A DNA stretch of 64,000 nt from Clavibacter sp. (lineage in GTDB: Bacteria; Actinomycetota; Actinomycetes; Nanopelagicales; Nanopelagicaceae). The DNA is taken from contig BGOH01000001.1 in assembly GCA_003569145.1 (NCBI GenBank), positions 62,001-126,000 on the forward strand, in the 5' to 3' direction. Shown in pieces: positions 1-64,000 of this stretch. The translations under genes and the position numbers were made by a program. Every line of letters begins with the position of its first letter. Positions within the stretch are counted from its first letter, which is position 1. The notes under the pieces were generated by a model. That model was not told the DNA's origin. It was given only the letters and a program-made list of their open reading frames with translations, and ran no database searches.

Positions 1-486
1 CTCATCAAGAAGGAGTACTTTTGGCTTAGCCATAAGCGCTCGCCCAATCGCAAGCATCTGTTGCTCGCCTCCTGAGAGAGTTCCTCCTGCTTGAGTGGCA
101 CGCTCCTTTAGACGTGGAAATAGCTCATAAACTGTTGCTAGATCCTCTGCAATCTCAGACTTCTTCATCTTAAGGTGGTATTTACCAAGTTCTAGATTTT
201 CAAGAACGGTCATTCCAGGAAATATTCCACGACCCTCTGGAGCTTGAGAAATGCCAAGTGAAACTCTTTGGTGGGCCTTATATTTCAAAATGTCTTCACC
301 ATCGTAGGTGATTGTGCCTGACGTCGGATTTAGTAGCCCTGAAATGGTCTTAAGGAGTGTAGTTTTTCCAGCGCCGTTGGCTCCTATGAGGGAGACGATT
401 TCACCTTGGTTTACAACAAGTGAAATGCCCTTAACTGCCTCGATTTTTCCATAGGCAACACGAAGATCTTTAATTTCAAGACGCAT
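1..486 (-). CDS. livF: Branched-chain amino-acid ABC transporter ATPase LivF, 3' part outside window
   Basis: One of the two cytoplasmic ATPases that would power the LivHM permease. The 162 visible codons hold Walker A (GANGAGKTT, about residues 35-43), the ABC signature LSGGEQQ (about 137-143) and a Walker B motif ending in LLLDE at the very edge of the window. The family is usually about 235 residues, so roughly 70 residues lie to the left. The ATG at 486 overlaps the livG stop by 11 bases, which suggests translational coupling. LivF rather than LivG is chosen from the order livK-H-M-G-F and the PEGRGIFPGMTV stretch typical of LivF. Start and family are secure; the transported solute is inferred from the cluster. 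Confidence 0.93.
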   Translation of the reverse strand, partial: MRLEIKDLRVAYGKIEAVKGISLVVNQGEIVSLIGANGAGKTTLLKTISGLLNPTSGTITYDGEDILKYKAHQRVSLGISQAPEGRGIFPGMTVLENLELGKYHLKMKKSEIAEDLATVYELFPRLKERATQAGGTLSGGEQQMLAIGRALMAKPKVLLLDE

Positions 487-1252
487 CTTCAGGTACTCCT
501 AAATAAGCCTCAATTACTCTCTTATCATCTTGGACGTTTCGAGGTGAGTCATCAGCAATTTTCTGTCCGAAATCTAGAACAACGACTCGATCTGAGACTT
601 TCATAACAAGAGACATATCGTGCTCGATCAAAAGAACTGTATATCCAGCATCACGAATCTTTCTAATCGTTGCTGCTAGCTCAACCTTTTCTGCCGGATT
701 AAATCCAGCTGCTGGTTCATCAAGTAGAAGTAGCTTTGGCTCCGCTCCCATCGCTCTTGCAATCTCAAGTCTTCTCTGTACGCCATATGGAAGATTCTTT
801 GCTAAGCGATCTGCATACTCACCAATTCCTATGAAATCCAATAACTCTTGCGCTCTTGCTTTGTCGCGTTTTTCTTCACGTCTAGAAATTGGGAACCCGA
901 ATAATCCAGATACCAGGCCAGACTTTTTGTGGGTATCAGTTGCAGTCATTACGTTTTCGAGGGCTGTCATATCTCCCCAGAGTCGAATGTTCTGAAAAGT
1001 TCTAGCCACCCCTCTCTTTGTTATTTTATAACGCTTCACTCCAGATAAAGATTTTCCATCAAAAATAATCTCACCAGAAGTTATCTGATAAACACCTGTT
1101 ATTACATTAAAGACCGTTGTTTTGCCAGCGCCATTCGGTCCAATTAGACCAAGGATTTCTTGCTTTTTAACATCAAATGTCACATCGCTTAGGGCAGTAA
1201 CTCCCCCAAATTTCATTGTGACATTTTTGAGCTGTATCAAGGATGAAGTCAT
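476..1252 (-). CDS. livG: Branched-chain amino-acid ABC transporter ATPase LivG
   Basis: Second nucleotide-binding subunit of the Liv importer. Walker A GPNGAGKTT lies at residues 38-46, a signature-like YGVQR at 156-160 and Walker B LLLLDEP at 174-180. The helix after Walker B (AAGFNPAE) and the 258-residue length are typical of LivG, which is longer than LivF because of an insertion near residues 105-130. The ATG overlaps the livM stop by four bases (ATGA). It is the fourth gene of a five-gene operon. The signature motif departs from LSGGQ, as is usual in LivG. Confidence 0.95.
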   Translation of the reverse strand: MTSSLIQLKNVTMKFGGVTALSDVTFDVKKQEILGLIGPNGAGKTTVFNVITGVYQITSGEIIFDGKSLSGVKRYKITKRGVARTFQNIRLWGDMTALENVMTATDTHKKSGLVSGLFGFPISRREEKRDKARAQELLDFIGIGEYADRLAKNLPYGVQRRLEIARAMGAEPKLLLLDEPAAGFNPAEKVELAATIRKIRDAGYTVLLIEHDMSLVMKVSDRVVVLDFGQKIADDSPRNVQDDKRVIEAYLGVPEDAS

Positions 1253-2271
1253 GATGCATCCTTTTTTACGATGGCCTTTTCACGTTTCTTGCGTGGCAAC
1301 AAGCCATCAGGGCGAAGATTCATCATGATTACCAAAACTAGTCCAAAGACTAGAAGTCTCGCATCAGAGATGAAGCGAATTCGATCTGGCAGATAACCAA
1401 GAATTACAGCGCCAAGAATTACACCCCAGATATTTCCCATTCCACCAAAAACCACACAGGCAAGTATCAAAATTGAGATTTGAAGAGTGAAATTATCTGG
1501 TGCAATAAATAAAGTCTTTGAGGCATAGAAAACACCGGCTGCTCCACCAACTGAAGCCCCAAGCACGAATGCCCAAACTTTGTATTTAAATGTAGGGACA
1601 CCAAGTAACTCTGCCGCATCTTCATCCTGTCGAATTGACTCCCAAGCTCGACCGGCGCGGCGAACCGAAAGTCGGCGCACCATCCAAATTGCAAACAAGA
1701 TCAGAACCAAAAGGGTCCAGTAATAAATGCGATGGCTATCAAATCTATATTCAATTCCGAAAATAGTTGGAGGGGTTGGAATATTAATAATTCCTTCTGA
1801 TCGTCCAAGTGCACCAAGGTTGAGCGCTACAATTCTTACAATCTCTCCAAATCCAAGAGTAATAATGGCAAGGTAATCACCACGAAGTTTCAGAGCGGGA
1901 ACTCCAAGAATAATTCCAGAAAACATTGCCATCGCAATTCCAATTGGCAAAATTTCCCAAGTATTTAAGTCTGTCTTTGTTCCAAGTAAGCCCATGGTGT
2001 AAGCGCCAATTGCAAAGAATGCAACATAACCAAGATCGAGTAATCCGCTCTTTCCAATCACAATGTTTAGGCCGATTGCCATAAGAACATACATCGCAAT
2101 TGGATAAACGAGAACTGATTCATAATCAGCAATGGGAGTATTGAGAATGGTACCGCCCATAAATGGCAGGGCTGCAGCAATTGCTACACCTCCGAGAGCT
2201 ATACCAACTCTGCCAAGGCGACCTTGTCTCTCCCAGATTTCAGCGCCTTTATCGCGAAGATTTATCATCAT
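1249..2271 (-). CDS. livM: Branched-chain amino-acid ABC transporter permease LivM
   Basis: Polytopic inner-membrane permease of 340 residues. A short cytoplasmic N-terminus is followed by many hydrophobic segments. The LivM-type stretch GDYLAIITLGFGEIVRI lies near the middle, and ARAWESIRQDE-like EAA-loop residues (GRAWESIRQDEDAAELLG) contact the ATPases. The C-terminus is basic (PRKKREKAIVKK). It would pair with LivH to form the translocation channel. The ATG overlaps the livH stop (ATGATGA context), as expected for a coupled operon. The assignment rests on motif order and on the neighbouring LivH, LivG and LivF genes. Confidence 0.94.
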   Translation of the reverse strand: MMINLRDKGAEIWERQGRLGRVGIALGGVAIAAALPFMGGTILNTPIADYESVLVYPIAMYVLMAIGLNIVIGKSGLLDLGYVAFFAIGAYTMGLLGTKTDLNTWEILPIGIAMAMFSGIILGVPALKLRGDYLAIITLGFGEIVRIVALNLGALGRSEGIINIPTPPTIFGIEYRFDSHRIYYWTLLVLILFAIWMVRRLSVRRAGRAWESIRQDEDAAELLGVPTFKYKVWAFVLGASVGGAAGVFYASKTLFIAPDNFTLQISILILACVVFGGMGNIWGVILGAVILGYLPDRIRFISDARLLVFGLVLVIMMNLRPDGLLPRKKREKAIVKKDAS

Positions 2272-3227
2272 GCCCTCGTCTGGGTTAGCGCTTCACCGAA
2301 TAACCCGTTCGGCCTGGTGTACAAAACAAGTACGAGCACAACGAAGACTGTTACAGCTTTCCATTGGGTTCCAAGGAAGAATGACGCATAAGTTTCAAGA
2401 AGGCCCAAAGCGAGACCGCCGTAGAAGGCGCCCTTAATGTTCCCAATTCCTCCCAAGATGGCTGCGGTGAATGCTGCGATGCCCAATTCAAATCCAATAT
2501 TCGAAGCAGTATTTTCATACTTCAAAACGTAGAAAAATCCAGCAGCACCGGTCATCAATCCGCCAACTAGGAAGGTAGCTGAAACTACTCCATCAATATT
2601 AATTCCCATCAGACGAGCCGCATTAGGGTTCATTGAGACTGCACGAATTGCCTTACCCATACGAGTTCTGTTTACGAAGGTAATAAGTACAGCAAAAAGG
2701 ATAAGCGCTGCAATAACGATTATTGTATTGTCGATTCTAACTCCGGCATCAAAGAACTGACCAATAAATTTCTTTTCCATGGCTCGAGGACTTGCAACTG
2801 GACGTGAATCCGTAAGAATTCGAACACTTTCTGCGAGCACCATCGAAACTCCGATTGCGGAGATCAGTGGAGCTAGAACACCTGAATTCATTCTACGCAA
2901 TCTGCGATAGGCGACAATTTCAACCAGCATTGATAGAACGCCAGAAACCAACATAGAAAATATCAGCGCTGTTGCAAGAATTAGCCAGAGGCGTGCGCCA
3001 GTTGCTGGCTCTGAAGCTTGTGTAAATTTGAATACATCTCGAATAACAATAATTGTGGCAAAAGTGCCAACCATAAAAATTTCTGAATTTGCAAAATTAA
3101 TCATGCGCAGGACGCCGTAGACCATGGTGTAGCCAAGGGCGATGAGAATATAAATGAAGCCAAGGCTTAGTCCACCAAAAGTTAGAGACCAAAACTGATC
3201 AAGAAAGTTACCTATCAAGGCGCCCAA
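2268..3227 (-). CDS. livH: Branched-chain amino-acid ABC transporter permease LivH
   Basis: Hydrophobic permease of 319 residues. Near the N-terminus it has the LivH family stretch LGYTMVYGVLRMINFANSE, and near residue 190 the EAA-like GKAIRAVSMNPNAARLMGI. The open frame begins with TTG at 3227, with an AGGA sequence only a few bases upstream. A second TTG nine bases downstream has better spacing, so the exact start is uncertain by three codons. It follows livK after an 81-base gap holding a perfect hairpin, a common way to make far more binding protein than permease. Confidence 0.93.
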   Translation of the reverse strand: MGALIGNFLDQFWSLTFGGLSLGFIYILIALGYTMVYGVLRMINFANSEIFMVGTFATIIVIRDVFKFTQASEPATGARLWLILATALIFSMLVSGVLSMLVEIVAYRRLRRMNSGVLAPLISAIGVSMVLAESVRILTDSRPVASPRAMEKKFIGQFFDAGVRIDNTIIVIAALILFAVLITFVNRTRMGKAIRAVSMNPNAARLMGINIDGVVSATFLVGGLMTGAAGFFYVLKYENTASNIGFELGIAAFTAAILGGIGNIKGAFYGGLALGLLETYASFFLGTQWKAVTVFVVLVLVLYTRPNGLFGEALTQTRA

Positions 3228-3254
3228 TTTCCTATCTAAAACTTCGAGTTAAAG

Positions 3255-3290
3255 TTTCGGCAGGCCCTCAATGAAGAGAGCCTGCCGAAA
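3255..3290 (-). terminator. Intercistronic hairpin between livK and livH
   Basis: An 11-base perfect inverted repeat (TTTCGGCAGGC with its complement) encloses a 14-base loop in the gap after livK. No long T-run follows in the direction of transcription. It is therefore better read as a partial terminator or an mRNA-stabilising 3' hairpin protecting the livK message than as a full stop. Such hairpins are common behind binding-protein genes. Function is inferred; the inverted repeat is seen directly. Confidence 0.6.
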
Positions 3291-3308
3291 ACTATTTTTC
3301 CTACTTTT

Positions 3309-4463
3309 TTACTTTACTGGTCCTGTGAACTTGATAGCGCCGCCTTTAACTTCGAAGCCGTTCATTACGCCACCAGCGACATCACCATAAGCATCGAACT
3401 TAATGGTTGCACCAGTTAGTGACTTACCGCTGTATGCCTTAACGCACTTGAGCATTGCTTCACGTGTTGAAACACCCTTTGCAACGCAGCTTAGGAATAC
3501 GTTTGCAGCATCGATGGACTCAGCAGCGTAAACGCCTGAGGCCTTACCCATCTTCTTCTTGAAATCAGCTTCAAGCTTTGCGCTGATCTCAGAAAGAGGA
3601 ACTGTTCCTGCTGTTAGACGAACACCTTCGAGAACTGATGCTGGTGCAAGAGTTACGAAGCTTGGGCTTAGAACGCCGTCGCCGCCTGCAAGAATTCCTT
3701 TGTATCCGCTATCACGTAGCTGCTTGAAGAACGGTGCAGCCTGTGGGAAATAACCGGTGTAGATAACAACGTTTGCACCTGCAGTCTTGATCTTAGAGAT
3801 CGTTGCAGACCAGTCAGTTGTCTTGTCAGAAACGCTATCAAATCCAGCTGATTGACCAGCAGGAATTGCAGGCTTCATGTAATCAACTAGACCAACGCCG
3901 TAAGCTGATTGATCATCGACTACAAATACCTTAGGTGATGAAACACCGCTTGTAGCTAACTTAAATAGTGATGGACCCTGAACCTTGTCGGTTGGAGGTA
4001 CACGGTGGAATACAGGAACACCCATTGCGCCACCTTCAGCGGCTGGGTTTGTAATTGACACACGTGTTGCTGATGGAGAAATCATCGGCAATAGAGTCTG
4101 CTTGTAGTAAGGAAGTGCAGCAATAGTTGCACCTGAATAAGCAGCTCCAACAAGACCAATGATCTTCTTGTTTGATGCGATTCCTGGAGCAACCTTTGCA
4201 GATTGTGCTGGATCGCCCTGGTCATCTGCCTGAACAACCTTTACTTCGTACTTACCTTTGTTCTTCGCGTTAAAGAGTTTGACTGCATAAAGCATGCCAG
4301 CCAATTCGTCCTGACCAACTTGAGCTTCTTCGCCGGTTAGTGGACCCTGAAACGCGAGGGTGATTGTCTTAGCTGCTGCATTTGACGCTGGTGCAACTGC
4401 AACCAGTGACGCAGCTGCCAGTGCGGCCGCTGCAGCAACCGAAATTAATCCACGCTTTTTCAT
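3309..4463 (-). CDS. livK: Branched-chain amino-acid-binding protein (periplasmic-binding-protein fold I)
   Basis: Extracellular solute receptor of 384 residues that would deliver leucine/isoleucine/valine or a related amino acid to LivHMGF. It has a basic N-terminus, a hydrophobic core and an AxA-type signal-peptidase I site around residues 25-31 (APASNAAAK). The mature protein starts with the TITLAFQGPLTGEEAQVGQ stretch typical of the Leu/Ile/Val-binding family. Two late cysteines (FLSC and MLKC) are about 17 residues apart and could form a disulfide. Unlike most Gram-positive binding proteins it has no lipobox cysteine, so it does not appear to be lipid-anchored. An AAAGG ribosome-binding site lies 6-10 bases before the ATG. 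It is first in the operon. Ligand specificity cannot be read from sequence. Confidence 0.93.
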   Translation of the reverse strand: MKKRGLISVAAAAALAAASLVAVAPASNAAAKTITLAFQGPLTGEEAQVGQDELAGMLYAVKLFNAKNKGKYEVKVVQADDQGDPAQSAKVAPGIASNKKIIGLVGAAYSGATIAALPYYKQTLLPMISPSATRVSITNPAAEGGAMGVPVFHRVPPTDKVQGPSLFKLATSGVSSPKVFVVDDQSAYGVGLVDYMKPAIPAGQSAGFDSVSDKTTDWSATISKIKTAGANVVIYTGYFPQAAPFFKQLRDSGYKGILAGGDGVLSPSFVTLAPASVLEGVRLTAGTVPLSEISAKLEADFKKKMGKASGVYAAESIDAANVFLSCVAKGVSTREAMLKCVKAYSGKSLTGATIKFDAYGDVAGGVMNGFEVKGGAIKFTGPVK

Positions 4464-4601
4464 TTAGTACCTTTCATTCATGATCATGCCCCCTGGGACA
4501 GGGAGGGGTGAAGGTTAGCCTTAGGTTCAACAGTCGGGCAACCGGGTTTATCGCTTGGAGAATTACATTCCTGTTACTTTTTGATGAAAAACGCGGCATA
4601 C

Positions 4602-5198
4602 CTACTTATTAGGAGCGGCCGAGGGGTCGATTACCGCTTTGGCCACCTCTTTCATCGAAATTCGCCGGTCCATCGCTGCCCGCTGAATCCATGAAAATGC
4701 CTCAGGCTCTGAGAGGTTTAGGGCCTTCATCAATATTCCCTTAGCTCTGTCAATTAATTTTCTACTCTCAAGTCTTTCATGAAGATCACTTACCTCAAGT
4801 GCTAGAGATTTCATCTGTCTATGACGACTAATTGAGATCTCAATTGCTGGGATTAGATCATTGATTGTAAAAGGTTTAACAACATATGCCATCGCTCCAG
4901 CCTCACTTGCTCGCTCTATCAAATCTTTCTGGCTAAATGCGGTCAGCATTAGAACTGGAGAGATTTCAATTATCTGAGTTGCAGCAGAGATTCCATCAAG
5001 GATTGGCATCTTCACATCAAGGATTGCTAAATCAGGTTTTAGCTCTTTAGCAAGATCGATTGCTTCTTGGCCATTACTTGCCTGGCCAACTACTTCATAT
5101 CCCGACTCACTTAGCATTTCAACTAAATCCATACGGATTAAAGTTTCATCCTCAGCAATAAGGATGCGATGGGAACCAGATTTAATATTAATACTCAC
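4602..5198 (-). CDS. pdtaR: ANTAR-domain response regulator (PdtaR-like antiterminator)
   Basis: A 198-residue two-domain protein. The receiver domain (residues about 10-125) has the acidic pocket EDE at 16-18, the phosphorylatable Asp61 in LDVKMP and Lys108 in VVKPF. A coiled linker leads to a C-terminal ANTAR domain (about 135-190, SRKLIDRAKGILMKALNLSEPEAFSWIQ). ANTAR proteins bind paired-hexaloop RNA and prevent transcription termination; in mycobacteria PdtaR works with the kinase PdtaS. No kinase gene is adjacent here. The GTG start at 5198 lies one base after the 3' end of the tRNA-Leu, and the only SD-like bases (GAGG) are inside the tRNA acceptor stem, so the mRNA may be leaderless after tRNA processing. 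Confidence 0.92.
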   Translation of the reverse strand: MSINIKSGSHRILIAEDETLIRMDLVEMLSESGYEVVGQASNGQEAIDLAKELKPDLAILDVKMPILDGISAATQIIEISPVLMLTAFSQKDLIERASEAGAMAYVVKPFTINDLIPAIEISISRHRQMKSLALEVSDLHERLESRKLIDRAKGILMKALNLSEPEAFSWIQRAAMDRRISMKEVAKAVIDPSAAPNK

Positions 5199-5199
5199 G

Positions 5200-5272
5200 T
5201 GCCTCGAGTCGGATTTGAACCGACACTATGCGGTGTTTGAGACCGCCCTCTCTACCGTTGGAGTACCGAGGC
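5200..5272 (-). tRNA. tRNA-Leu(CAA) with a short class-I variable loop
   Basis: A 73-base cloverleaf read on the minus strand. The acceptor stem GCCTCGG pairs with TCGAGGC (one G-T pair). The D arm carries GG in its loop, the anticodon stem is GCGGT/ACCGC with loop CTCAAAC (anticodon CAA), and the T arm is GTCGG/CCGAC with loop TTCAAAT. The discriminator is A73, as leucyl-tRNA synthetase expects, and CCA is not encoded. The variable region is only five bases (ATAGT), whereas bacterial leucine tRNAs normally have a long variable arm. It lies 21 bases after the pyruvate kinase stop and one base before the next gene, so co-transcription with both is likely. Confidence 0.93.
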
Positions 5273-5293
5273 TAGATTTAATTCAAGAATATT

Positions 5294-6733
5294 CTAGCGA
5301 TAGGCAGGAGCAACGCCACTGACAGCATCTCCCACCTTATGAACGCGCATAGCATTGGTGGAACCAGGAATTCCTGGAGGGGAACCAGCAACAATCATGA
5401 TTAACTCACCAACAGCTACTCTCTTACTTTCAATCAAAATCGTATCTACCTGCTTAACCATCTGATCAGTTGTGGTAACTAATGGGGTTAGAAGTGGTTC
5501 AACCCCCCAAGTAAGTGCCATCTGGTTATAAGTAGCAGTATCAGGGGTGAGCGCCAAAATTGGAATTGGCGATCTAAGTCTTGACATTCTTCGCGCTGAA
5601 TCACCGCTCTTAGTGAATGCAGCCAGAACTTGTGCGCCAATTGTTAGGCCAACCTCGGTTGCAGCCTTTGTTATTGCCCCACCTTTAGTTTTTGGGTTGT
5701 GTTGCAGGGCTGGAATTAAATGAAGCGCTTCCTTCTCAGTCTTTTCAATGATTCGAGCCATTGTTGATACTGCCTCAATTGCAAATGCTCCCACGCTAGT
5801 CTCACCTGAAAGCATCAAAGCATCAGCGCCATCAAGAACGGCATTAGCACAATCTGTAGCCTCAGCTCTTGTTGGTCGAGAGTTGTTAATCATTGAATCA
5901 AGCATCTGAGTTGCAACAATTACTGGCTTTGCATTTTCCCTAGCAAGAGTGATGCATCGCTTCTGTACAAGTGGAATATCTTCAATCGGCATTTCAACTC
6001 CGAGATCACCGCGAGCGACCATAATTCCATCAAATGCTAGAACTATCTCCTCAAGATTATCGACCGCTTGAGGTTTTTCAATCTTGGCGATAACAGGAAT
6101 GCGATGGCCCACTTCATCCATTACTTTGTAAACATCATCGATATCTTTTGCAGATCTTACAAATGATAAAGCAATAAAGTCCGCGCCTGCTTTAAGCCCC
6201 CAGCGCAGATCTTCAATATCTTTCTCACTCATAGCAGGAACTGATACTGCAACTCCTGGAAGATTAATTCCCTTGTTATTAGAAACAATTCCTGGCTCAA
6301 TAACTTTAGTGATTACATCGCTACCTTTAACCTCGATCACCTGAACTGTTACTTTGCCATCATCGATAAGGATTAAGTCTCCAGCCTTGCAATCACCAGG
6401 AAGTCCTTTATAGGTAGTTGAGACGCGAGACTTGTCGCCAGCAATATCATCGGTGGTAATGGTAAAAATATCTCCACGCATTAATTCATGAGGGCCGTTT
6501 TCAAATCTTCCTAGGCGAATCTTCGGTCCTTGAAGATCAACCATGATTGCCACAGGCTGTTTAACTCGCGCAGCCTCAGCCCTTACTAGATCTAGGCGGT
6601 TTTGATGCTCTTCATATCCACCATGGGAGAGATTTAGCCTTGCCACATTCATTCCAGCTCGAATTAGCTCCGAGACTTTTTCAACGCTCTCAACTGCAGG
6701 GCCCATGGTGCAGACAATTTTGGCGCGGCGCAT
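5294..6733 (-). CDS. pyk: Pyruvate kinase
   Basis: Converts phosphoenolpyruvate and ADP to pyruvate and ATP, the last step of glycolysis. The 479-residue protein begins directly with the RRAKIVCTMGPA strand of the TIM barrel. It has the ARLNLSHG motif near residues 31-38, the catalytic lysine in the IAKIEKPQA stretch (Lys217, with Glu219 as metal ligand) and RGDLGVEMP from residue 241. The C-terminal regulatory domain follows. Length and motifs are normal for actinobacterial enzymes. The ATG has only a weak upstream purine run. The gene is followed after 21 bases by a tRNA-Leu gene. Confidence 0.97.
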   Translation of the reverse strand: MRRAKIVCTMGPAVESVEKVSELIRAGMNVARLNLSHGGYEEHQNRLDLVRAEAARVKQPVAIMVDLQGPKIRLGRFENGPHELMRGDIFTITTDDIAGDKSRVSTTYKGLPGDCKAGDLILIDDGKVTVQVIEVKGSDVITKVIEPGIVSNNKGINLPGVAVSVPAMSEKDIEDLRWGLKAGADFIALSFVRSAKDIDDVYKVMDEVGHRIPVIAKIEKPQAVDNLEEIVLAFDGIMVARGDLGVEMPIEDIPLVQKRCITLARENAKPVIVATQMLDSMINNSRPTRAEATDCANAVLDGADALMLSGETSVGAFAIEAVSTMARIIEKTEKEALHLIPALQHNPKTKGGAITKAATEVGLTIGAQVLAAFTKSGDSARRMSRLRSPIPILALTPDTATYNQMALTWGVEPLLTPLVTTTDQMVKQVDTILIESKRVAVGELIMIVAGSPPGIPGSTNAMRVHKVGDAVSGVAPAYR

Positions 6734-6780
6734 GTGCTTACTTTATTGCCTTATTTGGCATAAGAGTAATTAGCAAGGAA

Positions 6781-8238
6781 TTAAACCGTTAGTGGTCGAG
6801 CAGTTGGCTCAATCGGCGATGGCAACTGCGTATGTCCCATTAGATCTGCATCTACTGCGGAAGCAGCGCTTCTCCCCTCTGCAATCGCCCAAACAATTAG
6901 TGATTGACCACGTCCTGCATCACCGCAGATATAGACCGAGTCAACGTTGGTGCGATATGAATTGTCGCGAGCAATATTTCCGCGAGAATCAAGTTTCAAT
7001 TCGAGTGCCTTTACTAATTCATTCTTCTCAGGTCCAGTAAAGCCCATGGCTAGTAACACCATATCTGCAGGAAGATCCCTTGAAGTTCCTGGAACTTTTT
7101 CAAACTTTCCATCAACATACTTCGTCTCAACAATTTTCAAGGCAGTCAATTGCCCAGCGCTATTGCCAATAAATTCTTCAGTTGAAATTGAATAGAGTCG
7201 CTCGCCTGATTCTTCGTGCGCGCTACTTACACGATAAGTCATTGGATAAGTTGGCCATGGCTGTGAGTCAGGGCGCTCATCACTTGGCCTTGGCATAATC
7301 TCAATTTGAGTAACACTTGCAGCTCCTTGACGGATTGCAGTTCCTAGACAATCAGCGCCAGTATCGCCACCTCCCAGAATGATTACATTTTTACCCTTGG
7401 CATTAATCGGTGGCTCAGAAGGTAATTCATTCAGGGCTTGCTTGTTTCCCCATGGCAGATATTCCATCGCTTGATAAACACCATTAAGTGATCTTCCCGG
7501 GATATCGAGTTCACGCCATTGAGTCGCCCCTACAGCTAAAACTATTGCGTCATATTTAGCGCGAAGCTCTGCAGCGCTGATATCAACTCCGACATTAACT
7601 CCTGCTCTAAATCTTGTTCCTTCGCGCTGCATCTGGTTTATACGACGATCAAGAATCGCTTTCTCCATTTTGAATTCTGGAATGCCATAGCGGAGTAATC
7701 CTCCAACTTTCTCGCCTTTTTCATAGACCACAACAGTATGACCTGCTCTTGTTAATTGCTGGGCTGCAGCAAGACCTGCAGGGCCCGAGCCAATAACTGC
7801 AATGGTTTTGCCAGTCATCCGATCTGGTTGAAGCGGCTTCACATTTCCACTTTGAAATCCCTCTTCAATAATTCTTAACTCAACTTGTTTAATAGTCACT
7901 GGATCTTGATTAATACCCAGAACGCAAGCTGTTTCGCAGGGAGCAGGGCAGAGTCGTCCAGTAAATTCAGGGAAATTATTAGTTGCGTGGAGGCGATCTA
8001 GCGCATCTACCTTTTCATTACGCCAAATCAAGTCATTCCACTCTGGAATTAAATTTCCTAATGGACAGCCCTGATGACAGAAAGGAATTCCACAATCCAT
8101 ACACCTTCCTGCTTGCTTTTGAAGGGATGAGAACTCTTGCTCCTCATAAACCTCACGCCAATCTCTGATTCGAACATCTACTGGGCGGCGTTTTGGAACT
8201 TCTCTTCCAGTATTTAGAAAGCCACGGGGATCAGCCAT
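6781..8238 (-). CDS. gltD: Glutamate synthase small (beta) subunit
   Basis: FAD/NADPH subunit that passes electrons to GltB for glutamate synthesis from glutamine and 2-oxoglutarate. The 485 residues include an N-terminal cysteine cluster for iron-sulfur binding (Cys47, 50, 54 and 58 in [14 protein letters not shown]). A first dinucleotide fold GSGPAG lies at 150-155, a second GGGDTG follows near residue 293, and the C-terminal [18 protein letters not shown] binds FAD. The ATG overlaps the gltB stop by eight bases, so the two subunits are translationally coupled. Confidence 0.96.
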
Positions 8239-11200
8239 TTAGCGCCTCCATAATTGCATCATCAGATGATTTTCCTTCGCGCTCTGCTCTATCAATAACT
8301 GCCAGCACCTTGGCATAATCCCTTGGCATCACAAGTGAGAATCTCTTCAATGCTGCCTGCCAATCGCCAAGTAATTCATGAGCAATTAAAGAACCAGTCT
8401 CTGCATAGAAACGAGAGAGTATGGATTTTAGTTTCTCCTCTTGATCTTTAGGGATAGATAAAACATCAACCATCTCGGTATTTACTAGCGATGGGATTAA
8501 ATCAAGAACAAATGCTCGGCCACCTGACATGCCAGCTGCAAAGTTTCGCCCTGTTTTGCCAAGAATGACCACAGTTCCGCCAGTCATATATTCACAGCCA
8601 TGATCGCCAACACCTTCAACAACAGCTAGCGCTCCAGAGTTTCTTACACAGAATCTCTCGCCCACTATTCCTCTTACAAATATCTCCCCTTGAGTTGCCC
8701 CATATCCAATAACATTTCCAGCAATTACATTTTCATGGGAGGCAAACTTTGCCTTCTCATCAGGGCGCAGAATTACTCGCCCGCCAGATAGCCCCTTTCC
8801 AAGATAATCATTGGTATCTCCATAGAGGCGAAGAGTGAGCCCGCGTGGAATAAATGCTCCTAGCGATTGACCTGCAGAGCCATGGAAGGTGATATCAATT
8901 GTGTCATCGGCAAGGCCTTGACCGCCATATTTTCTAGTAATTTCAGAGCCCAGCATCGTTCCAACTGTTCGATTACCATTTCTAATTTTCATCTGCAATT
9001 TAATTGGAGACTTACTTTCTAAGGCGCTCTGTGAAAGTTTTATTAGCTCATTATCTAGAGCAGCTTCAAGCCCATGATCTTGAGTCGTGGTATTTCTACG
9101 CGCAGATCCTGACGCTGACTCTGGCGCAGCAAGAATTGGTGATAAATCAAGTCCACTTGCCTTCCAATGCTCCACTGCAGCAGAAGTTTCTAGACTCTCA
9201 ACTGCGCCGACTGCTTCGCTAAGACTTCTAAATCCTAGGCTTGCAAGAATCTCTCTTACCTCCTGAGCGATGTATTCAAAGAAAGTTTCAACGAATTCTG
9301 GCTTTCCAGTAAAGCGTTTTCTTAGCTCTGGATTTTGAGTTGCAACACCCACTGGGCAGGTATCTAAGTGACAGACTCGCATCATCACGCAGCCTGAAAC
9401 CACAAGTGGAGCAGTAGCAAAACCAAATTCCTCGGCACCAAGGAGGGCGGCAATAACCACATCTCTTCCTGTCTTCATCTGTCCATCGGTTTGAACCACG
9501 ATGCGATCTCTTAGCCCATTTAGCATCAGAGTTTGTTGGGTTTCAGCAAGACCTAGCTCCCATGGAGCGCCAGCATGTTTCAGGGAAGTTAGCGGAGATG
9601 CTCCAGTTCCACCATCATGGCCAGAGATTAAAACAACATCAGCATGCGCCTTGCTAACTCCTGCTGCAACAGTGCCAACTCCGACTTCAGCCACGAGTTT
9701 TACATGGATACGCGCTCTGTTATTTGCATTCTTTAAGTCGTGAATTAGTTGCGCTAAATCTTCGATCGAGTAAATATCATGATGTGGCGGCGGCGAGATT
9801 AAGCCAACGCCAGGAGTTGAGTAGCGCACCTTGGCGATCCAGGGATAAATTTTATTTCCAGGCAATTGCCCACCCTCGCCAGGTTTAGCTCCTTGTGCCA
9901 TTTTTATCTGAATATCATCGGCATTTACTAAATATTCACTTGTTACACCAAATCTTCCTGAAGCAACTTGCTTGATTGCAGATCTTGCTGAATCTCCATT
10001 GGCTTGAGGAATGAAACGCTCAGGATCTTCGCCGCCTTCTCCAGTATTTGATTTAGCGCCAATTCGATTCATAGCAATGGCTAGCGTTTCATGGGCTTCT
10101 TGTGAGATTGAGCCATAGGACATAGCTCCAGTTGAAAACCTCTTAACAATTTCTGAAACTGACTCAACTTCATCTATAGGTACTGGTTTTCTTAGTCCTT
10201 GCTTAAAGGTGAAGAGACCGCGAAGCGTCATCAAAGATTTGGATTGATCATCTACTCGCTTGGTATATCTCTGGAAGATGTCATAGCGCTTTGATCTGGT
10301 GGCATGTTGGAGAGCAAAGACAGTCTCTGGATCAAAGAGATGAGGTTCGCCATCTCTGCGCCATTGATACTCCCCACCAATTGGAAGTCGTTTAGATCCT
10401 GGAACTTCTCCCCCAGGCGGATAGGCGATGTGATGGCGCGCAATTGTTTCTTGTGCGATTACTTCGAGATCTACTCCACCAAGGCGCGAAGTTGTTCCAA
10501 CAAAGTATTCGTTAACTAATGCTTGAGACAATCCAATAGCTTCAAAGACTTGCGCTCCGGTGTAGGAGGCAATCGTTGATATTCCCATCTTGGACATAAC
10601 CTTTAAAACGCCTTTGCCCAATGACTTAATTAAATTCTTCACTGCCTTCTCTGGCGTTATGCCTGTAATAACTCCCGTTAAAACTAAATCCTCAGCACTC
10701 TCCATCGCTAGATATGGATTTACCGCAGCAGCTCCGTAGCCAATTAAAAGCGCAACGTGGTGAACTTCTCTTACCTCGCCACTTTCAACAACTAATCCAA
10801 CTTTAGTTCTTGTTTTCTCGCGAATGAGGTGATGATGCACTGCCGAGGTTAGAAGCAGGGATGGAATCGGTGCGTTCTCTGCATCGCCATCACGATCAGA
10901 GAGAACGATAATTCGAGCTCCTTGAGAGATTGCCTCAGAGACTTCAGCTCGAATCTCCTCAATTCTCTCTTGCAAGCCTTGGCCGCCTTTAGAAATTGGG
11001 AAGAGGCCGCGAAGTACATAAGTAGATAGCCCTGGATGATTGTTATCAGCATTTACGTTAATTATTTTTGCAAGCTCATCATTATCTATAACTGGAAAGG
11101 CCAAAGAAATCTGCCTACAAGATGCTGGGCCTGGATCTAGAAGATTATGTTCTGGTCCAATGGATCCCCCAAGTGAGGTAACTAGCTCTTCCCTAATTGC

Positions 11201-12747
11201 ATCAAGTGGTGGATTTGTTACTTGTGCAAAGAGCTGCGAGAAGTAATCAAACAAGAGTCGCGGCTTAGCAGAGAGAGCTGCAATCGGAGTATCAGTTCCC
11301 ATAGATCCGATTGGTTCAATTCCACTTTTTGCCATCGGAGTTACAATCATTCTTAACTCTTCTTCGGTATAACCAAATGCGCGCTGTCTTCTTAAAACAG
11401 ATGAGTGTGGATAAATGATGTGCTCTCGAGCTGGTAAATCAGAGAGGCGCACAATTCCGGCATGGAGCCATTCACCATAAGGAGCGTTATTTGCAAGGCT
11501 CTGCTTAATCTCTTCATCCTCGATTATGCGACCAGATTGGATATCAACAAGGAACATACGACCTGGTTGAAGTCTTCCCTTGCGAATAACTTTTTCTTGC
11601 GGAATATCTAACACGCCTACTTCACTTGCCAGCACCACCAAACCATCATCTGTGACCCAGTAGCGAGATGGACGTAATCCATTTCGATCCAATACTGCGC
11701 CAATCTGCTTTCCATCTGTGAAGGTGACGCAAGCTGGGCCATCCCATGGCTCCATTAAAGATGCATGGAAACGATAGAAGTCTTTTAACTTCTCAGGCAT
11801 TGTTTCGTGATTTTCCCAAGCCTCTGGAATCATCATAAGAATGGAATGTGCAAGGCTGCGCCCGCCCAGATAAAGAAGCTCTAACACTTCATCAAAGGAT
11901 GCCGAATCACTTCCAGATGGATCAACTATTGGAAATAGTCGAGAGATATCGCCAGGGATCAGATCACTTTCAAGGAGTGCTTCACGGGCTGCCATCCAAT
12001 TGCGATTTCCTCTAACCGTATTTATCTCACCATTATGAGCGATGAATCGATAGGGATGGGCAAGCGGCCAAGATGGAAAAGTGTTGGTAGAAAATCTCGA
12101 GTGAACTAGAGCAAGAGGTGATACTAAACGAAGATCTGAGAGATCTGGAAAGAATTCCTCTAATTGCCCTGTAGTGAGCATTCCTTTATAAACAATCGTC
12201 CTACTAGAGAGCGAAGTAAAGTAAATTGAGAGTTCATGCTCAACTCTCTTTCTAAAGCAGAATGCTCTTCGATCTAAATCTAAGTCACTAACTCCATCCT
12301 GGGATGAAACAAATATCTGCTCAAATTCAGGCATTACCGATAAAGCTGTAGCTCCCAGAGAAGTTGAGTTAATTGGCAGCTGGCGCCAACCAATAACTTT
12401 AGATTCTCCTCGCTTGCAATCTGCTCAATCCTTGATTTACTTGCAAAATTCTTCGGAAGGAAAACAACTCCAGCTGCATAGCTAAGTGGTGCTGGCAACT
12501 CAAAAGGCAGAACTGCGCGGAAGAATTGATCAGGAATACAAATTAGAATTCCGGCGCCATCACCACTATTAACTTCAGCTCCTGAAGCGCCGCGATGTTC
12601 TAAGTTTCTTAAAGCAACTAAACCTTTTGCAATGATTTCATGAGTTGCAACTTTGTTGAGGGTAGCTACCATCGCAACACCGCAAGCATCATGCTCGTTG
12701 GCAGGATCATAGAGACCTACTGCCTTCGGTAGAGATGAGAAGACCAC
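8231..12747 (-). CDS. gltB: Glutamate synthase large (alpha) subunit, reading frame broken once
   Basis: Reconstructed as one gene of about 1,505 residues, the normal GltB size. The first 115 or so codons after the GTG at 12747 encode the glutamine amidotransferase domain, with the nucleophile in HDACGV. The frame then shifts by one base at the AAA run (plus-strand TTT at 12398-12400). Restoring one base gives a continuous family-like [16 protein letters not shown] joined to the remainder. Downstream are the FMN-binding synthase domain, an iron-sulfur cysteine cluster ([15 protein letters not shown]) and the glycine-rich C-terminal beta helix. GGGAG lies seven bases before the GTG start. The break probably reflects a sequencing deletion. 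Confidence 0.9.
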
Positions 12748-12773
12748 TTATCGCTCCCATAAAAGATAGACTG

Positions 12774-12804
12774 CTTCGAATTTTTTCTTAGTTTGCTTTC
12801 GAAG
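12774..12804. promoter_or_regulatory. Inverted repeat in the leader of gltBD
   Basis: CTTCGAA at 12774-12780 is repeated inverted as TTCGAAG at 12798-12804, centred 41 bases before the gltB start. The 123-base gap between the VIT-family gene and gltB must contain the gltBD promoter. The seven-base arms could be an operator half-site pair or a weak RNA hairpin. No regulator is identified and the arms are short, so the assignment is tentative. Confidence 0.3.
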
Positions 12805-12870
12805 TTACTGGGACAACGACGGCCCTTAGAGGAGTATTAATCTATCAAGAAGTAGCTTTTTTGGCGCGTG

Positions 12871-13578
12871 CTAGAGCCCAGAGATGTGGGCAATCTGACC
12901 TACAGATGCCGTAATAGCCATTCCAAGAGCGCCACCAAGCAGGATTCGAAGGGTTGGTCGCCATATCTTTGACCCGGAAGTCTTTGCGCTAATTACTCCG
13001 GCAATTAGTAGACCAAAGAATGTAATTGCGACAATTGAAACAGCTTTCCCGCCAAGACTTGGGGCAAGAGCTCCAATAAGAGGAATAGCTCCTCCGAGTG
13101 TGAAGCTAAGAGCAGAGGCAATTGCTGCCTGCATTGGACGAGCCTTAGTTAATTCATATTGGCCCAACTCATCTCGCAGATGAGCACCCAGTGCGTCATG
13201 GGCATGAAGTTCTTGAGCCACTTTCTCCGCTGTTGCTCTAGATAGACCTCTAGATTGATAAATTTGAGTTAATTCTTCTAACTCTCCCACTGGATCAATT
13301 CGATGGTGCTCTAGCTCCAAGATTCGATCCGATTCTTCAATATCGTTCTGAGATCTAACCGAGACATATTCGCCAACAGCCATTGACATCGCTCCAGCTG
13401 CAATTCCTGCTAGACCAACAGTTACTACAAAGTCATTTTGTTGTGCCGAAACAATTCCAATCATTAATGCTGCAGTTGAAACTAACCCATCATTAACACC
13501 TAATACGGCAGCTCTTAACCATCCTGATCTATGAGTGCGATGCTCAGAATTTCTTATCTCTAAATCAGATTGGCTCAC
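12871..13578 (-). CDS. VIT1/CCC1-family iron/manganese transporter
   Basis: A 235-residue membrane protein of the VIT (vacuolar iron transporter-like) family, which moves Fe2+ or Mn2+ across membranes. After a charged N-terminus comes the family's first helix with the DGLVSTAALMIGI motif (around residues 29-42), then a second helix with AGAMSMAVGEYVSV. A cytoplasmic helical region of about 60 residues, rich in Glu/Asp/His, corresponds to the metal-binding domain. Three hydrophobic segments complete the protein. The GTG start lies four bases after the lgt stop. Substrate and direction are inferred from the family only. Confidence 0.9.
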   Translation of the reverse strand: MSQSDLEIRNSEHRTHRSGWLRAAVLGVNDGLVSTAALMIGIVSAQQNDFVVTVGLAGIAAGAMSMAVGEYVSVRSQNDIEESDRILELEHHRIDPVGELEELTQIYQSRGLSRATAEKVAQELHAHDALGAHLRDELGQYELTKARPMQAAIASALSFTLGGAIPLIGALAPSLGGKAVSIVAITFFGLLIAGVISAKTSGSKIWRPTLRILLGGALGMAITASVGQIAHISGL

Positions 13579-13582
13579 GAGG

Positions 13583-14404
13583 TTACTTTACACTCGATTC
13601 TTTCGGTAATTGATTCTGACGCAAATAGACAAGAGAGGCAAAGAGTAGAACGCCGCTGGTCCAAACATTGAGCCTGACGCCAAAAATTAGATTTGCTTCA
13701 TCGATTCTAATCGTTTCAATCAGAGCTCTCCCTAGGCAATAAAGGGCGACGTAGAGGGCAAAAATTGAACCCGGAGCAAACCTCTTCCTTGATCCCACTT
13801 TGATCAAAATTAGAGCTGCGATAAAGCACCAGATCGATTCATATAAAAATACCGGATGAAATGTTTCAACGCTTGAATATCCAATCGGGCGATACGAGGC
13901 TGGAATTTCAAGGGCCCATGGAGCATTTAGCTCTCGTCCAAAGAGTTCTTTATTAAACCAATTTCCCCAACGTCCAATGCCTTGAGCAATCAATAACCCC
14001 GGAGCAAGCGCATCAGCAAAGCTTGCAAAGGAAACATCTCCTCGAGATTTATTCCTGCGATATCCAATATATGCGCCAAGAAGTCCAAGGGAAATTGCTC
14101 CCCAGATTCCAAGTCCACCTTGCCAGATGTAGAGCGCACTTAATGGATCACCATTTGTTCCGAAATATGCCTGCGGTGAAGAAATTACGTGATAGAGGCG
14201 ACCACCAATAATCCCAAATGGAACTGCATAGATTGCAACATCACTAACTACCCCTGCTCTGCCACCAAGTGCAACGTATCTCCGATTTCCAATAAAAACC
14301 GCAGCAATAATTCCTGTAATTATGCTTAAGGCATAGAAGTGAAAAGTTAGTGGACCAATCTCTATTTGAGATTGAGTTGGAGAAGGGATAGCAGCAAAGA
14401 TCAC
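13583..14404 (-). CDS. lgt: Prolipoprotein diacylglyceryl transferase
   Basis: Transfers diacylglycerol from phosphatidylglycerol to the lipobox cysteine of prelipoproteins, the first step of lipoprotein maturation. The 273 residues form about seven membrane helices. Family signatures are IWQGGLGIWGA near residue 95, the Lgt box GIGRWGNWFNKELFG near residue 145 and the HPVFLYES stretch near 188. It begins with a GTG that overlaps the stop of the DsbA-like gene (GTGA). lspA, the next enzyme of the same pathway, is also in this window at 24837-25355. Confidence 0.96.
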   Translation of the reverse strand: MIFAAIPSPTQSQIEIGPLTFHFYALSIITGIIAAVFIGNRRYVALGGRAGVVSDVAIYAVPFGIIGGRLYHVISSPQAYFGTNGDPLSALYIWQGGLGIWGAISLGLLGAYIGYRRNKSRGDVSFASFADALAPGLLIAQGIGRWGNWFNKELFGRELNAPWALEIPASYRPIGYSSVETFHPVFLYESIWCFIAALILIKVGSRKRFAPGSIFALYVALYCLGRALIETIRIDEANLIFGVRLNVWTSGVLLFASLVYLRQNQLPKESSVK

Positions 14405-15147
14405 TGCTTAGCTGCTTCGACCGCCGCCTTAAACTCCTCTAATCTAAATTCAGAGGTGGTGCGATTCCACGGCTTGCCGTTGATAAATACAGTGGGAGTT
14501 CCTTCGACGCCATTTTTCTTCATGGAAGATGCAACGTTTTTGACTACATCACCTGATTCATTGTTATTGACGCAGTTAGCAAAGCTCTCACTAGTGATTC
14601 CAAGGCGCGTGCCAATTTCAACTAGATTCTTGTTAGAAAATAGCCCACTGTTTTCTCCACCTTGGATATCAAAGAGTGCTCTGTGATACTCAATAAATCT
14701 TCCTTCAGGTACTGCGCAATTTGCAGCATTGGAGGCGCGAACTGACTCTTGCCCTAGAAATGATGCCATGTGGTAGGTAACTTCTGCTTGCTTCTCTCTA
14801 ATTAAAGTCTCTAAGTAGTCACCCATCGCATCTTCAAAGAACTTGCAATATGGGCATTGAAAATCTTCCCAGACATCAATTTTTAGTGGGCTATCGGCGT
14901 TGAAGACCACACCATAATCTGCCTCTGGAGAAATCGTTGGAGTTAGAGGCTCACCATTGTTAGCACTTGAGATGCTCTCAATCGATGCAGGAAGTGCAAC
15001 GCTAGAACCAGATCTCTTATCCAAAACAGTGAAGATAACTCCAGATAAGACAACAAGTGCAATCATGCCAATCACGATATTTCTAGTGACAGTATCTCCA
15101 GATTTAGCAGAGTTACTTACTTTTCTTTGGCGCGGTTCTTTTGGCAC
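14401..15147 (-). CDS. Membrane-anchored DsbA-like thiol-disulfide oxidoreductase
   Basis: A 248-residue protein with a basic N-terminus, one membrane segment (about residues 23-42), a short linker and a DsbA-type thioredoxin domain. The redox motif CPYC lies in WEDFQCPYCKFFE (Cys95 and Cys98, approximately), and the cis-proline loop is GVEGTPTVFINGK. It would oxidise or isomerise cysteines of exported proteins. The GTG start has AAAGGAG nine bases upstream. A DsbA-like gene between trpA and lgt is a familiar actinobacterial arrangement. The precise partner is unknown. Confidence 0.9.
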   Translation of the reverse strand: MPKEPRQRKVSNSAKSGDTVTRNIVIGMIALVVLSGVIFTVLDKRSGSSVALPASIESISSANNGEPLTPTISPEADYGVVFNADSPLKIDVWEDFQCPYCKFFEDAMGDYLETLIREKQAEVTYHMASFLGQESVRASNAANCAVPEGRFIEYHRALFDIQGGENSGLFSNKNLVEIGTRLGITSESFANCVNNNESGDVVKNVASSMKKNGVEGTPTVFINGKPWNRTTSEFRLEEFKAAVEAAKQ

Positions 15148-15211
15148 TATTCCTACTCCTTTAGATTTTCCTAACTAGGTATGGCTATAAGTCTAAACCA
15201 AGTTCTAGAAA

Positions 15212-16015
15212 CTAGCCGACTCGGCCCTGTCTGACCCCATCAGACAACTCGCGGGCTAGCAAGGTAACGTTTTTGCATGCCTGGGTGAAATCAGGAGCCT
15301 GTAGTACTAACTTAATAAATGCTGAGCCCACAATGACCCCATCGGCAAACTTTGCAACTTCTGCAGCCTGCTCTGCAGTTGAAACTCCAAGGCCCACCGC
15401 GATTGGAAGATTTGTAACCTTGCGAAGTCTTGCAACTAATTCACTGGCACTATCTGAGAGAGAATTTCTTGCTCCAGTTACTCCCATAAGACTTGCTGCA
15501 TAAATAAATCCAGAGCACTTATCTGCAACTTTAGCTAATCTTGAATCATCTGTGCTGGGAGCAACAACATAAACGCGATGCAAGTCATTTCTCTCAGTCT
15601 CATCAATCCAATTACCTGACTCTTCAATAGTTAGATCTGGCGTTATGACTCCAACTCCCCCCGCACTAGAAAGAGCATTTGTGAATTCCTTAACACCAAA
15701 TCGCTCAATGGGATTCCAATAAGACATAACTAAAGATGGAACACTCACGCCAGAAACCACTTCCAAAACTTCTTTAGCACCAGTTTTATTTCTTAGAGCA
15801 ATCTCAGCAGCTTCTTGAATTATCGCTCCATCCATAACTGGATCGCTATATGCAAAACCCACTTCGATGATATCCACTCCACCAGCAATTAGCGCCCTTA
15901 TTAATTCTTTGGATCCTTCAAGGGTTGGAAAGCCCGCTGGCATATAACCGATAAGGGCTGCTCTATTTTCGCTCTTAGCTCGTGCAAAGACTTGCGCCAA
16001 ACTCTCTTTACTCAT
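15212..16015 (-). CDS. trpA: Tryptophan synthase alpha chain
   Basis: Cleaves indole-3-glycerol phosphate to indole, which is channelled to TrpB. It is about 267 residues long. The catalytic glutamate is in VDIIEVGFAYSDPVMDG and the catalytic aspartate position follows in the same stretch. The phosphate-binding GLGVSTAEQAAEV and GSAFIKLV motifs are near the C-terminus. The frame can be extended to a TTG at 16024, but the ATG at 16015 matches the family N-terminus (MSKESLAQVF). It starts within 15 bases of the trpB stop. Confidence 0.96.
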   Translation of the reverse strand: MSKESLAQVFARAKSENRAALIGYMPAGFPTLEGSKELIRALIAGGVDIIEVGFAYSDPVMDGAIIQEAAEIALRNKTGAKEVLEVVSGVSVPSLVMSYWNPIERFGVKEFTNALSSAGGVGVITPDLTIEESGNWIDETERNDLHRVYVVAPSTDDSRLAKVADKCSGFIYAASLMGVTGARNSLSDSASELVARLRKVTNLPIAVGLGVSTAEQAAEVAKFADGVIVGSAFIKLVLQAPDFTQACKNVTLLARELSDGVRQGRVG

Positions 16016-16029
16016 TGATTGCAATATTC

Positions 16030-17220
16030 CTAGAGTGGAATTCCAAAGTACTGCGCAGCTGTTTGAACATCTTTATCGCCGCGCCCTGAGAGATTAATTA
16101 GAAGGATTGCGCCATTTCCCAGTTCATTTCCTACTTGAAGCGCTCCAGCTAGTGCGTGCGCAGTCTCAATTGCAGGAATTATTCCCTCACTCTTTGAAAG
16201 GAGTGAAAAGGCATGCATCGCCTGATCATCGGTAATTGCTCGATATTCAGCTCGTCCAATGTCATGCAAGTAGGCATGCTCTGGGCCTACTCCTGGATAA
16301 TCAAGGCCAGCAGAGATTGAATGAGACTCGATGGTTTGCCCATCACTATCTTGAAGTAGATAAGACCTGGTGCCATGAAGAACTCCAGGTGTCCCACCCA
16401 CAATAGTTGCAGCGTGTTTACCACTTTCAACTCCGGCACCACCAGCTTCTAACCCAATCAATCGCACTCCCGAATCATCAATAAAGGGATGGAATATTCC
16501 TATTGCATTAGATCCTCCGCCAACACAAGCTAAAACTGCATCTGGAAGCCTTCCGGTCATCTCTAATACTTGCTGCCTTGCTTCAATTCCAATTATGCGA
16601 TGAAAATCTCTCACCATAGTTGGGAAAGGATGTGGGCCAGCAACAGTTCCTAATAGGTAGTGAGTAGTTGAAACATTGGTAACCCAATCACGCATCGCTT
16701 CATTAATAGCATCTTTTAGAGTTCTAGAGCCAGTTGTCACTGGAATTACTGTTGCGCCAAGTAACTTCATTCTGGCAACGTTTAGAGATTGGCGTTTTGT
16801 ATCTTCCTCGCCCATATAAACCACACACTCAAGACCAAGTAGGGCTGCTGCAGTTGCTGAAGCAACACCATGTTGGCCCGCTCCAGTTTCAGCGATTATT
16901 CGCTTCTTACCCATTCGTTTGGTGAGAAGTGCTTGACCAAGAACATTATTAATCTTATGGCTCCCAGTGTGATTCAAATCTTCACGCTTTAAAAGAATCC
17001 TTGCATTTCCAGCATGTTCAGCAAATCTCTTAGCCTCAGTAATTATTGATGGCCGACCGGTATAGCTCTTATGCAAATGGTTTAGTTCTCTTTGAAATTC
17101 AGGATCTTTAGAAGCCGAGTTATGAGCTGCCTCTAATTCATCGAGGGCGCCAATTAGAGCCTCTGGAACAAAGCGCCCACCATAAGGGCCAAAGTGGCCA
17201 ACAACTTCAACGCGCTCCAT
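16030..17220 (-). CDS. trpB: Tryptophan synthase beta chain
   Basis: PLP enzyme that condenses indole and serine to tryptophan. The 396-residue protein begins with [10 protein letters not shown], the PLP lysine is in [17 protein letters not shown] (near residue 92) and the phosphate cradle is [10 protein letters not shown] near residue 232. The [11 protein letters not shown] substrate loop is intact. These features mark a standard TrpB1 working with TrpA. It lies five bases after trpC in a continuous trpECBA run. Confidence 0.97.
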
Positions 17221-17225
17221 ACCCT

Positions 17226-18020
17226 TTAGTCTACTTTCCTTCTAGAGTTTGCAACATTTAAGAATTCACGAACGCTATCGGCAGGATTTTCTGATTTAAC
17301 TAGAGCCTCTCCTACCAAGATCGCATCTGCTCCAGCAATCAAAGCACTTTGCCCATCACTTGGCTCAGACATACCTGACTCAGCAATACGAACGATTCCG
17401 GATGGAATCAGAGGTAGTAGTTTTGCGAAGTTACTCTGATCAATCTCTAAAGTCTTTAGATTTCGTGCATTTACTCCAATTATTTTTGGACCTATAGCAA
17501 GTGCCCGCTCAAGCTCTTCTTGATTGTGAATCTCAATTAACGCCTCCATGCCGAGACTTTTTACTAATTGATAGAGCTGTTTTAATTCATCATCACCTAG
17601 CGCTGCAACAATTAGAAGAATCAGATCTGCACCATAGGCCCTTGATTCTTTGACTAGATACTCATTGACTATAAAGTCTTTTCGTAGAAGTGGAATTGTG
17701 ACTTCGCCTCTAACTTTCTCAAAATCCTCAAGCGAACCACCAAAGCGTCTCTGCTCAGTTAAGACGCTAATAACTGCTGCTCCACCCTGTTGATATTGTC
17801 TTGCAAGTTTTTCTGGAGAAGGTATTTCGGCAAGGGACCCTTTACTAGGGCTTGATCGCTTAACTTCTGCAATGATTGAAAATTTCTCTCTGTTAAGAGC
17901 CGCCAAAACATCAAGGGGCTTAGCAGCTAATGCCATTTTCTCCTCTAGCTCAGAGTTAGATAGTTGGCGCTTAGCTTGATCTTCTAAAACACCAGCGATT
18001 ATTGAATTAAGAACGCTCAT
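17226..18020 (-). CDS. trpC: Indole-3-glycerol phosphate synthase
   Basis: Closes the ring of carboxyphenylamino-deoxyribulose phosphate to indole-3-glycerol phosphate. The 264-residue TIM barrel has the family signatures [13 protein letters not shown] (catalytic lysine, about residue 53), [13 protein letters not shown] (catalytic lysine near 113), GVNARNLKT and IAESGM. It is a single-domain TrpC, not a TrpC-TrpF fusion. TrpF activity must therefore come from another gene, most simply the PriA isomerase upstream. It lies five bases after trpE. Confidence 0.96.
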
Positions 18021-18025
18021 TTCAG

Positions 18026-19531
18026 CTAGTCCTTTTCTCCAAGTGGTTCTAGTGAGTTTGCCGCTTCAATTGCGCCAAGCACTGCCGCGGCTTTATTGAG
18101 GCACTCCTCATATTCACTAACTGGGTTTGAATCTGCCACTACTCCAGCTCCTGCTTGCACATATGCTTTCTTATCTTTTATCACTGCAGTTCTGATAGCA
18201 ATACAAGTGTCAAGATTTCCAGTGAAATCTATATATCCAATTGCGCCACCGTAGATTCCTCGTCTTGATGGTTCTAACTCTTCAATTATCTCCATCGCTC
18301 TGGGCTTAGGTGCTCCTGAGAGAGTGCCTGCAGGAAATACTGCATACAAAGCCTCCACAGGTGACTTAGCGCTATCTAGCTCGCCAATAACAGTTGAGAC
18401 AATATGCATGACATGTGAATATCTCTCAATTTGCATAAACTCAACAACATTTACGCTGCCAGGTGCGCAAACTCTTCCCAAATCATTTCTTCCAAGATCT
18501 ACCAGCATTAGATGCTCAGCGCGCTCTTTAGGATCTGCCAAAAGCTCCTCGCCTAGCCTTAAGTCTTCTTCTTGATTTGTTGAACGTTTTCGAGTTCCGG
18601 CAATGGGATGAACCATTACTTCACTGCCAGTTACTTTAACCAACGCCTCTGGACTCGAGCCAACAACACTTAACCCATCTGCAAATCTGAAGTGATACAT
18701 ATATGGGCTGGGATTGTGGAGCCTCAGCATTCGGTATGCATCAAGTGAGGATGCTTGGCAATCCATCGTAAATCTCTGAGATAAAACAACTTGGAATGCC
18801 TCGCCAGATCTAATCTGTTCTTTGATGCTTTCCACGTTAAGACAGAATTGATCTTTAGTGAAATTAGCAGTAAAGCTTGGCGCTGACTTCTTTGCTATCT
18901 TAGAAATATTGCTATCTATCTTATTCAGAAGCGCCTCCTGCATTTGATCTAATCGATTTATAGCCGATTGATATGCAAGATCTACCCGTTCATCGGATCC
19001 ATCCCAATTAATAGCATTAGCTATCAGAATCACAGCTCCTTGAAGATGATCATAAACAGCTAAATCTGTAGTCAACATAAATGCAATCTCTGGGAGCTTT
19101 AATTCATCAATTCCTAAATTTGGAAGTTTCTCTAGCCTTCGCACCGCGTCATAGCCCATATAGCCGACTAAGCCACCTGTTAATGGTGGGAGATTTTCTA
19201 TCTTTGGCGATCGAAGATGTTTAGAGGCAATCATTAGAGCTTCTAGGGGATCGATTCCATTTGGCGCACCTGCTGGCATACTTCCAAGCCAATGAGCAAC
19301 TCCGTTTTTCTCCGTGAGGGTTGCTTCACTTCGAACGCCGATAAAAGAGTATCTAGACCATGCTCCACCATGCTCTGCTGACTCTAAGAGAAATGTGTTT
19401 TCTCGATTTTGAGCTAACTTTGAATATAGAGTCAGTGGAGTTTCATTATCTGCAAGCAGTACTTGCGAAACAGGAATTACATTATATTCCTTCGCATAGG
19501 AGCGAAACTGTTCAAGGTTCATTCGCTCCAT
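18026..19531 (-). CDS. trpE: Anthranilate synthase component I
   Basis: Makes anthranilate from chorismate with ammonia supplied by a TrpG subunit, which is not in this window. The 501-residue protein has the N-terminal tryptophan-feedback region with LLESAE (around residues 47-52). The chorismate-binding domain follows, with IRSGEAFQVVLSQRF, the IAGTRKRS loop and GTLSGAPKPRAMEIIEELE. Retention of the LLES motif suggests feedback inhibition by tryptophan. AGAAGG lies about eight bases before the ATG. It follows priA by 53 bases; trpD and trpF are not in the cluster. Confidence 0.96.
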   Translation of the reverse strand: MERMNLEQFRSYAKEYNVIPVSQVLLADNETPLTLYSKLAQNRENTFLLESAEHGGAWSRYSFIGVRSEATLTEKNGVAHWLGSMPAGAPNGIDPLEALMIASKHLRSPKIENLPPLTGGLVGYMGYDAVRRLEKLPNLGIDELKLPEIAFMLTTDLAVYDHLQGAVILIANAINWDGSDERVDLAYQSAINRLDQMQEALLNKIDSNISKIAKKSAPSFTANFTKDQFCLNVESIKEQIRSGEAFQVVLSQRFTMDCQASSLDAYRMLRLHNPSPYMYHFRFADGLSVVGSSPEALVKVTGSEVMVHPIAGTRKRSTNQEEDLRLGEELLADPKERAEHLMLVDLGRNDLGRVCAPGSVNVVEFMQIERYSHVMHIVSTVIGELDSAKSPVEALYAVFPAGTLSGAPKPRAMEIIEELEPSRRGIYGGAIGYIDFTGNLDTCIAIRTAVIKDKKAYVQAGAGVVADSNPVSEYEECLNKAAAVLGAIEAANSLEPLGEKD

Positions 19532-19584
19532 TTATTTACCTTCTGCATTTTTGACTGCTTCAATTTGAGTCAGTCTCACAGCAT

Positions 19585-20315
19585 TCATTTTGCTGCTACT
19601 TCTAGGGCTTGTCCAATAGTGAAGTTCTGGGCATACAAAGCCTTGCCGATAATTGCCCCTTCTACCCCTATTGCTATCAGCTCTCGGAGAGATTGAATGT
19701 CGCTTAACTGCGAAATTCCTCCAGATGCAATTACTGGTCTATCTGTTTCTGCACAAACTGATTTGATCAGATCAAGGTTTGGCCCCTCAAGCGTTCCATC
19801 CCTACTCACATCAGTTAATACATATCTAGAACTACCATAGCCATCTAATTGCTTTAGAACATCAAATAAGTCGCCGACCTCTTGACTGTCCCCTCTCGCC
19901 GCCAGAGTTCTTCCTGTTACATCGAGTCCTACGGCAACTTTTTCGCCAAACCGTTTGATTACAGATTCACACCATGACAAATCCAGAAGCGCTGAAGTAG
20001 AGAGATTAACTCGGTGGCATCCCGTCGCAAGTGCGCGTTCCAAAGACTCTGATCTCGAATTCCACCTGATAACTGGACCTTTACATCTAATTTTCCAACA
20101 ACTTCTACTAAAAGATCATAATTGGAGCCAGTGCGAAAAGCTGCATCTAAATCAACTAAGTGAATCCACTCTGCACCAGCACTTTGAAATTCAAGTGCTA
20201 CATCTAGGGCAGATCCATGCATACTATGCTGACTCAAATCACCTTGAATAAGTCGGACTGCCTCGCCGGCACGAATATCAAGGGCAGGTAGTAACTCCAA
20301 TTTTTCCATTCGCAC
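19585..20315 (-). CDS. priA: PriA-type phosphoribosyl isomerase (HisA, probably also TrpF), frame broken once
   Basis: Reconstructed as a (beta-alpha)8 barrel of about 243 residues. It would isomerise ProFAR in histidine synthesis and, in actinobacterial PriA, also phosphoribosyl anthranilate. Catalytic aspartates are in LLPALDI near the start and [12 protein letters not shown] later. The frame breaks at 20048-20051 (plus strand), between SGGIRDQ and SLERALATG; adding one G restores [12 protein letters not shown]. The start is GTG at 20315 or ATG at 20309. Loop 5 reads [13 protein letters not shown], so the tryptophan found after RG in typical PriA is replaced by Asp. The location directly before trpE supports a tryptophan role. 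Confidence 0.88.
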
Positions 20316-20360
20316 TATTCTAAGTGCCCTGCCTCTAATCTTGCAGAGAGTTATCTCTGC

Positions 20361-23300
20361 TTAAACTAAACAGTCTGGGCCAAGAATTGACTTGAGATCT
20401 GCGCTCAAGCTTGGTGAGGCAGTAATTTTCAAGCCATCATCGAGCTTAAGAATTGTGTTTTTTGCGCCGCCTTCAATTTTTAGATGAACTTCTCTAGTTC
20501 CAGGATGGGAGCGCAATATCTCCTTCATTCGATCTACAACAGGAGGTGTGCATCGCTCGGCTTCAAGTTTAATTACAAAGGGACCTATTGGTGCTTGGTT
20601 TATGTCGGCAAGATTTAGCTCAAGAGCCGTAATCTGCGCTGTCTCCTCACGTTTATCAATTCTTCCACGAATAATTACGATTCGATCTTCAATCAAATTT
20701 AGAGCATGGGTTTGATAGGTAGATGAGAAGAAGCGCACATCGATAGCGCCTTCAAGATCTTCAACTGTGACAATTGCCCAAGATTGTCCTTGCCGACTAA
20801 CTTTTCGTTGAACCGCTGTGATTAGACCTGCAATAGTGATTATCTGATCGTGAACAACTCCTTCATCTAAAATCTGACTAATTGTTGTATCCGTTGCGCT
20901 CCTTAAAACATGCTCCACTCCAAGAAGTGGATGATCTGAAACATATAGACCCAGCATTTCTCTCTCATAGGAAAGTAGCAGCGCCTTATCCCACTCCTGA
21001 TCACTAACTTCTAGCGCCAGAGTTGAAATGCCATTTGCGCTCACTTCATTTGCCCCGCCAAATAAATCAAATTGACCAATAGCCTGGGCGCGCTTTTCTT
21101 CCATCACAGAATCAATTGCTTCTAGATAAATACTCATTAGCCCCTTGCGCGAATGCCCCAGTGAATCAAAGGCCCCGGCTTTAATTAATGACTCTATAGT
21201 TTTTTTATTACAGACCGTTCCATCGACTTTAGCTAGAAAATCGCTAAAGGAGGTGTAGTTACCCTTCTCGTTGCGATTCTTTACTATCGATGCCACAACA
21301 TTTTCCCCAATATTTCTAATGGCAGTTAGGCCAAACCTAATGTCGCTACCACCTGGGGTGTACTCAGCATTTGAGAAATTCACATCAGGAGGCAGAACTT
21401 TAATTCCCATTCGGCGAGATTCATTTAAGTAAAGCGCAGACTTATCTTTATCATCTCTAACGCTGGTAAGAAGAGCTGCCATATATTCAGTTGGATAATT
21501 CGCCTTTAGGTAAGCGGTCCAAAATGATAGGACGCCATAGCCTGCGCTATGTGCTCGGTTAAAGGCGTAATCTGAGAATGGAATCAGTGTCTTCCAAAGC
21601 TCTTCGATAGCAATACTTGAAAATCCATTATTACGCATACCCTCTTCAAAGTGAACATACTCTTTATCCAGAATCTCTTTATTCTTCTTACCCATAGCTT
21701 TACGTAGTAGATCTGCTCGTCCTAGAGAAAAACCAGCAAGCTTTTGTGCAATTGCCATAACTTGTTCTTGATAAACAATAAGTCCATAGGTATCTGCCAA
21801 AATCTCATCAAGTGCCGCACTTAACTCAGGATGAATTGGCTCAATTCTCTTACGTTTATTCTTGCGATCTGCGTAATCATTATGGGCATTAACTCCCATA
21901 GGTCCGGGGCGATATAGCGCAATAACAGCTGAAATGTCTTCAAATGAATCTGGCGCCATTGATCTAAGCAGGGCTCGAATCGGAGCGCTATCTAATTGAA
22001 ATACCCCTAGAGTCTCACCTCTTGAAAGTAATTCAAAGGTTTTCTTATCTGACAACTCTAAGGATTCTAGAACAATTGTTTTTGCCTGATTGTTCTTAAT
22101 ATTTTCTAGGCAGTCATCAAGAACTGAGAGATTTCGAAGTCCGAGAAAGTCCATTTTTAACAGCCCTGTTGCTTCGCAGGCGCCCATATCAAACTGAGTG
22201 ATAATCGAGCCATCCACATCTCTTTTGTGAATTGGAATCACATCAATCAAAGGTTCTCTACTAAGAATTACTCCTGCAGCATGAACTGACCACTGTCGCT
22301 TCAGGCCTTCAAGCCCTCTTGCCATATCTACAATAGTTTTAGAGTCAGAGTCGCTCTCATATATATTTCTAAATTCTTGTGCCTCGCCGTAGCGCTCATC
22401 GTCCTTATCAAAAACGCCTTGAAATGAAACATCTTTTCCCATAATTGGCGGTGGTAGCGCCTTGGTTAAGCGCTCACCTAGAGCGTAGGGATAACCTAAA
22501 ACTCGGGCAGCATCTTTTATCGCAGCTTTAGATTTAATAGTTGAGTAAGTAATGATTTGGGCCACTCGATCATCACCATATTTATTGGTGGCATACCTGA
22601 TCATCTCGGAGCGCCTACGCTCATCAAAGTCCAAGTCGATATCAGGCATGGAGATACGGTCTGGATTAAGAAAACGCTCAAAGAGCAATCCGTGCTTGAT
22701 TGGATCAAGGCCGGTAATTCCTAAAGCATATGAAACTAAAGATCCTGCAGCCGATCCTCTTCCCGGCCCAACACGAATACCCTCTCTCTTTGCGTGAGCT
22801 ACAAGATCTGCAACAACTAAGAAGTAACCTGCAAATCCCATTTTGGTCATCACATCTAATTCAAAGTGAAGTCTGGCCTGATATTGCGGAGCAATCTCAT
22901 CCATACTCTTTGCTCCAAATTTTTCCAATAATCCAGCTTCTGCCTCTTTGACTAACCAGGAGTTCTCACTCTCACCTTTTGGTACTGCAAATTGTGGGAG
23001 CAAATTCTCATTTTCACGCATCTTTATATTGCATCTTTCAGCAATTGCAAGGGTGTTATCACAGGCAATTTCAAGATCTTTAAAGATACGACGCATCGTT
23101 GCTGCATCTTTTAGGTAATACTCTTTACCTTCAAATCTAAATCTCTTTGGATCTGCCAGAGTTGTGCCGGATTGGATACAGAGAAGAGCCTCATGATGTT
23201 TTGCATCATCTGCATATGTGTAGTGAAGATCGTTTGTTGCAACAAGTGGAAGCCCTAACTCTTTTGCGAGCTTTAGCAAATCATCTTTAACGCGTCTTTC

Positions 23301-23882
23301 AATTTCAATGTCGTGATCCATAATTTCAACAAAGTAATTATCTGCTCCGAAAATATCGCGGTAATTTGCTGCCGCTGCCCGGGCTTCGTTGTAGGCCCCC
23401 ATTCTGATACGAGTTTGAATCTCACCTGCCGCACATCCCGTTGTTGCAATAATTCCTTGGCTATATTGCGAGAGCAACTCGCGATCCATTCTTGGTTTGT
23501 AGTAAAAACCTTCTAGCGATGCAAGGGATGAAAGACGAAATAAATTAGCAAGGCCAACATTATTTTCAGCCAAGAGCGTCATATGGGTATATGCCCCGCC
23601 TGCTGAGACATCATCTTCCCCGCCCTCAGCCCATTTAACTCGCTTCTTATCAAACCTAGATTCCGGAGCTACATAAGCCTCTATTCCAATGATGGGTTTA
23701 ACTCCAGCGTTATTCATTGTTTTATAGAAATCAAATGCGCCGAATACATTTCCATGATCGGTCATTGCAATTGCGCCATCACCAGAGCGAGCGACTTCCT
23801 CGGCTAATTTTTCAATGCGAGCAGCTCCATCGAGCATCGAATACTCAGTATGGACATGTAGATGGACAAAACCTTGGCTCAC
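20361..23882 (-). CDS. dnaE: DNA polymerase III alpha subunit (replicative)
   Basis: Main chromosomal replicase catalytic subunit, about 1,173 residues. It opens with the PHP domain (FVHLHVHTEYSMLDG, MTDHGN). The palm has the metal-binding PDIDLDF, preceded by GPGRGSAAGSLVSYALGIT. The finger/thumb region GAFDSLGHSRKG and a C-terminal OB fold (ITIAGLITAVQRKVSRQGQSW) follow. The frame extends upstream to a TTG at 23930 inside rluD, but the GTG at 23882 fits the family N-terminus. It lacks a clear ribosome-binding site. It is distinct from the second, error-prone DnaE-type enzyme at 50404-53579. Confidence 0.95.
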   Translation of the reverse strand: MSQGFVHLHVHTEYSMLDGAARIEKLAEEVARSGDGAIAMTDHGNVFGAFDFYKTMNNAGVKPIIGIEAYVAPESRFDKKRVKWAEGGEDDVSAGGAYTHMTLLAENNVGLANLFRLSSLASLEGFYYKPRMDRELLSQYSQGIIATTGCAAGEIQTRIRMGAYNEARAAAANYRDIFGADNYFVEIMDHDIEIERRVKDDLLKLAKELGLPLVATNDLHYTYADDAKHHEALLCIQSGTTLADPKRFRFEGKEYYLKDAATMRRIFKDLEIACDNTLAIAERCNIKMRENENLLPQFAVPKGESENSWLVKEAEAGLLEKFGAKSMDEIAPQYQARLHFELDVMTKMGFAGYFLVVADLVAHAKREGIRVGPGRGSAAGSLVSYALGITGLDPIKHGLLFERFLNPDRISMPDIDLDFDERRRSEMIRYATNKYGDDRVAQIITYSTIKSKAAIKDAARVLGYPYALGERLTKALPPPIMGKDVSFQGVFDKDDERYGEAQEFRNIYESDSDSKTIVDMARGLEGLKRQWSVHAAGVILSREPLIDVIPIHKRDVDGSIITQFDMGACEATGLLKMDFLGLRNLSVLDDCLENIKNNQAKTIVLESLELSDKKTFELLSRGETLGVFQLDSAPIRALLRSMAPDSFEDISAVIALYRPGPMGVNAHNDYADRKNKRKRIEPIHPELSAALDEILADTYGLIVYQEQVMAIAQKLAGFSLGRADLLRKAMGKKNKEILDKEYVHFEEGMRNNGFSSIAIEELWKTLIPFSDYAFNRAHSAGYGVLSFWTAYLKANYPTEYMAALLTSVRDDKDKSALYLNESRRMGIKVLPPDVNFSNAEYTPGGSDIRFGLTAIRNIGENVVASIVKNRNEKGNYTSFSDFLAKVDGTVCNKKTIESLIKAGAFDSLGHSRKGLMSIYLEAIDSVMEEKRAQAIGQFDLFGGANEVSANGISTLALEVSDQEWDKALLLSYEREMLGLYVSDHPLLGVEHVLRSATDTTISQILDEGVVHDQIITIAGLITAVQRKVSRQGQSWAIVTVEDLEGAIDVRFFSSTYQTHALNLIEDRIVIIRGRIDKREETAQITALELNLADINQAPIGPFVIKLEAERCTPPVVDRMKEILRSHPGTREVHLKIEGGAKNTILKLDDGLKITASPSLSADLKSILGPDCLV

Positions 23883-23907
23883 GGTCGGGCAGATTACTCT
23901 CTTGCAC

Positions 23908-24837
23908 TCACTTGACGGCGAGCAACGCAAGGGCGCGCGTTAGGTCCTCAGGCAGTGGGGCATTTAGGGTGATTCGCTTATCACTAGATGGTTGATTAAA
24001 AGATAGCTCCAGCGCATGTAGCCAAGGTCTCTTTAACTCCAGACGTGCGGCAAGGACTGGGTCCCCACCGTAAGCAAGATCGCCAACTAGCGGATGGCGC
24101 AGGGCATTGAAGTGAACTCTTATCTGATGCGTTCTTCCCGTTTCTAAAACTACCTTCAAAAGAGATGCTCCTTGGTAGTACTCAATTAATTCATAGTGAG
24201 TAATGCTGGCCTTGCCATCTGCAACAACAGCAAAACGATAATCCTCTCTTGGATGGCGCCCGATAGGAGCATCAATACTTCCCTCAGCTGGATCAATATG
24301 TCCTTGAATGAGGGTGCGATAAACCTTTTCGATACTTCGATTTCTAAATTGATTCTTCATAGAAATATAGGAACGCTCATGCTTTGCTAACAGCATTAGT
24401 CCAGAAGTTCCAGCATCAAGCCTTTGCACAATTCCCTGTCGCTCTTGTGGTCCAGTTGTTGAGATTCGATAACCTCTTGCAAGAAGCGCACCAACAACAG
24501 TTGGGCCCATCCAGCCTGGACTTGCATGCGCAGCGCAACCCACTGGTTTATTAACTACAACGACATCATCATCGTCATAAATAATTTCAAGGGTATCTAT
24601 CGGCGTCTCTTTCAACTCCAGAGGATCATAAATAGCTGGCATTAACACCGTTAAGCGATCTCCTGCGCTTACCCGATCTGACTTTGATAGCGGTTTCTTT
24701 CCCTGCAGCACATCACCGGCATTAAGTAGATCAGCCACCACACTTCTTGATAGCTCTAGAACTTTTGCTAAAGCTGTATCAACTCTCTGACCATCTTGAT
24801 CTTGATCAATCTGAATCGCTCTCTTCTCGCGCTCCAT
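23908..24837 (-). CDS. rluD: RluD-type 23S rRNA pseudouridine synthase
   Basis: Isomerises uridines in large-subunit rRNA. The 309 residues begin with an S4 RNA-binding domain (about 10-75: DGQRVDTALAKVLELSRSVVADLLNAG). The RluA-family catalytic domain follows with the active-site aspartate in QRLDAGTSGLMLLAKHE, plus GRTHQIRVHFNALRHPLVGD. The ATG overlaps the lspA stop in a TAATG context. The lspA-rluD-dnaE order is common in actinobacteria. The exact target uridines cannot be deduced. Confidence 0.93.
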   Translation of the reverse strand: MEREKRAIQIDQDQDGQRVDTALAKVLELSRSVVADLLNAGDVLQGKKPLSKSDRVSAGDRLTVLMPAIYDPLELKETPIDTLEIIYDDDDVVVVNKPVGCAAHASPGWMGPTVVGALLARGYRISTTGPQERQGIVQRLDAGTSGLMLLAKHERSYISMKNQFRNRSIEKVYRTLIQGHIDPAEGSIDAPIGRHPREDYRFAVVADGKASITHYELIEYYQGASLLKVVLETGRTHQIRVHFNALRHPLVGDLAYGGDPVLAARLELKRPWLHALELSFNQPSSDKRITLNAPLPEDLTRALALLAVK

Positions 24838-25355
24838 TAGATGACCTTCTTATATGGTTCAATATTTCTAATAGCTAAAAGGCTCATAAAGAGAGCTGAA
24901 GTAACAATTGCTGAATCAGCTATGTTAAATACTGGCCAATTAGGTAGCTCGATCCAATCAATAACCTCACCTCGCCATGGCCCAGGAGGTCTAAAGGCTC
25001 GATCCATCAAGTTTCCAAGAACTCCTCCAAGCAATAGACCCAGAGCAATCGCCCAGGATCCATTCGTTACTTTTCTAATGAAATAAAGGATAAAGGCGGC
25101 GACACAAAGTTTTAGAGAGCTCAAAATTAAGGTGGCATCTCCAATTAAATTAAAAGCAGCACCTGGGTTTGTGGCAAAAGTTAATTGCAGAAAGTCTCCT
25201 ATGACCTTAACCGGTTCGCGGTATTGCAGATATGAAATGGCCCAGTTTTTAGTAATTAAATCCAGAGCAAATATTGATACGGTAAATATTACAAAGAGTC
25301 GTCGCGCGCGATTAGCACCCGACGACCTTATCGGCGCTCTTCCTTCTGTTTGCAT
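24837..25355 (-). CDS. lspA: Lipoprotein signal peptidase II
   Basis: Membrane aspartyl protease that removes the signal peptide of diacylated prolipoproteins after Lgt. With the ATG at 25355 it has about 172 residues. Four hydrophobic segments carry the catalytic aspartates in GGVLGNLMDRAF and VFNIADSAIV, and the first helix has ALDLITKNWA. The open frame extends upstream to 25418, but that part overlaps the zinc-finger domain of the preceding gene and looks non-coding. The chosen start still overlaps that gene by 28 bases. Confidence 0.94.
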   Translation of the reverse strand: MQTEGRAPIRSSGANRARRLFVIFTVSIFALDLITKNWAISYLQYREPVKVIGDFLQLTFATNPGAAFNLIGDATLILSSLKLCVAAFILYFIRKVTNGSWAIALGLLLGGVLGNLMDRAFRPPGPWRGEVIDWIELPNWPVFNIADSAIVTSALFMSLLAIRNIEPYKKVI

Positions 25356-26143
25356 AACATGCAAAGAGTGGCGCGAGGGAAAACTTGGAGACGGGCTTTT
25401 CCAATCGCGCTTCCACAATCCTCGCAGCGCCCATAAGTTTTAGTCTCAATTCGCTCTAACGCTCTCTCGGTCTGTAAAACCATATCTCTTGCGTTATAGA
25501 CCAGTGAGATTTCATGTTCGCGTTCAAATGTTTTGGCGCCAGCATCAGCTTGATCATCGCCTGCCCCAACACCGGAGGCTTCAATTAGATCATCCATCTC
25601 ACTTTCAATGGTTTCAAGTTCTTTCTTTAATCTAATTAAATCTTTTGAAAGTTCAGATTTGATTGCTTTCATTTCAGCTGCGCTCCAAGACTCCTCGCCA
25701 TCTAGAACAAAGGGTGATGGCGCTGCCTTAACTGGCTTTAGCGCAGGAGCTTTCTTGCCTGGCTTTGGAGTTCTAATTGGCGGCGGCATCACTAAACGTT
25801 TTTCTGGAACAACTACAAGATCACTTGCTTCGATCTCTGGTTTATAAACTGAAATAGTTGTCGCTCCACCTTTTGCAGTACTACTGGTGAGCGCGGTCTT
25901 ATGAGCGCCCTTCATAATCTGGGCGGGGGCCTTCTTTAATGGAGCTTTTTTAGCAAGAGTTGGGCGAACTGGTGCTTTCTTTACTGGCACTTTTTTTGCT
26001 GGAGCTTTTTTGGCTGTAACTTTTTTTACAGGAGCTTTTTTAGCCTTTGGCTTAACGCTCTTGGCCTTAGGTTTTGCCTTTGCTGGGCTAGATTTCTTCT
26101 TAAACTTTGCAACCGCTGAGCGGACTTTCTTTTTTAATGCCAC
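25328..26143 (-). CDS. DksA/TraR-type zinc-finger protein with a long histone-like basic tail
   Basis: A 271-residue protein in two parts. Residues 1-100 or so are a low-complexity Lys/Ala/Pro tail with repeated KKAP(A/V)KK units, resembling histone H1 or actinobacterial HupB tails. Residues about 155-271 resemble the DksA/TraR coiled-coil plus a four-cysteine zinc finger (CEDCGSAIGKARLQ ... CMLC). DksA family members act in the RNA polymerase secondary channel; the tail suggests added DNA or RNA affinity, which is inference. The start codon is GTG with no clear SD. It is divergent from the ileS T-box leader and upstream of lspA. Confidence 0.85.
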   Translation of the reverse strand: MALKKKVRSAVAKFKKKSSPAKAKPKAKSVKPKAKKAPVKKVTAKKAPAKKVPVKKAPVRPTLAKKAPLKKAPAQIMKGAHKTALTSSTAKGGATTISVYKPEIEASDLVVVPEKRLVMPPPIRTPKPGKKAPALKPVKAAPSPFVLDGEESWSAAEMKAIKSELSKDLIRLKKELETIESEMDDLIEASGVGAGDDQADAGAKTFEREHEISLVYNARDMVLQTERALERIETKTYGRCEDCGSAIGKARLQVFPRATLCMLCKQKEERR

Positions 26144-26203
26144 AACGGCGAAGGCTAAAGGTTTATTGATTTAAATGCCACTCGCCCCGCTATAGGCTAG
26201 AAT

Positions 26204-26408
26204 GAGCGCGCTTACATCAGTTATCGCGATGACCAGGCAATCACCTGTGAGCGAGTTGGAAGAAATGAGTCGAGAGCTCATCTAGAACCAGCAGTAAGTT
26301 TTTTAAAAGCGGCAGCAAAAAAGCTGCAAGGCGGGTGGTACCGCGGTCGCAAGATCGCCCCTCCAAGAGATCGAAGAGCGTTTTATTCGAATTTCGAGGG
26401 GGTTTTTA
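26204..26408 (+). promoter_or_regulatory. T-box leader controlling ileS
   Basis: The leader contains the conserved T-box core GGGTGGTACCGCGG at 26333-26346. Just before it is a stem III-like hairpin (GCAGC 26312-26316 with GCTGC 26323-26327). Only about 100 bases of structured RNA precede that, fitting the short stem I form known from actinobacterial ileS. An ATC triplet, the isoleucine specifier expected in stem I, occurs at several places (for example 26215-26217 and 26223-26225). The Shine-Dalgarno GAGGGGG at 26396-26402 is complementary to CGCCCCTC at 26356-26363, so translation rather than transcription is probably controlled. A candidate -10 is TAGAAT at 26198-26203. Confidence 0.9.
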
Positions 26409-29400
26409 GTGTCAAGTAATTCGCCTTATCTAGCGCTATCTGCCTCGATTGATCTTCCAAAAGTTGAACATGAGATTTTAGATTTCTGGCAAACCCAAGA
26501 CATTTTTCACAGCAGCGTCAGAATGCGTCAAGGTGGTCCAAGTTGGACTTTTTATGAAGGACCGCCAACTGCAAATGGTCTGCCAGGAACTCACCATATT
26601 GAAGCAAGAGTCTTTAAGGATGTATTTCCTCGCTTTCAGACGATGAAGGGCAAGTATGTAATCCGCAAAGCAGGTTGGGATTGCCATGGTCTTCCAGTAG
26701 AGATTGCAGTTGAGAAGGAACTGGGATTTTCTGGAAAAGGTGATATCGAAAAATTTGGAATAGCTGCCTTTAATGAAAAGTGTCGTCAATCGGTGCAGCG
26801 ACATGTTGGCGCATTTACTGAGATGACTGAGCGAATGGGTTTCTGGGTTGATTTTGATCAGGCCTATTGGACTATGTCTAATGAATATATTGAAAGTGTC
26901 TGGTGGTCACTTGCTCAGATTCATAGCAAAGGTTTACTGGTTCAGGACTATCGCGTAGCGCCGTATTGCCCTAGATGTGGCACTGGCCTATCGGATCATG
27001 AGCTGGCCCAAGGCTATGAAAGCGTTACTGATCCGAGTGTGTATCTGCGTTTTCCAATTATTGATGGTGAATTAAAGAATCTCGGTGCATCGCTATTAGT
27101 TTGGACTACAACACCCTGGACCTTGGTATCAAATACTGCAATTGCAGTCAACCCCGATGTTGATTACTTGGTAGTTAGAACTAAGGCTGATCCTGAAAAA
27201 GAAGTTATCTCTGAAGTATTGGTGGTTGCAAAGAACCTAGTTGAGATTTTAGGTAGCAGTTATGAAATTCTTCGAGAATTAAAGGGAAGCCAACTTGAGA
27301 AAGTTAAATATCAACCGCCCTTTAATTATGTCGATATTCCTGATGCGCACTATGTGGTTCTGGCAGATTATGTAACCACCGAAGATGGAACTGGATTAGT
27401 CCATCAAGCCCCAGCCTTTGGCGCAGATGACTTACAAACCTGCCGCAAATATGGCCTGCCGGTTGTAAATCCCATCGCACCAAATGGCGAATTTGAATCA
27501 GGAATCGCAACTGTTGGAGGAATGTTTTTTAAGCAGGCAGATAAGATCCTAATTAAAGAGCTGAAGAAATCTGGATCACTTTATAAGCACCAGCAATATG
27601 AACACTCCTATCCGCATTGCTGGAGATGCCACACTCCCCTTATCTATTACGCGCAACCTTCTTGGTATATCAGAACTACCAAGATCAAGGATGCTTTACT
27701 TCGAGAGAATGCCTCAACTGATTGGCATCCTGAGACAATTAAAAATGGTCGCTATGGTGATTGGCTCAATAACAATATCGATTGGGCTCTCTCGCGAAAT
27801 CGCTATTGGGGCACTCCCCTTCCAATCTGGAGATGCGAGAATAAACATGAGGAAGCTTTTGCTTCGAAAGCTCAATTGCAGGGCCGTTATGGAAAAGATT
27901 TAACAGATCTTGAACTCCATCGTCCATTTGTTGATGAGATTGTATTTAACTGTCTTACTTGCTCATCGCAGATGGTGAGAACCCCAGAAGTTATTGATTG
28001 CTGGTATGACTCAGGTGCTATGCCCTTTGCGCAGTGGGGATATCCTCATAAGCAAGGCTCAGAAGAAAAATTCAAAGAGGCCTACCCTGCTGATTTTATC
28101 TGCGAGGCAATTGATCAAACCCGCGGTTGGTTCTATACCTTGATGGCAATTGGAACTTTGGTATTTGATAAATCTTCATATAAAACGGTGCTCTGCCTTG
28201 GCCACATCTTGGATAAAGATGGACGCAAGATGAGTAAGCATCTAGGAAATGTATTAGAGCCAATGGCTCTTATGGATAAACATGGAGCAGATGCAGTTCG
28301 TTGGTACATGCTCGCCGCTGGCTCTCCCTGGAGCGCCAGACGAGTTGGCCATGATGCAATCTCTGAAGTTGTCAGAAAAACGCTACTTACCTATTGGAAC
28401 ACAGTCTCCTTTTTAACGCTCTATGCCTCAGCTGCTAATTACTCACCAACACCTATTACCAAGGCCAGCAATCTTTCAACCATGGATCGTTGGATTTTAA
28501 GTGAACTAAATCAATTGATTGCAACGGTAGATCAAGCTCTAAGTGACTTTGATTCGCAGTTAGCGGGATCTGCCATTGCCACATTTATCGATGACTTATC
28601 AAATTGGTATGTAAGAAGATCAAGAAGAAGATTCTGGGATGGCGATAGCGCAGCTCTTTCGACGCTGCATCACTGCCTTAAAAATGTCACGCTTCTTATG
28701 GCACCGATGGTTCCATTTATCACCGAACATGTCTGGCAGAAATTAATCCGGGTAGTTGAAAAAGATGGTCCGATCTCGGTTCATCTAGCAGACTTTCCGG
28801 TTAGTGAAGCATCATTAATTGATAAGGAACTATCAAAGTCAGTTGCCTTGACTAGAAGATTAGTAGAGCTTGGACGAGCATCAAGAGCTCAATCTGGAGT
28901 CAAGATTCGACAACCACTATCACGAGCACTTATCGCCGCACCTGGGTGGAAGTTGCTCTCTGGTGAACTTCGAGAACAGATCTCAGATGAATTAAATGTT
29001 GAATCCCTAGATGATCTTGCAAGCGCTGGAGCAGATTTGGTGGACATTTCTATTAAAGCTAACTTCAGATCTCTTGGAGCAAAATTTGGTGGCGAGGTGC
29101 AAGAGCTATCAAAGGCAATTACCTCATCAAACGCCCAAGAATTAGTAAGTAAGGTAAGAAATAGTGGCAAGGCTCAGATAACTTATGGCTCAAAAACTGC
29201 AGAAATTACCGAGGAGGACCTGGTGATTACTGAAACACCAAGAACTGGGTGGGCTGTGGCCTCACACACTGGAGAGAGCGTTGCGCTGGATTTAAATCTA
29301 ACGGATGAGTTAATTGCAAAGGGAGTAGTCAGAGAGGCAATCCGTGCCATCCAAGATGAGCGAAAAGCATCCGGTTTTGATGTGAGTGACCGCATCCATG

Positions 29401-29555
29401 TTAAGTGGAACTCTGATGAGCAATCTTCAAAGGCAATCGAAGCTGGAGCTGCCTGGATAAGCGAGGAAGTCCTTGCTCTCTCCTTTGAGCGAGATTCAAA
29501 ACTAACGCCAAGTGAGCAAGAGCTGGGTCTTAGCCTCAAACTTACAAAGGCCTAG
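26409..29555 (+). CDS. ileS: Isoleucyl-tRNA synthetase, long IleS2-like type
   Basis: Charges tRNA-Ile. The 1,048-residue protein has the HIGH-equivalent motif PPTANGLPGTHHIE (residues 52-65), the CP1 editing insertion (about 190-400) with WTTTPWTL, zinc-ligand-like cysteine pairs and the KMSKHLGN form of KMSKS near residue 610. A long C-terminal domain follows. Length and motif forms resemble the IleS2 (eukaryote-like) class, which tends to be mupirocin-insensitive. It starts with GTG six bases after GAGGGGG. Its TAG stop shares the CTAG at 29552-29555 with the stop of the convergent kynA gene. Confidence 0.96.
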   Translation: MSSNSPYLALSASIDLPKVEHEILDFWQTQDIFHSSVRMRQGGPSWTFYEGPPTANGLPGTHHIEARVFKDVFPRFQTMKGKYVIRKAGWDCHGLPVEIAVEKELGFSGKGDIEKFGIAAFNEKCRQSVQRHVGAFTEMTERMGFWVDFDQAYWTMSNEYIESVWWSLAQIHSKGLLVQDYRVAPYCPRCGTGLSDHELAQGYESVTDPSVYLRFPIIDGELKNLGASLLVWTTTPWTLVSNTAIAVNPDVDYLVVRTKADPEKEVISEVLVVAKNLVEILGSSYEILRELKGSQLEKVKYQPPFNYVDIPDAHYVVLADYVTTEDGTGLVHQAPAFGADDLQTCRKYGLPVVNPIAPNGEFESGIATVGGMFFKQADKILIKELKKSGSLYKHQQYEHSYPHCWRCHTPLIYYAQPSWYIRTTKIKDALLRENASTDWHPETIKNGRYGDWLNNNIDWALSRNRYWGTPLPIWRCENKHEEAFASKAQLQGRYGKDLTDLELHRPFVDEIVFNCLTCSSQMVRTPEVIDCWYDSGAMPFAQWGYPHKQGSEEKFKEAYPADFICEAIDQTRGWFYTLMAIGTLVFDKSSYKTVLCLGHILDKDGRKMSKHLGNVLEPMALMDKHGADAVRWYMLAAGSPWSARRVGHDAISEVVRKTLLTYWNTVSFLTLYASAANYSPTPITKASNLSTMDRWILSELNQLIATVDQALSDFDSQLAGSAIATFIDDLSNWYVRRSRRRFWDGDSAALSTLHHCLKNVTLLMAPMVPFITEHVWQKLIRVVEKDGPISVHLADFPVSEASLIDKELSKSVALTRRLVELGRASRAQSGVKIRQPLSRALIAAPGWKLLSGELREQISDELNVESLDDLASAGADLVDISIKANFRSLGAKFGGEVQELSKAITSSNAQELVSKVRNSGKAQITYGSKTAEITEEDLVITETPRTGWAVASHTGESVALDLNLTDELIAKGVVREAIRAIQDERKASGFDVSDRIHVKWNSDEQSSKAIEAGAAWISEEVLALSFERDSKLTPSEQELGLSLKLTKA

Positions 29556-30345
29556 AACTTACTTCTAATCTGCCAGAGATCAGGAAATACTGGATTAAAT
29601 AAAGTTGAAGCAAGATATGTTGCGCCACTTGAACCACCAGTTCCACTCTTATGTCCAATAGTTCTCTCAACCATTTTTACATGGCGGTAGCGCCACTCTT
29701 GCAAGCCCTCATCGATATCAACTAAACGCTCACAGATAAGAGATCCTTCAGGATCTTTTCTATGAAGATCAAGGAGCGCCTCTTGTACTTTATCGTTTGC
29801 TTGATAAGCCAAGCTAAAATCTCGATTCAGTATTTCTGTTGCAATTTTAAAACCTCTGCTATCTACATATCTAAGTGCGCTATCCCAGAGCGATGGCGAG
29901 CTCATCAAATCTTCAACGAACTTCTTATCTGCAGGTAATAAGTGTGCTGCAGCCTTTGGATCACGTCTTCCAAGAATTGCTTCAATTTGCCGAAACTGCG
30001 CCGATTGAAAGCCGCTGGATGCCCCGAGGCGATCACGGAATGAATTAAATTGAAGTGGTGTCATCGTCTCAAGAATGTCTATCTGAGCAACGCATATCTT
30101 CATAATGGTCCTGATTCGACCGAGAATGGAGAGTGAGTAATGGGTATCTCCCGATTCAAGACTTTTCTGAGCGGCAAGAAATTCATGAATCAATTCTTTA
30201 AACCAGAGTTCATAGGTTTGATGAATAACAATGAATAACAACTCATCATGCTCTGGGCCTTCTGAGAGAGGTTGCTGAAGTTTTAGAAGTTCATCAACTT
30301 TTAGTAAGAGCTATAGGTCAGTGCAGCATCGTGATTTTCACTCAT
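29552..30345 (-). CDS. kynA: Tryptophan 2,3-dioxygenase, frame broken near the 5' end
   Basis: Heme enzyme that opens the indole ring of tryptophan to N-formylkynurenine. The family core is clear: ELLFIVIHQTYELWFKELIHE with the distal histidine, SFRDRLGASSGFQS, and the C-terminal WRYRHVKMVERTIGHKSGTGGSSG with the heme-ligand histidine. The ATG at 30345 overlaps the kynU stop by eight bases, but after 14 codons a stop appears. One missing base near 30299-30306 would restore a continuous LKVDELLKLQQPLSEGPEHDE and a protein of about 264 residues. A sequencing deletion is more likely than decay. Confidence 0.87.
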
Positions 30346-31605
30346 GTGACTCGAACCTGCCCTTCATCAATCTTTCATATTGGCGGGTACTGACTAAATC
30401 TCTAATTCTTTGAAATCCGTCATAAACCTCAACATAGGAGTTAACCAAAGGCGAGATTGCAACTCTAATTGAATTTGGAGCGCGATAGTCTGGAATTACA
30501 TTGGCATATTTGCGAAGCGCTATTGCTATTTTGCTTGCCTCTGGATGACAGAGAGAAATATGGCCGCCACGTTTACTCGCAGTCCTTGGCGTATTTAAGG
30601 TAAATCCAAGAGGGGCTAACCACTTTTCATAGAGCTCAATCATCATTTCAGTTCCACTAGCTGCTTTTGCTTCGATTGCAGTAATTCCAGCCTCTTCAAT
30701 CATCGCAAATGCGCTCTTTATGCATCGCAATCCCATAAGTGAAGGACTTGCTATTTGGAAACCTCTAATACTCTCAACTCTCTCAAAATTTGCACCCATA
30801 GCAAATTGATCTCGCTGGGCAAACCAGCCTTGAATAGGAACTTGCAGCTCTTTCTGGATTCCTTTTGAAACATAGAGCCAGGCAGGAGCGCCTGGTCCTG
30901 AGTTTCCATATTTGTAGGTGCATCCAACTGCAAGATCTACACCATTTCTATCAAAGTCAAGGACTACTGAGCCCACCGCGTGAGCTGCATCCCAAAGCAT
31001 CAAAGCTCCATGACTCTTTACTAAATCAGTAAGAGTTTTTATATCCTGTCTCGCACCTGATCTATATTGCACACTTGAAGTGAAACTAGGGCCACATCAT
31101 CTGATAGATAAGATTTAAGTAACTCTGGTGTTATCAATTCATTTTCACTAATTGCGCTATCTTCATTATTAATTGTGATCAGGTTTAAACCTAGACTCTT
31201 TGCAATTCCCTGCATGATGTAACGATCGGTTGGGAAATTAGCTGCATCAATTATTATCGTTTTTCTATTCGGCCTTGCCTTAATAGCTGCTAGCGCTAAT
31301 TGATAGAGATTTACTGAAGTGGTATCGCAGGCCAGTACTTGACCCGGCCCTGCTCCAAGAGCGCTTCTACCAATCAAATCTCCAACCGTTTGAGCCTCAT
31401 CGATCCAATGCTCCCAGCCGGTAACAACTCTTGGCCCCCACTCTTGGGTGAGAAAGTCGCTAATGGTTTTTACTGTGGCATGTGGAAGACGGCCCAGAGA
31501 ATTACCATCTAGATAACAAGTATTTGGATCAGTGATGACAAACTGATTTCGAAACTTACCTAACTCATCTTGAGCATCTAAAGCTTGCGCTTGGCTGCGT
31601 TCCAT
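30338..31605 (-). CDS. kynU: Kynureninase, frame broken once
   Basis: PLP enzyme cleaving kynurenine to anthranilate and alanine. Reconstructed at about 422 residues, the usual length. The N-terminal half has YLDGNSLGRLP and CDTTSVNLYQLA. The C-terminal half has LMLWDAAHAVGSVVLDF and the PLP lysine in GCTYKYGNSGPGAPAWLYV. The two halves are in different frames, joining near 31070-31082 (plus strand). One added base gives a continuous VSLSSVQYRSGARQD or VSLQVVQYRSGARQD. It is coupled to kynA; no kynurenine formamidase gene is adjacent. Confidence 0.88.
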
Positions 31606-31664
31606 AACCTTGAGTCTAGGTCAGGAGTTAGGTTCTTGAGAAGTTGCCCTTAAAGGGGGAAGTT

Positions 31665-31943
31665 TTATCGAATGAAAGCGATAAGAATTTGTGTTCCAAA
31701 GAAGAGCACAATAAATGAGAGATCAAGTGCCACAGGCCCCATGCGAAGAGGCGGGATAAATCTGCGAATAAAACCGAGCGGTTTATCAGTAATCATGTAG
31801 ATGATTTCAGCAACCGGAAGAATTATTCCCCTTGGACGCCAACCAGGACGAAACATCCTGACATAATCCAGAATTAAACGAGCAAACAACGCAAAGAGAA
31901 AGAGATTTAAAGCAAGAACAATCCAACTGCTGATATTTATCAC
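31665..31943 (-). CDS. YggT-family membrane protein
   Basis: A 92-residue protein with two hydrophobic segments around a loop containing DYVRMFRPGWRPRG and ITDKPLGFIRRFIPPLRMG, the hallmark of the YggT family. In actinobacteria it sits after sepF in the division cluster and is thought to be linked to envelope or division functions. The start is GTG, 11 bases after sepF. In most relatives divIVA follows; here the next gene downstream on this strand is kynU. Confidence 0.9.
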   Translation of the reverse strand: MINISSWIVLALNLFLFALFARLILDYVRMFRPGWRPRGIILPVAEIIYMITDKPLGFIRRFIPPLRMGPVALDLSFIVLFFGTQILIAFIR

Positions 31944-31954
31944 AGCAGAATTAA

Positions 31955-32404
31955 TTAGCTCTGGTTAAAGAGGCTAGCGTTGGCTGCTGCCGTCTTATCT
32001 TCTGAACTGACCATCACATTTGGTGGCGAGAGAAGAAAGACTTTTGAAGTTACGCGCTCAATAGTTCCAGCATGACCGAAAACTAAACCTGATGCAAAGT
32101 CAATTAATCTCTTGCGCTCTGACTCTTCCATATCGCTAAGGTTCATGATTACCGGATTTCCTTCGCGGTAATACTCACCAATTGCTCGAGCCTCACTATA
32201 AAACCTAGGGGTAATAGTCACGATGCGATCAATTGGAGCAGCATCTACGCTTTTTGCAGCGCTAGTCATAGATGGAGCAACAGTTAGTGATTTGTTCTCA
32301 CGCTTAACTGGGGCAACTCTGTTTTTAGGTGTTGCAACTTCGCTAGTTCCATCATCTTCGGTGAGACCGAGATAGTTGGTCATTTTTCTTAAGGCATTAG
32401 ACAT
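31955..32404 (-). CDS. sepF: SepF cell-division protein
   Basis: FtsZ-membrane tether that substitutes for FtsA in actinobacteria. The 149 residues start with the conserved amphipathic N-terminal region (MSNALRKMTNYLGLTEDD). A flexible Lys/Ser-rich linker leads to the SepF fold (about 60-140: ITPRFYSEARAIGEYYREGNPVIMNLSDMEESERKRLIDFASGL, split here only by domain description). No ftsA gene is present in the window, consistent with SepF as the anchor. It follows yggS by nine bases. Confidence 0.95.
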   Translation of the reverse strand: MSNALRKMTNYLGLTEDDGTSEVATPKNRVAPVKRENKSLTVAPSMTSAAKSVDAAPIDRIVTITPRFYSEARAIGEYYREGNPVIMNLSDMEESERKRLIDFASGLVFGHAGTIERVTSKVFLLSPPNVMVSSEDKTAAANASLFNQS

Positions 32405-32413
32405 ACGAGAATT

Positions 32414-33094
32414 TTACTCGCCCACCCTTCTTGGACCGAGGATTGAGCTGCCTAGCCTGATATGTGTCGCGCCATATTCCATTGCAATCTGATAATCCCC
32501 ACTCATTCCCGATGAGATAAAGCCAGCATTTGGAGCGACTTTCAAAAGTTCTTGACTCAAATTCCTTAGGGTTTCAAAGCCTGGCCGAGGATCTTCATTT
32601 AGAGGAGCAACCCCCATCACTCCAACAATTTCTACTCCAGCAAGCTTTAGCAGACTCTCAGAAAAGGCTTTAAATTGCTCTGCTCTTATCCCGCTTCGAT
32701 TACTTTCTTGTTTGACTAGCTCTTCTGAATCTAAATTAACTTGAATAAAGCAGCTCTGCTTCTTGCCCATCTCCAGGGCCAACTCTGAGATTTTAGATGC
32801 ATGGCGTAGCTCATCAAGTGAGTGGATATAGCTAGCTACTGAAACTATTGCTCTTAATTTATTGCTCTGAATAGTTCCCTGAAAGTGCCAATCAATATCC
32901 TTTGGCAGAGCCTCTGCCTTAGGGCTCAACTCATTTTCTCGATTCTCTCCAAATTGACGCTCGCCAAGAGAGTAAAGAATCTCAAGATCGCTAATTGGAA
33001 AGTTCTTAGTAACAACTACTAATTCAACTCCAGGTTTTAGTTGAGCACGGACATTATCTAAAGCGCTCTTTATCTCTATCTGCCTAGCGCTCAT
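32414..33094 (-). CDS. YggS-type PLP homeostasis protein
   Basis: A single-domain alanine-racemase-like TIM barrel of 226 residues. It binds pyridoxal phosphate and keeps its cellular level in balance, with no known catalysis. The PLP lysine is in ELVVVTKNFP near residue 30; WHFQGTIQSNKLR and SSGMSGDYQIAMEYGATHIRLGSSILG are family signatures. The ATG overlaps the pgeF stop (ATGA). The pgeF-yggS-sepF order is typical of the actinobacterial division cluster. Confidence 0.93.
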   Translation of the reverse strand: MSARQIEIKSALDNVRAQLKPGVELVVVTKNFPISDLEILYSLGERQFGENRENELSPKAEALPKDIDWHFQGTIQSNKLRAIVSVASYIHSLDELRHASKISELALEMGKKQSCFIQVNLDSEELVKQESNRSGIRAEQFKAFSESLLKLAGVEIVGVMGVAPLNEDPRPGFETLRNLSQELLKVAPNAGFISSGMSGDYQIAMEYGATHIRLGSSILGPRRVGE

Positions 33095-33774
33095 CTGATA
33101 ATCACTCCTGCCTGCCTTCCAGTTTTGTTATCTCTACGAAAGGAGAAATATCCAGGGCTATGTTTACTGCACTCACCCCTTGAGCTCCAGGTGATTCCCC
33201 TGCTTTTAAGTATCGAGATTACTCCTGCCTCTAAGTCAAGACATCTCTTATTCTCATCTGTGGCGCACTGCTCTATCTGGTCTACAACCTGGCGATATAT
33301 TTCAAGACTTACCTGATAACAGGTGCCGCAAATTGACGCCCCAAGGAGCGCGCTGATCTGACTTGAAGTAATCCCATAACTTTCAAACTTATCTAGCGTT
33401 GCCTCTAGAACTCCTGCAATAAGTCCCTTTCTGCCAATATGCACCGCAGCGATAGCAGAGGGCGAGGAGAGAAGAAGTGGTATGCAATCTGCAGTTAAAA
33501 CAGCAAGGGCGATGCCACTTCTTCTAGTAAATAAGGCATCGGCCTCTGGTTCATCTAGGTAAGTAGAGCTTTCATCAATTTCAACAACTCTTGAACCATG
33601 AACCTGGTTCATAAAGAATAATTCGCTTCGCTTTATGCCAAGTTCTTTAGCCAGCAGATCTCGATTTGATTCAACAGTTTTTGCATCATCGCCAACATGG
33701 AGAGCTAGATTAAAACTTTCAAATTCATTACTACTTAAGCCGCCATGGCGCGAGGTAAAGAGCGACCTCGACAT
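33091..33774 (-). CDS. pgeF: PgeF-type multicopper polyphenol-oxidase-fold protein
   Basis: A 227-residue member of the YfiH/PgeF family, which in E. coli acts as a peptidoglycan editing factor and in other hosts as a purine nucleosidase. Metal-binding histidines and cysteine are visible in NQVHGSRVV, VLTADCIPLLL and AAVHIGRKGLIAGV. Typical family versions have GWRG where this one has GRKG. It lies between ftsZ and yggS, the usual location. The physiological substrate is uncertain. Confidence 0.91.
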   Translation of the reverse strand: MSRSLFTSRHGGLSSNEFESFNLALHVGDDAKTVESNRDLLAKELGIKRSELFFMNQVHGSRVVEIDESSTYLDEPEADALFTRRSGIALAVLTADCIPLLLSSPSAIAAVHIGRKGLIAGVLEATLDKFESYGITSSQISALLGASICGTCYQVSLEIYRQVVDQIEQCATDENKRCLDLEAGVISILKSRGITWSSRGECSKHSPGYFSFRRDNKTGRQAGVIIR

Positions 33775-33785
33775 TTAACTGCTTA

Positions 33786-34913
33786 CTACTTCATGAAATC
33801 AGGGATATCAATCTCATCTTCAGCCACTAACTCTTCAAAAGTTATCTTTCTTCTTGGAGTCACTGGTGTATCCATTGCAACAGCGATTGGATCATTTGCC
33901 GCAATTGGATCTGCTTGACCATTTAAGGCAGCAGTTGAGATCACTGGAACAGAGAGTCTCTTTGGCGCTCCCCCATCAAAGCCGGCAGCAATTACAGTAA
34001 CTCTTACCTCATCACCTAGCGCGTCATCGATAACTGTTCCAAAAATAATATTGGCATCAGGGTGTGCGCACTTTGCAACTAGCTCTGCTGCCTCGCTAAT
34101 TTCAAATAGACCTAAATCTGATCCACCAGCAATGGAGAGAAGAACGCCATGTGCGCCATCAATTGATGCCTCAAGTAGTGGTGATGAGATTGCAAGCTCA
34201 GCAGCTCTAGTAGCTCTTGCCTCGCCTCTTGCAGATCCAATTCCCATAAGAGCAGAACCGGCGCCATCCATAACGCTCTTTACATCAGCAAAGTCAAGAT
34301 TAATCAAACCTGGTGTGGTGATTAAATCAGTAATGCCTTGAACGCCAGAGAGCAAAACTTGATCTGCTGTCTTAAAGGCCTCTGGTGCTGAGATCGAGCG
34401 ATCAGAGATTGAAAGAAGGCGATCATTTGGAATAACAATTAGCGTGTCAACTTCTTTTCTTAAATTTTCAATTCCTTCATCGGCCTGCATCGCGCGGCGT
34501 TTGCCTTCAAAGCTAAATGGACGAGTTACTACGCCAACTGTTAGCGCTCCGGCATCTTTTGCAATCTTTGCAATTATTGGCGCTCCGCCAGTTCCAGTTC
34601 CGCCGCCTTCTCCTGCAGTAACAAAGACCATATCGGAGCCACGAAGTACTTCTTCAATTTCTTCAGTGTGATCAATTGCTGCTTGCTTGCCAATTTCTGG
34701 CGCAGCACCTGCACCAAGACCGCGAGTTAATTTTCTTCCAATATCTAATTTCACATCAGCATCACTCATCAGAAGAGCTTGCGCATCAGTATTAATCGCA
34801 ATGAACTCAACGCCTTTTAGCCCCGCATCAATCATGCGATTAACTGCATTAACTCCGCCGCCACCAATTCCAACAACTTTGATGACTGCTAAATAATTCT
34901 GTGGTGTTGCCAC
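33786..34913 (-). CDS. ftsZ: FtsZ, tubulin-like division ring protein
   Basis: GTPase that polymerises into the Z ring. With the GTG at 34913 it has about 375 residues; GAGAGG lies about eight bases upstream, and the frame upstream of this point is not family-like. The GTP-binding pocket has [14 protein letters not shown] and the tubulin signature [12 protein letters not shown]. The T7 loop is [14 protein letters not shown] variable linker leads to the conserved tail [10 protein letters not shown] that binds SepF and other partners. It is followed after 11 bases by pgeF. Confidence 0.97.
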
Positions 34914-34976
34914 TTTTTTCGCCTCTCTCCAAACCCTAATTCTCAACTTTAGACTTAGAGTTTCTGTTTACTCTGC

Positions 34977-34994
34977 GCGCAAAAGTAGTTGCGC
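34977..34994. promoter_or_regulatory. Short hairpin in the ftsQ-ftsZ gap
   Basis: GCGCAA at 34977-34982 pairs with TTGCGC at 34989-34994 around a six-base loop, in the 129-base gap between ftsQ and ftsZ. The gap is large for this compact genome and probably holds a separate ftsZ promoter, as in other actinobacteria. I could not pick out convincing -10 and -35 boxes. The hairpin is not followed by a T-run on either strand. Confidence 0.3.
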
Positions 34995-35042
34995 AGCGCT
35001 CCTGTGGCAAAGACCGACACGATTAGTTAAGGAAATACTTTT

Positions 35043-35810
35043 CTATCGAACTGTTGGTTTTAATGGATCAATTAAATTGATTTTTCGAACTTTTTTATTC
35101 TCATCTTGCGCCAATAAACGCTCCAGTACTTCAACTTTTAACCCTAGATCATTGACGTTGCCCCAGGAGATTTCGATGTTGCGCCCTGAATAATTGGCAG
35201 AGGTGATGAAGCTGGCGTTATCTCTTGCATTAATTCGCGTTAATTCAAATCCTCTTGGGGCAAGATCTTGGTTAAATAGCTCTATCAACTCCCGGGCCGC
35301 AGCCTTTAATTGGTTATCTGCCCCATCTGTTGACCCAGCGGGCAGAGTTAACTCGGGTATCTGCTGCCAACTCTTATCTCCTGAGCTGATGGCCTGATCA
35401 ATAGCCTGCTTAGGAAGATAGAAGTAATCAAGGTCTTCGCCCATAAACCCAATACTGACGCTCTGAGGACTCGTGGTTGAGGTCAGTCGGGCGATGGGAG
35501 TTCTTGAAATTATCTTTATTAGTAATTTGCCATTAATCAAATTTCGGTCCAACTCAACATTTTCAACCCAGGCAAATTGACGGAGTCGATTGGCTATTTC
35601 TCGACGATCAACCCTTGCAATCTGATCTCCCAGTTTGACTACTGCAGGTGGTTGGGAGAGTCGATCTTCGACCTCTCTTGCAATTGACTTATCTTTAATA
35701 TCAATCTTGATTTCTTTCACCACAAACACTTGGCTAAAGCCCAAAAGATATGCCAGCGCTCCAATGAGCAATATCGAGATAGGTAGAATTAATCTTGGAT
35801 TCAACTTCAT
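35043..35810 (-). CDS. ftsQ: FtsQ/DivIB cell-division protein
   Basis: Bitopic division protein of 255 residues. It has a very short cytoplasmic N-terminus, one membrane helix (about 9-30), then the POTRA domain (about 33-105: VKEIKIDIKDKS ... FAWVENVELDRNLINGKLLIKI) and the FtsQ beta domain. It bridges early and late divisome proteins with FtsL. It lies five bases from murC. Sequence conservation in this family is low, so topology, position between murC and ftsZ and the POTRA pattern carry the call. Confidence 0.92.
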   Translation of the reverse strand: MKLNPRLILPISILLIGALAYLLGFSQVFVVKEIKIDIKDKSIAREVEDRLSQPPAVVKLGDQIARVDRREIANRLRQFAWVENVELDRNLINGKLLIKIISRTPIARLTSTTSPQSVSIGFMGEDLDYFYLPKQAIDQAISSGDKSWQQIPELTLPAGSTDGADNQLKAAARELIELFNQDLAPRGFELTRINARDNASFITSANYSGRNIEISWGNVNDLGLKVEVLERLLAQDENKKVRKINLIDPLKPTVR

Positions 35811-35814
35811 GCAA

Positions 35815-37212
35815 TTAGGATTCGATAGCCTCTAGAATCAATTTACCTAGAGAGCTCACATCTCCAGCTCCTAGGGTAAGGATTAAATCGCCACTCTTGG
35901 CCATTTTTGCAACGGCTTCCACAACCTCTGGCATTGAAGGTTGATAGCTATGGTTGCTACTTGCCATTTCTTTTGAAATTAGTAGCGAACTAACTCCGGG
36001 GATCTCTTTTTCACTTGCAGGATAGATTTCAAGCAGGTATGTGTAATCAGATGCAGAGAGTGCTTTAGCAAATTCACTGGCAAATACCTGCGTCCTTGAG
36101 TAGCGGTGCGGCTGGAAAACTGTCAGTACTCGCCCACTTTGAGCATAAATCCTTGCGCTCTCAAGGGTTGCCTTGATCTCTGTTGGATGATGGCCATAGT
36201 CATCAATGACTGTGATCCCCTTAGAAATTCCTTTGATTTCAAAGCGCCTTCTAGCACCGCTAAAGAGAGCTAATCCTTTGATTAGATCATTTGCATTTGC
36301 GCCAAGCTCAAGGCCTGCCAGCAGGGCAGCGCAGGCGTTGAGTAGATTGTGTCGGCCCGTAATGGCAAGTTCCATCTGCCCTAAAACTCTACCTTTATAA
36401 CTAACTCTTGCCTCGGCGCTCTTTGGTTGCAGATGAATTCGATCAAGTCGTAGATCTGCATCGCTATCTATTCCATAGGTGGAGATGGAAATTGAAGAAC
36501 CTTTCTTCTTCACTCGCTCCATTAAACGAAGTGCGCCAGGATCATCAATACATAGAACTAAAAAACCATCTGGCCTGATAGTGGCAACAAAGTCATCAAA
36601 GATCTGGTCAATTTGAGCAAGGGTTGCAAAGTTATCTACATGATCTAATTCAATGTTGGTAATTATTGCCCCTAGCGGTTTGTAGGCGGTAAAGGAGCCA
36701 TCTGATTCATCAGCCTCAACGATAAAAGTATTGCCAGAGCCCTGATGAGCATTTGTTCCAGAGTTACTTACCGTTGCTCCAATTGCAAAAGATGGATCAA
36801 GGCCTGAATGCTGCAGAGCAACTGTCAACATTGATGTGGTGGTAGTTTTTCCATGAGTTCCAGCAACAGCAACAGAGCGAGTACCAATCATTAGCTGCGC
36901 CAGAGCGGCAGCTCGCTCCAAAATTGGAATGCCCCGACTCTCTGCTTCTTCAAGCTCGGGATTGCTTGCAGGAATGGCGCTTGATTTAATAACTAGATCT
37001 GCGCTTTTTATATTCTCTCTGCTATGCCCAATATGAATAGTGGCCCCAAGGCTTCGTAGGCCATTTAAAGTCGATGAGTCATGTAAATCAGAGCCTGATA
37101 CTTCTGCTCCGCGCGAAGCCATAATTCTTGCAATACCGCTCATTCCCGAGCCGCCTATGCCGACAAAATGGACTCGAGCTTTGCTCCACTCAACAATCAC
37201 TTGATTGCTCAT
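35815..37212 (-). CDS. murC: UDP-N-acetylmuramate--L-alanine ligase
   Basis: Adds L-Ala to UDP-MurNAc. The 465-residue Mur ligase has the N-terminal nucleotide-binding fold VHFVGIGGSGMSGIARIM (the MurC signature), ATP loop GTHGKTTTTSML near residue 118 and the C-terminal VIDDYGHHPTEI and FQPHRYSRTQ motifs. All three Mur-ligase domains are present. It follows murG by six bases. murB and ddl are not part of this cluster. Confidence 0.97.
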   Translation of the reverse strand: MSNQVIVEWSKARVHFVGIGGSGMSGIARIMASRGAEVSGSDLHDSSTLNGLRSLGATIHIGHSRENIKSADLVIKSSAIPASNPELEEAESRGIPILERAAALAQLMIGTRSVAVAGTHGKTTTTSMLTVALQHSGLDPSFAIGATVSNSGTNAHQGSGNTFIVEADESDGSFTAYKPLGAIITNIELDHVDNFATLAQIDQIFDDFVATIRPDGFLVLCIDDPGALRLMERVKKKGSSISISTYGIDSDADLRLDRIHLQPKSAEARVSYKGRVLGQMELAITGRHNLLNACAALLAGLELGANANDLIKGLALFSGARRRFEIKGISKGITVIDDYGHHPTEIKATLESARIYAQSGRVLTVFQPHRYSRTQVFASEFAKALSASDYTYLLEIYPASEKEIPGVSSLLISKEMASSNHSYQPSMPEVVEAVAKMAKSGDLILTLGAGDVSSLGKLILEAIES

Positions 37213-37218
37213 TTAGCC

Positions 37219-38301
37219 CTATTTTCCTAGCAATATCTCTTGGGCAAGCTCTGCAATTCTCATCGCAGCCTTGGCATTACTACCTACTGATTTAGCCTGA
37301 TACTTCTCCGCGCTTGTTAATGCTGCTGCAAGATTTTTATCAAGCCACTCTGCTGAAAAGTCATCATTTGAGACCATCATGGCTGAACCTTGAGCCACTA
37401 GAGCAGCTGCATTATCAAACTGTTCTCCATTGCCATGAGGCAGAGGAATAAGAATTGAATACTTGCCAAGAGAGGATAGCTCAGAGCAGGTGACGGCCCC
37501 AGATCTTGTGATTAGTAAATCAGCGCTTCCATATATCGAAGCCATATCATGGAAGTAAGGCTGAGGAAGATAATTACTTGAAGCCTTCGGCAGTTCATTA
37601 TTTATTCCGAGAGCATGAATAATCTGAACTTCTTGGTATTTATCTTGGTATCTTTTTAGAAAGTCTGCAATCACTGAATTGATATGAGTTGAGCCAAGTG
37701 AGCCGCCAAAGATAGCAACTACTGGGCGATTGGCATCAAATCCCCAACTCTGACAATTGAGTTGCTTGAAACTTGATTTGTTAGGAAGCTCTGCAAGACT
37801 ATTTAGCGATTGGCGAATTGGCATTCCAGTTAAAACAGAACCTGACCATTGTTTTGCAACTTTTTCGAAGTTGACTGCAGTTACTTTAGCTAGCCGCCTT
37901 CCAAGGCGATTAGCTAGCCCGGGTTTTGCATTTGCTTCATGGACCAGAATTGGAATCTTTCGGCTAAAAGCTGCAAGGTATGCTGGAGTTGATACATATC
38001 CACCAAAGCCAATTACTAAATCTGATCCTTTTATTATCGATCTTGCTTTAAAAATTGCACCTACTAAAAGAAAGGGAAAGAGGAGGATTTTTGGAGAAAT
38101 CTTTCTTGGAAATGAAGCCTTTGGAATGTAATGAATTCGATAGCCTCTCTTAGGAATCAAAAGTGATTCCAGACCACCTCTAACGCCTATGAATTCGCAA
38201 GATAGTTTTGAATCTTTTATTAATAGCGCCTCGGCAACGGCTAAGGCTGGCTCAATATGTCCGGCCGTTCCCCCGCCTGCAAAGACCACACGCTGCGCCA
38301 T
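37219..38301 (-). CDS. murG: Lipid II synthase MurG
   Basis: Membrane-associated GT28 enzyme that adds GlcNAc to lipid I. The 360 residues have the N-terminal GGGTAGHIEPALAVAEAL, the acceptor-side GFGGYVSTPAYLAA and HEANAKPGLANRLG, the donor-side GGSLGSTHIN and the signature ITRSGAVTCSELSSLG. Length is normal. It lies between ftsW and murC, five to six bases from each. Confidence 0.96.
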   Translation of the reverse strand: MAQRVVFAGGGTAGHIEPALAVAEALLIKDSKLSCEFIGVRGGLESLLIPKRGYRIHYIPKASFPRKISPKILLFPFLLVGAIFKARSIIKGSDLVIGFGGYVSTPAYLAAFSRKIPILVHEANAKPGLANRLGRRLAKVTAVNFEKVAKQWSGSVLTGMPIRQSLNSLAELPNKSSFKQLNCQSWGFDANRPVVAIFGGSLGSTHINSVIADFLKRYQDKYQEVQIIHALGINNELPKASSNYLPQPYFHDMASIYGSADLLITRSGAVTCSELSSLGKYSILIPLPHGNGEQFDNAAALVAQGSAMMVSNDDFSAEWLDKNLAAALTSAEKYQAKSVGSNAKAAMRIAELAQEILLGK

Positions 38302-38306
38302 GGGCT

Positions 38307-39484
38307 TTATCCTCTCGCAGTTCTTGCCGCCTTACGCTGGCGAATCTCTGAGGCAATTTGAGGGTCGCGTCGCAAAACCCCGAGTACATAGCCAAGCGCG
38401 ATGAAGGTTGCAATAAGTGAGGAGCCGCCGTAGGAAATCAGTGGCAGCGTTACTCCAACTACGGGAATTACGCTAATTACAGTTCCGATATTAAGAAGGA
38501 CCTGAACTGAGATCCAACATCCAATGCCCGCACAGACATAACGATCAAAAGAGTTCTGGGCATTAATTGCAACTTTAAATATTCCCAGAATCAAAATTCC
38601 AAATAGGCCAAGAGTTGCTAGCGTTCCAAGTAAACCTAGCTCCTCTCCGATGACAGAAAAGATGAAGTCGGTATGAACTTCAGGAAGGCTTCCCCACTTC
38701 TGTTTACTACTTCCAAGACCTGTTCCTACCGCCCCTCCTGAGGCAAGTCCCATGATGCTATGGGCTTGCTGCCAACCAACGCCTTGATAATTCTCTTCTG
38801 CAAAAGGATTAAAGAAGGCCGAGAATCTATTCATACGATTCGCACTTGGAAGAATTAAGGCTGCAAACAATAAGCCAGCCCCAGCGCTAATAGGCCAAAG
38901 ACTTTCAAGGCAAGTCCTGAAATAAATAGAATTCCCGCAACAATTCCAGTAACAAGAACTGCAGTTCCTAAATCTCGACCTAAAAGAATTAAAGCCATAA
39001 CAAGCATAAAGCCTGGAATAATTAGGGTTGCTGGATTACTTGCAATCCCCTGGCTTGCTCTTTGATCATGGATACGAAGCCTTAAAGCGCACCAGAGGAT
39101 TAAACCTAATTTAGCAAACTCACTGGGCTGCAAAGTAAAGCTTCCGATACCAATCCAGTTGGTATTACCACCAACAGTTTTGCCAATTCCACCAATCTGA
39201 GGCAGAACTAGAAGGGCGCAGGAAAGAACTAGTGAGACTTGGGCTATCGGCTTCCAAAGCTCATAGCGAAGTTTCATCGCTACCCATGCAAGCCCTGCTG
39301 CCAAAATAAGGAAAAGCGCTTGGCGAAGTACATAGCTAAAAGAGTTGCCAGATTCTCGCAACGACTTTACTGATGAGGCGCTGAGCACCATAACCAATCC
39401 CAGCGAGGAGAGGGCGATAACTGAGCCTAAAATCAAGTAATAAGCAGAGGCGGGAGTTGCAAATAAAGGCTTTGATTTATTCAT
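38307..39484 (-). CDS. ftsW: FtsW lipid II polymerase, frame broken once
   Basis: SEDS-family septal peptidoglycan glycosyltransferase. Reconstructed at about 392 residues from the ATG at 39484, which overlaps the murD stop by eight bases. The first part contains LVMVLSASS and GGNTNWIGIGSFTLQPSEFAKLGL. The second has GWQQAHSIMGLASGG, EELGLLG and PLISYGGSSL. They are in different frames, joining at the GGGG run (plus-strand cccc 38879-38882). A fifth G restores LGAGLLFAALILP. Because FtsW is normally essential, a real break is unlikely. Confidence 0.9.
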
Positions 39485-40844
39485 TAAATGCCTGCCTTGC
39501 TGCCAGAGTAAAACTCTCGCCACGATCGGCATAGTTCTTAAATTGATCCATCGATGCACATGCTGGAGCTAGTAGCACCACATCACCACTAACAGCAATT
39601 TCTTTAACAATACTCATAACGCTGTGCATTACATCGATTCCTTTCAAGCTTAAATCAGTTGTATAGATTGCAAGATTCGGAGACTGCTTCAATAGCGCAG
39701 CTTTAATGATTGGGGCATCACTTCCAATCAATATTGCAGCCTTGATACGGCTCTTGCATCTTTGAGCCAGTTCATCCATAGCTGCTCCTTTAGCAAGACC
39801 CCCAGCTATCCAAATTGACTCCATTTGAGAATACAGCGCAGCAATGGCGGCATGGGGATTAGTTGCCTTTGAGTCATTAATGAAAGTTATTCCACTGTTT
39901 TTGTGTACTACCTCTAATCGATGATGATCTAGTTTAAAGTTTCGTAGCCCCTGGGCTATTGCATCTGGTTTTGCTCCAACACTTCTAGCCAGCGCTGCAG
40001 CAGCCATCGCATTGGAAACATTATGGCCAACAGAGGGGGTTACATCACCTAGCTCAAATAGTGCTTCAGCATCACCCTTGATAAAGGCGCGATCGACAAT
40101 GATATTTTCAACCAGCCCAATCTCGCCCTTACTCGGAACTTGAAGAGAAATCCAGGTAATTGGCTTAGAAATATTTTTACCGCTCTTTGCCAAATGCTGA
40201 TCATCTTTATTGAGAATCACCAAATCTGCCAGTTCGGCGATTTTTAACTTAGCGGAGAGATAATTCTCAAAGCTTTGATGCCAATCGATATGGTCTTCGG
40301 CAATGTTAAGAATTGCTGCCGATTCAAAGTGAGCAAGATTGCTCCACTCTAATTGAAATGATGAAAGTTCTAGTGCCAAAATATCGGCATTTGATTTAAC
40401 TACCGCCTCAATTGCGGTGTATCCCACATTTCCACAGGCTTTTGCATTAATTCCTGATTCAACGAGCATTGATTCCAGCATTTGAATTGTTGTTGTCTTA
40501 CCGTTGGTGCCAGTTAGCGCTATCCAGCGCTGGTTAGGGCATATCTGCTCCTTGACCTTCCAGGCAAGGTCAATCTCGCTAATTAATTCAATTCCTGCTC
40601 CTCTAACCAGCGAGATTAAAGGATGATCAACTCTCCAGCCTGGAGAGACAACTGCAAAGCTAACTCCTACCAGATCTTCATTATCTAAGGTGCGCTTGAT
40701 TCCATTTTCTTGAACCTTCTCATCAACTGAAATCACAGTTGCGCCATTTGATTTTAGGAATTCAAGAGTTGGCGCTCCAGTAACGCCCGCGCCAAAGAGA
40801 ATGCACTTTGCGCCTCTTAGAGAATCAATAAAGCTTTGATTCAC
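39477..40844 (-). CDS. murD: UDP-N-acetylmuramoylalanine--D-glutamate ligase
   Basis: Third Mur ligase, adding D-Glu. From the GTG at 40844, which overlaps the mraY stop (GTGA) and has GGGTGG just upstream, it has about 455 residues. The ATP loop [12 protein letters not shown] lies near residue 107, [11 protein letters not shown] is the MurD-specific stretch and [14 protein letters not shown] the C-terminal signature. An upstream extension of the frame to 40940 lies inside mraY and is not family-like. Confidence 0.96.
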
Positions 40845-41899
40845 GCAACCACCCATTGAGCATAGAAGAGTCCGAGTCCTGCAGCTACGCAAAGTCCAGC
40901 GATAATCCAGAAGCGAATAACGATTGTGACTTCGCCCCAACCAAGTAACTCAAAATGGTGTTGTAGCGGCGCCATTTTAAATACTCTCTTGCCTCCACTT
41001 ATTTTGAAATAAGTAGTTTGAATAATTACTGAAAGAGTAATAATGACAAATAGTCCGCCAATTGGAATGAGAAGTAGTTCTGTTCTCAATGTCATTGCAA
41101 GGCCCGCTAACGCTCCACCTAGAGCAAGAGAGCCGGTATCTCCCATAAAAATTCTTGCCGGAGATGCATTCCACCATAGAAAGCCTGCGCAAGAGCCAGC
41201 AAGAGCTGCGGCTAGTACTGCAAGATCTAGAGGATCGCGCACGTTGTAGCAATTTCCACTGCCCACTACCTCGCAGCGCTGCCCAAACTCCCAAACACCA
41301 ATTAGAACAAAGGCAAGAAATGACATCACTGCCGCACCCGTTGCTAAACCATCTAGGCCATCAGTTAAATTCACGCCATTACTTGCGCCAAGCACCATTA
41401 AAATTGCTAGAAGAATTAAGAGGACAATTCCAAGTTTTATCGAAGTGTCTTTCACCGTTGATAGGTATTGCGACATAGGAGTAAGCCCAAGATCATCTGG
41501 AAATCTGGTTGCTAGATATCCAAATGCTCCAGCAACAATGCCTTGGGTAAGTAGCTTCTCTCTTGCTTTAAGGCCAAGCGAGCGCTGCTTTACAACCTTT
41601 AGCCAATCATCAAGATAGCCGATTAAACCGAGGCTGACTATTAGACCAATTACCAATACTGCAGAAGTTGTTAAAGCTGCTCCCGTAAAAAGATGTGAAA
41701 TCAAGTAACCAGCAATTGCAGCCAGAATCAGAATTACTCCACCCATGGTTGGTGTTCCACGCTTTGTGTGATGAGTCTTTGGACCATCATCTCTAATCTG
41801 TTGGCCATAGCCTTTGCGCGATAGGAACTTAATAAATACAGGTGTGAGAAGGAAGCTAAGCAGAAAGGCCGTAGCCCCAGAAATTAAAATACCTCTCAT
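40841..41899 (-). CDS. mraY: Phospho-MurNAc-pentapeptide translocase
   Basis: Polytopic enzyme that makes lipid I from UDP-MurNAc-pentapeptide and undecaprenyl phosphate. The 352 residues form about ten membrane helices. Key loops are [18 protein letters not shown] near residue 38, the acidic [19 protein letters not shown] near residue 182, [12 protein letters not shown] and the histidine-rich [11 protein letters not shown]. The ATG overlaps the murF stop by four bases. Confidence 0.97.
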
Positions 41900-43281
41900 T
41901 TGCTCTCTCCCTCTTGCTCACTCATAGCCTTTGCCTTAATTGCACTTGCTAATTCATCAAGGCCTTCAGCTCTTGATGCCTTAACAAGAATTACATCGCC
42001 TGGATTAAACTCTCTAAAGAGATCTAAGGATTCTTGCCAGGAAGAAAGATACCTTGCGCTAGTTAACGAAGAATCAATTTTGCTCAAATAGGCTTTACTC
42101 TTTATTGCGACCAAGTAATCGATTCCAAGATCTGCAACTTTCTTACCAATTTCCTCATGCATTTGATCTGAATTATCTCCTAGCTCATGCATCTGACCTA
42201 GGAATGCCCAAGAGCGTCCACCTTTTTCTTGTGTCAGTAGAGCGAGCACATTAAGTGCTGCCTCCATACTTTCAGGATTTGCATTATATGAATCATTAAT
42301 CAGCGTTAAGCCATTAGCCTCACTTAGCTCCATACGCCACTTGCTAATAGATTGATGATTGGAGAGAGCTGTTGCAATGCGAGATACACCGATATCTAAT
42401 GCGTTAGCAATTGCTGCTGCAGCCAGGGCGTTGGAGATTTGATGTAAACCTAGAATCTGCAATCCCACTGCCTGGCGCTCACTGCCAATGACTAAATCAA
42501 AGTGAGCAAATCCACCTCTAGCTTCAATATCTGCAGCACGAACATCACATTTGGGGCTATCTCCGAAGGTAACTCTCTTTACCCCTTGAGCGCTCTCCAT
42601 CTTTGGAGTGAAGGCGTCATAAGTTCCCAAAACAGCAACAGCGCCACTTTGTAGACCAGCAATTAACTCGCCCTTAGTTTTAGCAATCATTTCCTGTGAG
42701 CCAAATTGACCAATGTGGGCATTGCCCACCTTCAACACAGCGCCAACATCAGGGCTTGCAATTGCAGTGAGGGAGGCAATGTCACCACTATTTCGAGCTC
42801 CCATTTCCAATATGCAGTATTTACTCTCCTTCGTGCAACGAAGAAGGGTCAAGGGGACTCCAAGTTCATTATTGAAAGATCCAATTGAGGCAACAGTTTC
42901 TCCTTCAGCCTTAAGAATCGAGAGCAATAAGTCCTTAGTTGTTGTCTTTCCTTGGCTTCCCGTTATTCCAATAACTTTTAGGTCTTTCAATTCTCTTCTT
43001 ACATAGGCTGCTAATTTAGCTAAAGCAAGTAATACATCACCTACCAAAATGTGGGGAGTTGGAACCGGGCGATTAACGATACTTAGCGATGCTCCCCTTG
43101 CGCTTGCATCAGATACGTAATCATGACCATCGGCTTTCTCGCCCTTTAGTGCAAGAAAGATATCTCCTGAATTAATCTGCCTTGAATCGAATTGAAATGC
43201 TGTTGAACTTGTAATTTCAACTTGGCCGTGGGCGCTGCCCTCCATAATCTGAGCCATCTGCTCTATCTTCATTTCAATCAT
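41896..43281 (-). CDS. murF: UDP-MurNAc-tripeptide--D-Ala-D-Ala ligase
   Basis: Last cytoplasmic Mur ligase, about 461 residues. The start chosen is the ATG at 43281, overlapping the murE stop (ATGA); the frame continues a few codons further up to 43299 inside murE. The N-terminal domain has [20 protein letters not shown], the ATP loop is [12 protein letters not shown], and the C-terminal part has [13 protein letters not shown] and [10 protein letters not shown], both MurF hallmarks. Confidence 0.96.
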
Positions 43282-44789
43282 AATTTGGCCTCGATGCACT
43301 TTTGTAAAACTTCTTGGTCACTAAAGGCATGTTTGACGCCCTTTATTTCTTGACCAGTTTCGTGACCTTTGCCCAGAATTACTAAAATATCGCCAGCTTC
43401 AGCTCTCTCTACTCCATATTTAATTGCTGATTGGCGATCACTGATTACAGCACTTGGAGCAGAGAGCTTTAGTGATCCGGTCATCTCCTTTAGGATTTGC
43501 TCAGGATCTTCATCTCTTGGATTATCGCTAGTGAATATGGCGATATCACTTCCAGAAAGTAGCGCCTTTCCCATTAGAGGGCGTTTTGATTTATCACGAT
43601 TACCGCCGCATCCAAGGATTGCAATTATCTTTGCACTGCTATTTTTCCGTAGCGTTGCAAGAACTTTCTCAACAGCATCTGGAGTGTGAGCGTAATCAAC
43701 TAAGGCTAAAAAGTTTTGACCACAATCAATACTTTCTAGGCGACCTGGAGCAGCCTTAAGAGTTATCAGGGAGTTTCCAATCACTAATGGATCAACGCCA
43801 CTTTCAAAAGCTATCGCCATAGCCATGAGTGCATTATCTAGATTATGTTCACCGATGAGATTTAGTTGACCTGAGATGAGAATTCCATCTCTACCTCGCA
43901 CCTCAACTTCATATCCTTTAGATGAGCTCTTAATCTCTTGGTAATACCAATGGGCTTTACTATCCCTGCGAGAGATAGTCGTTGGAACCATCGCTATCTC
44001 ACCTGCAAGCCGCGCTCCATAGGCATCATCAACATTGATAAAGGCAGCTTGGTAGCTCTGAGCATTAAATAGCTTCTTCTTAGCTTGGTAGTAATTCTCC
44101 ATATCGCCATGAAAATCCAGGTGATCTTGCGTCAAGTTAGTAAAAGCAGCAGCAGAGAAGTAAGCGCCATCTACTCGATTAAGAGATAGCGCATGGCTAC
44201 TTACTTCAATCGCAGCTGCGCGAACCTTTCTTTCTTGCATAATGGAGAGAATGTAATGAAGTTGATCAGCTTCAGGAGTGGTATGGCTAGCGCCAAATCG
44301 CTCCTCTCCTATTTCAATTCCAATGGTTCCAATGAGTCCAGCTTTCACCCCAGCAAACTCCCAAATCTGTTTTAATAGATATGAGGTTGTCGTCTTACCG
44401 TTAGTGCCGGTGATTCCTGCAAGAAATAAAGCTCTGCTTGGAGAGTTATGGAACCAGTCAGCTAAATAACCAATTCTGCTTCTTGGGTTTTCTACGACAA
44501 GAATTGGAAAATTGCCGAGTGATTTGGAGGCAAGATCTAAGCCCTCACTATCGGTGAGTATGGCAATTGCGCCGGAGTCTTTGGCATCTTGCGCAAATCG
44601 TGCTCCATGGTGTTTTTCGCCTGGTAGCGCTATGAATAATTCTCCGTTTTTAACTCTATTTGATGAACTTGAAAGACCAGTTACTTCAAGTGACTCAAAT
44701 TCTTCACTAACTTTCACGCCTAGAAATGAAGCAACATCGCCGAGCTTTTTTATATTAGCCTCCAAGCGATGCATCTCAGCCATTTTCAC
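43278..44789 (-). CDS. murE: UDP-MurNAc-L-Ala-D-Glu--diamino acid ligase
   Basis: Adds the third peptide residue, 503 residues long. Visible signatures: the ATP loop [12 protein letters not shown] near residue 129, the TTPEAD substrate loop, VDYAHTPDAVEKVL and the C-terminal FTSDNPRDEDPEQI. The DNPR motif is the one associated with meso-diaminopimelate specificity, so the wall is probably A1-gamma type. The start is GTG at 44789 or ATG at 44783, both overlapping the end of ftsI. Confidence 0.95.
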   Translation of the reverse strand: MKMAEMHRLEANIKKLGDVASFLGVKVSEEFESLEVTGLSSSSNRVKNGELFIALPGEKHHGARFAQDAKDSGAIAILTDSEGLDLASKSLGNFPILVVENPRSRIGYLADWFHNSPSRALFLAGITGTNGKTTTSYLLKQIWEFAGVKAGLIGTIGIEIGEERFGASHTTPEADQLHYILSIMQERKVRAAAIEVSSHALSLNRVDGAYFSAAAFTNLTQDHLDFHGDMENYYQAKKKLFNAQSYQAAFINVDDAYGARLAGEIAMVPTTISRRDSKAHWYYQEIKSSSKGYEVEVRGRDGILISGQLNLIGEHNLDNALMAMAIAFESGVDPLVIGNSLITLKAAPGRLESIDCGQNFLALVDYAHTPDAVEKVLATLRKNSSAKIIAILGCGGNRDKSKRPLMGKALLSGSDIAIFTSDNPRDEDPEQILKEMTGSLKLSAPSAVISDRQSAIKYGVERAEAGDILVILGKGHETGQEIKGVKHAFSDQEVLQKCIEAKL

Positions 44790-46623
44790 TCGCTTTATCT
44801 CGCTTTGCCCCTGATGCTTGAGCGCCGCCAGTCATTAATTCAATCTTTGCCTTTAACTCTTTTGCATTTAGAGCATAGGTAATTGTTGCCGGCGCCGTTG
44901 GTCTAATCGCTTTATCTTTTAGCACAAAGCTCATAACTTTCTTAAATACCGGTCCACCTAGATAGCCGCCCCAATGAAGGCCTTTTGGATCTTGAATCGT
45001 TACTGAAACCACATACTCGGGCTTATCAGCTGGCGCAAAACCAATAAAGGATGCGGTGTATCCGCTATAGCAACCACACTTTGGGTTGTATCTCTGGGCA
45101 GTTCCAGTTTTTCCTGCCACTCGGTAGCCTTCAATAGCAGCTGAAGCAGCAGTTCCTCGATTAGTTGCAACGCTCTCCATCATTAGGCGCATCTTCTTTG
45201 CAGTATCTGGACTAATAACTCTTACTGACTTTTGTTGACTTGCTGGGGTGTAGCGCCCTGCTCCATCGCTAATTCCTGCGATAACAGTTGGCGTTACACG
45301 AAGGCCATCATTTGCAATAGTTGCAAATACTGATGTTGCTTGAAGAGCTGTGAGTGAATAGCCCTGACCAAATGCCACTGTTGGCGCAGTTGTTCCTGAC
45401 CAATCTTTAACATCAAGTAATTTTCCAGATTCCTCACCAGGAAGTCCTGAGTTGGCTTTCTCGGCAATGCCAAACTTCTTTAGATAAGAGTGAAGCGTGT
45501 CATTAGAGAGCATCTCCCCCACTTTTATGGCGCCAGTATTACTTGATACGGCAAGGGCGCCAGTAAGAGTTAATTTCTGTGTGGGGTGTTTTTCATGATC
45601 ACTAAAGGTTTTATTTGAGCGCTTCAATTTCCAAGGAATAGTCATAACCGTTTCAGGTGAAATCTTTCCCTCTTCAACTGCAGCAGCAATGGTCATGACT
45701 TTGCCAGTAGAGCCTGGTTCGTAGACTTCTTGAACTGAAGGGTTCTGCCAGCGATAAGGATCTACTCCTTTGGTATCCCCTGGAGTAAATGAGGGATAAG
45801 TAGCATGAGCTAAAACTTGACCAGATTTTGGATCCATAACAACAACAGTTCCAGAGAGCGCCCGAGAGCTCTTTACTACCGTTCTAATTGCCTCTTGTGC
45901 TACCCATTGCACATCTCTATCAATCGTCAATCTGACGGTATTTCCACGAACTGCCTCTGCGGTTATCTTCTGCGTTCCAGGAATTATTGTTCCTGCTGCA
46001 TTTGCATAGGTGTAGAGCCCATCAACTCCGCTTAGAGTGGAATTCATACTGTATTCAAGGCCTGCAGCTCCAACTCCAGCGCGATTGATAAAGCCTATTA
46101 CTGCAGCTGCCAATTCACCTTCAGGGTATTCACGAATATAGATTCGCTCGGCAAAGAAGCCCATTAATCTTTTAGCAAGGCCATTTTCACTTTTAGCAAC
46201 TTCCTCATTGTAGGCATCTACAGCTGCTTCAAGTTTTCTCCAAACTTCAGGTTTAACTGCTTGGCTGATTACTACATAACGCCTCTCGCCAATTAATTGA
46301 TCCTTAAGCCAGCTTTGATCAACATCTAAAATTGGTGCTGCAATTTGGGCTAGCTCCTTTGGATGATCCACGATTGCTTGATCAACCAGGATTCGATAGG
46401 CGCTAACACTTCTAGCAAACTCGGTGCCATTGATATCTGTGATTGCACCCCTTGGAGCCATAATCACTGATTTCTTAGTTAGTTCATTTTCAGCTTTATT
46501 TGCTAGGCCCGCTGCCCTAACTCCTTGGATATCAATTAATCGAACTGCAAAAGCTATGAGAATTACTAGCGAAATAGCGACTAGGTAACTAATCCTTTTC
46601 TCAACTAACTTATGGTGGCTCAT
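44776..46623 (-). CDS. ftsI: FtsI/PBP3-type septal transpeptidase (class B PBP)
   Basis: Cross-links septal peptidoglycan with FtsW. The 615 residues begin with a short cytoplasmic tail and one membrane helix (about 12-30). The class B dimerisation domain has RGAITDINGTEFARS. The transpeptidase domain has the active-site serine in YEPGSTGKVMTIAAA, the SxN motif in SSNTGAIK and KTGTAQ near residue 500. The ATG overlaps the ftsL stop (ATGA). A lysine-rich C-terminal tail follows the catalytic domain. No PASTA repeats are visible. Confidence 0.96.
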   Translation of the reverse strand: MSHHKLVEKRISYLVAISLVILIAFAVRLIDIQGVRAAGLANKAENELTKKSVIMAPRGAITDINGTEFARSVSAYRILVDQAIVDHPKELAQIAAPILDVDQSWLKDQLIGERRYVVISQAVKPEVWRKLEAAVDAYNEEVAKSENGLAKRLMGFFAERIYIREYPEGELAAAVIGFINRAGVGAAGLEYSMNSTLSGVDGLYTYANAAGTIIPGTQKITAEAVRGNTVRLTIDRDVQWVAQEAIRTVVKSSRALSGTVVVMDPKSGQVLAHATYPSFTPGDTKGVDPYRWQNPSVQEVYEPGSTGKVMTIAAAVEEGKISPETVMTIPWKLKRSNKTFSDHEKHPTQKLTLTGALAVSSNTGAIKVGEMLSNDTLHSYLKKFGIAEKANSGLPGEESGKLLDVKDWSGTTAPTVAFGQGYSLTALQATSVFATIANDGLRVTPTVIAGISDGAGRYTPASQQKSVRVISPDTAKKMRLMMESVATNRGTAASAAIEGYRVAGKTGTAQRYNPKCGCYSGYTASFIGFAPADKPEYVVSVTIQDPKGLHWGGYLGGPVFKKVMSFVLKDKAIRPTAPATITYALNAKELKAKIELMTGGAQASGAKRDKASENG

Positions 46624-47041
46624 GGTTTATCTTTAGCCGCCTTTTCTACCTCAAGCGGAATTGGCTCTGAAATATCAAGAAATGTTGGTGAAGAACTTGG
46701 AATCATTCCAAGTGATATTGCTCGCTCTGCCAGAGATTCTGAAGTTGAAAGCAGGGCCACCTGTCTAAGAGCCTCTTCCCGCTCTTCATTAACCATGATT
46801 GCTTCGATCTTGAGCTCTCTAACTCTTACTGCATCATTTCCTAGAAGAATATTTATGCCCAAAAGTCCAAGTAGGCCAAGGGCTAATGTGGCGCCAACTA
46901 TTGAATAAAAGAGGCGATCAGTTGCTTGTTGACCTGGTGTTGGGCGAAGCTCTGGGACAAGTTTAAGGATTACCTTTGATGACTTCGCAATTGCTAATTT
47001 TTTGAACGCTCAAAAGCTGGGCTAAGAACTGATAGAGCCAT
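46620..47041 (-). CDS. ftsL: FtsL-like division protein, frame broken once
   Basis: Small bitopic division protein, reconstructed at about 140 residues. The ATG at 47041 overlaps the rsmH stop (TAATG). Fourteen or so codons in, a stop appears after the run of six A residues (plus-strand T run 46998-47003). A seventh A restores SKKLAIAKSSKVILKLVPEL, a membrane helix (SIVGATLALGLLGLLGINILL) and a heptad-rich coiled coil (ELKIEAIMVNEEREEALRQVALL). Topology and position between rsmH and ftsI support FtsL; primary sequence of the family is poorly conserved. Confidence 0.85.
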
Positions 47042-47988
47042 TAGGCAGCCACCCGCTCAATTGCTCTAAGTCTTACCGACTTTGCCCGCGAGTTATCTAG
47101 AATCTCAGCATCACTGGCCTTCTGACTTCCGTTAAATACCAAAGAGAACTTTGCAGATAGAGCTTTAATTTCAATTGGAAGACCAAGTGGAGTCTTTGAC
47201 TCTGTTGCTTGCGTGAAAAAGTTTTTAACAATCTTGTCTTCTAGCGATTGGAATGACATCACAACCATCCGACCACCAACATTTAAGCGCTCAAGGCAGG
47301 CAGGAATTGCTCGCTCCAAGATTGCTAGCTCTTGATTAACTTCGATGCGAAGTGCTTGGAAAGTCCGCTTAGCAGGATTTCCCCCAAGGCGTCTTGCTGG
47401 AGCTGGAATTGATCGCTTAATTAACTCTGCAAGATCGCTTGTGCTTTTTATTGAACCACTTGATCTTGCCTCAATGATGTTATCTACAATCCTTTGAGCA
47501 AATTTCTCTTCGCCATAGCTGCGAATAATGCGAATTAACTCGCCCCTGGAGTAGCTATCGATAATTTCTTGGGCGGTGATTCCACTGCTTTGATCCATGC
47601 GCATATCAAGTGGAGCGCTCTGAGCGTAGGAGAAGCCACGCTCAGATTGATCCAACTGCATTGACGAAGTGCCTAAATCAAAGAGAATGCCATCAACCGA
47701 TGAAATTCCAAGAGAATCAAGGAGTTTTGGGGTCTGGTCATAAACAGCATGAAAAATTGTGATGCGATCTAAATGAGAAGATAGACGTTGACTGGCTTTA
47801 TCAATTGCGCTTTTATCTCTATCAATACCAATTATCTGTAAATTTGGAAACTTCTCTAATAGCGCTAGTGAATGCCCACCTAAACCCAAAGTGGCATCAA
47901 CTAAAACTGGCTTCTCTTTATTTTCTAGTGAGGTTGATAAAACAGTGATGCAGCGATTAAGCAGAACTGATGTGTGTTCTAGCTTCAT
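47041..47988 (-). CDS. rsmH: 16S rRNA (cytosine-1402-N4)-methyltransferase RsmH (MraW)
   Basis: SAM-dependent methyltransferase acting on the ribosomal P-site region. The 315-residue protein has EHTSVLLNRCI at the start, the SAM-binding DATLGLGGHSLALLEKF, ILFDLGTSSMQLDQSERGFSY, and GGNPAKRTFQALRIEVNQEL, all diagnostic. AAGGAG lies about nine bases before the ATG. Its 5' leader, between mraZ and this start, contains a long imperfect hairpin annotated separately. Confidence 0.97.
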   Translation of the reverse strand: MKLEHTSVLLNRCITVLSTSLENKEKPVLVDATLGLGGHSLALLEKFPNLQIIGIDRDKSAIDKASQRLSSHLDRITIFHAVYDQTPKLLDSLGISSVDGILFDLGTSSMQLDQSERGFSYAQSAPLDMRMDQSSGITAQEIIDSYSRGELIRIIRSYGEEKFAQRIVDNIIEARSSGSIKSTSDLAELIKRSIPAPARRLGGNPAKRTFQALRIEVNQELAILERAIPACLERLNVGGRMVVMSFQSLEDKIVKNFFTQATESKTPLGLPIEIKALSAKFSLVFNGSQKASDAEILDNSRAKSVRLRAIERVAA

Positions 47989-48044
47989 CCCTACACTCCT
48001 TAATTATTAGTAGTTGTTAACTTCTTCTTCTTTCTTACTCTCTA

Positions 48045-48132
48045 CTCTGGTCACCGCCGGCCGACGGATTGCGGGGGATAAACGGCACCGGGGAAGGGGC
48101 GCCGTTTATTTGAAGGTCGGCGGTGGCCAGAG
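48045..48132 (-). ncRNA. Structured leader RNA between mraZ and rsmH (mraW-motif candidate)
   Basis: In the 175-base gap before rsmH, bases 48045-48059 pair with 48118-48132 over 15 positions with one G-T pair. Inside that arm a second perfect nine-base stem pairs 48078-48086 with 48101-48109. Both stems are GC-rich amid an AT-rich genome, so the structure is clearly selected or very stable. A conserved RNA called the mraW motif was described computationally upstream of mraW (rsmH) genes in actinobacteria; position and context match, but I cannot align it to the consensus. It has no poly-T tail, so it is not a simple terminator. Confidence 0.65.
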
Positions 48133-48163
48133 GAGAGAGGAGATTTTTGTTTTTTGCCCCTTG

Positions 48164-48595
48164 TTAGAAGAGGCCTGGAAATACCTCCTCAGAAACATCA
48201 GCAAAGCCTTTTTCACGATCTTTTAGATAGCTCTTCCATGCTTTGGAATCCCAAATTTCAACTCGAGTATTTGCACCAATTACTACGCAATCTTTTTCTA
48301 AATCTGCATACTCTCTTAAGCCGGAAGGAATCATTACGCGACCTTGCTTATCTGGAATTTCATCATGTGCACCGGCAAACATCACACGCATGTAATCGCG
48401 AGCTGCTTTTGCAGTAAGTGGCGCTTGTTTTAGCTGCTCAGTAATTCGTGCAAATTCAGCAGAAGGAAAAACAAATAAACAACGCTCTTGTCCTTTAGTA
48501 ATTACTAAACCTGAGGCCAATTCATCACGGAATTTGGCGGGAAGAATCAACCGCCCTTTTTCATCTAAGCGAGGTTCATGGGTGCCAAGAAACAC
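48164..48595 (-). CDS. mraZ: MraZ transcriptional regulator / nucleoid-associated protein
   Basis: First gene of the dcw cluster, 143 residues. It contains two SpoVT/AbrB-like MraZ repeats: [25 protein letters not shown] at the N-terminus (motif DEKGRLILP) and [22 protein letters not shown] in the second half. MraZ binds clustered TGG-containing repeats in its own promoter and represses the operon. The start is GTG with GGGGAGG nine bases upstream. The matching operator repeats lie at 48645-48694. Confidence 0.96.
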
Positions 48596-48624
48596 TTAAC
48601 AGACCTCCCCTACTTGCTTATTGC

Positions 48625-48642
48625 GCAGAACCCCCGTTCTGC
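48625..48642. promoter_or_regulatory. Hairpin in the mraZ leader
   Basis: GCAGAA at 48625-48630 and TTCTGC at 48637-48642 form a six-base stem around CCCCCG (CGGGGG on the transcript). It lies between the MraZ operator and the mraZ ribosome-binding site, so it would be in the mRNA leader or overlap the promoter. Function is unknown. Confidence 0.35.
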
Positions 48643-48644
48643 TT

Positions 48645-48694
48645 AATTCCCCACTTTACTCCCTTTTCCTCCATTTTCAACCACCTATCTCCAC
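48645..48694 (-). promoter_or_regulatory. MraZ operator, five 10-base direct repeats
   Basis: Read on the minus strand, five units follow head to tail with exact 10-base spacing: GTGGAGATAG, GTGGTTGAAA, ATGGAGGAAA, AGGGAGTAAA and GTGGGGAATT. The common core is RTGG(A/G)G followed by AA-rich bases. Known MraZ boxes are TGGG/TGGR repeats with the same 10-base period, upstream of mraZ. The array lies 50-100 bases before the mraZ GTG, where autorepression would act on the whole dcw operon. The repeats are seen directly; the binding protein is inferred from family knowledge. Confidence 0.85.
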
Positions 48695-48743
48695 ACGCGA
48701 GCAGGCCCGAAAAAGCTCTCCTCCACTCTCCGGTTTTGGGCAT

Positions 48744-48766
48744 AAAAAAACCCGCCAGAGGCGGGC
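48744..48766 (-). terminator. Intrinsic terminator after the DUF3040 gene
   Basis: On the minus strand CCCGCC, a three-base loop and GGCGGG are followed by seven T residues (48744-48750). It lies 20 bases after the DUF3040 stop. It would end transcription coming from the mutagenesis operon before the mraZ promoter region. Confidence 0.92.
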
Positions 48767-48786
48767 ACTTGCGCTGATCTAACTAA

Positions 48787-49152
48787 CTATTCACCGAGAT
48801 TACGGCGATCCCATCTCTGCTCAAAGCCTTGGCTCCACTTGCCTGGCCCTCTCTTAGGCCCTCTGCTCTGGGCTTTGGAGATAACCCCATTCATCAGTCC
48901 CCCAAGATTTGAGATAGCAAGAACTGCCCCCACAAGTGAGGCGATAAATCCAGCAACCCCAATAAGTGGAACTTGAGAAATCAAGCCGCCGAAGAGAATG
49001 AAAATGCCTAGAAGGATTAGGGCAAAACCAATTACCACCCGGCTCCTAGATGGGCTCTTGCCGCTAAAAGTTGAAATCAGGCGAGGGTCATCGGCGGCTA
49101 GCGCCTCTTCCATCTCGGCTAATAACCGTTTTTCATGCTCAGATAGTGGCAT
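48787..49152 (-). CDS. DUF3040 membrane protein
   Basis: A 121-residue protein of the actinobacterial DUF3040 family, recognised by the N-terminal MPLSEHEKRLLAEMEEALAA helix. Two adjacent hydrophobic segments follow (about 51-70 and 72-92), then a basic Gly/Arg-rich tail. Function is unknown; it is characteristically found between dinB and mraZ in actinobacteria. The ATG has no SD sequence; TACTAT at 49163-49168 (plus-strand atagta), ten bases upstream, could be a -10 box of a leaderless message. Confidence 0.88.
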   Translation of the reverse strand: MPLSEHEKRLLAEMEEALAADDPRLISTFSGKSPSRSRVVIGFALILLGIFILFGGLISQVPLIGVAGFIASLVGAVLAISNLGGLMNGVISKAQSRGPKRGPGKWSQGFEQRWDRRNLGE

Positions 49153-49208
49153 AGGACTGACAATAGTAGAGGTGGGGCTATCTGGAAAGTCGAAAGAGTG
49201 AGAAGTTG

Positions 49209-50411
49209 CTATGAATCTTCGCTCTCATCATCGCCCTCTCCAACTAGCCGAGCAGGTTTTACAGAGCCGCTTCCAAAGCGAGCAATGGCCCGATCAATAG
49301 CAACCTGCGCCTGGCTCCATCCAAGCTCCCGCTCTCCTAGCTCTAACTGCTCAACTGCGCCACTTTGATCAACTAACTGCTCAAGTGAAACCCCTAGAAG
49401 TCGGATTCTGGAGCCAGCAATTTTGAGCCCTAGATAGAGATCCTTCACTACTTCATAGATTTCATGGCTGCCACTTATTGATAGTGGCAGAGTTTTAGAG
49501 CGGGTGAGATTAGAAAAATCAGAGAAACGTACCTTTAAACCAATGGTTTTACTGCGCAAACTGCGAGCCCTAAGCCTTGCGCCAGCTCTTTCAGTTAATC
49601 GCAAGAGTTCTCTAAATATCTCATCTTGATCCTCGAGGTCATATGCAAAAGTTTCTGCCGCGCTAATGCTCTTCTCTGGAGCATCTGCAACTACTTCGCG
49701 ATAATCCCTAGCCCAAGCAAGTTCATAAAGTGATACCCCAGCACTTGGACCAAGTGCTCGCTTTAAAGTTTCAAGAGGAGTATTGGCAATATCGGCAACT
49801 GTTCTAAGACCTAGAGCTTGCAGCTCTTCATTAGTTTTTGGCCCCACTCCCCAGATTTCTGAAACTGGAAGTGGATGAAGAAAGGTCAAGACTCGGTCGT
49901 GGGCTATTTCAAGTATTCCATTTGGCTTACAGCGCCCGGATGCTAATTTGGCGATGAATTTAGTAGTAGCAATTCCAACTGAGCAGGTTATTTTCTCTGA
50001 TGCAAAAACTCTCTTCCTTATCAACTCTGCAATATTTCGACCACTGCCAAATAGTTTTCTTGATCCAGTGACATCGAGAAAAGCCTCATCTAGGGAGAGC
50101 GGCTCAACATGAGGAGTAAACTCAAAGAAAATCTCCATTACTTTTCTTGAAACTTGTGAATATCTCTCATGATCTGGCGGAATAAATATTGCATTTGGCG
50201 CCATCCGCTGCGCTCTAGATACTGGCATCGCAGCTTTAATTCCAAATTTTCTAGCAGCATAATTTGCCGAAAGAACTACTCCCCTAGCCCCTGCGCCAAC
50301 TACTAACGGCTTTCCTTTATATTGCGGATAATCCAGCTCAGAAACTGAGGCAAAAAATGCATCCATATCAACATGGAGAATGGTGGAATGCTCGCCCATC
50401 TGGCTACTCAC
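49209..50411 (-). CDS. dinB: Y-family DNA polymerase IV
   Basis: Translesion polymerase of 400 residues. The palm has the first metal aspartate in HVDMDAFFASVS and the DE pair in PLSLDEAFLDVTG, so it is catalytically intact, unlike ImuB. The steric-gate region VVLSANYAARKFGIKAAMP and the little-finger domain (about 240-350) are present. A QLELG stretch near residue 372 might be a degenerate beta-clamp motif. The GTG start overlaps the true end of dnaE2 (TGTGAGTAG), making it the third gene of the LexA-controlled operon. Confidence 0.93.
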   Translation of the reverse strand: MSSQMGEHSTILHVDMDAFFASVSELDYPQYKGKPLVVGAGARGVVLSANYAARKFGIKAAMPVSRAQRMAPNAIFIPPDHERYSQVSRKVMEIFFEFTPHVEPLSLDEAFLDVTGSRKLFGSGRNIAELIRKRVFASEKITCSVGIATTKFIAKLASGRCKPNGILEIAHDRVLTFLHPLPVSEIWGVGPKTNEELQALGLRTVADIANTPLETLKRALGPSAGVSLYELAWARDYREVVADAPEKSISAAETFAYDLEDQDEIFRELLRLTERAGARLRARSLRSKTIGLKVRFSDFSNLTRSKTLPLSISGSHEIYEVVKDLYLGLKIAGSRIRLLGVSLEQLVDQSGAVEQLELGERELGWSQAQVAIDRAIARFGSGSVKPARLVGEGDDESEDS

Positions 50412-53400
50412 AGATAGCTAGGCTACGCCACTTTTGATAAGCAGCTGATAAATCCCATGCCCCAATAGCTCTAAGTGAGATACCGCGTAGCCCAGTTCTA
50501 CGGGTAGCGCCGCGAATTAATAGTAGCTGCGAGTTATAGAGCACCTCGGCATAGCTATGTTGAGCATCTTCAAAAATGTTGCATCGCTACAGCCATATCC
50601 ATCATCAAGAGTTAGAAAGATAACTCTCTTGCCAGAGCGAACTGGTGGGGTTTGCAGCGCTACTTTAACCCCAGCTACCAATACTAAAGATCCTGATCTT
50701 TGTTCTAGAAGCTGGTTAGATTTTATTGCTCCTATCTGATTGAGAAAATCAGCATAAAATTCAATCATATGATGAGAGATATCCATCCCTAGATACTTAA
50801 CTTCATTTCTTACCAGTTCATGATCTTCTAAATCAGGTAGCCCTGTCTTAGATAAAGTGGGGGTAAAACCTAGGCTTAACTGTGAACCAGTAACTACTTT
50901 AGTTCTACTACCACCAGACCATTTATATAAATCAGTTAGATGTAGTAATAAATCTCTACGATTTATCTCAGCGCCATAGAGCTGATCAAAGGCCCCCACC
51001 ATTAATAAGGCTTCAGCAGTTGGCCTGCTAACTGAGCTGCGATGAACAAAGTCAGCTAGATCTAAATAAGGGCGATTAGCAATAATTGCTGATATCTCTG
51101 CGCTACTAATTCCTGAGATGTCGCTAAGAGATAGCCTGATACTTCCCTGATTATCACCTTCAACTCGATAGCTAATATCAGAGTGATTAATATCAAGAGG
51201 AGCGATAGTTAATCCATTTCGTCTAGCCTCATCTAATAGCAGGCGCTTGGGATACATTCCAGGTTCATGAGTTAGAACTCCGGCAAGAAATGCTGCTGGG
51301 TAATGGCGCTTTAACCAAGCAGATTGATAAGTGGGAAGTGCAAAGGCAGCGGCATGGGCTTTGCAGAATCCAAAGGAGGCAAAGGCTCTTAAGACATCCC
51401 AGATTTGAGTAATAACTTTTAGCTCATAGCCTCTTGATATAGCTTGAGCAAAGAACCAATCACAGACCTCCTGCTGCCCCTCTCTACTGCCAAGAGCTCT
51501 TCGCTTCTCATCGGCTTGGCCAAGAGAGGATCCAGTTAGGGTGGCGATAATTTCAATAACTTGCTCGTGAAATACCACTACCCCTTGGGTATCACTCAAG
51601 ATTTCAGCTAAATCAGGATGGAATATCTCCCTAGTTTTAAAACCTTGGCGGGCATTTAGAAATGGAGTGATCATGTCGCTCTTTACTGGCCCTGGTCTAA
51701 AAAGTGAGATATCAATTATTAAATCAGTAAAAGTCTCGGGGGTTAACTTTCCAACTAATTCACGCTGGCCTGGGCTCTCTATTTGAAAGATACCTAAAGT
51801 CTGAGCAGATTGGATGAGCGAAAACGTTTCACTATCATCTAAAGCTATTGCATCAATATCTATTACTTTTCCAGTACTTCGCTCTATCTCAGATATGGCA
51901 TAGGCCAGAGATGATTGCATTCGAACTCCTAAAATATCTAGCTTTAAAAGCCCAATAGCTTCCACATCATCTTTATCCCACTGCACCATCGGATAATTAC
52001 TAGCATTTATCTCAATTGGAGCTCTCTGATATAGCTCAGCGCTGGAGATCACCACCGCGCAGGGATGCATCGCAACATTTCTAGGTAGGCCATCTAAGCG
52101 CTCTGCAAGGCCAACTGCCATTTTCCAGGTCGGGCTAGTTAGATTCAAATTAGCAAGTTCAGGAAGATTAGTTAGCGCCTGTGAAATATTGCGAGCTCTA
52201 ATATGCGGAAGTGATTTAGCAACTAGATCTATCTCCATAGGAGCAAGTGATAGAGCTGCCCCCACATCTCTAATGGCATGGCGAGCTCTATAGGTATCAA
52301 ACATTGCAACTGTTGCAGATCGCATTGGGTAATTTGCAAATACCTGATCATAAATTTCTAACCTTCTAGCAGATTCCACATCAATATCAATATCAGGTAG
52401 AGCCCTTCGAAGTGGAGAGCAGAAGCGCTCCATCAATAAACCTAGTGAGAGTGGTTCAACTCCAGAAATTCCTAAGAGATGACAGATTAATGATCCAGCC
52501 CCACTTCCTCTTGCCGCTACTCTGATTCCAGAGGCTCGCGCGCGATCTGTAATATCGGCAACAGTTAGAAAATATGATTCAAAACCTAGACTCTTAATAA
52601 TCTCTAACTCTTTTTCTAGTCTTTGGTTTACCTCACTATTGCTCTGGCCATAGCGCCAATTAATACCCGCAATTGAGCGCTGCCTTAGTTGAATAGTTAG
52701 CTCTTCTTGATTTTTAGCCCCTAAAAGCTCAGGCTCTGGAAGATGGATAGATCCCAGGCCAATATCTTGGCTAGGTGATAGCTCTGCCTGCTTAGCAAGG
52801 TCTTGGGTAGTACTTAATAATTTACGGCTATTTCTCTGCCCCGAAGCGCGAGCAATTATCTCTGCTAAGTGATGCATCTCTTGAGAGCTTTTAAGAAAGG
52901 CCTCGCTATTTTCGCGCTCTACAACATTTTTATGAAGCGGCAAGAGTCTTCGACTTGCATCGAGAATATCTGCTATCGGCGCATCCTGCCTTAAACACAT
53001 TCTGGCAGCATTACTAAGTATCGCTGGAAGATCATTATCTTCAGCAAAACCAAGCATCCTTGAAGCATGGGTAGTTGATCTTGGTCCATCTCCATAAATT
53101 AAATGAGAGACGATTTCAATTACTTGGCTTTGAAATAGTTCGCGGCTATCGTTATATAGCGATAGCGCTTTTTCATATTGACGATTGGTAATAGCTCTAG
53201 CAATTAAAGAGTCTGGGCCTTGTAGCGATATTAAGTTACTGGTGTAGTTAGAGTGTTTCCTTAAAAAGTCTAAATCACACTCACCATAGCTTTTAAGTTC
53301 GCTCACTAGCCTTACTAAAGATCTCCAGCCTTTACCTGGGGTAGCAAGTAATGTGATCCGACTCTGATTCTTATAAGTGATATCAACTCCAATAATTGGA

Positions 53401-53579
53401 GTAATCCCATTTTCCACACAGCTCTGAGTAAATCGAATTGCGCCATATAAGCCATCGCGATCAGTTAGTGCAAGTGAGCTCATGCCAAAGTCGCGAGCCT
53501 TCTCAACTAGAAGATGAGGAAGAGTGGTTCCATATTTAAATGAAAATCCACTTGCAAGATGAAGGTGAGTAAAACTCAT
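50404..53579 (-). CDS. dnaE2: Error-prone DNA polymerase DnaE2/ImuC, frame broken near the 3' end
   Basis: Second C-family polymerase, reconstructed at about 1,058 residues. The N-terminal PHP-like domain reads FTHLHLASGFSFKYG with ALTDRDGLYGA. The palm has RRALPDIDIDVESARR and AARGSGAGSLICHLLGISG. Near the 3' end the frame shifts at a run of five T (plus-strand A run 50572-50576). A sixth T gives SDATFFEDAQHSYAEVLYNSQLLLIRG, the usual DnaE2 C-terminus, and a TAG at 50404 that overlaps the dinB start. The ATG overlaps the upstream DUF6504 stop. DnaE2 enzymes extend past lesions and cause SOS mutagenesis. Confidence 0.9.
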
Positions 53580-53890
53580 GCTGGTCTAGATGTGGGGCGA
53601 ATCTGCCAAAGACCAGGAGCGCTACTGACCCCTTCTGGAATTACTTCAATGCGTTCTATTTCAAAAGTTTTCATCACTCCAATAGGAGCTGCCTCTACGC
53701 GCCATAAAATCCGCCCACCATCATCTGGGCGAAATAAGCCATCGCTAGCTCTATTCCACCAACCACCAGATTCACGCCAAGAGCTAAGCAGGGCATAAAT
53801 TCGATAGCGCTGACCTTTATAGGTGAACTCAATTGGCTCACCGCCGGATAGGTAGATCTCCGGTCTCTGATTCTCCATCTTTTCGAACAT
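53576..53890 (-). CDS. DUF6504 family protein, first gene of SOS operon
   Basis: A protein of up to 104 residues with a compact beta-rich pattern (PIEFTYKGQRYRIYALLSSWRESGGWWNR), rich in tryptophan and arginine. It matches what I know as DUF6504, found next to DNA-polymerase genes in actinobacteria; its role is unknown. The first ATG at 53890 has no SD and overlaps the LexA box; a second ATG lies at 53878. A promoter placed at 53899-53927 would start transcription one or two bases before the first ATG, favouring a leaderless mRNA. The stop overlaps the dnaE2 start (ATGA). Confidence 0.8.
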   Translation of the reverse strand: MFEKMENQRPEIYLSGGEPIEFTYKGQRYRIYALLSSWRESGGWWNRASDGLFRPDDGGRILWRVEAAPIGVMKTFEIERIEVIPEGVSSAPGLWQIRPTSRPA

Positions 53891-53898
53891 TTGTTCGA
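53883..53898. promoter_or_regulatory. LexA operator (SOS box)
   Basis: The perfect palindrome TCGAAC-N4-GTTCGA matches the Mycobacterium/Bacillus-type LexA consensus of actinobacteria exactly. It abuts the predicted -10 box and covers the predicted transcription start and first codons of the DUF6504-dnaE2-dinB operon. LexA binding would block initiation until DNA damage. No lexA gene is in this window. Confidence 0.92.
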
Positions 53899-53927
53899 AT
53901 ACTAGCCAGAGCCTCTGACGCCAGCAA
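53899..53927 (-). promoter_or_regulatory. Predicted promoter of the DUF6504-dnaE2-dinB operon
   Basis: On the minus strand a -35-like TTGCTG (53922-53927) and a -10-like TAGTAT (53899-53904) are separated by exactly 17 bases. Seven bases beyond the -10 lies the start region, one or two bases before the ATG at 53890. The arrangement predicts a leaderless transcript and places the LexA box on the start site. Confidence 0.7.
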
Positions 53928-54011
53928 ATTGCCTAAAGGCTCACCTAAGGGACATGCCGCACTCACGCGCCATTAACCAACTTGTAACCAGGGCCATGCC
54001 AGTATCCGCCT

Positions 54012-56021
54012 GTGATCACACATACACAAAACCCAAAGACCCAGGGCCCCTCCCTCCGTCTGCGACTCTCCGCAATTGCCAGCGCAGTAGCGCTAGCAAC
54101 ATCTGCATTAGTGGTGCTTACTTCCCCGCAAGTTACTGCAAATACCTTTTCAGTTCCTGCTGCTCCAGTAATCAAAAAAGCATACTTAGCCTCAAATGGC
54201 ATAAGAGTTGTCTTTGAAAAAGTTTCAGCCTCACCTGCAGTCACTGGTTATGTTCTTTCAAGTGGCGCAGGATCATGCGCAATTTCGCTGCCTGCAACAA
54301 CTTCAGGAGTGGTAACACTTCCAATTATCACTGGACAGAGCAGCGCAACAGTTTCCATTAAGGCAGTAAATGCCTATGGATTCTCACCAGCAAGCACTTG
54401 GAGCAAGACATTTACTGCATCTGAGCTAACTGGAGTTACTTCAACTTCATGGCAGACAGTTCAGTTACTTCAACTAAGCGATCTACATGGCGCTATTGAA
54501 GGAACCGCTACTAATGCTGGAACAGCGCTATTAACCACAGCATTTGCAGCTGAGCGCGCCAAGAATCCAGCAACCTTTACTCTCTCTGCTGGAGATAACA
54601 TCGGAGCTGCTCCACCAATTTCAAGTCAGTTTGAAGAATTGCCAACTATTGAATCTATGAATCTAATGAAGTTTGATGTTTCTGGATTTGGTAATCACGA
54701 ACACGATAGAAATATCGCACATGTTCAGAAAATTATTGGTGCATCTGATTTCCAGTGGGTAGCATCAAATTACAACACCCTAGAGCCATTAAAGAGTGGT
54801 AATAAGGCAGCTAAGAGCTACTTAGTTCTTGAGCGCGGCGGAGCCAAAGTCGGCTTTGTTGCTGGAAATACTGAAGATACTAAGGAGCAGATATTTCCTG
54901 GCAATCTCTCATTCGGTGGAAAAGAACTAGTTATTTCACCTGATGTCACTGGCATCAATGCAGCTGTGAAAGCAGCTAAGGCCGAAGGAGCAGACTTTGT
55001 CGTTGCAATTCTTCACCAAGGATGGCAAGAAAACCGTGATGGCGAAGCAAAAGGTCGCCTCATTGATTTAGCAAAGCAGATCAAGGGCGCAGCAGTGGTA
55101 TTTGGTGGTCATAGCCATCAGACCTACTCCTCAGCTCTTGCTGGCAATGCTGCAGTCAATGGAACCGTTATTGCAATGACTAGAAATGCTGGTCAGGAAT
55201 ATAACCGAGTCACTCTCTGCCTAGATAGTTCACGTCGCGTTCGTGGCACAACAGTTGATTTAGTAACTCGCGCCAACATTGCAACTCTTACTCCAAATGC
55301 TGATGGCGCAGCGCTAGTTAAGAAATACAAGGACCAACTAAATGCCAAGCTTGATGTGAAGATTGGCCAAGTAAATGGCATATTTGCTCAAGGTGGATCT
55401 CCACAGGTTCAAAGAGCTGGCGAAGCTGCAATTGGAAACTTCACTGCTGATGCAATGCGAAAGAAGTATGGAACTGACTTTGCATACATCAACGGTGGCG
55501 GCATTAGAGATAAATTCCCAGCAGCAACTTATGTTGCCGCAGATAAGTCATTTAATCGCCCAGGAACTGACAAGGTTGCTCCATACGATGTAACACTTGG
55601 TGATGCCCTTGCGGTATATCCATTTGGAAATACAGTTGGAGTATCAGTAATTACTGGTGAGAATCTCTGGAAGGCCCTCGAAAATGGCGTAAGTAACTGG
55701 CCAGGCGATGGACGCTTCCCACAGATTTCTGGTTTCAAATTTAGTTTTGACACCACAAAAGCTGTTGGCTCGCGCGTACAAAGTGTGACTAAAGCCGATG
55801 GAACCGCTATTGCTAAAGACTCTAAGGAGTACACAGTTGCGGTGCCAGACTTCATGATCTATGGAGGCGATGGATACGTTGGCTTCTTTACTCCTTCTAA
55901 GGCGAAATTGCGCGGTCTATTAGTTGATGTCTTCATCGAAGCAGTTACTGAAGCATCATCTGGTGGTAAGGCAATTACTATCCCAGCCCTTGATGGACGT
56001 ATTACTAAAGTAAATCCATAA
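54012..56021 (+). CDS. Secreted 5'-nucleotidase (UshA/NadN type) with N-terminal Fn3-like domain
   Basis: A 669-residue exported phosphoesterase. A signal peptide (about 1-44, ending TSPQVTANTF) precedes a fibronectin-III-like domain (about 48-135). The metallophosphatase domain has LQLSDLHGAIEG, SAGDNIGAAPP, GNHEHDRN, ILHQGWQ and FGGHSHQTY metal ligands. The C-terminal 5'-nucleotidase domain follows (AAIGNFTADAMRKKYG, YINGGGIRDKF, YGGDGYVGF). It would release phosphate and nucleosides from extracellular nucleotides. The start is GTG at 54012 with no strong SD. It is divergent from the SOS operon and followed by its own terminator. Confidence 0.92.
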   Translation: MITHTQNPKTQGPSLRLRLSAIASAVALATSALVVLTSPQVTANTFSVPAAPVIKKAYLASNGIRVVFEKVSASPAVTGYVLSSGAGSCAISLPATTSGVVTLPIITGQSSATVSIKAVNAYGFSPASTWSKTFTASELTGVTSTSWQTVQLLQLSDLHGAIEGTATNAGTALLTTAFAAERAKNPATFTLSAGDNIGAAPPISSQFEELPTIESMNLMKFDVSGFGNHEHDRNIAHVQKIIGASDFQWVASNYNTLEPLKSGNKAAKSYLVLERGGAKVGFVAGNTEDTKEQIFPGNLSFGGKELVISPDVTGINAAVKAAKAEGADFVVAILHQGWQENRDGEAKGRLIDLAKQIKGAAVVFGGHSHQTYSSALAGNAAVNGTVIAMTRNAGQEYNRVTLCLDSSRRVRGTTVDLVTRANIATLTPNADGAALVKKYKDQLNAKLDVKIGQVNGIFAQGGSPQVQRAGEAAIGNFTADAMRKKYGTDFAYINGGGIRDKFPAATYVAADKSFNRPGTDKVAPYDVTLGDALAVYPFGNTVGVSVITGENLWKALENGVSNWPGDGRFPQISGFKFSFDTTKAVGSRVQSVTKADGTAIAKDSKEYTVAVPDFMIYGGDGYVGFFTPSKAKLRGLLVDVFIEAVTEASSGGKAITIPALDGRITKVNP

Positions 56022-56034
56022 GTAAAGATAAAAA

Positions 56035-56066
56035 AGCGCCTCAGTTTCGGCTGAGGCGCTTTTTTT
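56035..56066 (+). terminator. Intrinsic terminator after the 5'-nucleotidase gene
   Basis: A ten-base perfect stem AGCGCCTCAG/CTGAGGCGCT encloses TTTCGG and is followed by a run of T. An A-rich run precedes the stem, so it may work on both strands. Confidence 0.95.
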
Positions 56067-56159
56067 ATGGCAAAACTGGCGCTCAATTAAGCATCTCTCT
56101 ACTCTTTTGGATTTACAATTTCACTTCACGGAAGTTAATCACTTAGCGAAAGGCATTAA

Positions 56160-56573
56160 ATGGATATCGTTTTAATCGTGGGAAGAGTTTTGTTCTCCCT
56201 ACTATTCATCTCATCAGGAGTAGCCCATCTAACAAAGCTTGAGGCAATGACGGGATATGCCCAATATAAGAAGGTTCCAGCAGCCAAGTTATCTGTGATC
56301 GTCACAGGTCTAATGTTGATTATTGGCGGCCTATATGTGGCACTTGGAATTTATGCTGATTTAGGTGCGCTACTACTCGCTATTTTCCTTCTTCTTTCAG
56401 CATTTAAAATGCATGACTTCTGGAAAGTTACAGATGCACAGGCAAAGCAGTCTGAGATGACAAGTTTCATGAAGAATCTCGCCCTTGCTGGCGCTTCTCT
56501 GATTATCTTTGTTTTGGTTGGAAGCGGCGGAGAATTTGGCCCAACAATTACAGAGGGAATCTTTAACCTCTAG
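56160..56573 (+). CDS. DoxX-family membrane protein
   Basis: A 137-residue protein with four hydrophobic segments. The first carries the DoxX-type GRVLFSLLFISSGVAHLTK and is followed by GYAQYKKVPAAKL. Family members are linked to respiratory or redox membrane complexes, but the role here is not defined. AAAGG lies eight bases before the ATG. It is monocistronic between two intrinsic terminators. Confidence 0.86.
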   Translation: MDIVLIVGRVLFSLLFISSGVAHLTKLEAMTGYAQYKKVPAAKLSVIVTGLMLIIGGLYVALGIYADLGALLLAIFLLLSAFKMHDFWKVTDAQAKQSEMTSFMKNLALAGASLIIFVLVGSGGEFGPTITEGIFNL

Positions 56574-56602
56574 TTGAACAACAGTTGAATTCTTAACAGA
56601 AA

Positions 56603-56640
56603 CCCCCGCTAATTAGTATGAGAAGCGGGGGGTTTTCTTT
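56603..56640 (+). terminator. Intrinsic terminator after the DoxX-family gene
   Basis: CCCCCGCT at 56603-56610 pairs with AGCGGGGG at 56624-56631 around a 13-base loop, followed by G and TTTTCTTT. It lies 22 bases before the next start codon, so the following operon must begin inside or just after the terminator tail. Confidence 0.9.
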
Positions 56641-56661
56641 CGACTTAGGTAGCCTCCTCTA

Positions 56662-57411
56662 ATGGAGATAGCACTGGCAATTCTTACCGGGATCGCAATT
56701 GGGTCAGTTTTGGGATATGTCGGTGCCGGAGGCTCCATGTTGGCAGTTCCGGCCTTCATCTACATCTTTGGATTTAATCCAGTTCAAGCAACTACAGCTG
56801 CTCTCATCGTTGTCTTTATTGGCGCAGCTTCTGGAGCGCTCCCGAAACTTAGAAAAAACGAGATACTAATTAAAGAGGCGCTAGTTATCTGGGCCATAGG
56901 ACTTAGCACTAACTTCACCGGTGCATATTTCCTGCCACAAATTCCAGAGCGGACAATTCTTACCGGCTTTGCATTAGTTCTTGTTGTAGCTGGAACTTCA
57001 ATGCTGATTCCGGCTGCAAAGGAATCTAGCGAGCGCAAAGTTTCACCTCTTGCTCTTATCGCTATCTCACTAGTTATTGGAGCAATTACTGGGCTATTTG
57101 GTATTGGTGGTGGTTTCTTAGCTATTCCAATCTTGATTCTCTTCTATAACGTAGCTCCTGCTAAAGCTGCTGGTACCTCGCTGTTTATAATCGCCATTAA
57201 TACCTTAACTGGATTCTTTGCTCATTATCGCCATTGGGATGAGGTCAATTGGTCGATTCCTTTAGTTGTTGCACTTATGGCCCTTGTCATCTCGCGCCTT
57301 GCCTCAAGGCATAGCTCTAATATCTCTCCAGCTACTCTTAAGAAGGCCTTTGCATTCTTTGTCTTTGCAATCGCAACATTTACCCTAGTTGATACTTGGC
57401 TAATCTCATGA
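56662..57411 (+). CDS. TauE/SafE-family sulfite/organic-anion exporter-like protein
   Basis: A 249-residue membrane protein with two homologous halves. Each has the family's glycine-rich motif: GSVLGYVGAGGSMLAVPAF near residue 17 and GAITGLFGIGGGFLAIPIL near residue 142. TauE/SafE proteins export sulfur-containing organic anions or sulfite. The solute here is unknown; its overlap with an arsenic-type aquaporin and arsenate reductase hints at detoxification. No SD is visible before the ATG. It heads a tightly packed nine-gene run. Confidence 0.88.
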   Translation: MEIALAILTGIAIGSVLGYVGAGGSMLAVPAFIYIFGFNPVQATTAALIVVFIGAASGALPKLRKNEILIKEALVIWAIGLSTNFTGAYFLPQIPERTILTGFALVLVVAGTSMLIPAAKESSERKVSPLALIAISLVIGAITGLFGIGGGFLAIPILILFYNVAPAKAAGTSLFIIAINTLTGFFAHYRHWDEVNWSIPLVVALMALVISRLASRHSSNISPATLKKAFAFFVFAIATFTLVDTWLIS

Positions 57412-58052
57412 TTGACACAAAAGCACTTGCAGAGTTCTTTGGGACTGCCACTCTCCTTCTTGCAGTCGTTGGATCATCTTTTATGGCCGAGCGATTAACA
57501 CAAGATAGAGCTCTTGCGCTTTTGATAAATGCAACTGTGACAGCGTCGGTCCTAGCCTTAATAATTCGAAGCGCAGTTAATCTAAGCGGGGCTCACTTTA
57601 ATCCCGTGGTGACGCTAACGGCTCTCTTGCTAGGAAAAATTAAAGCTCTTGAGGCGCTGGTCTATTTGATCGTTCAAGTTCTTGGCGCAATCTTTGGGGT
57701 AATTCTTGCAAATCTTATGTTTGCAGAAGTGGCCTTTCGTAGTAGTTCGATTCAAAGAGATGGGGCTGCTCAATTACTTGGTGAAGTAATTGCCACAACT
57801 GGCCTAGTCTTTATCGCTTTTAGCGCAAGGAAGAAGCATGTTTGGAAATTAATTCCACTCTGGATATTTGGCGCATATTTCTTCACCGTCTCTACATCCT
57901 TTGCTAATCCTGCGGTGACTTTAGCCCGATTCTTTACTGATGCCCCTGCTGGAATTGCAAGCTCCTCGCTGCCTGGGTTTATTGCAGCGCAATTACTAGG
58001 GGCCCTTTTAGTTCTAACTATATTGAGAAATAGAGAGAGAATTTCTCGGTGA
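57408..58052 (+). CDS. MIP-family aquaporin, AqpS-like arsenite channel
   Basis: From the ATG at 57408, overlapping the upstream stop (ATGA), it has about 214 residues. Six hydrophobic segments and two half-helices carry NPV (about residues 65-67, HFNPVVTL) and NPA (about 167-169, ANPAVTLARFFTD). The first NPA is altered to NPV and the residue after the second NPA is not Arg, as in short AqpS-type channels. In Sinorhizobium, AqpS is coupled to ArsC and lets arsenite leave the cell. The overlapping arsC gene supports the same role here. Confidence 0.87.
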   Translation: MIDTKALAEFFGTATLLLAVVGSSFMAERLTQDRALALLINATVTASVLALIIRSAVNLSGAHFNPVVTLTALLLGKIKALEALVYLIVQVLGAIFGVILANLMFAEVAFRSSSIQRDGAAQLLGEVIATTGLVFIAFSARKKHVWKLIPLWIFGAYFFTVSTSFANPAVTLARFFTDAPAGIASSSLPGFIAAQLLGALLVLTILRNRERISR

Positions 58053-58447
58053 GTATTAAGAGAGCATCAGTTCTCTTTGTCTGTGTTCATAATGCAGGGC
58101 GCTCTCAAATGGCCTCAGGCTATCTCCAGCACCTTGCTGGTGATTGGGTTGAAGTAAGAAGCGCAGGTTCTGCTCCGGCAGATTCAATAAATCCAGCTGT
58201 GGTTCTTGCAATGAAAGAGGAAGGAATCGATCTTGGCGCGCAGAAACCAAAGATTCTTACCGATGAAGCCGTTGCGGCCTCAGATGTTGTTATCACTATG
58301 GGATGCGGAGATGTATGTCCCCTCTATCCAGGCAAGCGCTATCTAGATTGGAAATTAGATGATCCTGCCGGTCAAGGCATCGATGCAATCCGCCCAATTC
58401 GCGATCAGATTAAGTCGCTAGTTAAGGAATTGATAAGCACTCTCTAG
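58049..58447 (+). CDS. arsC: Arsenate reductase, thioredoxin-coupled (LMW phosphatase fold)
   Basis: Reduces arsenate to arsenite. The 132-residue protein has the CX5R loop CVHNAGRS (Cys12, Arg18) and the later cysteines Cys86 and Cys90 in MGCGDVCP that relay the disulfide. The acidic DDPAG loop holds the general acid. The GTG start overlaps the aquaporin stop (GTGA). No arsR or arsB gene is next to it, so the aquaporin is the only apparent exit for arsenite. Confidence 0.92.
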   Translation: MSIKRASVLFVCVHNAGRSQMASGYLQHLAGDWVEVRSAGSAPADSINPAVVLAMKEEGIDLGAQKPKILTDEAVAASDVVITMGCGDVCPLYPGKRYLDWKLDDPAGQGIDAIRPIRDQIKSLVKELISTL

Positions 58448-58456
58448 AATCCAACT

Positions 58457-58945
58457 ATGGATTCAATAATGGAAAAGGCTGCAGTTAAGCGCGCTCAAGC
58501 TGCCTTTGATAAGCATGGAATTTCTGGAAAGATAAAAATTCTTAGCGATAGCGCAAGAACTGCAGCTGAAGCGGCAGCAGGATTAGGTATTGAAGTTGGA
58601 CAGATTGCCTCATCGCTAGTGTTTAAGTTGCCAGGCGATAGATCACTTCTAGTAATTACCTCAGGTCGCCATCGAGTTGATACGCAGATGGTGGCGGATC
58701 TATTACAAGTGCCAGCCCTTGATCGAGCAGATGCAGATTATGTTAAGGAGATTTCTGGATACTCTGTTGGTGGAGTTGCTCCACTTGGTTGGATTAATGA
58801 GCCCAGCATCACTTTAATTGATGAGGCTTTAAATGATTATCAAGTTATCTGGGCCGCCGCAGGTCATCCACACGCAGTATTTCCAACTACTTATCAAGAA
58901 TTACTACAGGCATCAGGTGCTAAGACTGCAAGAGTTGGTAATTAG
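58457..58945 (+). CDS. YbaK/EbsC-family aminoacyl-tRNA deacylase
   Basis: A 162-residue single-domain protein that would hydrolyse mischarged tRNAs (for example Ala- or Cys-tRNA-Pro). Signatures: QIASSLVFKLPGDRSLLVITSG with the conserved lysine near residue 54, ISGYSVGGVAPLGW near residue 98, and the AAGHPHAVFPT loop near residue 139. No clear SD precedes the ATG; it follows arsC by nine bases and is likely in the same operon. The precise tRNA substrate is unknown. Confidence 0.88.
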   Translation: MDSIMEKAAVKRAQAAFDKHGISGKIKILSDSARTAAEAAAGLGIEVGQIASSLVFKLPGDRSLLVITSGRHRVDTQMVADLLQVPALDRADADYVKEISGYSVGGVAPLGWINEPSITLIDEALNDYQVIWAAAGHPHAVFPTTYQELLQASGAKTARVGN

Positions 58946-58960
58946 AGTGAGAATTGCGCT

Positions 58961-59755
58961 GTGAGCTCTCCTCTATATATTGAAAAAAGTGGCGCGGGAG
59001 ATCCCCTAGTTCTAATTCATGGCATGGGCTCTGCCAGCAATGCTTTCAAACCGATTCGCTCAACTTTAGATAAAGACTTCTTAGTAGTCACCCTTGATCT
59101 TCCAGGACATGGTAAGAGCCCTTATCAAAAAGGCGAATTAATGGATCCTCACTCCTTGGCACTTAAAGTGTTGGAGCAGTTAAGCGCTGCATCTATTGAT
59201 AAATTTCATCTTGCAGGTAATTCACTCGGTGGCTGGGTTGCAATGGAGATGGCTGCAATTGCTCCAGAAAGAGTTAGATCTCTAGTAGGCATCGCACCTG
59301 CTGGACTTTGGCTCAACCCCTATAACGCTAGATATCCAGGCACAGCGCTAGCTCGATTTCTAGCCAGATACACAATTAAGCTTGCTCCAACAGCGCTTCA
59401 CTTCGAAATTGCTCGCAGATTAGGTTTTGCTGATGTTAGCCCGCGGTGGCAAGAGTTCTCTTATGAATTATGTCTTGATGCAGCAATTGCCATGGCAAGC
59501 GCAGAAGGTTATTACCCGGCTTGGGATGGCATGTTACTAAAGCGTTTTGATCGTCAGATATCTGATTCAATTCCAGTGACAATTATTTTTGGTGATTCAG
59601 ATAGGACTCTTCCTGAGACTAGCTGCCAGGAGAGATCCCTTGCGCCAAAGCATGCTAGATGGATCATATTCTCTGATACCGGCCATGCTCCGATGTGGGA
59701 TAGCCCCCTAGATGTAATCGATGAAATTAAAAAAGCGGCAGGAGCAGCAAAGTGA
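58961..59755 (+). CDS. Alpha/beta-hydrolase-fold protein
   Basis: A 264-residue hydrolase with oxyanion-loop HGMG (20-23), nucleophile Ser88 in LAGNSLGGW, a later aspartate in FGDSDRTLP and the histidine in DTGHAPMWD. No signal peptide. It starts with GTG and overlaps the CrtA-like gene (AAGTGATT), so it may serve the carotenoid module, for instance as an esterase or acyl-handling enzyme. That link is only positional. Distant similarity to BchO-like hydrolases is possible. Confidence 0.82.
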   Translation: MSSPLYIEKSGAGDPLVLIHGMGSASNAFKPIRSTLDKDFLVVTLDLPGHGKSPYQKGELMDPHSLALKVLEQLSAASIDKFHLAGNSLGGWVAMEMAAIAPERVRSLVGIAPAGLWLNPYNARYPGTALARFLARYTIKLAPTALHFEIARRLGFADVSPRWQEFSYELCLDAAIAMASAEGYYPAWDGMLLKRFDRQISDSIPVTIIFGDSDRTLPETSCQERSLAPKHARWIIFSDTGHAPMWDSPLDVIDEIKKAAGAAK

Positions 59756-60411
59756 TTCTGGTTTTCTTCTGGAAGATTAAAGCTCGCTACATACCCTGGG
59801 CAATTTTGCATATGGGACTTGATCGTTTAGCCCTAGCTAGAAGAAGTGATGTTAAATTCTGGAAGCTATTAGGAGCTGGAAAGGGTGAGACCTTCACCCC
59901 AAGGGATGCTGATGTTCTTCGCTGGGGATTGCTAGTTGTAGTTGATCAAGACTCAGAGATTGCCAATTCAAAAATCATTAAACGTTGGAACAAGAAATCT
60001 CATTCGCAATTTAGCGGCCAGCTATCTCCGATATCAATTAATGGCGCTTGGTCAAAGAAGAGCCCATTTGATCAGATTCCTAAAGCTAGTAGTGATTGGA
60101 GCGGAAAAATAGTTGCAATCACAAGAGCTAGGATTAAATGGCGTAAGAATTTTATTTTCTGGAGCTCAGTTCCACCAGTTACAACAAGCCTTCATAGCTC
60201 ACCAGGATTAATTTCTGCTATTGGAATCGGTGAGGCTCCAATTGGATTACAAGGCACTTTCTCGATCTGGGAATCTGGCGAAGCAGTTAAGAATTTTGCC
60301 TACTCTGGCGCTGCTCATAGAGAGGCAATAAAGGCTACGCATCGCCATGCTTGGTATGCCGAGGAGATGTTTGCACGCTTTGCCCTTATTAAATCTAATG
60401 GCTCGTTATAA
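59752..60411 (+). CDS. crtA: Spheroidene monooxygenase-like carotenoid oxygenase (CrtA family)
   Basis: A 219-residue protein matching the CrtA family. It has the VAITRARIKWRKNFIFWSSVPP-type core (TRARI near residue 122), GLISAIGIGEAPIGLQGTFS near residue 155 and the C-terminal THRHAWYAEEMFARF. CrtA oxidises the C2 position next to the tertiary end-group hydroxyl or methoxyl of acyclic carotenoid ends. With CruF-, CruG- and CrtD-like genes next to it, a 2'-hydroxylase or ketolase role is reasonable. The start is GTG overlapping the hydrolase stop. Confidence 0.82.
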   Translation: MILVFFWKIKARYIPWAILHMGLDRLALARRSDVKFWKLLGAGKGETFTPRDADVLRWGLLVVVDQDSEIANSKIIKRWNKKSHSQFSGQLSPISINGAWSKKSPFDQIPKASSDWSGKIVAITRARIKWRKNFIFWSSVPPVTTSLHSSPGLISAIGIGEAPIGLQGTFSIWESGEAVKNFAYSGAAHREAIKATHRHAWYAEEMFARFALIKSNGSL

Positions 60412-60425
60412 GGCACAATTAAGCC

Positions 60426-61232
60426 ATGTCGATTCGTAATTATCGCCCAAAGCCTGATTCCAGGCGCACGATAACACCTTGGCGAAATTTTACGCTGGTT
60501 GCAGTATTAACTGTTGCTCTAGCTCTTCAACTCTCCTATCCATTAATTGAAGGAGAGCGTCTTCGACTTGTAACTATCGCAACTGTTTATTGGGCAGCAG
60601 GAGCGATGTTGCTCCACGCTCTCTTTGCTTATGGCCTAACTTATGCAATCAGATTTCTACTAATCACTTTCACTTATTCCCTATTAGTTGAACAAATTGG
60701 CATGCGAACTACCTGGCCATTTGGAAGTTATGAGTATTCCCCATCCCTTGGTTACCAGATATTTGGAGTTCCATTAGTAGTTCCATTTGCTTGGATCATG
60801 ATGGCTCACTCAGTATTTATCGCAGCGAGAAGAGTTGCTCCAAACTTAGTCTTCATTGTCGGTGGGTATGGCCTTATGGCCTGGGATCTATTTCTTGATC
60901 CTCAGATGGTTTCGGCTGGAAGATGGAGTTGGGAGATAAGTGGCAGAAGCGTTCCATTTCAACCAGAAATTCCACTCTCTAATACCTTCGGCTGGCTATT
61001 AACTGGAATGGGGTTGATGGCACTTCTCAATATCTTCCTACCTAAAGAGCGGCGCTCCCTTGGTTCAAGTAGAGCAGTTCCTGAGTTCTTTCTTGCTTGG
61101 AGTTGGATTGGCGGCATGGTGATTAACATTTTCCATTTCGATCGTCCCGGCGTGGCATTCCTTGGAGGATCAGCGCTAGGAGCGCTAGTTATCTGGTATT
61201 TCATCTCAGTTAAATACGGCCGCCGAGATTAA
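60426..61232 (+). CDS. cruF: Carotenoid 1',2'-hydratase-like membrane protein (CruF family)
   Basis: A 268-residue membrane protein with about seven hydrophobic segments and a basic N-terminus. The stretch VEQIGMRTTWPFGSYEYSPSLG (described by its core TTWPFGSYEYS near residue 95), the GLMAWDLFLDPQM motif near 150 and the late WIGGMVINIFHF are typical of CruF. CruF adds water across the end double bond of gamma-carotene-type carotenoids, giving a 1'-hydroxyl. It is 14 bases after crtA and six before the glycosyltransferase. Confidence 0.83.
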   Translation: MSIRNYRPKPDSRRTITPWRNFTLVAVLTVALALQLSYPLIEGERLRLVTIATVYWAAGAMLLHALFAYGLTYAIRFLLITFTYSLLVEQIGMRTTWPFGSYEYSPSLGYQIFGVPLVVPFAWIMMAHSVFIAARRVAPNLVFIVGGYGLMAWDLFLDPQMVSAGRWSWEISGRSVPFQPEIPLSNTFGWLLTGMGLMALLNIFLPKERRSLGSSRAVPEFFLAWSWIGGMVINIFHFDRPGVAFLGGSALGALVIWYFISVKYGRRD

Positions 61233-61238
61233 GGAAAA

Positions 61239-62327
61239 ATGACTTTTCTATTGGATGTCTCGGCTTTTCTGATTGCAATTATGCTTCTTTTAGCGGTCTT
61301 TAATTTCTTTACGTTGAGGGTGGTTTCTAGTAAAAATAGCGCCTCTATTGATCAATCAGTCTCGATATTAATTCCGATGCGAAATGAAGCTGAAAATGTC
61401 ATTGAGTTAATCACTCTTCTAAAAGAGCAGGCTAACTTAAGTAATTTTGAAATAATTGCCCTAGATGACTCCTCAGGTGATAACACTAAAGAGCTATTAC
61501 TTGGATTGTCCCAAGACAACTTAAAAGTTATTGCGGGAAGAGAGCTGGAAGAGGGCTGGCTAGGAAAGAACTATGCCTGCTATCAATTAGCCGCAGCTGC
61601 AACGGGTGATTATTTAGTTTTTCTAGATGCTGATGTGAGGCTAGATCCAAGGGCTGTAGCAAGCACCATTGAATCAATGAGAGCTTGGAATTGGGATTTC
61701 ATCTCTGCCTATCCTCGACAGATTGCCCTAACATTTTTAGAACGGTTAACTCAACCTCTACTTCAATGGTCATGGTTTACAACTCTGCCACTTCGAATCA
61801 CTCAAAAGTGGCCAAGACCATCAACTGTTGTCGCAAATGGTCAATTTATGGTGATAAAGCGTAAGGCTTACTTTGATTGCGATGGCCATAGAGGTGTTAA
61901 AGCAGAAGTCTTAGATGACCTGTTTCTTGCTAGAAATTTAGTGAGAGCTGGCGCAAAAGGCGGCGTTGCAGATGGATCAAGAGTTTCATACTGTCGAATG
62001 TATTCAAGTGCCAGCCAACTCATAGCGGGCTATGCCAAATCACAGTGGAGCGCTTTTGTTAATCCATTAGGGGCCCTTATTGCAATTGCTTTGCTAACTC
62101 TCACATCTATATTTCCTTTTATAGCTGGCCTAGCAGGAGAGCTCTCGGGTTGGTATCTCTACTTTGCAATTGTTATGACAAGAAGTATTAAGCGGGATAA
62201 AGACAAGAACGATTCCAGTACTTCTCTTCTTCATCCCTTGAGCGCGCTTATCTGGATCTACTTAATATCGATTTCTTGGATAAAGAAGTATCGAGGCGAA
62301 CTTTCTTGGCGCGGTAGGAAACTATGA
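61239..62327 (+). CDS. cruG: Carotenoid glycosyltransferase-like GT2 protein (CruG-like)
   Basis: A 362-residue membrane-bound GT-A glycosyltransferase. It has an N-terminal helix, SILIPMRNEAENVIELI near residue 45, the acidic DDSSGDNT, LVFLDADVRL near residue 130 and a catalytic-base-like EVLDDLFLARNL near residue 226. C-terminal hydrophobic segments follow. CruG transfers a sugar to the 2'-hydroxyl of hydroxylated carotenoids such as myxol. AAGGA precedes the ATG. Sugar and acceptor are inferred from neighbours. Confidence 0.8.
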   Translation: MTFLLDVSAFLIAIMLLLAVFNFFTLRVVSSKNSASIDQSVSILIPMRNEAENVIELITLLKEQANLSNFEIIALDDSSGDNTKELLLGLSQDNLKVIAGRELEEGWLGKNYACYQLAAAATGDYLVFLDADVRLDPRAVASTIESMRAWNWDFISAYPRQIALTFLERLTQPLLQWSWFTTLPLRITQKWPRPSTVVANGQFMVIKRKAYFDCDGHRGVKAEVLDDLFLARNLVRAGAKGGVADGSRVSYCRMYSSASQLIAGYAKSQWSAFVNPLGALIAIALLTLTSIFPFIAGLAGELSGWYLYFAIVMTRSIKRDKDKNDSSTSLLHPLSALIWIYLISISWIKKYRGELSWRGRKL

Positions 62328-63841
62328 GCCATCACAGAACTAGCAAAGTATCAAAATCCGTAATTGTAATTGGTGCCGGCATGGGTGGTATGGCAGCTGC
62401 TGCCCGCCTTGCAAAGCGTGGGCATAAAGTTAAAGTCTTTGAAGCAGCTTCTTTTGCTGGTGGAAAGTGTCGAACTGAAGATATCTCAGGATTTTCATTT
62501 GATACTGGCCCTTCGCTACTTACCCTTCCAGCTGTCTACAGAGATCTTTTTGTTAAAACAGGAAAGCGTTTAGAAAATCTCGTCCAACTAAACCCAGTTG
62601 ATCCCTCTTTTACATATATCTTTGATGATGGCAAGAGAGTAACTTTTCCAAATCTCTCACATAGCGGCACAGTCTTAGCTATTACTGAAAGTTTCGGAAC
62701 GCAGGCAGGAGATGCTTGGCATCAATTACTGACTAGAGCTGAGAAGATGTGGGGCGCATCAAGACAAGCTTTTGTTGAAAGTGAGCTCCGCTCCCCTTTT
62801 CAGATGCTAAAGAGTCCATCACTTCTCCGTGATTTAAAAACAATTGCTCCATTTACTTCCCTTCGAGACTTAGTTAGAAGTTATACCGATAATGTCTACA
62901 TTGGAAAGATAATTGATCGCTATGCCACCTATACCGGCTCCGATCCTAGAAAAGTCCCCGCAGTTCTTTTAACTATTGCCTTTGTCGAGGAGGCTTTCGG
63001 TGCTTGGCATGTTAGCGGTGGAGTTGGCACGCTTGCTAAATCCCTTGAGTCTCGCCTAAGTGATTTAGGAGTTGAGCTGCATCTAAACACAAAAGTTGAT
63101 CGAATCATCACTAAATCTGGCGTTGCAATTGGAGTTAGATTGGCTAATGGCCAAGTTCATAATAGCGATGTAGTAATTGCCAACGCTGATGCAGATTTAG
63201 TTTATAACCAGCTCCTTGAAAAGAGTTCCAGAACTAGAAGTGCCCGTAACTCACTTAACAAAGCCACTGCATCACTCTCTGGATTCTCGCTTCTCCTTGG
63301 GCTTCGTGGCTCATCAGAGCTTGGCCACCACACTGTATTTTTCCCTAAAGATTATGATGCTGAATTTGATTCTATCTTCGAAAAGAGAAGGCCAGTAGAA
63401 GATCCAGCTATCTATATCTGCAATCCAAATGACTCCAGGATGAAGCGAGCTGGAGTGGATGAGAGTTGGTCGGTACTAATTAATGCCCCTCGCCATCAAC
63501 CAAAAGATGGCTTTAATTGGGATGAGAAAAGCTCAAAGGAATATAGCCAGCACATTATTAATCTAATGGAGGCAAAGGGATTAGATGTTCGCTCCCGAAT
63601 TGAAGTTTTGGAATATAGATCTCCAGCAGATTTAGAAAGAAACGTTAACGCCCCTGGGGGTTCTATTTATGGCACATCTAGCAATGGAGCAAGATCGGCT
63701 TTTTGGAGGGCGCGTAATCGCTCCAAGATTAAAAACTTATTCTTAGTTGGCGGTTCAACTCATCCTGGTGGAGGTCTACCTTTAGTTGGAATTAGCGCTG
63801 AGATTGTTGCAGAAGCGGTCGAAGAAAGTTTAGAACAGTAA
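62324..63841 (+). CDS. crtD: CrtI/CrtD-family carotenoid desaturase
   Basis: A 505-residue flavoprotein. The FAD-binding VIGAGMGGMAAAARLAKRG starts near residue 15, GGKCRTEDISGFSFDTGPSLL follows, and the C-terminal GGSTHPGGGLPLVGISAEIV is of the CrtD (3',4'-desaturase) rather than the CrtI (phytoene desaturase) type. In this cluster it would introduce the 3',4' double bond in the hydroxylated half. A role as CrtI cannot be excluded without a tree. The ATG overlaps the cruG stop (ATGA). Confidence 0.85.
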   Translation: MSHHRTSKVSKSVIVIGAGMGGMAAAARLAKRGHKVKVFEAASFAGGKCRTEDISGFSFDTGPSLLTLPAVYRDLFVKTGKRLENLVQLNPVDPSFTYIFDDGKRVTFPNLSHSGTVLAITESFGTQAGDAWHQLLTRAEKMWGASRQAFVESELRSPFQMLKSPSLLRDLKTIAPFTSLRDLVRSYTDNVYIGKIIDRYATYTGSDPRKVPAVLLTIAFVEEAFGAWHVSGGVGTLAKSLESRLSDLGVELHLNTKVDRIITKSGVAIGVRLANGQVHNSDVVIANADADLVYNQLLEKSSRTRSARNSLNKATASLSGFSLLLGLRGSSELGHHTVFFPKDYDAEFDSIFEKRRPVEDPAIYICNPNDSRMKRAGVDESWSVLINAPRHQPKDGFNWDEKSSKEYSQHIINLMEAKGLDVRSRIEVLEYRSPADLERNVNAPGGSIYGTSSNGARSAFWRARNRSKIKNLFLVGGSTHPGGGLPLVGISAEIVAEAVEESLEQ

Positions 63842-64000
63842 ATAGAGAGATTACCTGAAGCACAGCCCAGATCTGAGAGAGCAGCGTTGCTAGATCCATA
63901 TCAACAGCTCTTGCAACGAGAGCAATAAATAAAATGCTGGCTCTAATGGGACGCTCACCAATTGTCACAACCCCTAATTGAGTAACGCCAAGTGATGCCG
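63792..64000 (-). CDS. Probable CDP-alcohol phosphatidyltransferase, 3' part only
   Basis: An open minus-strand frame runs from the window edge to a TAA at 63792, giving the last 69 or so residues. These form hydrophobic segments with the stretch GVVTIGERPIRASILFIAL, similar to the GxxERxxR-type region late in CDP-alcohol phosphatidyltransferases, followed by QIWAVLQVISLFTVLNFLR. It overlaps the 3' end of crtD by 50 bases in convergent orientation. The family call is a judgement from a short fragment. Confidence 0.5.
   Translation of the reverse strand, partial: ASLGVTQLGVVTIGERPIRASILFIALVARAVDMDLATLLSQIWAVLQVISLFTVLNFLRPLLQQSQR

Follow-up and report, generated by a model that had tools for sequence, protein, structure and literature searches.

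The tRNA-Leu(CAA) gene described here very probably encodes a leucine tRNA that is functional, reads UUG, belongs to a class-I Leu(UUR) type widespread in actinobacteria and is charged by a single ordinary LeuRS. It lies in a stretch of 64,000 nucleotides of a Clavibacter sp. genome (Nanopelagicaceae), hereafter the window. Its similarity to named loci places the window in the Nanopelagicales (acI) group, close to Candidatus Planktophila. This assessment is drawn from sequence comparison, and under it a second synthetase or an altered genetic code is unnecessary. According to the textbook rule all bacterial leucine tRNAs have a long variable arm. The features considered are the following (positions refer to the window, except for the LeuRS gene, which is given by its own locus in the same genome):

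5200..5272, minus strand: 73-nt tRNA-Leu(CAA) with a class-I body, position 5200 being A73 (ARAGORN, Rfam RF00005, RNA fold)
5225..5229, minus strand: variable loop AUAGU, 5 nt, with U48, in place of the class-II arm (structural parse)
5237..5239, minus strand: anticodon CAA, reading UUG (ARAGORN; sequence)
5248..5263, minus strand: leucine-type D-arm CTC-CAACGGTAGA-GAG with a 3-bp stem, C13/A22 unpaired, A14 A15, G18 G19 and A20a
5294..6733, minus strand: pyruvate kinase gene (pyk) upstream of the tRNA, a conserved neighbour (Pfam PK and PK_C)
4602..5198, minus strand: PdtaR-like ANTAR response regulator (Pfam Response_reg and ANTAR), GTG start at 5196-5198, one base after A73
L334:784-3204, minus strand: LeuRS ORF, 806 aa, the single match above the LeuRS cut-off

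ARAGORN called the tRNA at 5199-5272 on the minus strand, and the Rfam family RF00005 matched 5200-5272 on the same strand with 54.5 bits (E 5.9e-9). The RNA folds into a cloverleaf of -26.4 kcal/mol (z = -2.7 versus shuffles) with an acceptor stem of 7 bp, the last pair being G-U, an anticodon stem of 5 bp closing the loop CUCAAAC and a T-stem of 5 bp. The CCA end is not encoded in the gene. We distinguished between class I, an RF00005 cloverleaf with a variable loop of 4-5 nt, and class II, with a variable arm of at least 10 nt. With its 5 nt AUAGU loop the tRNA falls into class I and outside class II, and the variable-loop consensus in related short Leu tRNAs is NNAGU. The 73-base tRNA-Leu(CAA) with an ATAGT variable loop and A73, as described in the initial annotation, is thus confirmed by ARAGORN, RF00005 and the fold. 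The gene is neither a chance match nor a decaying pseudogene, because BLAST matches with 92-100% identity are found in 96 of the 101 genomes of the host family, covering 16 of its 17 genera.

The initial annotation also stated that the sequence folds perfectly as a class-I tRNA. This holds for the variable loop but not for the D-arm, which by covariation is of the 3-bp leucine type. Its stem is formed by positions 10-12/23-25, positions 13 and 22 are unpaired and the loop is CAACGGUAGA, an arrangement unlike that of other class-I tRNAs. When we considered the own genome together with a closed relative used for comparison (99% complete, 38 tRNAs), the signature of a 3-bp stem, unpaired 13/22 and GGYAGA was shared by all Leu tRNAs and absent from the other tRNAs. 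The energy fold of tRNA-Leu(CAA) alone favours a shifted D-stem register, which its relatives do not back. In a set of 195 short Leu tRNAs, part of which came from a motif scan that fixed some loop positions but left the stem free, the 3-bp register pairs in 194-195 sequences, and for the alternative register two of its three pairs form in just 37-49. Furthermore the stem occurs in covarying versions (CUC/GAG, GCC/GGC, UCC/GGA, GUC/GAC, AUC/GAU). Both a normal 4-bp D-stem and the register favoured by the energy fold are ruled out by this covariation. An origin from a non-leucine class-I tRNA via a change of the anticodon is likewise ruled out, since the D-arm is found only in Leu tRNAs.

As in bacterial leucine tRNAs, the gene combines a leucine anticodon with discriminator A73. 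A15 and U48 are both present and would be expected to pair with each other. BLAST matches, a phylum pattern search and whole genomes, but no motif search, supplied a set of 85 different short Leu tRNAs. A73 is present in all 85, A14A15 in 84, U48 in 83 and GGYAGA in 82. About 28 of the loci behind this set stem from the phylum pattern, in which U48 and A14A15 were fixed and A73 was free. In E. coli the reported leucine elements are A73, A15-U48, G18G19 and A20a; E. coli LeuRS is still active on variants without the long arm, so that the variable arm is dispensable, and sequence and folding of the arm show no correlation with leucylation (PMC9976931). All of these identity nucleotides are kept in tRNA-Leu(CAA). 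It had been expected that LeuRS would be forced to read a non-standard shape, an expectation which loses its ground in view of what the E. coli enzyme uses and what it can dispense with. Compared with class-II tRNA-Leu, both of E. coli and of this lineage (Leu(UAG) and Leu(GAG)), the short tRNA shares A73, the 3-bp D-stem, unpaired 13/22, A14, G18G19, A20a, U48 and a leucine anticodon. The differences are the variable region, 5 nt in tRNA-Leu(CAA) versus 11-15 nt in the class-II forms of this lineage, and C13, which is found in nearly all short forms.

We therefore consider a model in which the long variable arm would have been reduced to a 5-nt loop, with A73, the leucine-type D-arm (A14, A15, G18G19, A20a) and U48 retained. 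A single ordinary LeuRS would charge this tRNA with leucine by reading A73, A15-U48 and the core of the D and T loops, in the manner reported for the E. coli enzyme. The retained leucine D-arm suggests that the arm was lost from a class-II leucine ancestor. SerRS requires a long arm and G73, and for this reason the missing arm may keep SerRS off, so that arm loss may also help to exclude this enzyme. Expression of the tRNA, its charging by LeuRS and the effect against SerRS are what we infer from these features.

The LeuRS of the own genome is single and complete, with editing and anticodon-binding domains and the motifs HMGH and MSKS. However, it is without the insertion ahead of KMSKS, which we equate with the leucine-specific domain known from the E. 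coli and Thermus enzymes. The match to the family profile breaks at profile positions 569-605, the alignment to the E. coli and Thermus structures ends at the same point and just 8 residues lie between QG and MSKS. Since this insertion is missing, the recognition rules from E. coli may not transfer exactly. A narrower version of our explanation would be that LeuRS acquired a mode of its own for class-I bodies by coevolution, tied to the loss of the insertion. Class relatives with a readable motif likewise have just 8 residues at this place, where E. coli-type enzymes carry an insertion, which would speak for such a mode. Other class relatives, however, carry a second LeuRS type of about 940-1030 aa, whose profile match begins near position 143. 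At least two LeuRS types, this long one and one that aligns from the N-terminus, thus occur among genomes with short Leu(UUR). For this reason the short tRNA probably does not rely on one special LeuRS, and we rejected such a dependence. The own LeuRS must in addition charge class-II Leu(UAG), and class-I Leu tRNAs are found in phages of Lactobacillus and Synechococcus hosts. Altogether we regard a coevolved mode of LeuRS as unlikely.

Next to the synthetase we compared the set of leucine tRNAs, as suggested in the initial annotation. The own draft genome is 81% complete and gave 34 tRNA matches, with the gene at 5200-5272 being the sole CAA tRNA found. Leu(UAA) is also 73 nt long and of class I, and Leu(UAG) is present in two class-II copies of 79 nt with an 11-nt variable arm. 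The closed relative has class-I Leu(CAA) and Leu(UAA) as well as class-II Leu(UAG) and Leu(GAG) with variable arms of 11 and 15 nt. From this split in both genomes it follows that the tRNAs for UUR are short and those for CUN are long. A second, long-arm Leu(CAA), named in the initial annotation as an argument against its reading, was found neither in the own genome at 81% completeness nor in the closed relative at 99%. Since the closed relative with its 38 tRNAs has no such gene, the gene at 5200-5272 appears to be the only cognate CAA tRNA. One call in these data, a 'tRNA-Ser(AGA)' of 74 nt at L034:70-144, was parsed with a variable loop of 7 nt and mispairing in the D-arm and is probably a mis-read tRNA of another type.

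Measured by the textbook rule, a CAA anticodon on a class-I body is out of the ordinary, and the initial annotation had raised the possibility that another synthetase charges the tRNA, in which case UUG would stand wholly or partly for another amino acid. We aligned the proteins of the window with those of other bacteria, excluding recognised acI-like loci. UUG positions aligned to Leu in 63% of pairs, a value similar to those of the other leucine codons (UUA 61%, CUU 62%, CUC 61%, CUA 63%, CUG 76%), and the control codon AUU gave 13%. At strongly conserved UUG positions 13 of 14 were Leu in the homologues from other bacteria. As most of the aligned leucines in the partners are coded by CUC or CUG, the test is independent of how the partners read UUG. 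UUG accounts for 185 of the 1,879 leucine codons counted in ORFs at least 200 aa long. By alignment, then, UUG is read as leucine, which is no proof that the tRNA at 5200-5272 itself carries leucine because tRNA-Leu(UAA) could also read UUG. A reassigned UUG is unsupported, since the codon sits on conserved leucines as often as the CUN codons do. Charging by another synthetase is also opposed by the D-arm restricted to Leu tRNAs and by A73, which show that no tRNA from another family has been relabelled here, and by the persistence of similar tRNAs across the phylum. With the identity nucleotides kept, UUG on conserved leucines and a single complete LeuRS in the genome, we consider it very improbable.

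It had been suggested that short leucine tRNAs may occur elsewhere in actinobacteria, and both BLAST and pattern scans show them throughout the phylum. In the host class BLAST matches to the short CAA tRNA were found in 102 of 246 genomes (47 of 104 genera) and to the UAA tRNA in 179 of 246 genomes (79 of 104 genera), where some matches are counted for both because the two queries are alike. Class-I Leu(UUR) genes that fit a strict structural pattern were found in at least 88 of 396 genomes sampled across the phylum, a lower bound given the strictness of the pattern, and the reversed-pattern control gave 0 matches in the same scan. In a scan of named genomes, 80 of the 81 matches listed (80 loci) were Leu tRNAs according to ARAGORN, 46 with UAA and 34 with CAA. 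Most loci among these matches belong to Actinomycetota by record title, including Mycobacterium, Nocardia, Corynebacterium and Bifidobacterium as well as Streptomyces lincolnensis. A few of the matches listed bear other names (Christensenellaceae, Planctomycetota, Rokuibacteriota, Deltaproteobacteria, Gemmobacter, Chloroflexaceae); for short Leu tRNAs under non-Actinomycetota names contamination is possible because these are metagenome bins. On a Chloroflexaceae MAG contig (L285:56-4411) we noticed a tRNA array with more than 20 members, whose leucine tRNAs split into class I for CAA and UAA and class II for CAG and GAG. As far as these scans reach, the short leucine tRNA is phylum-wide in Actinomycetota and not an oddity of one genome.

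These data may point to a clade-wide switch in Actinomycetota, in which Leu(UUR) but not Leu(CUN) would have turned from class-II into class-I tRNAs with a core signature of their own (C13/A22 unpaired, variable loop NNAGU). The arm would then be unused for leucine identity, and its reduction may hold off SerRS or toxins that sense the arm, such as MenT. We put this forward tentatively, as a possibility that could well turn out either way, somewhat short of probable. If true, it would reverse the textbook rule of class-II bacterial leucine tRNAs. In any case the phylum that contains Mycobacterium, Corynebacterium, Bifidobacterium and Streptomyces breaks the long-arm rule for its UUA and UUG tRNAs. 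With short Leu(UUR) and long Leu(CUN) side by side in the same cell, nature provides a test of which features LeuRS reads and of the reason for having an arm. These tRNAs also caution against labelling short Leu tRNA genes as misannotated or recoded.

In literature outside subscription journals we found class-I Leu(UUR) nowhere described as a clade trait, and the only hints were mycobacterial. These genes are a routine part of annotations and may be familiar to specialists. The reviews consulted, among them PMC9976931, ascribe a long arm to bacterial tRNALeu and mention no exception. For M. tuberculosis, PMC11541572 names only tRNALeu-2, -3 and -5 as having a long variable loop, by implication leaving the other Leu tRNAs without one. 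Class-I Leu(UUR) was also found in Mycobacterium loci among the matches listed. The passages concerned in PMC11541572 make no comment on a missing arm. A short-loop Leu(UAG) has been reported solely within a horizontally acquired tRNA cluster (PMC6582537). Human and animal mitochondrial tRNA-Leu(UUR) also has no long arm and is recognised via A73 and A14 (PMC9976931). It is, however, organellar and has a partly unfolded anticodon branch, whereas tRNA-Leu(CAA) is a stable cloverleaf in free-living bacteria, where class-II Leu(CUN) tRNAs coexist in the same cell. Class-I Leu tRNAs are furthermore found in phages of Mycobacterium, Lactobacillus and Synechococcus. Those of Bonray, Lactobacillus phage ATCC 8014-B2 and Synechococcus phage S-CREM1 are annotated as tRNA-Leu and share the short variable loop and a similar core, but they are phage-borne and their anticodons include GAG and UAG. 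In Mycobacterium phage Bonray the class-I tRNA-Leu(GAG) at L342:301-374 lies next to a longer Leu(CAG).

Finally we looked at the genomic neighbourhood. The gene order pyk - tRNA - ANTAR response regulator is found in 38 of 44 family loci, and likewise in 38 of 44 the bases past A73 are CATG or CGTG, which places the regulator start one base after the tRNA. From this fixed place one could conclude that the operon carries here a tRNA-like element of non-coding or regulatory kind without a role in decoding, which is scarcely credible given that the gene is the only CAA tRNA found and that the same tRNA type occurs without these neighbours in 57 of 72 other loci (a rough count, as some loci comprise only about 300 bases). 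At several more distant loci the regulator is located 266-1019 bases downstream of the tRNA. In the window, 3' processing of the tRNA would yield a nearly leaderless regulator mRNA (5196-5200), and maturation of the tRNA and expression of the regulator may for this reason be coupled.
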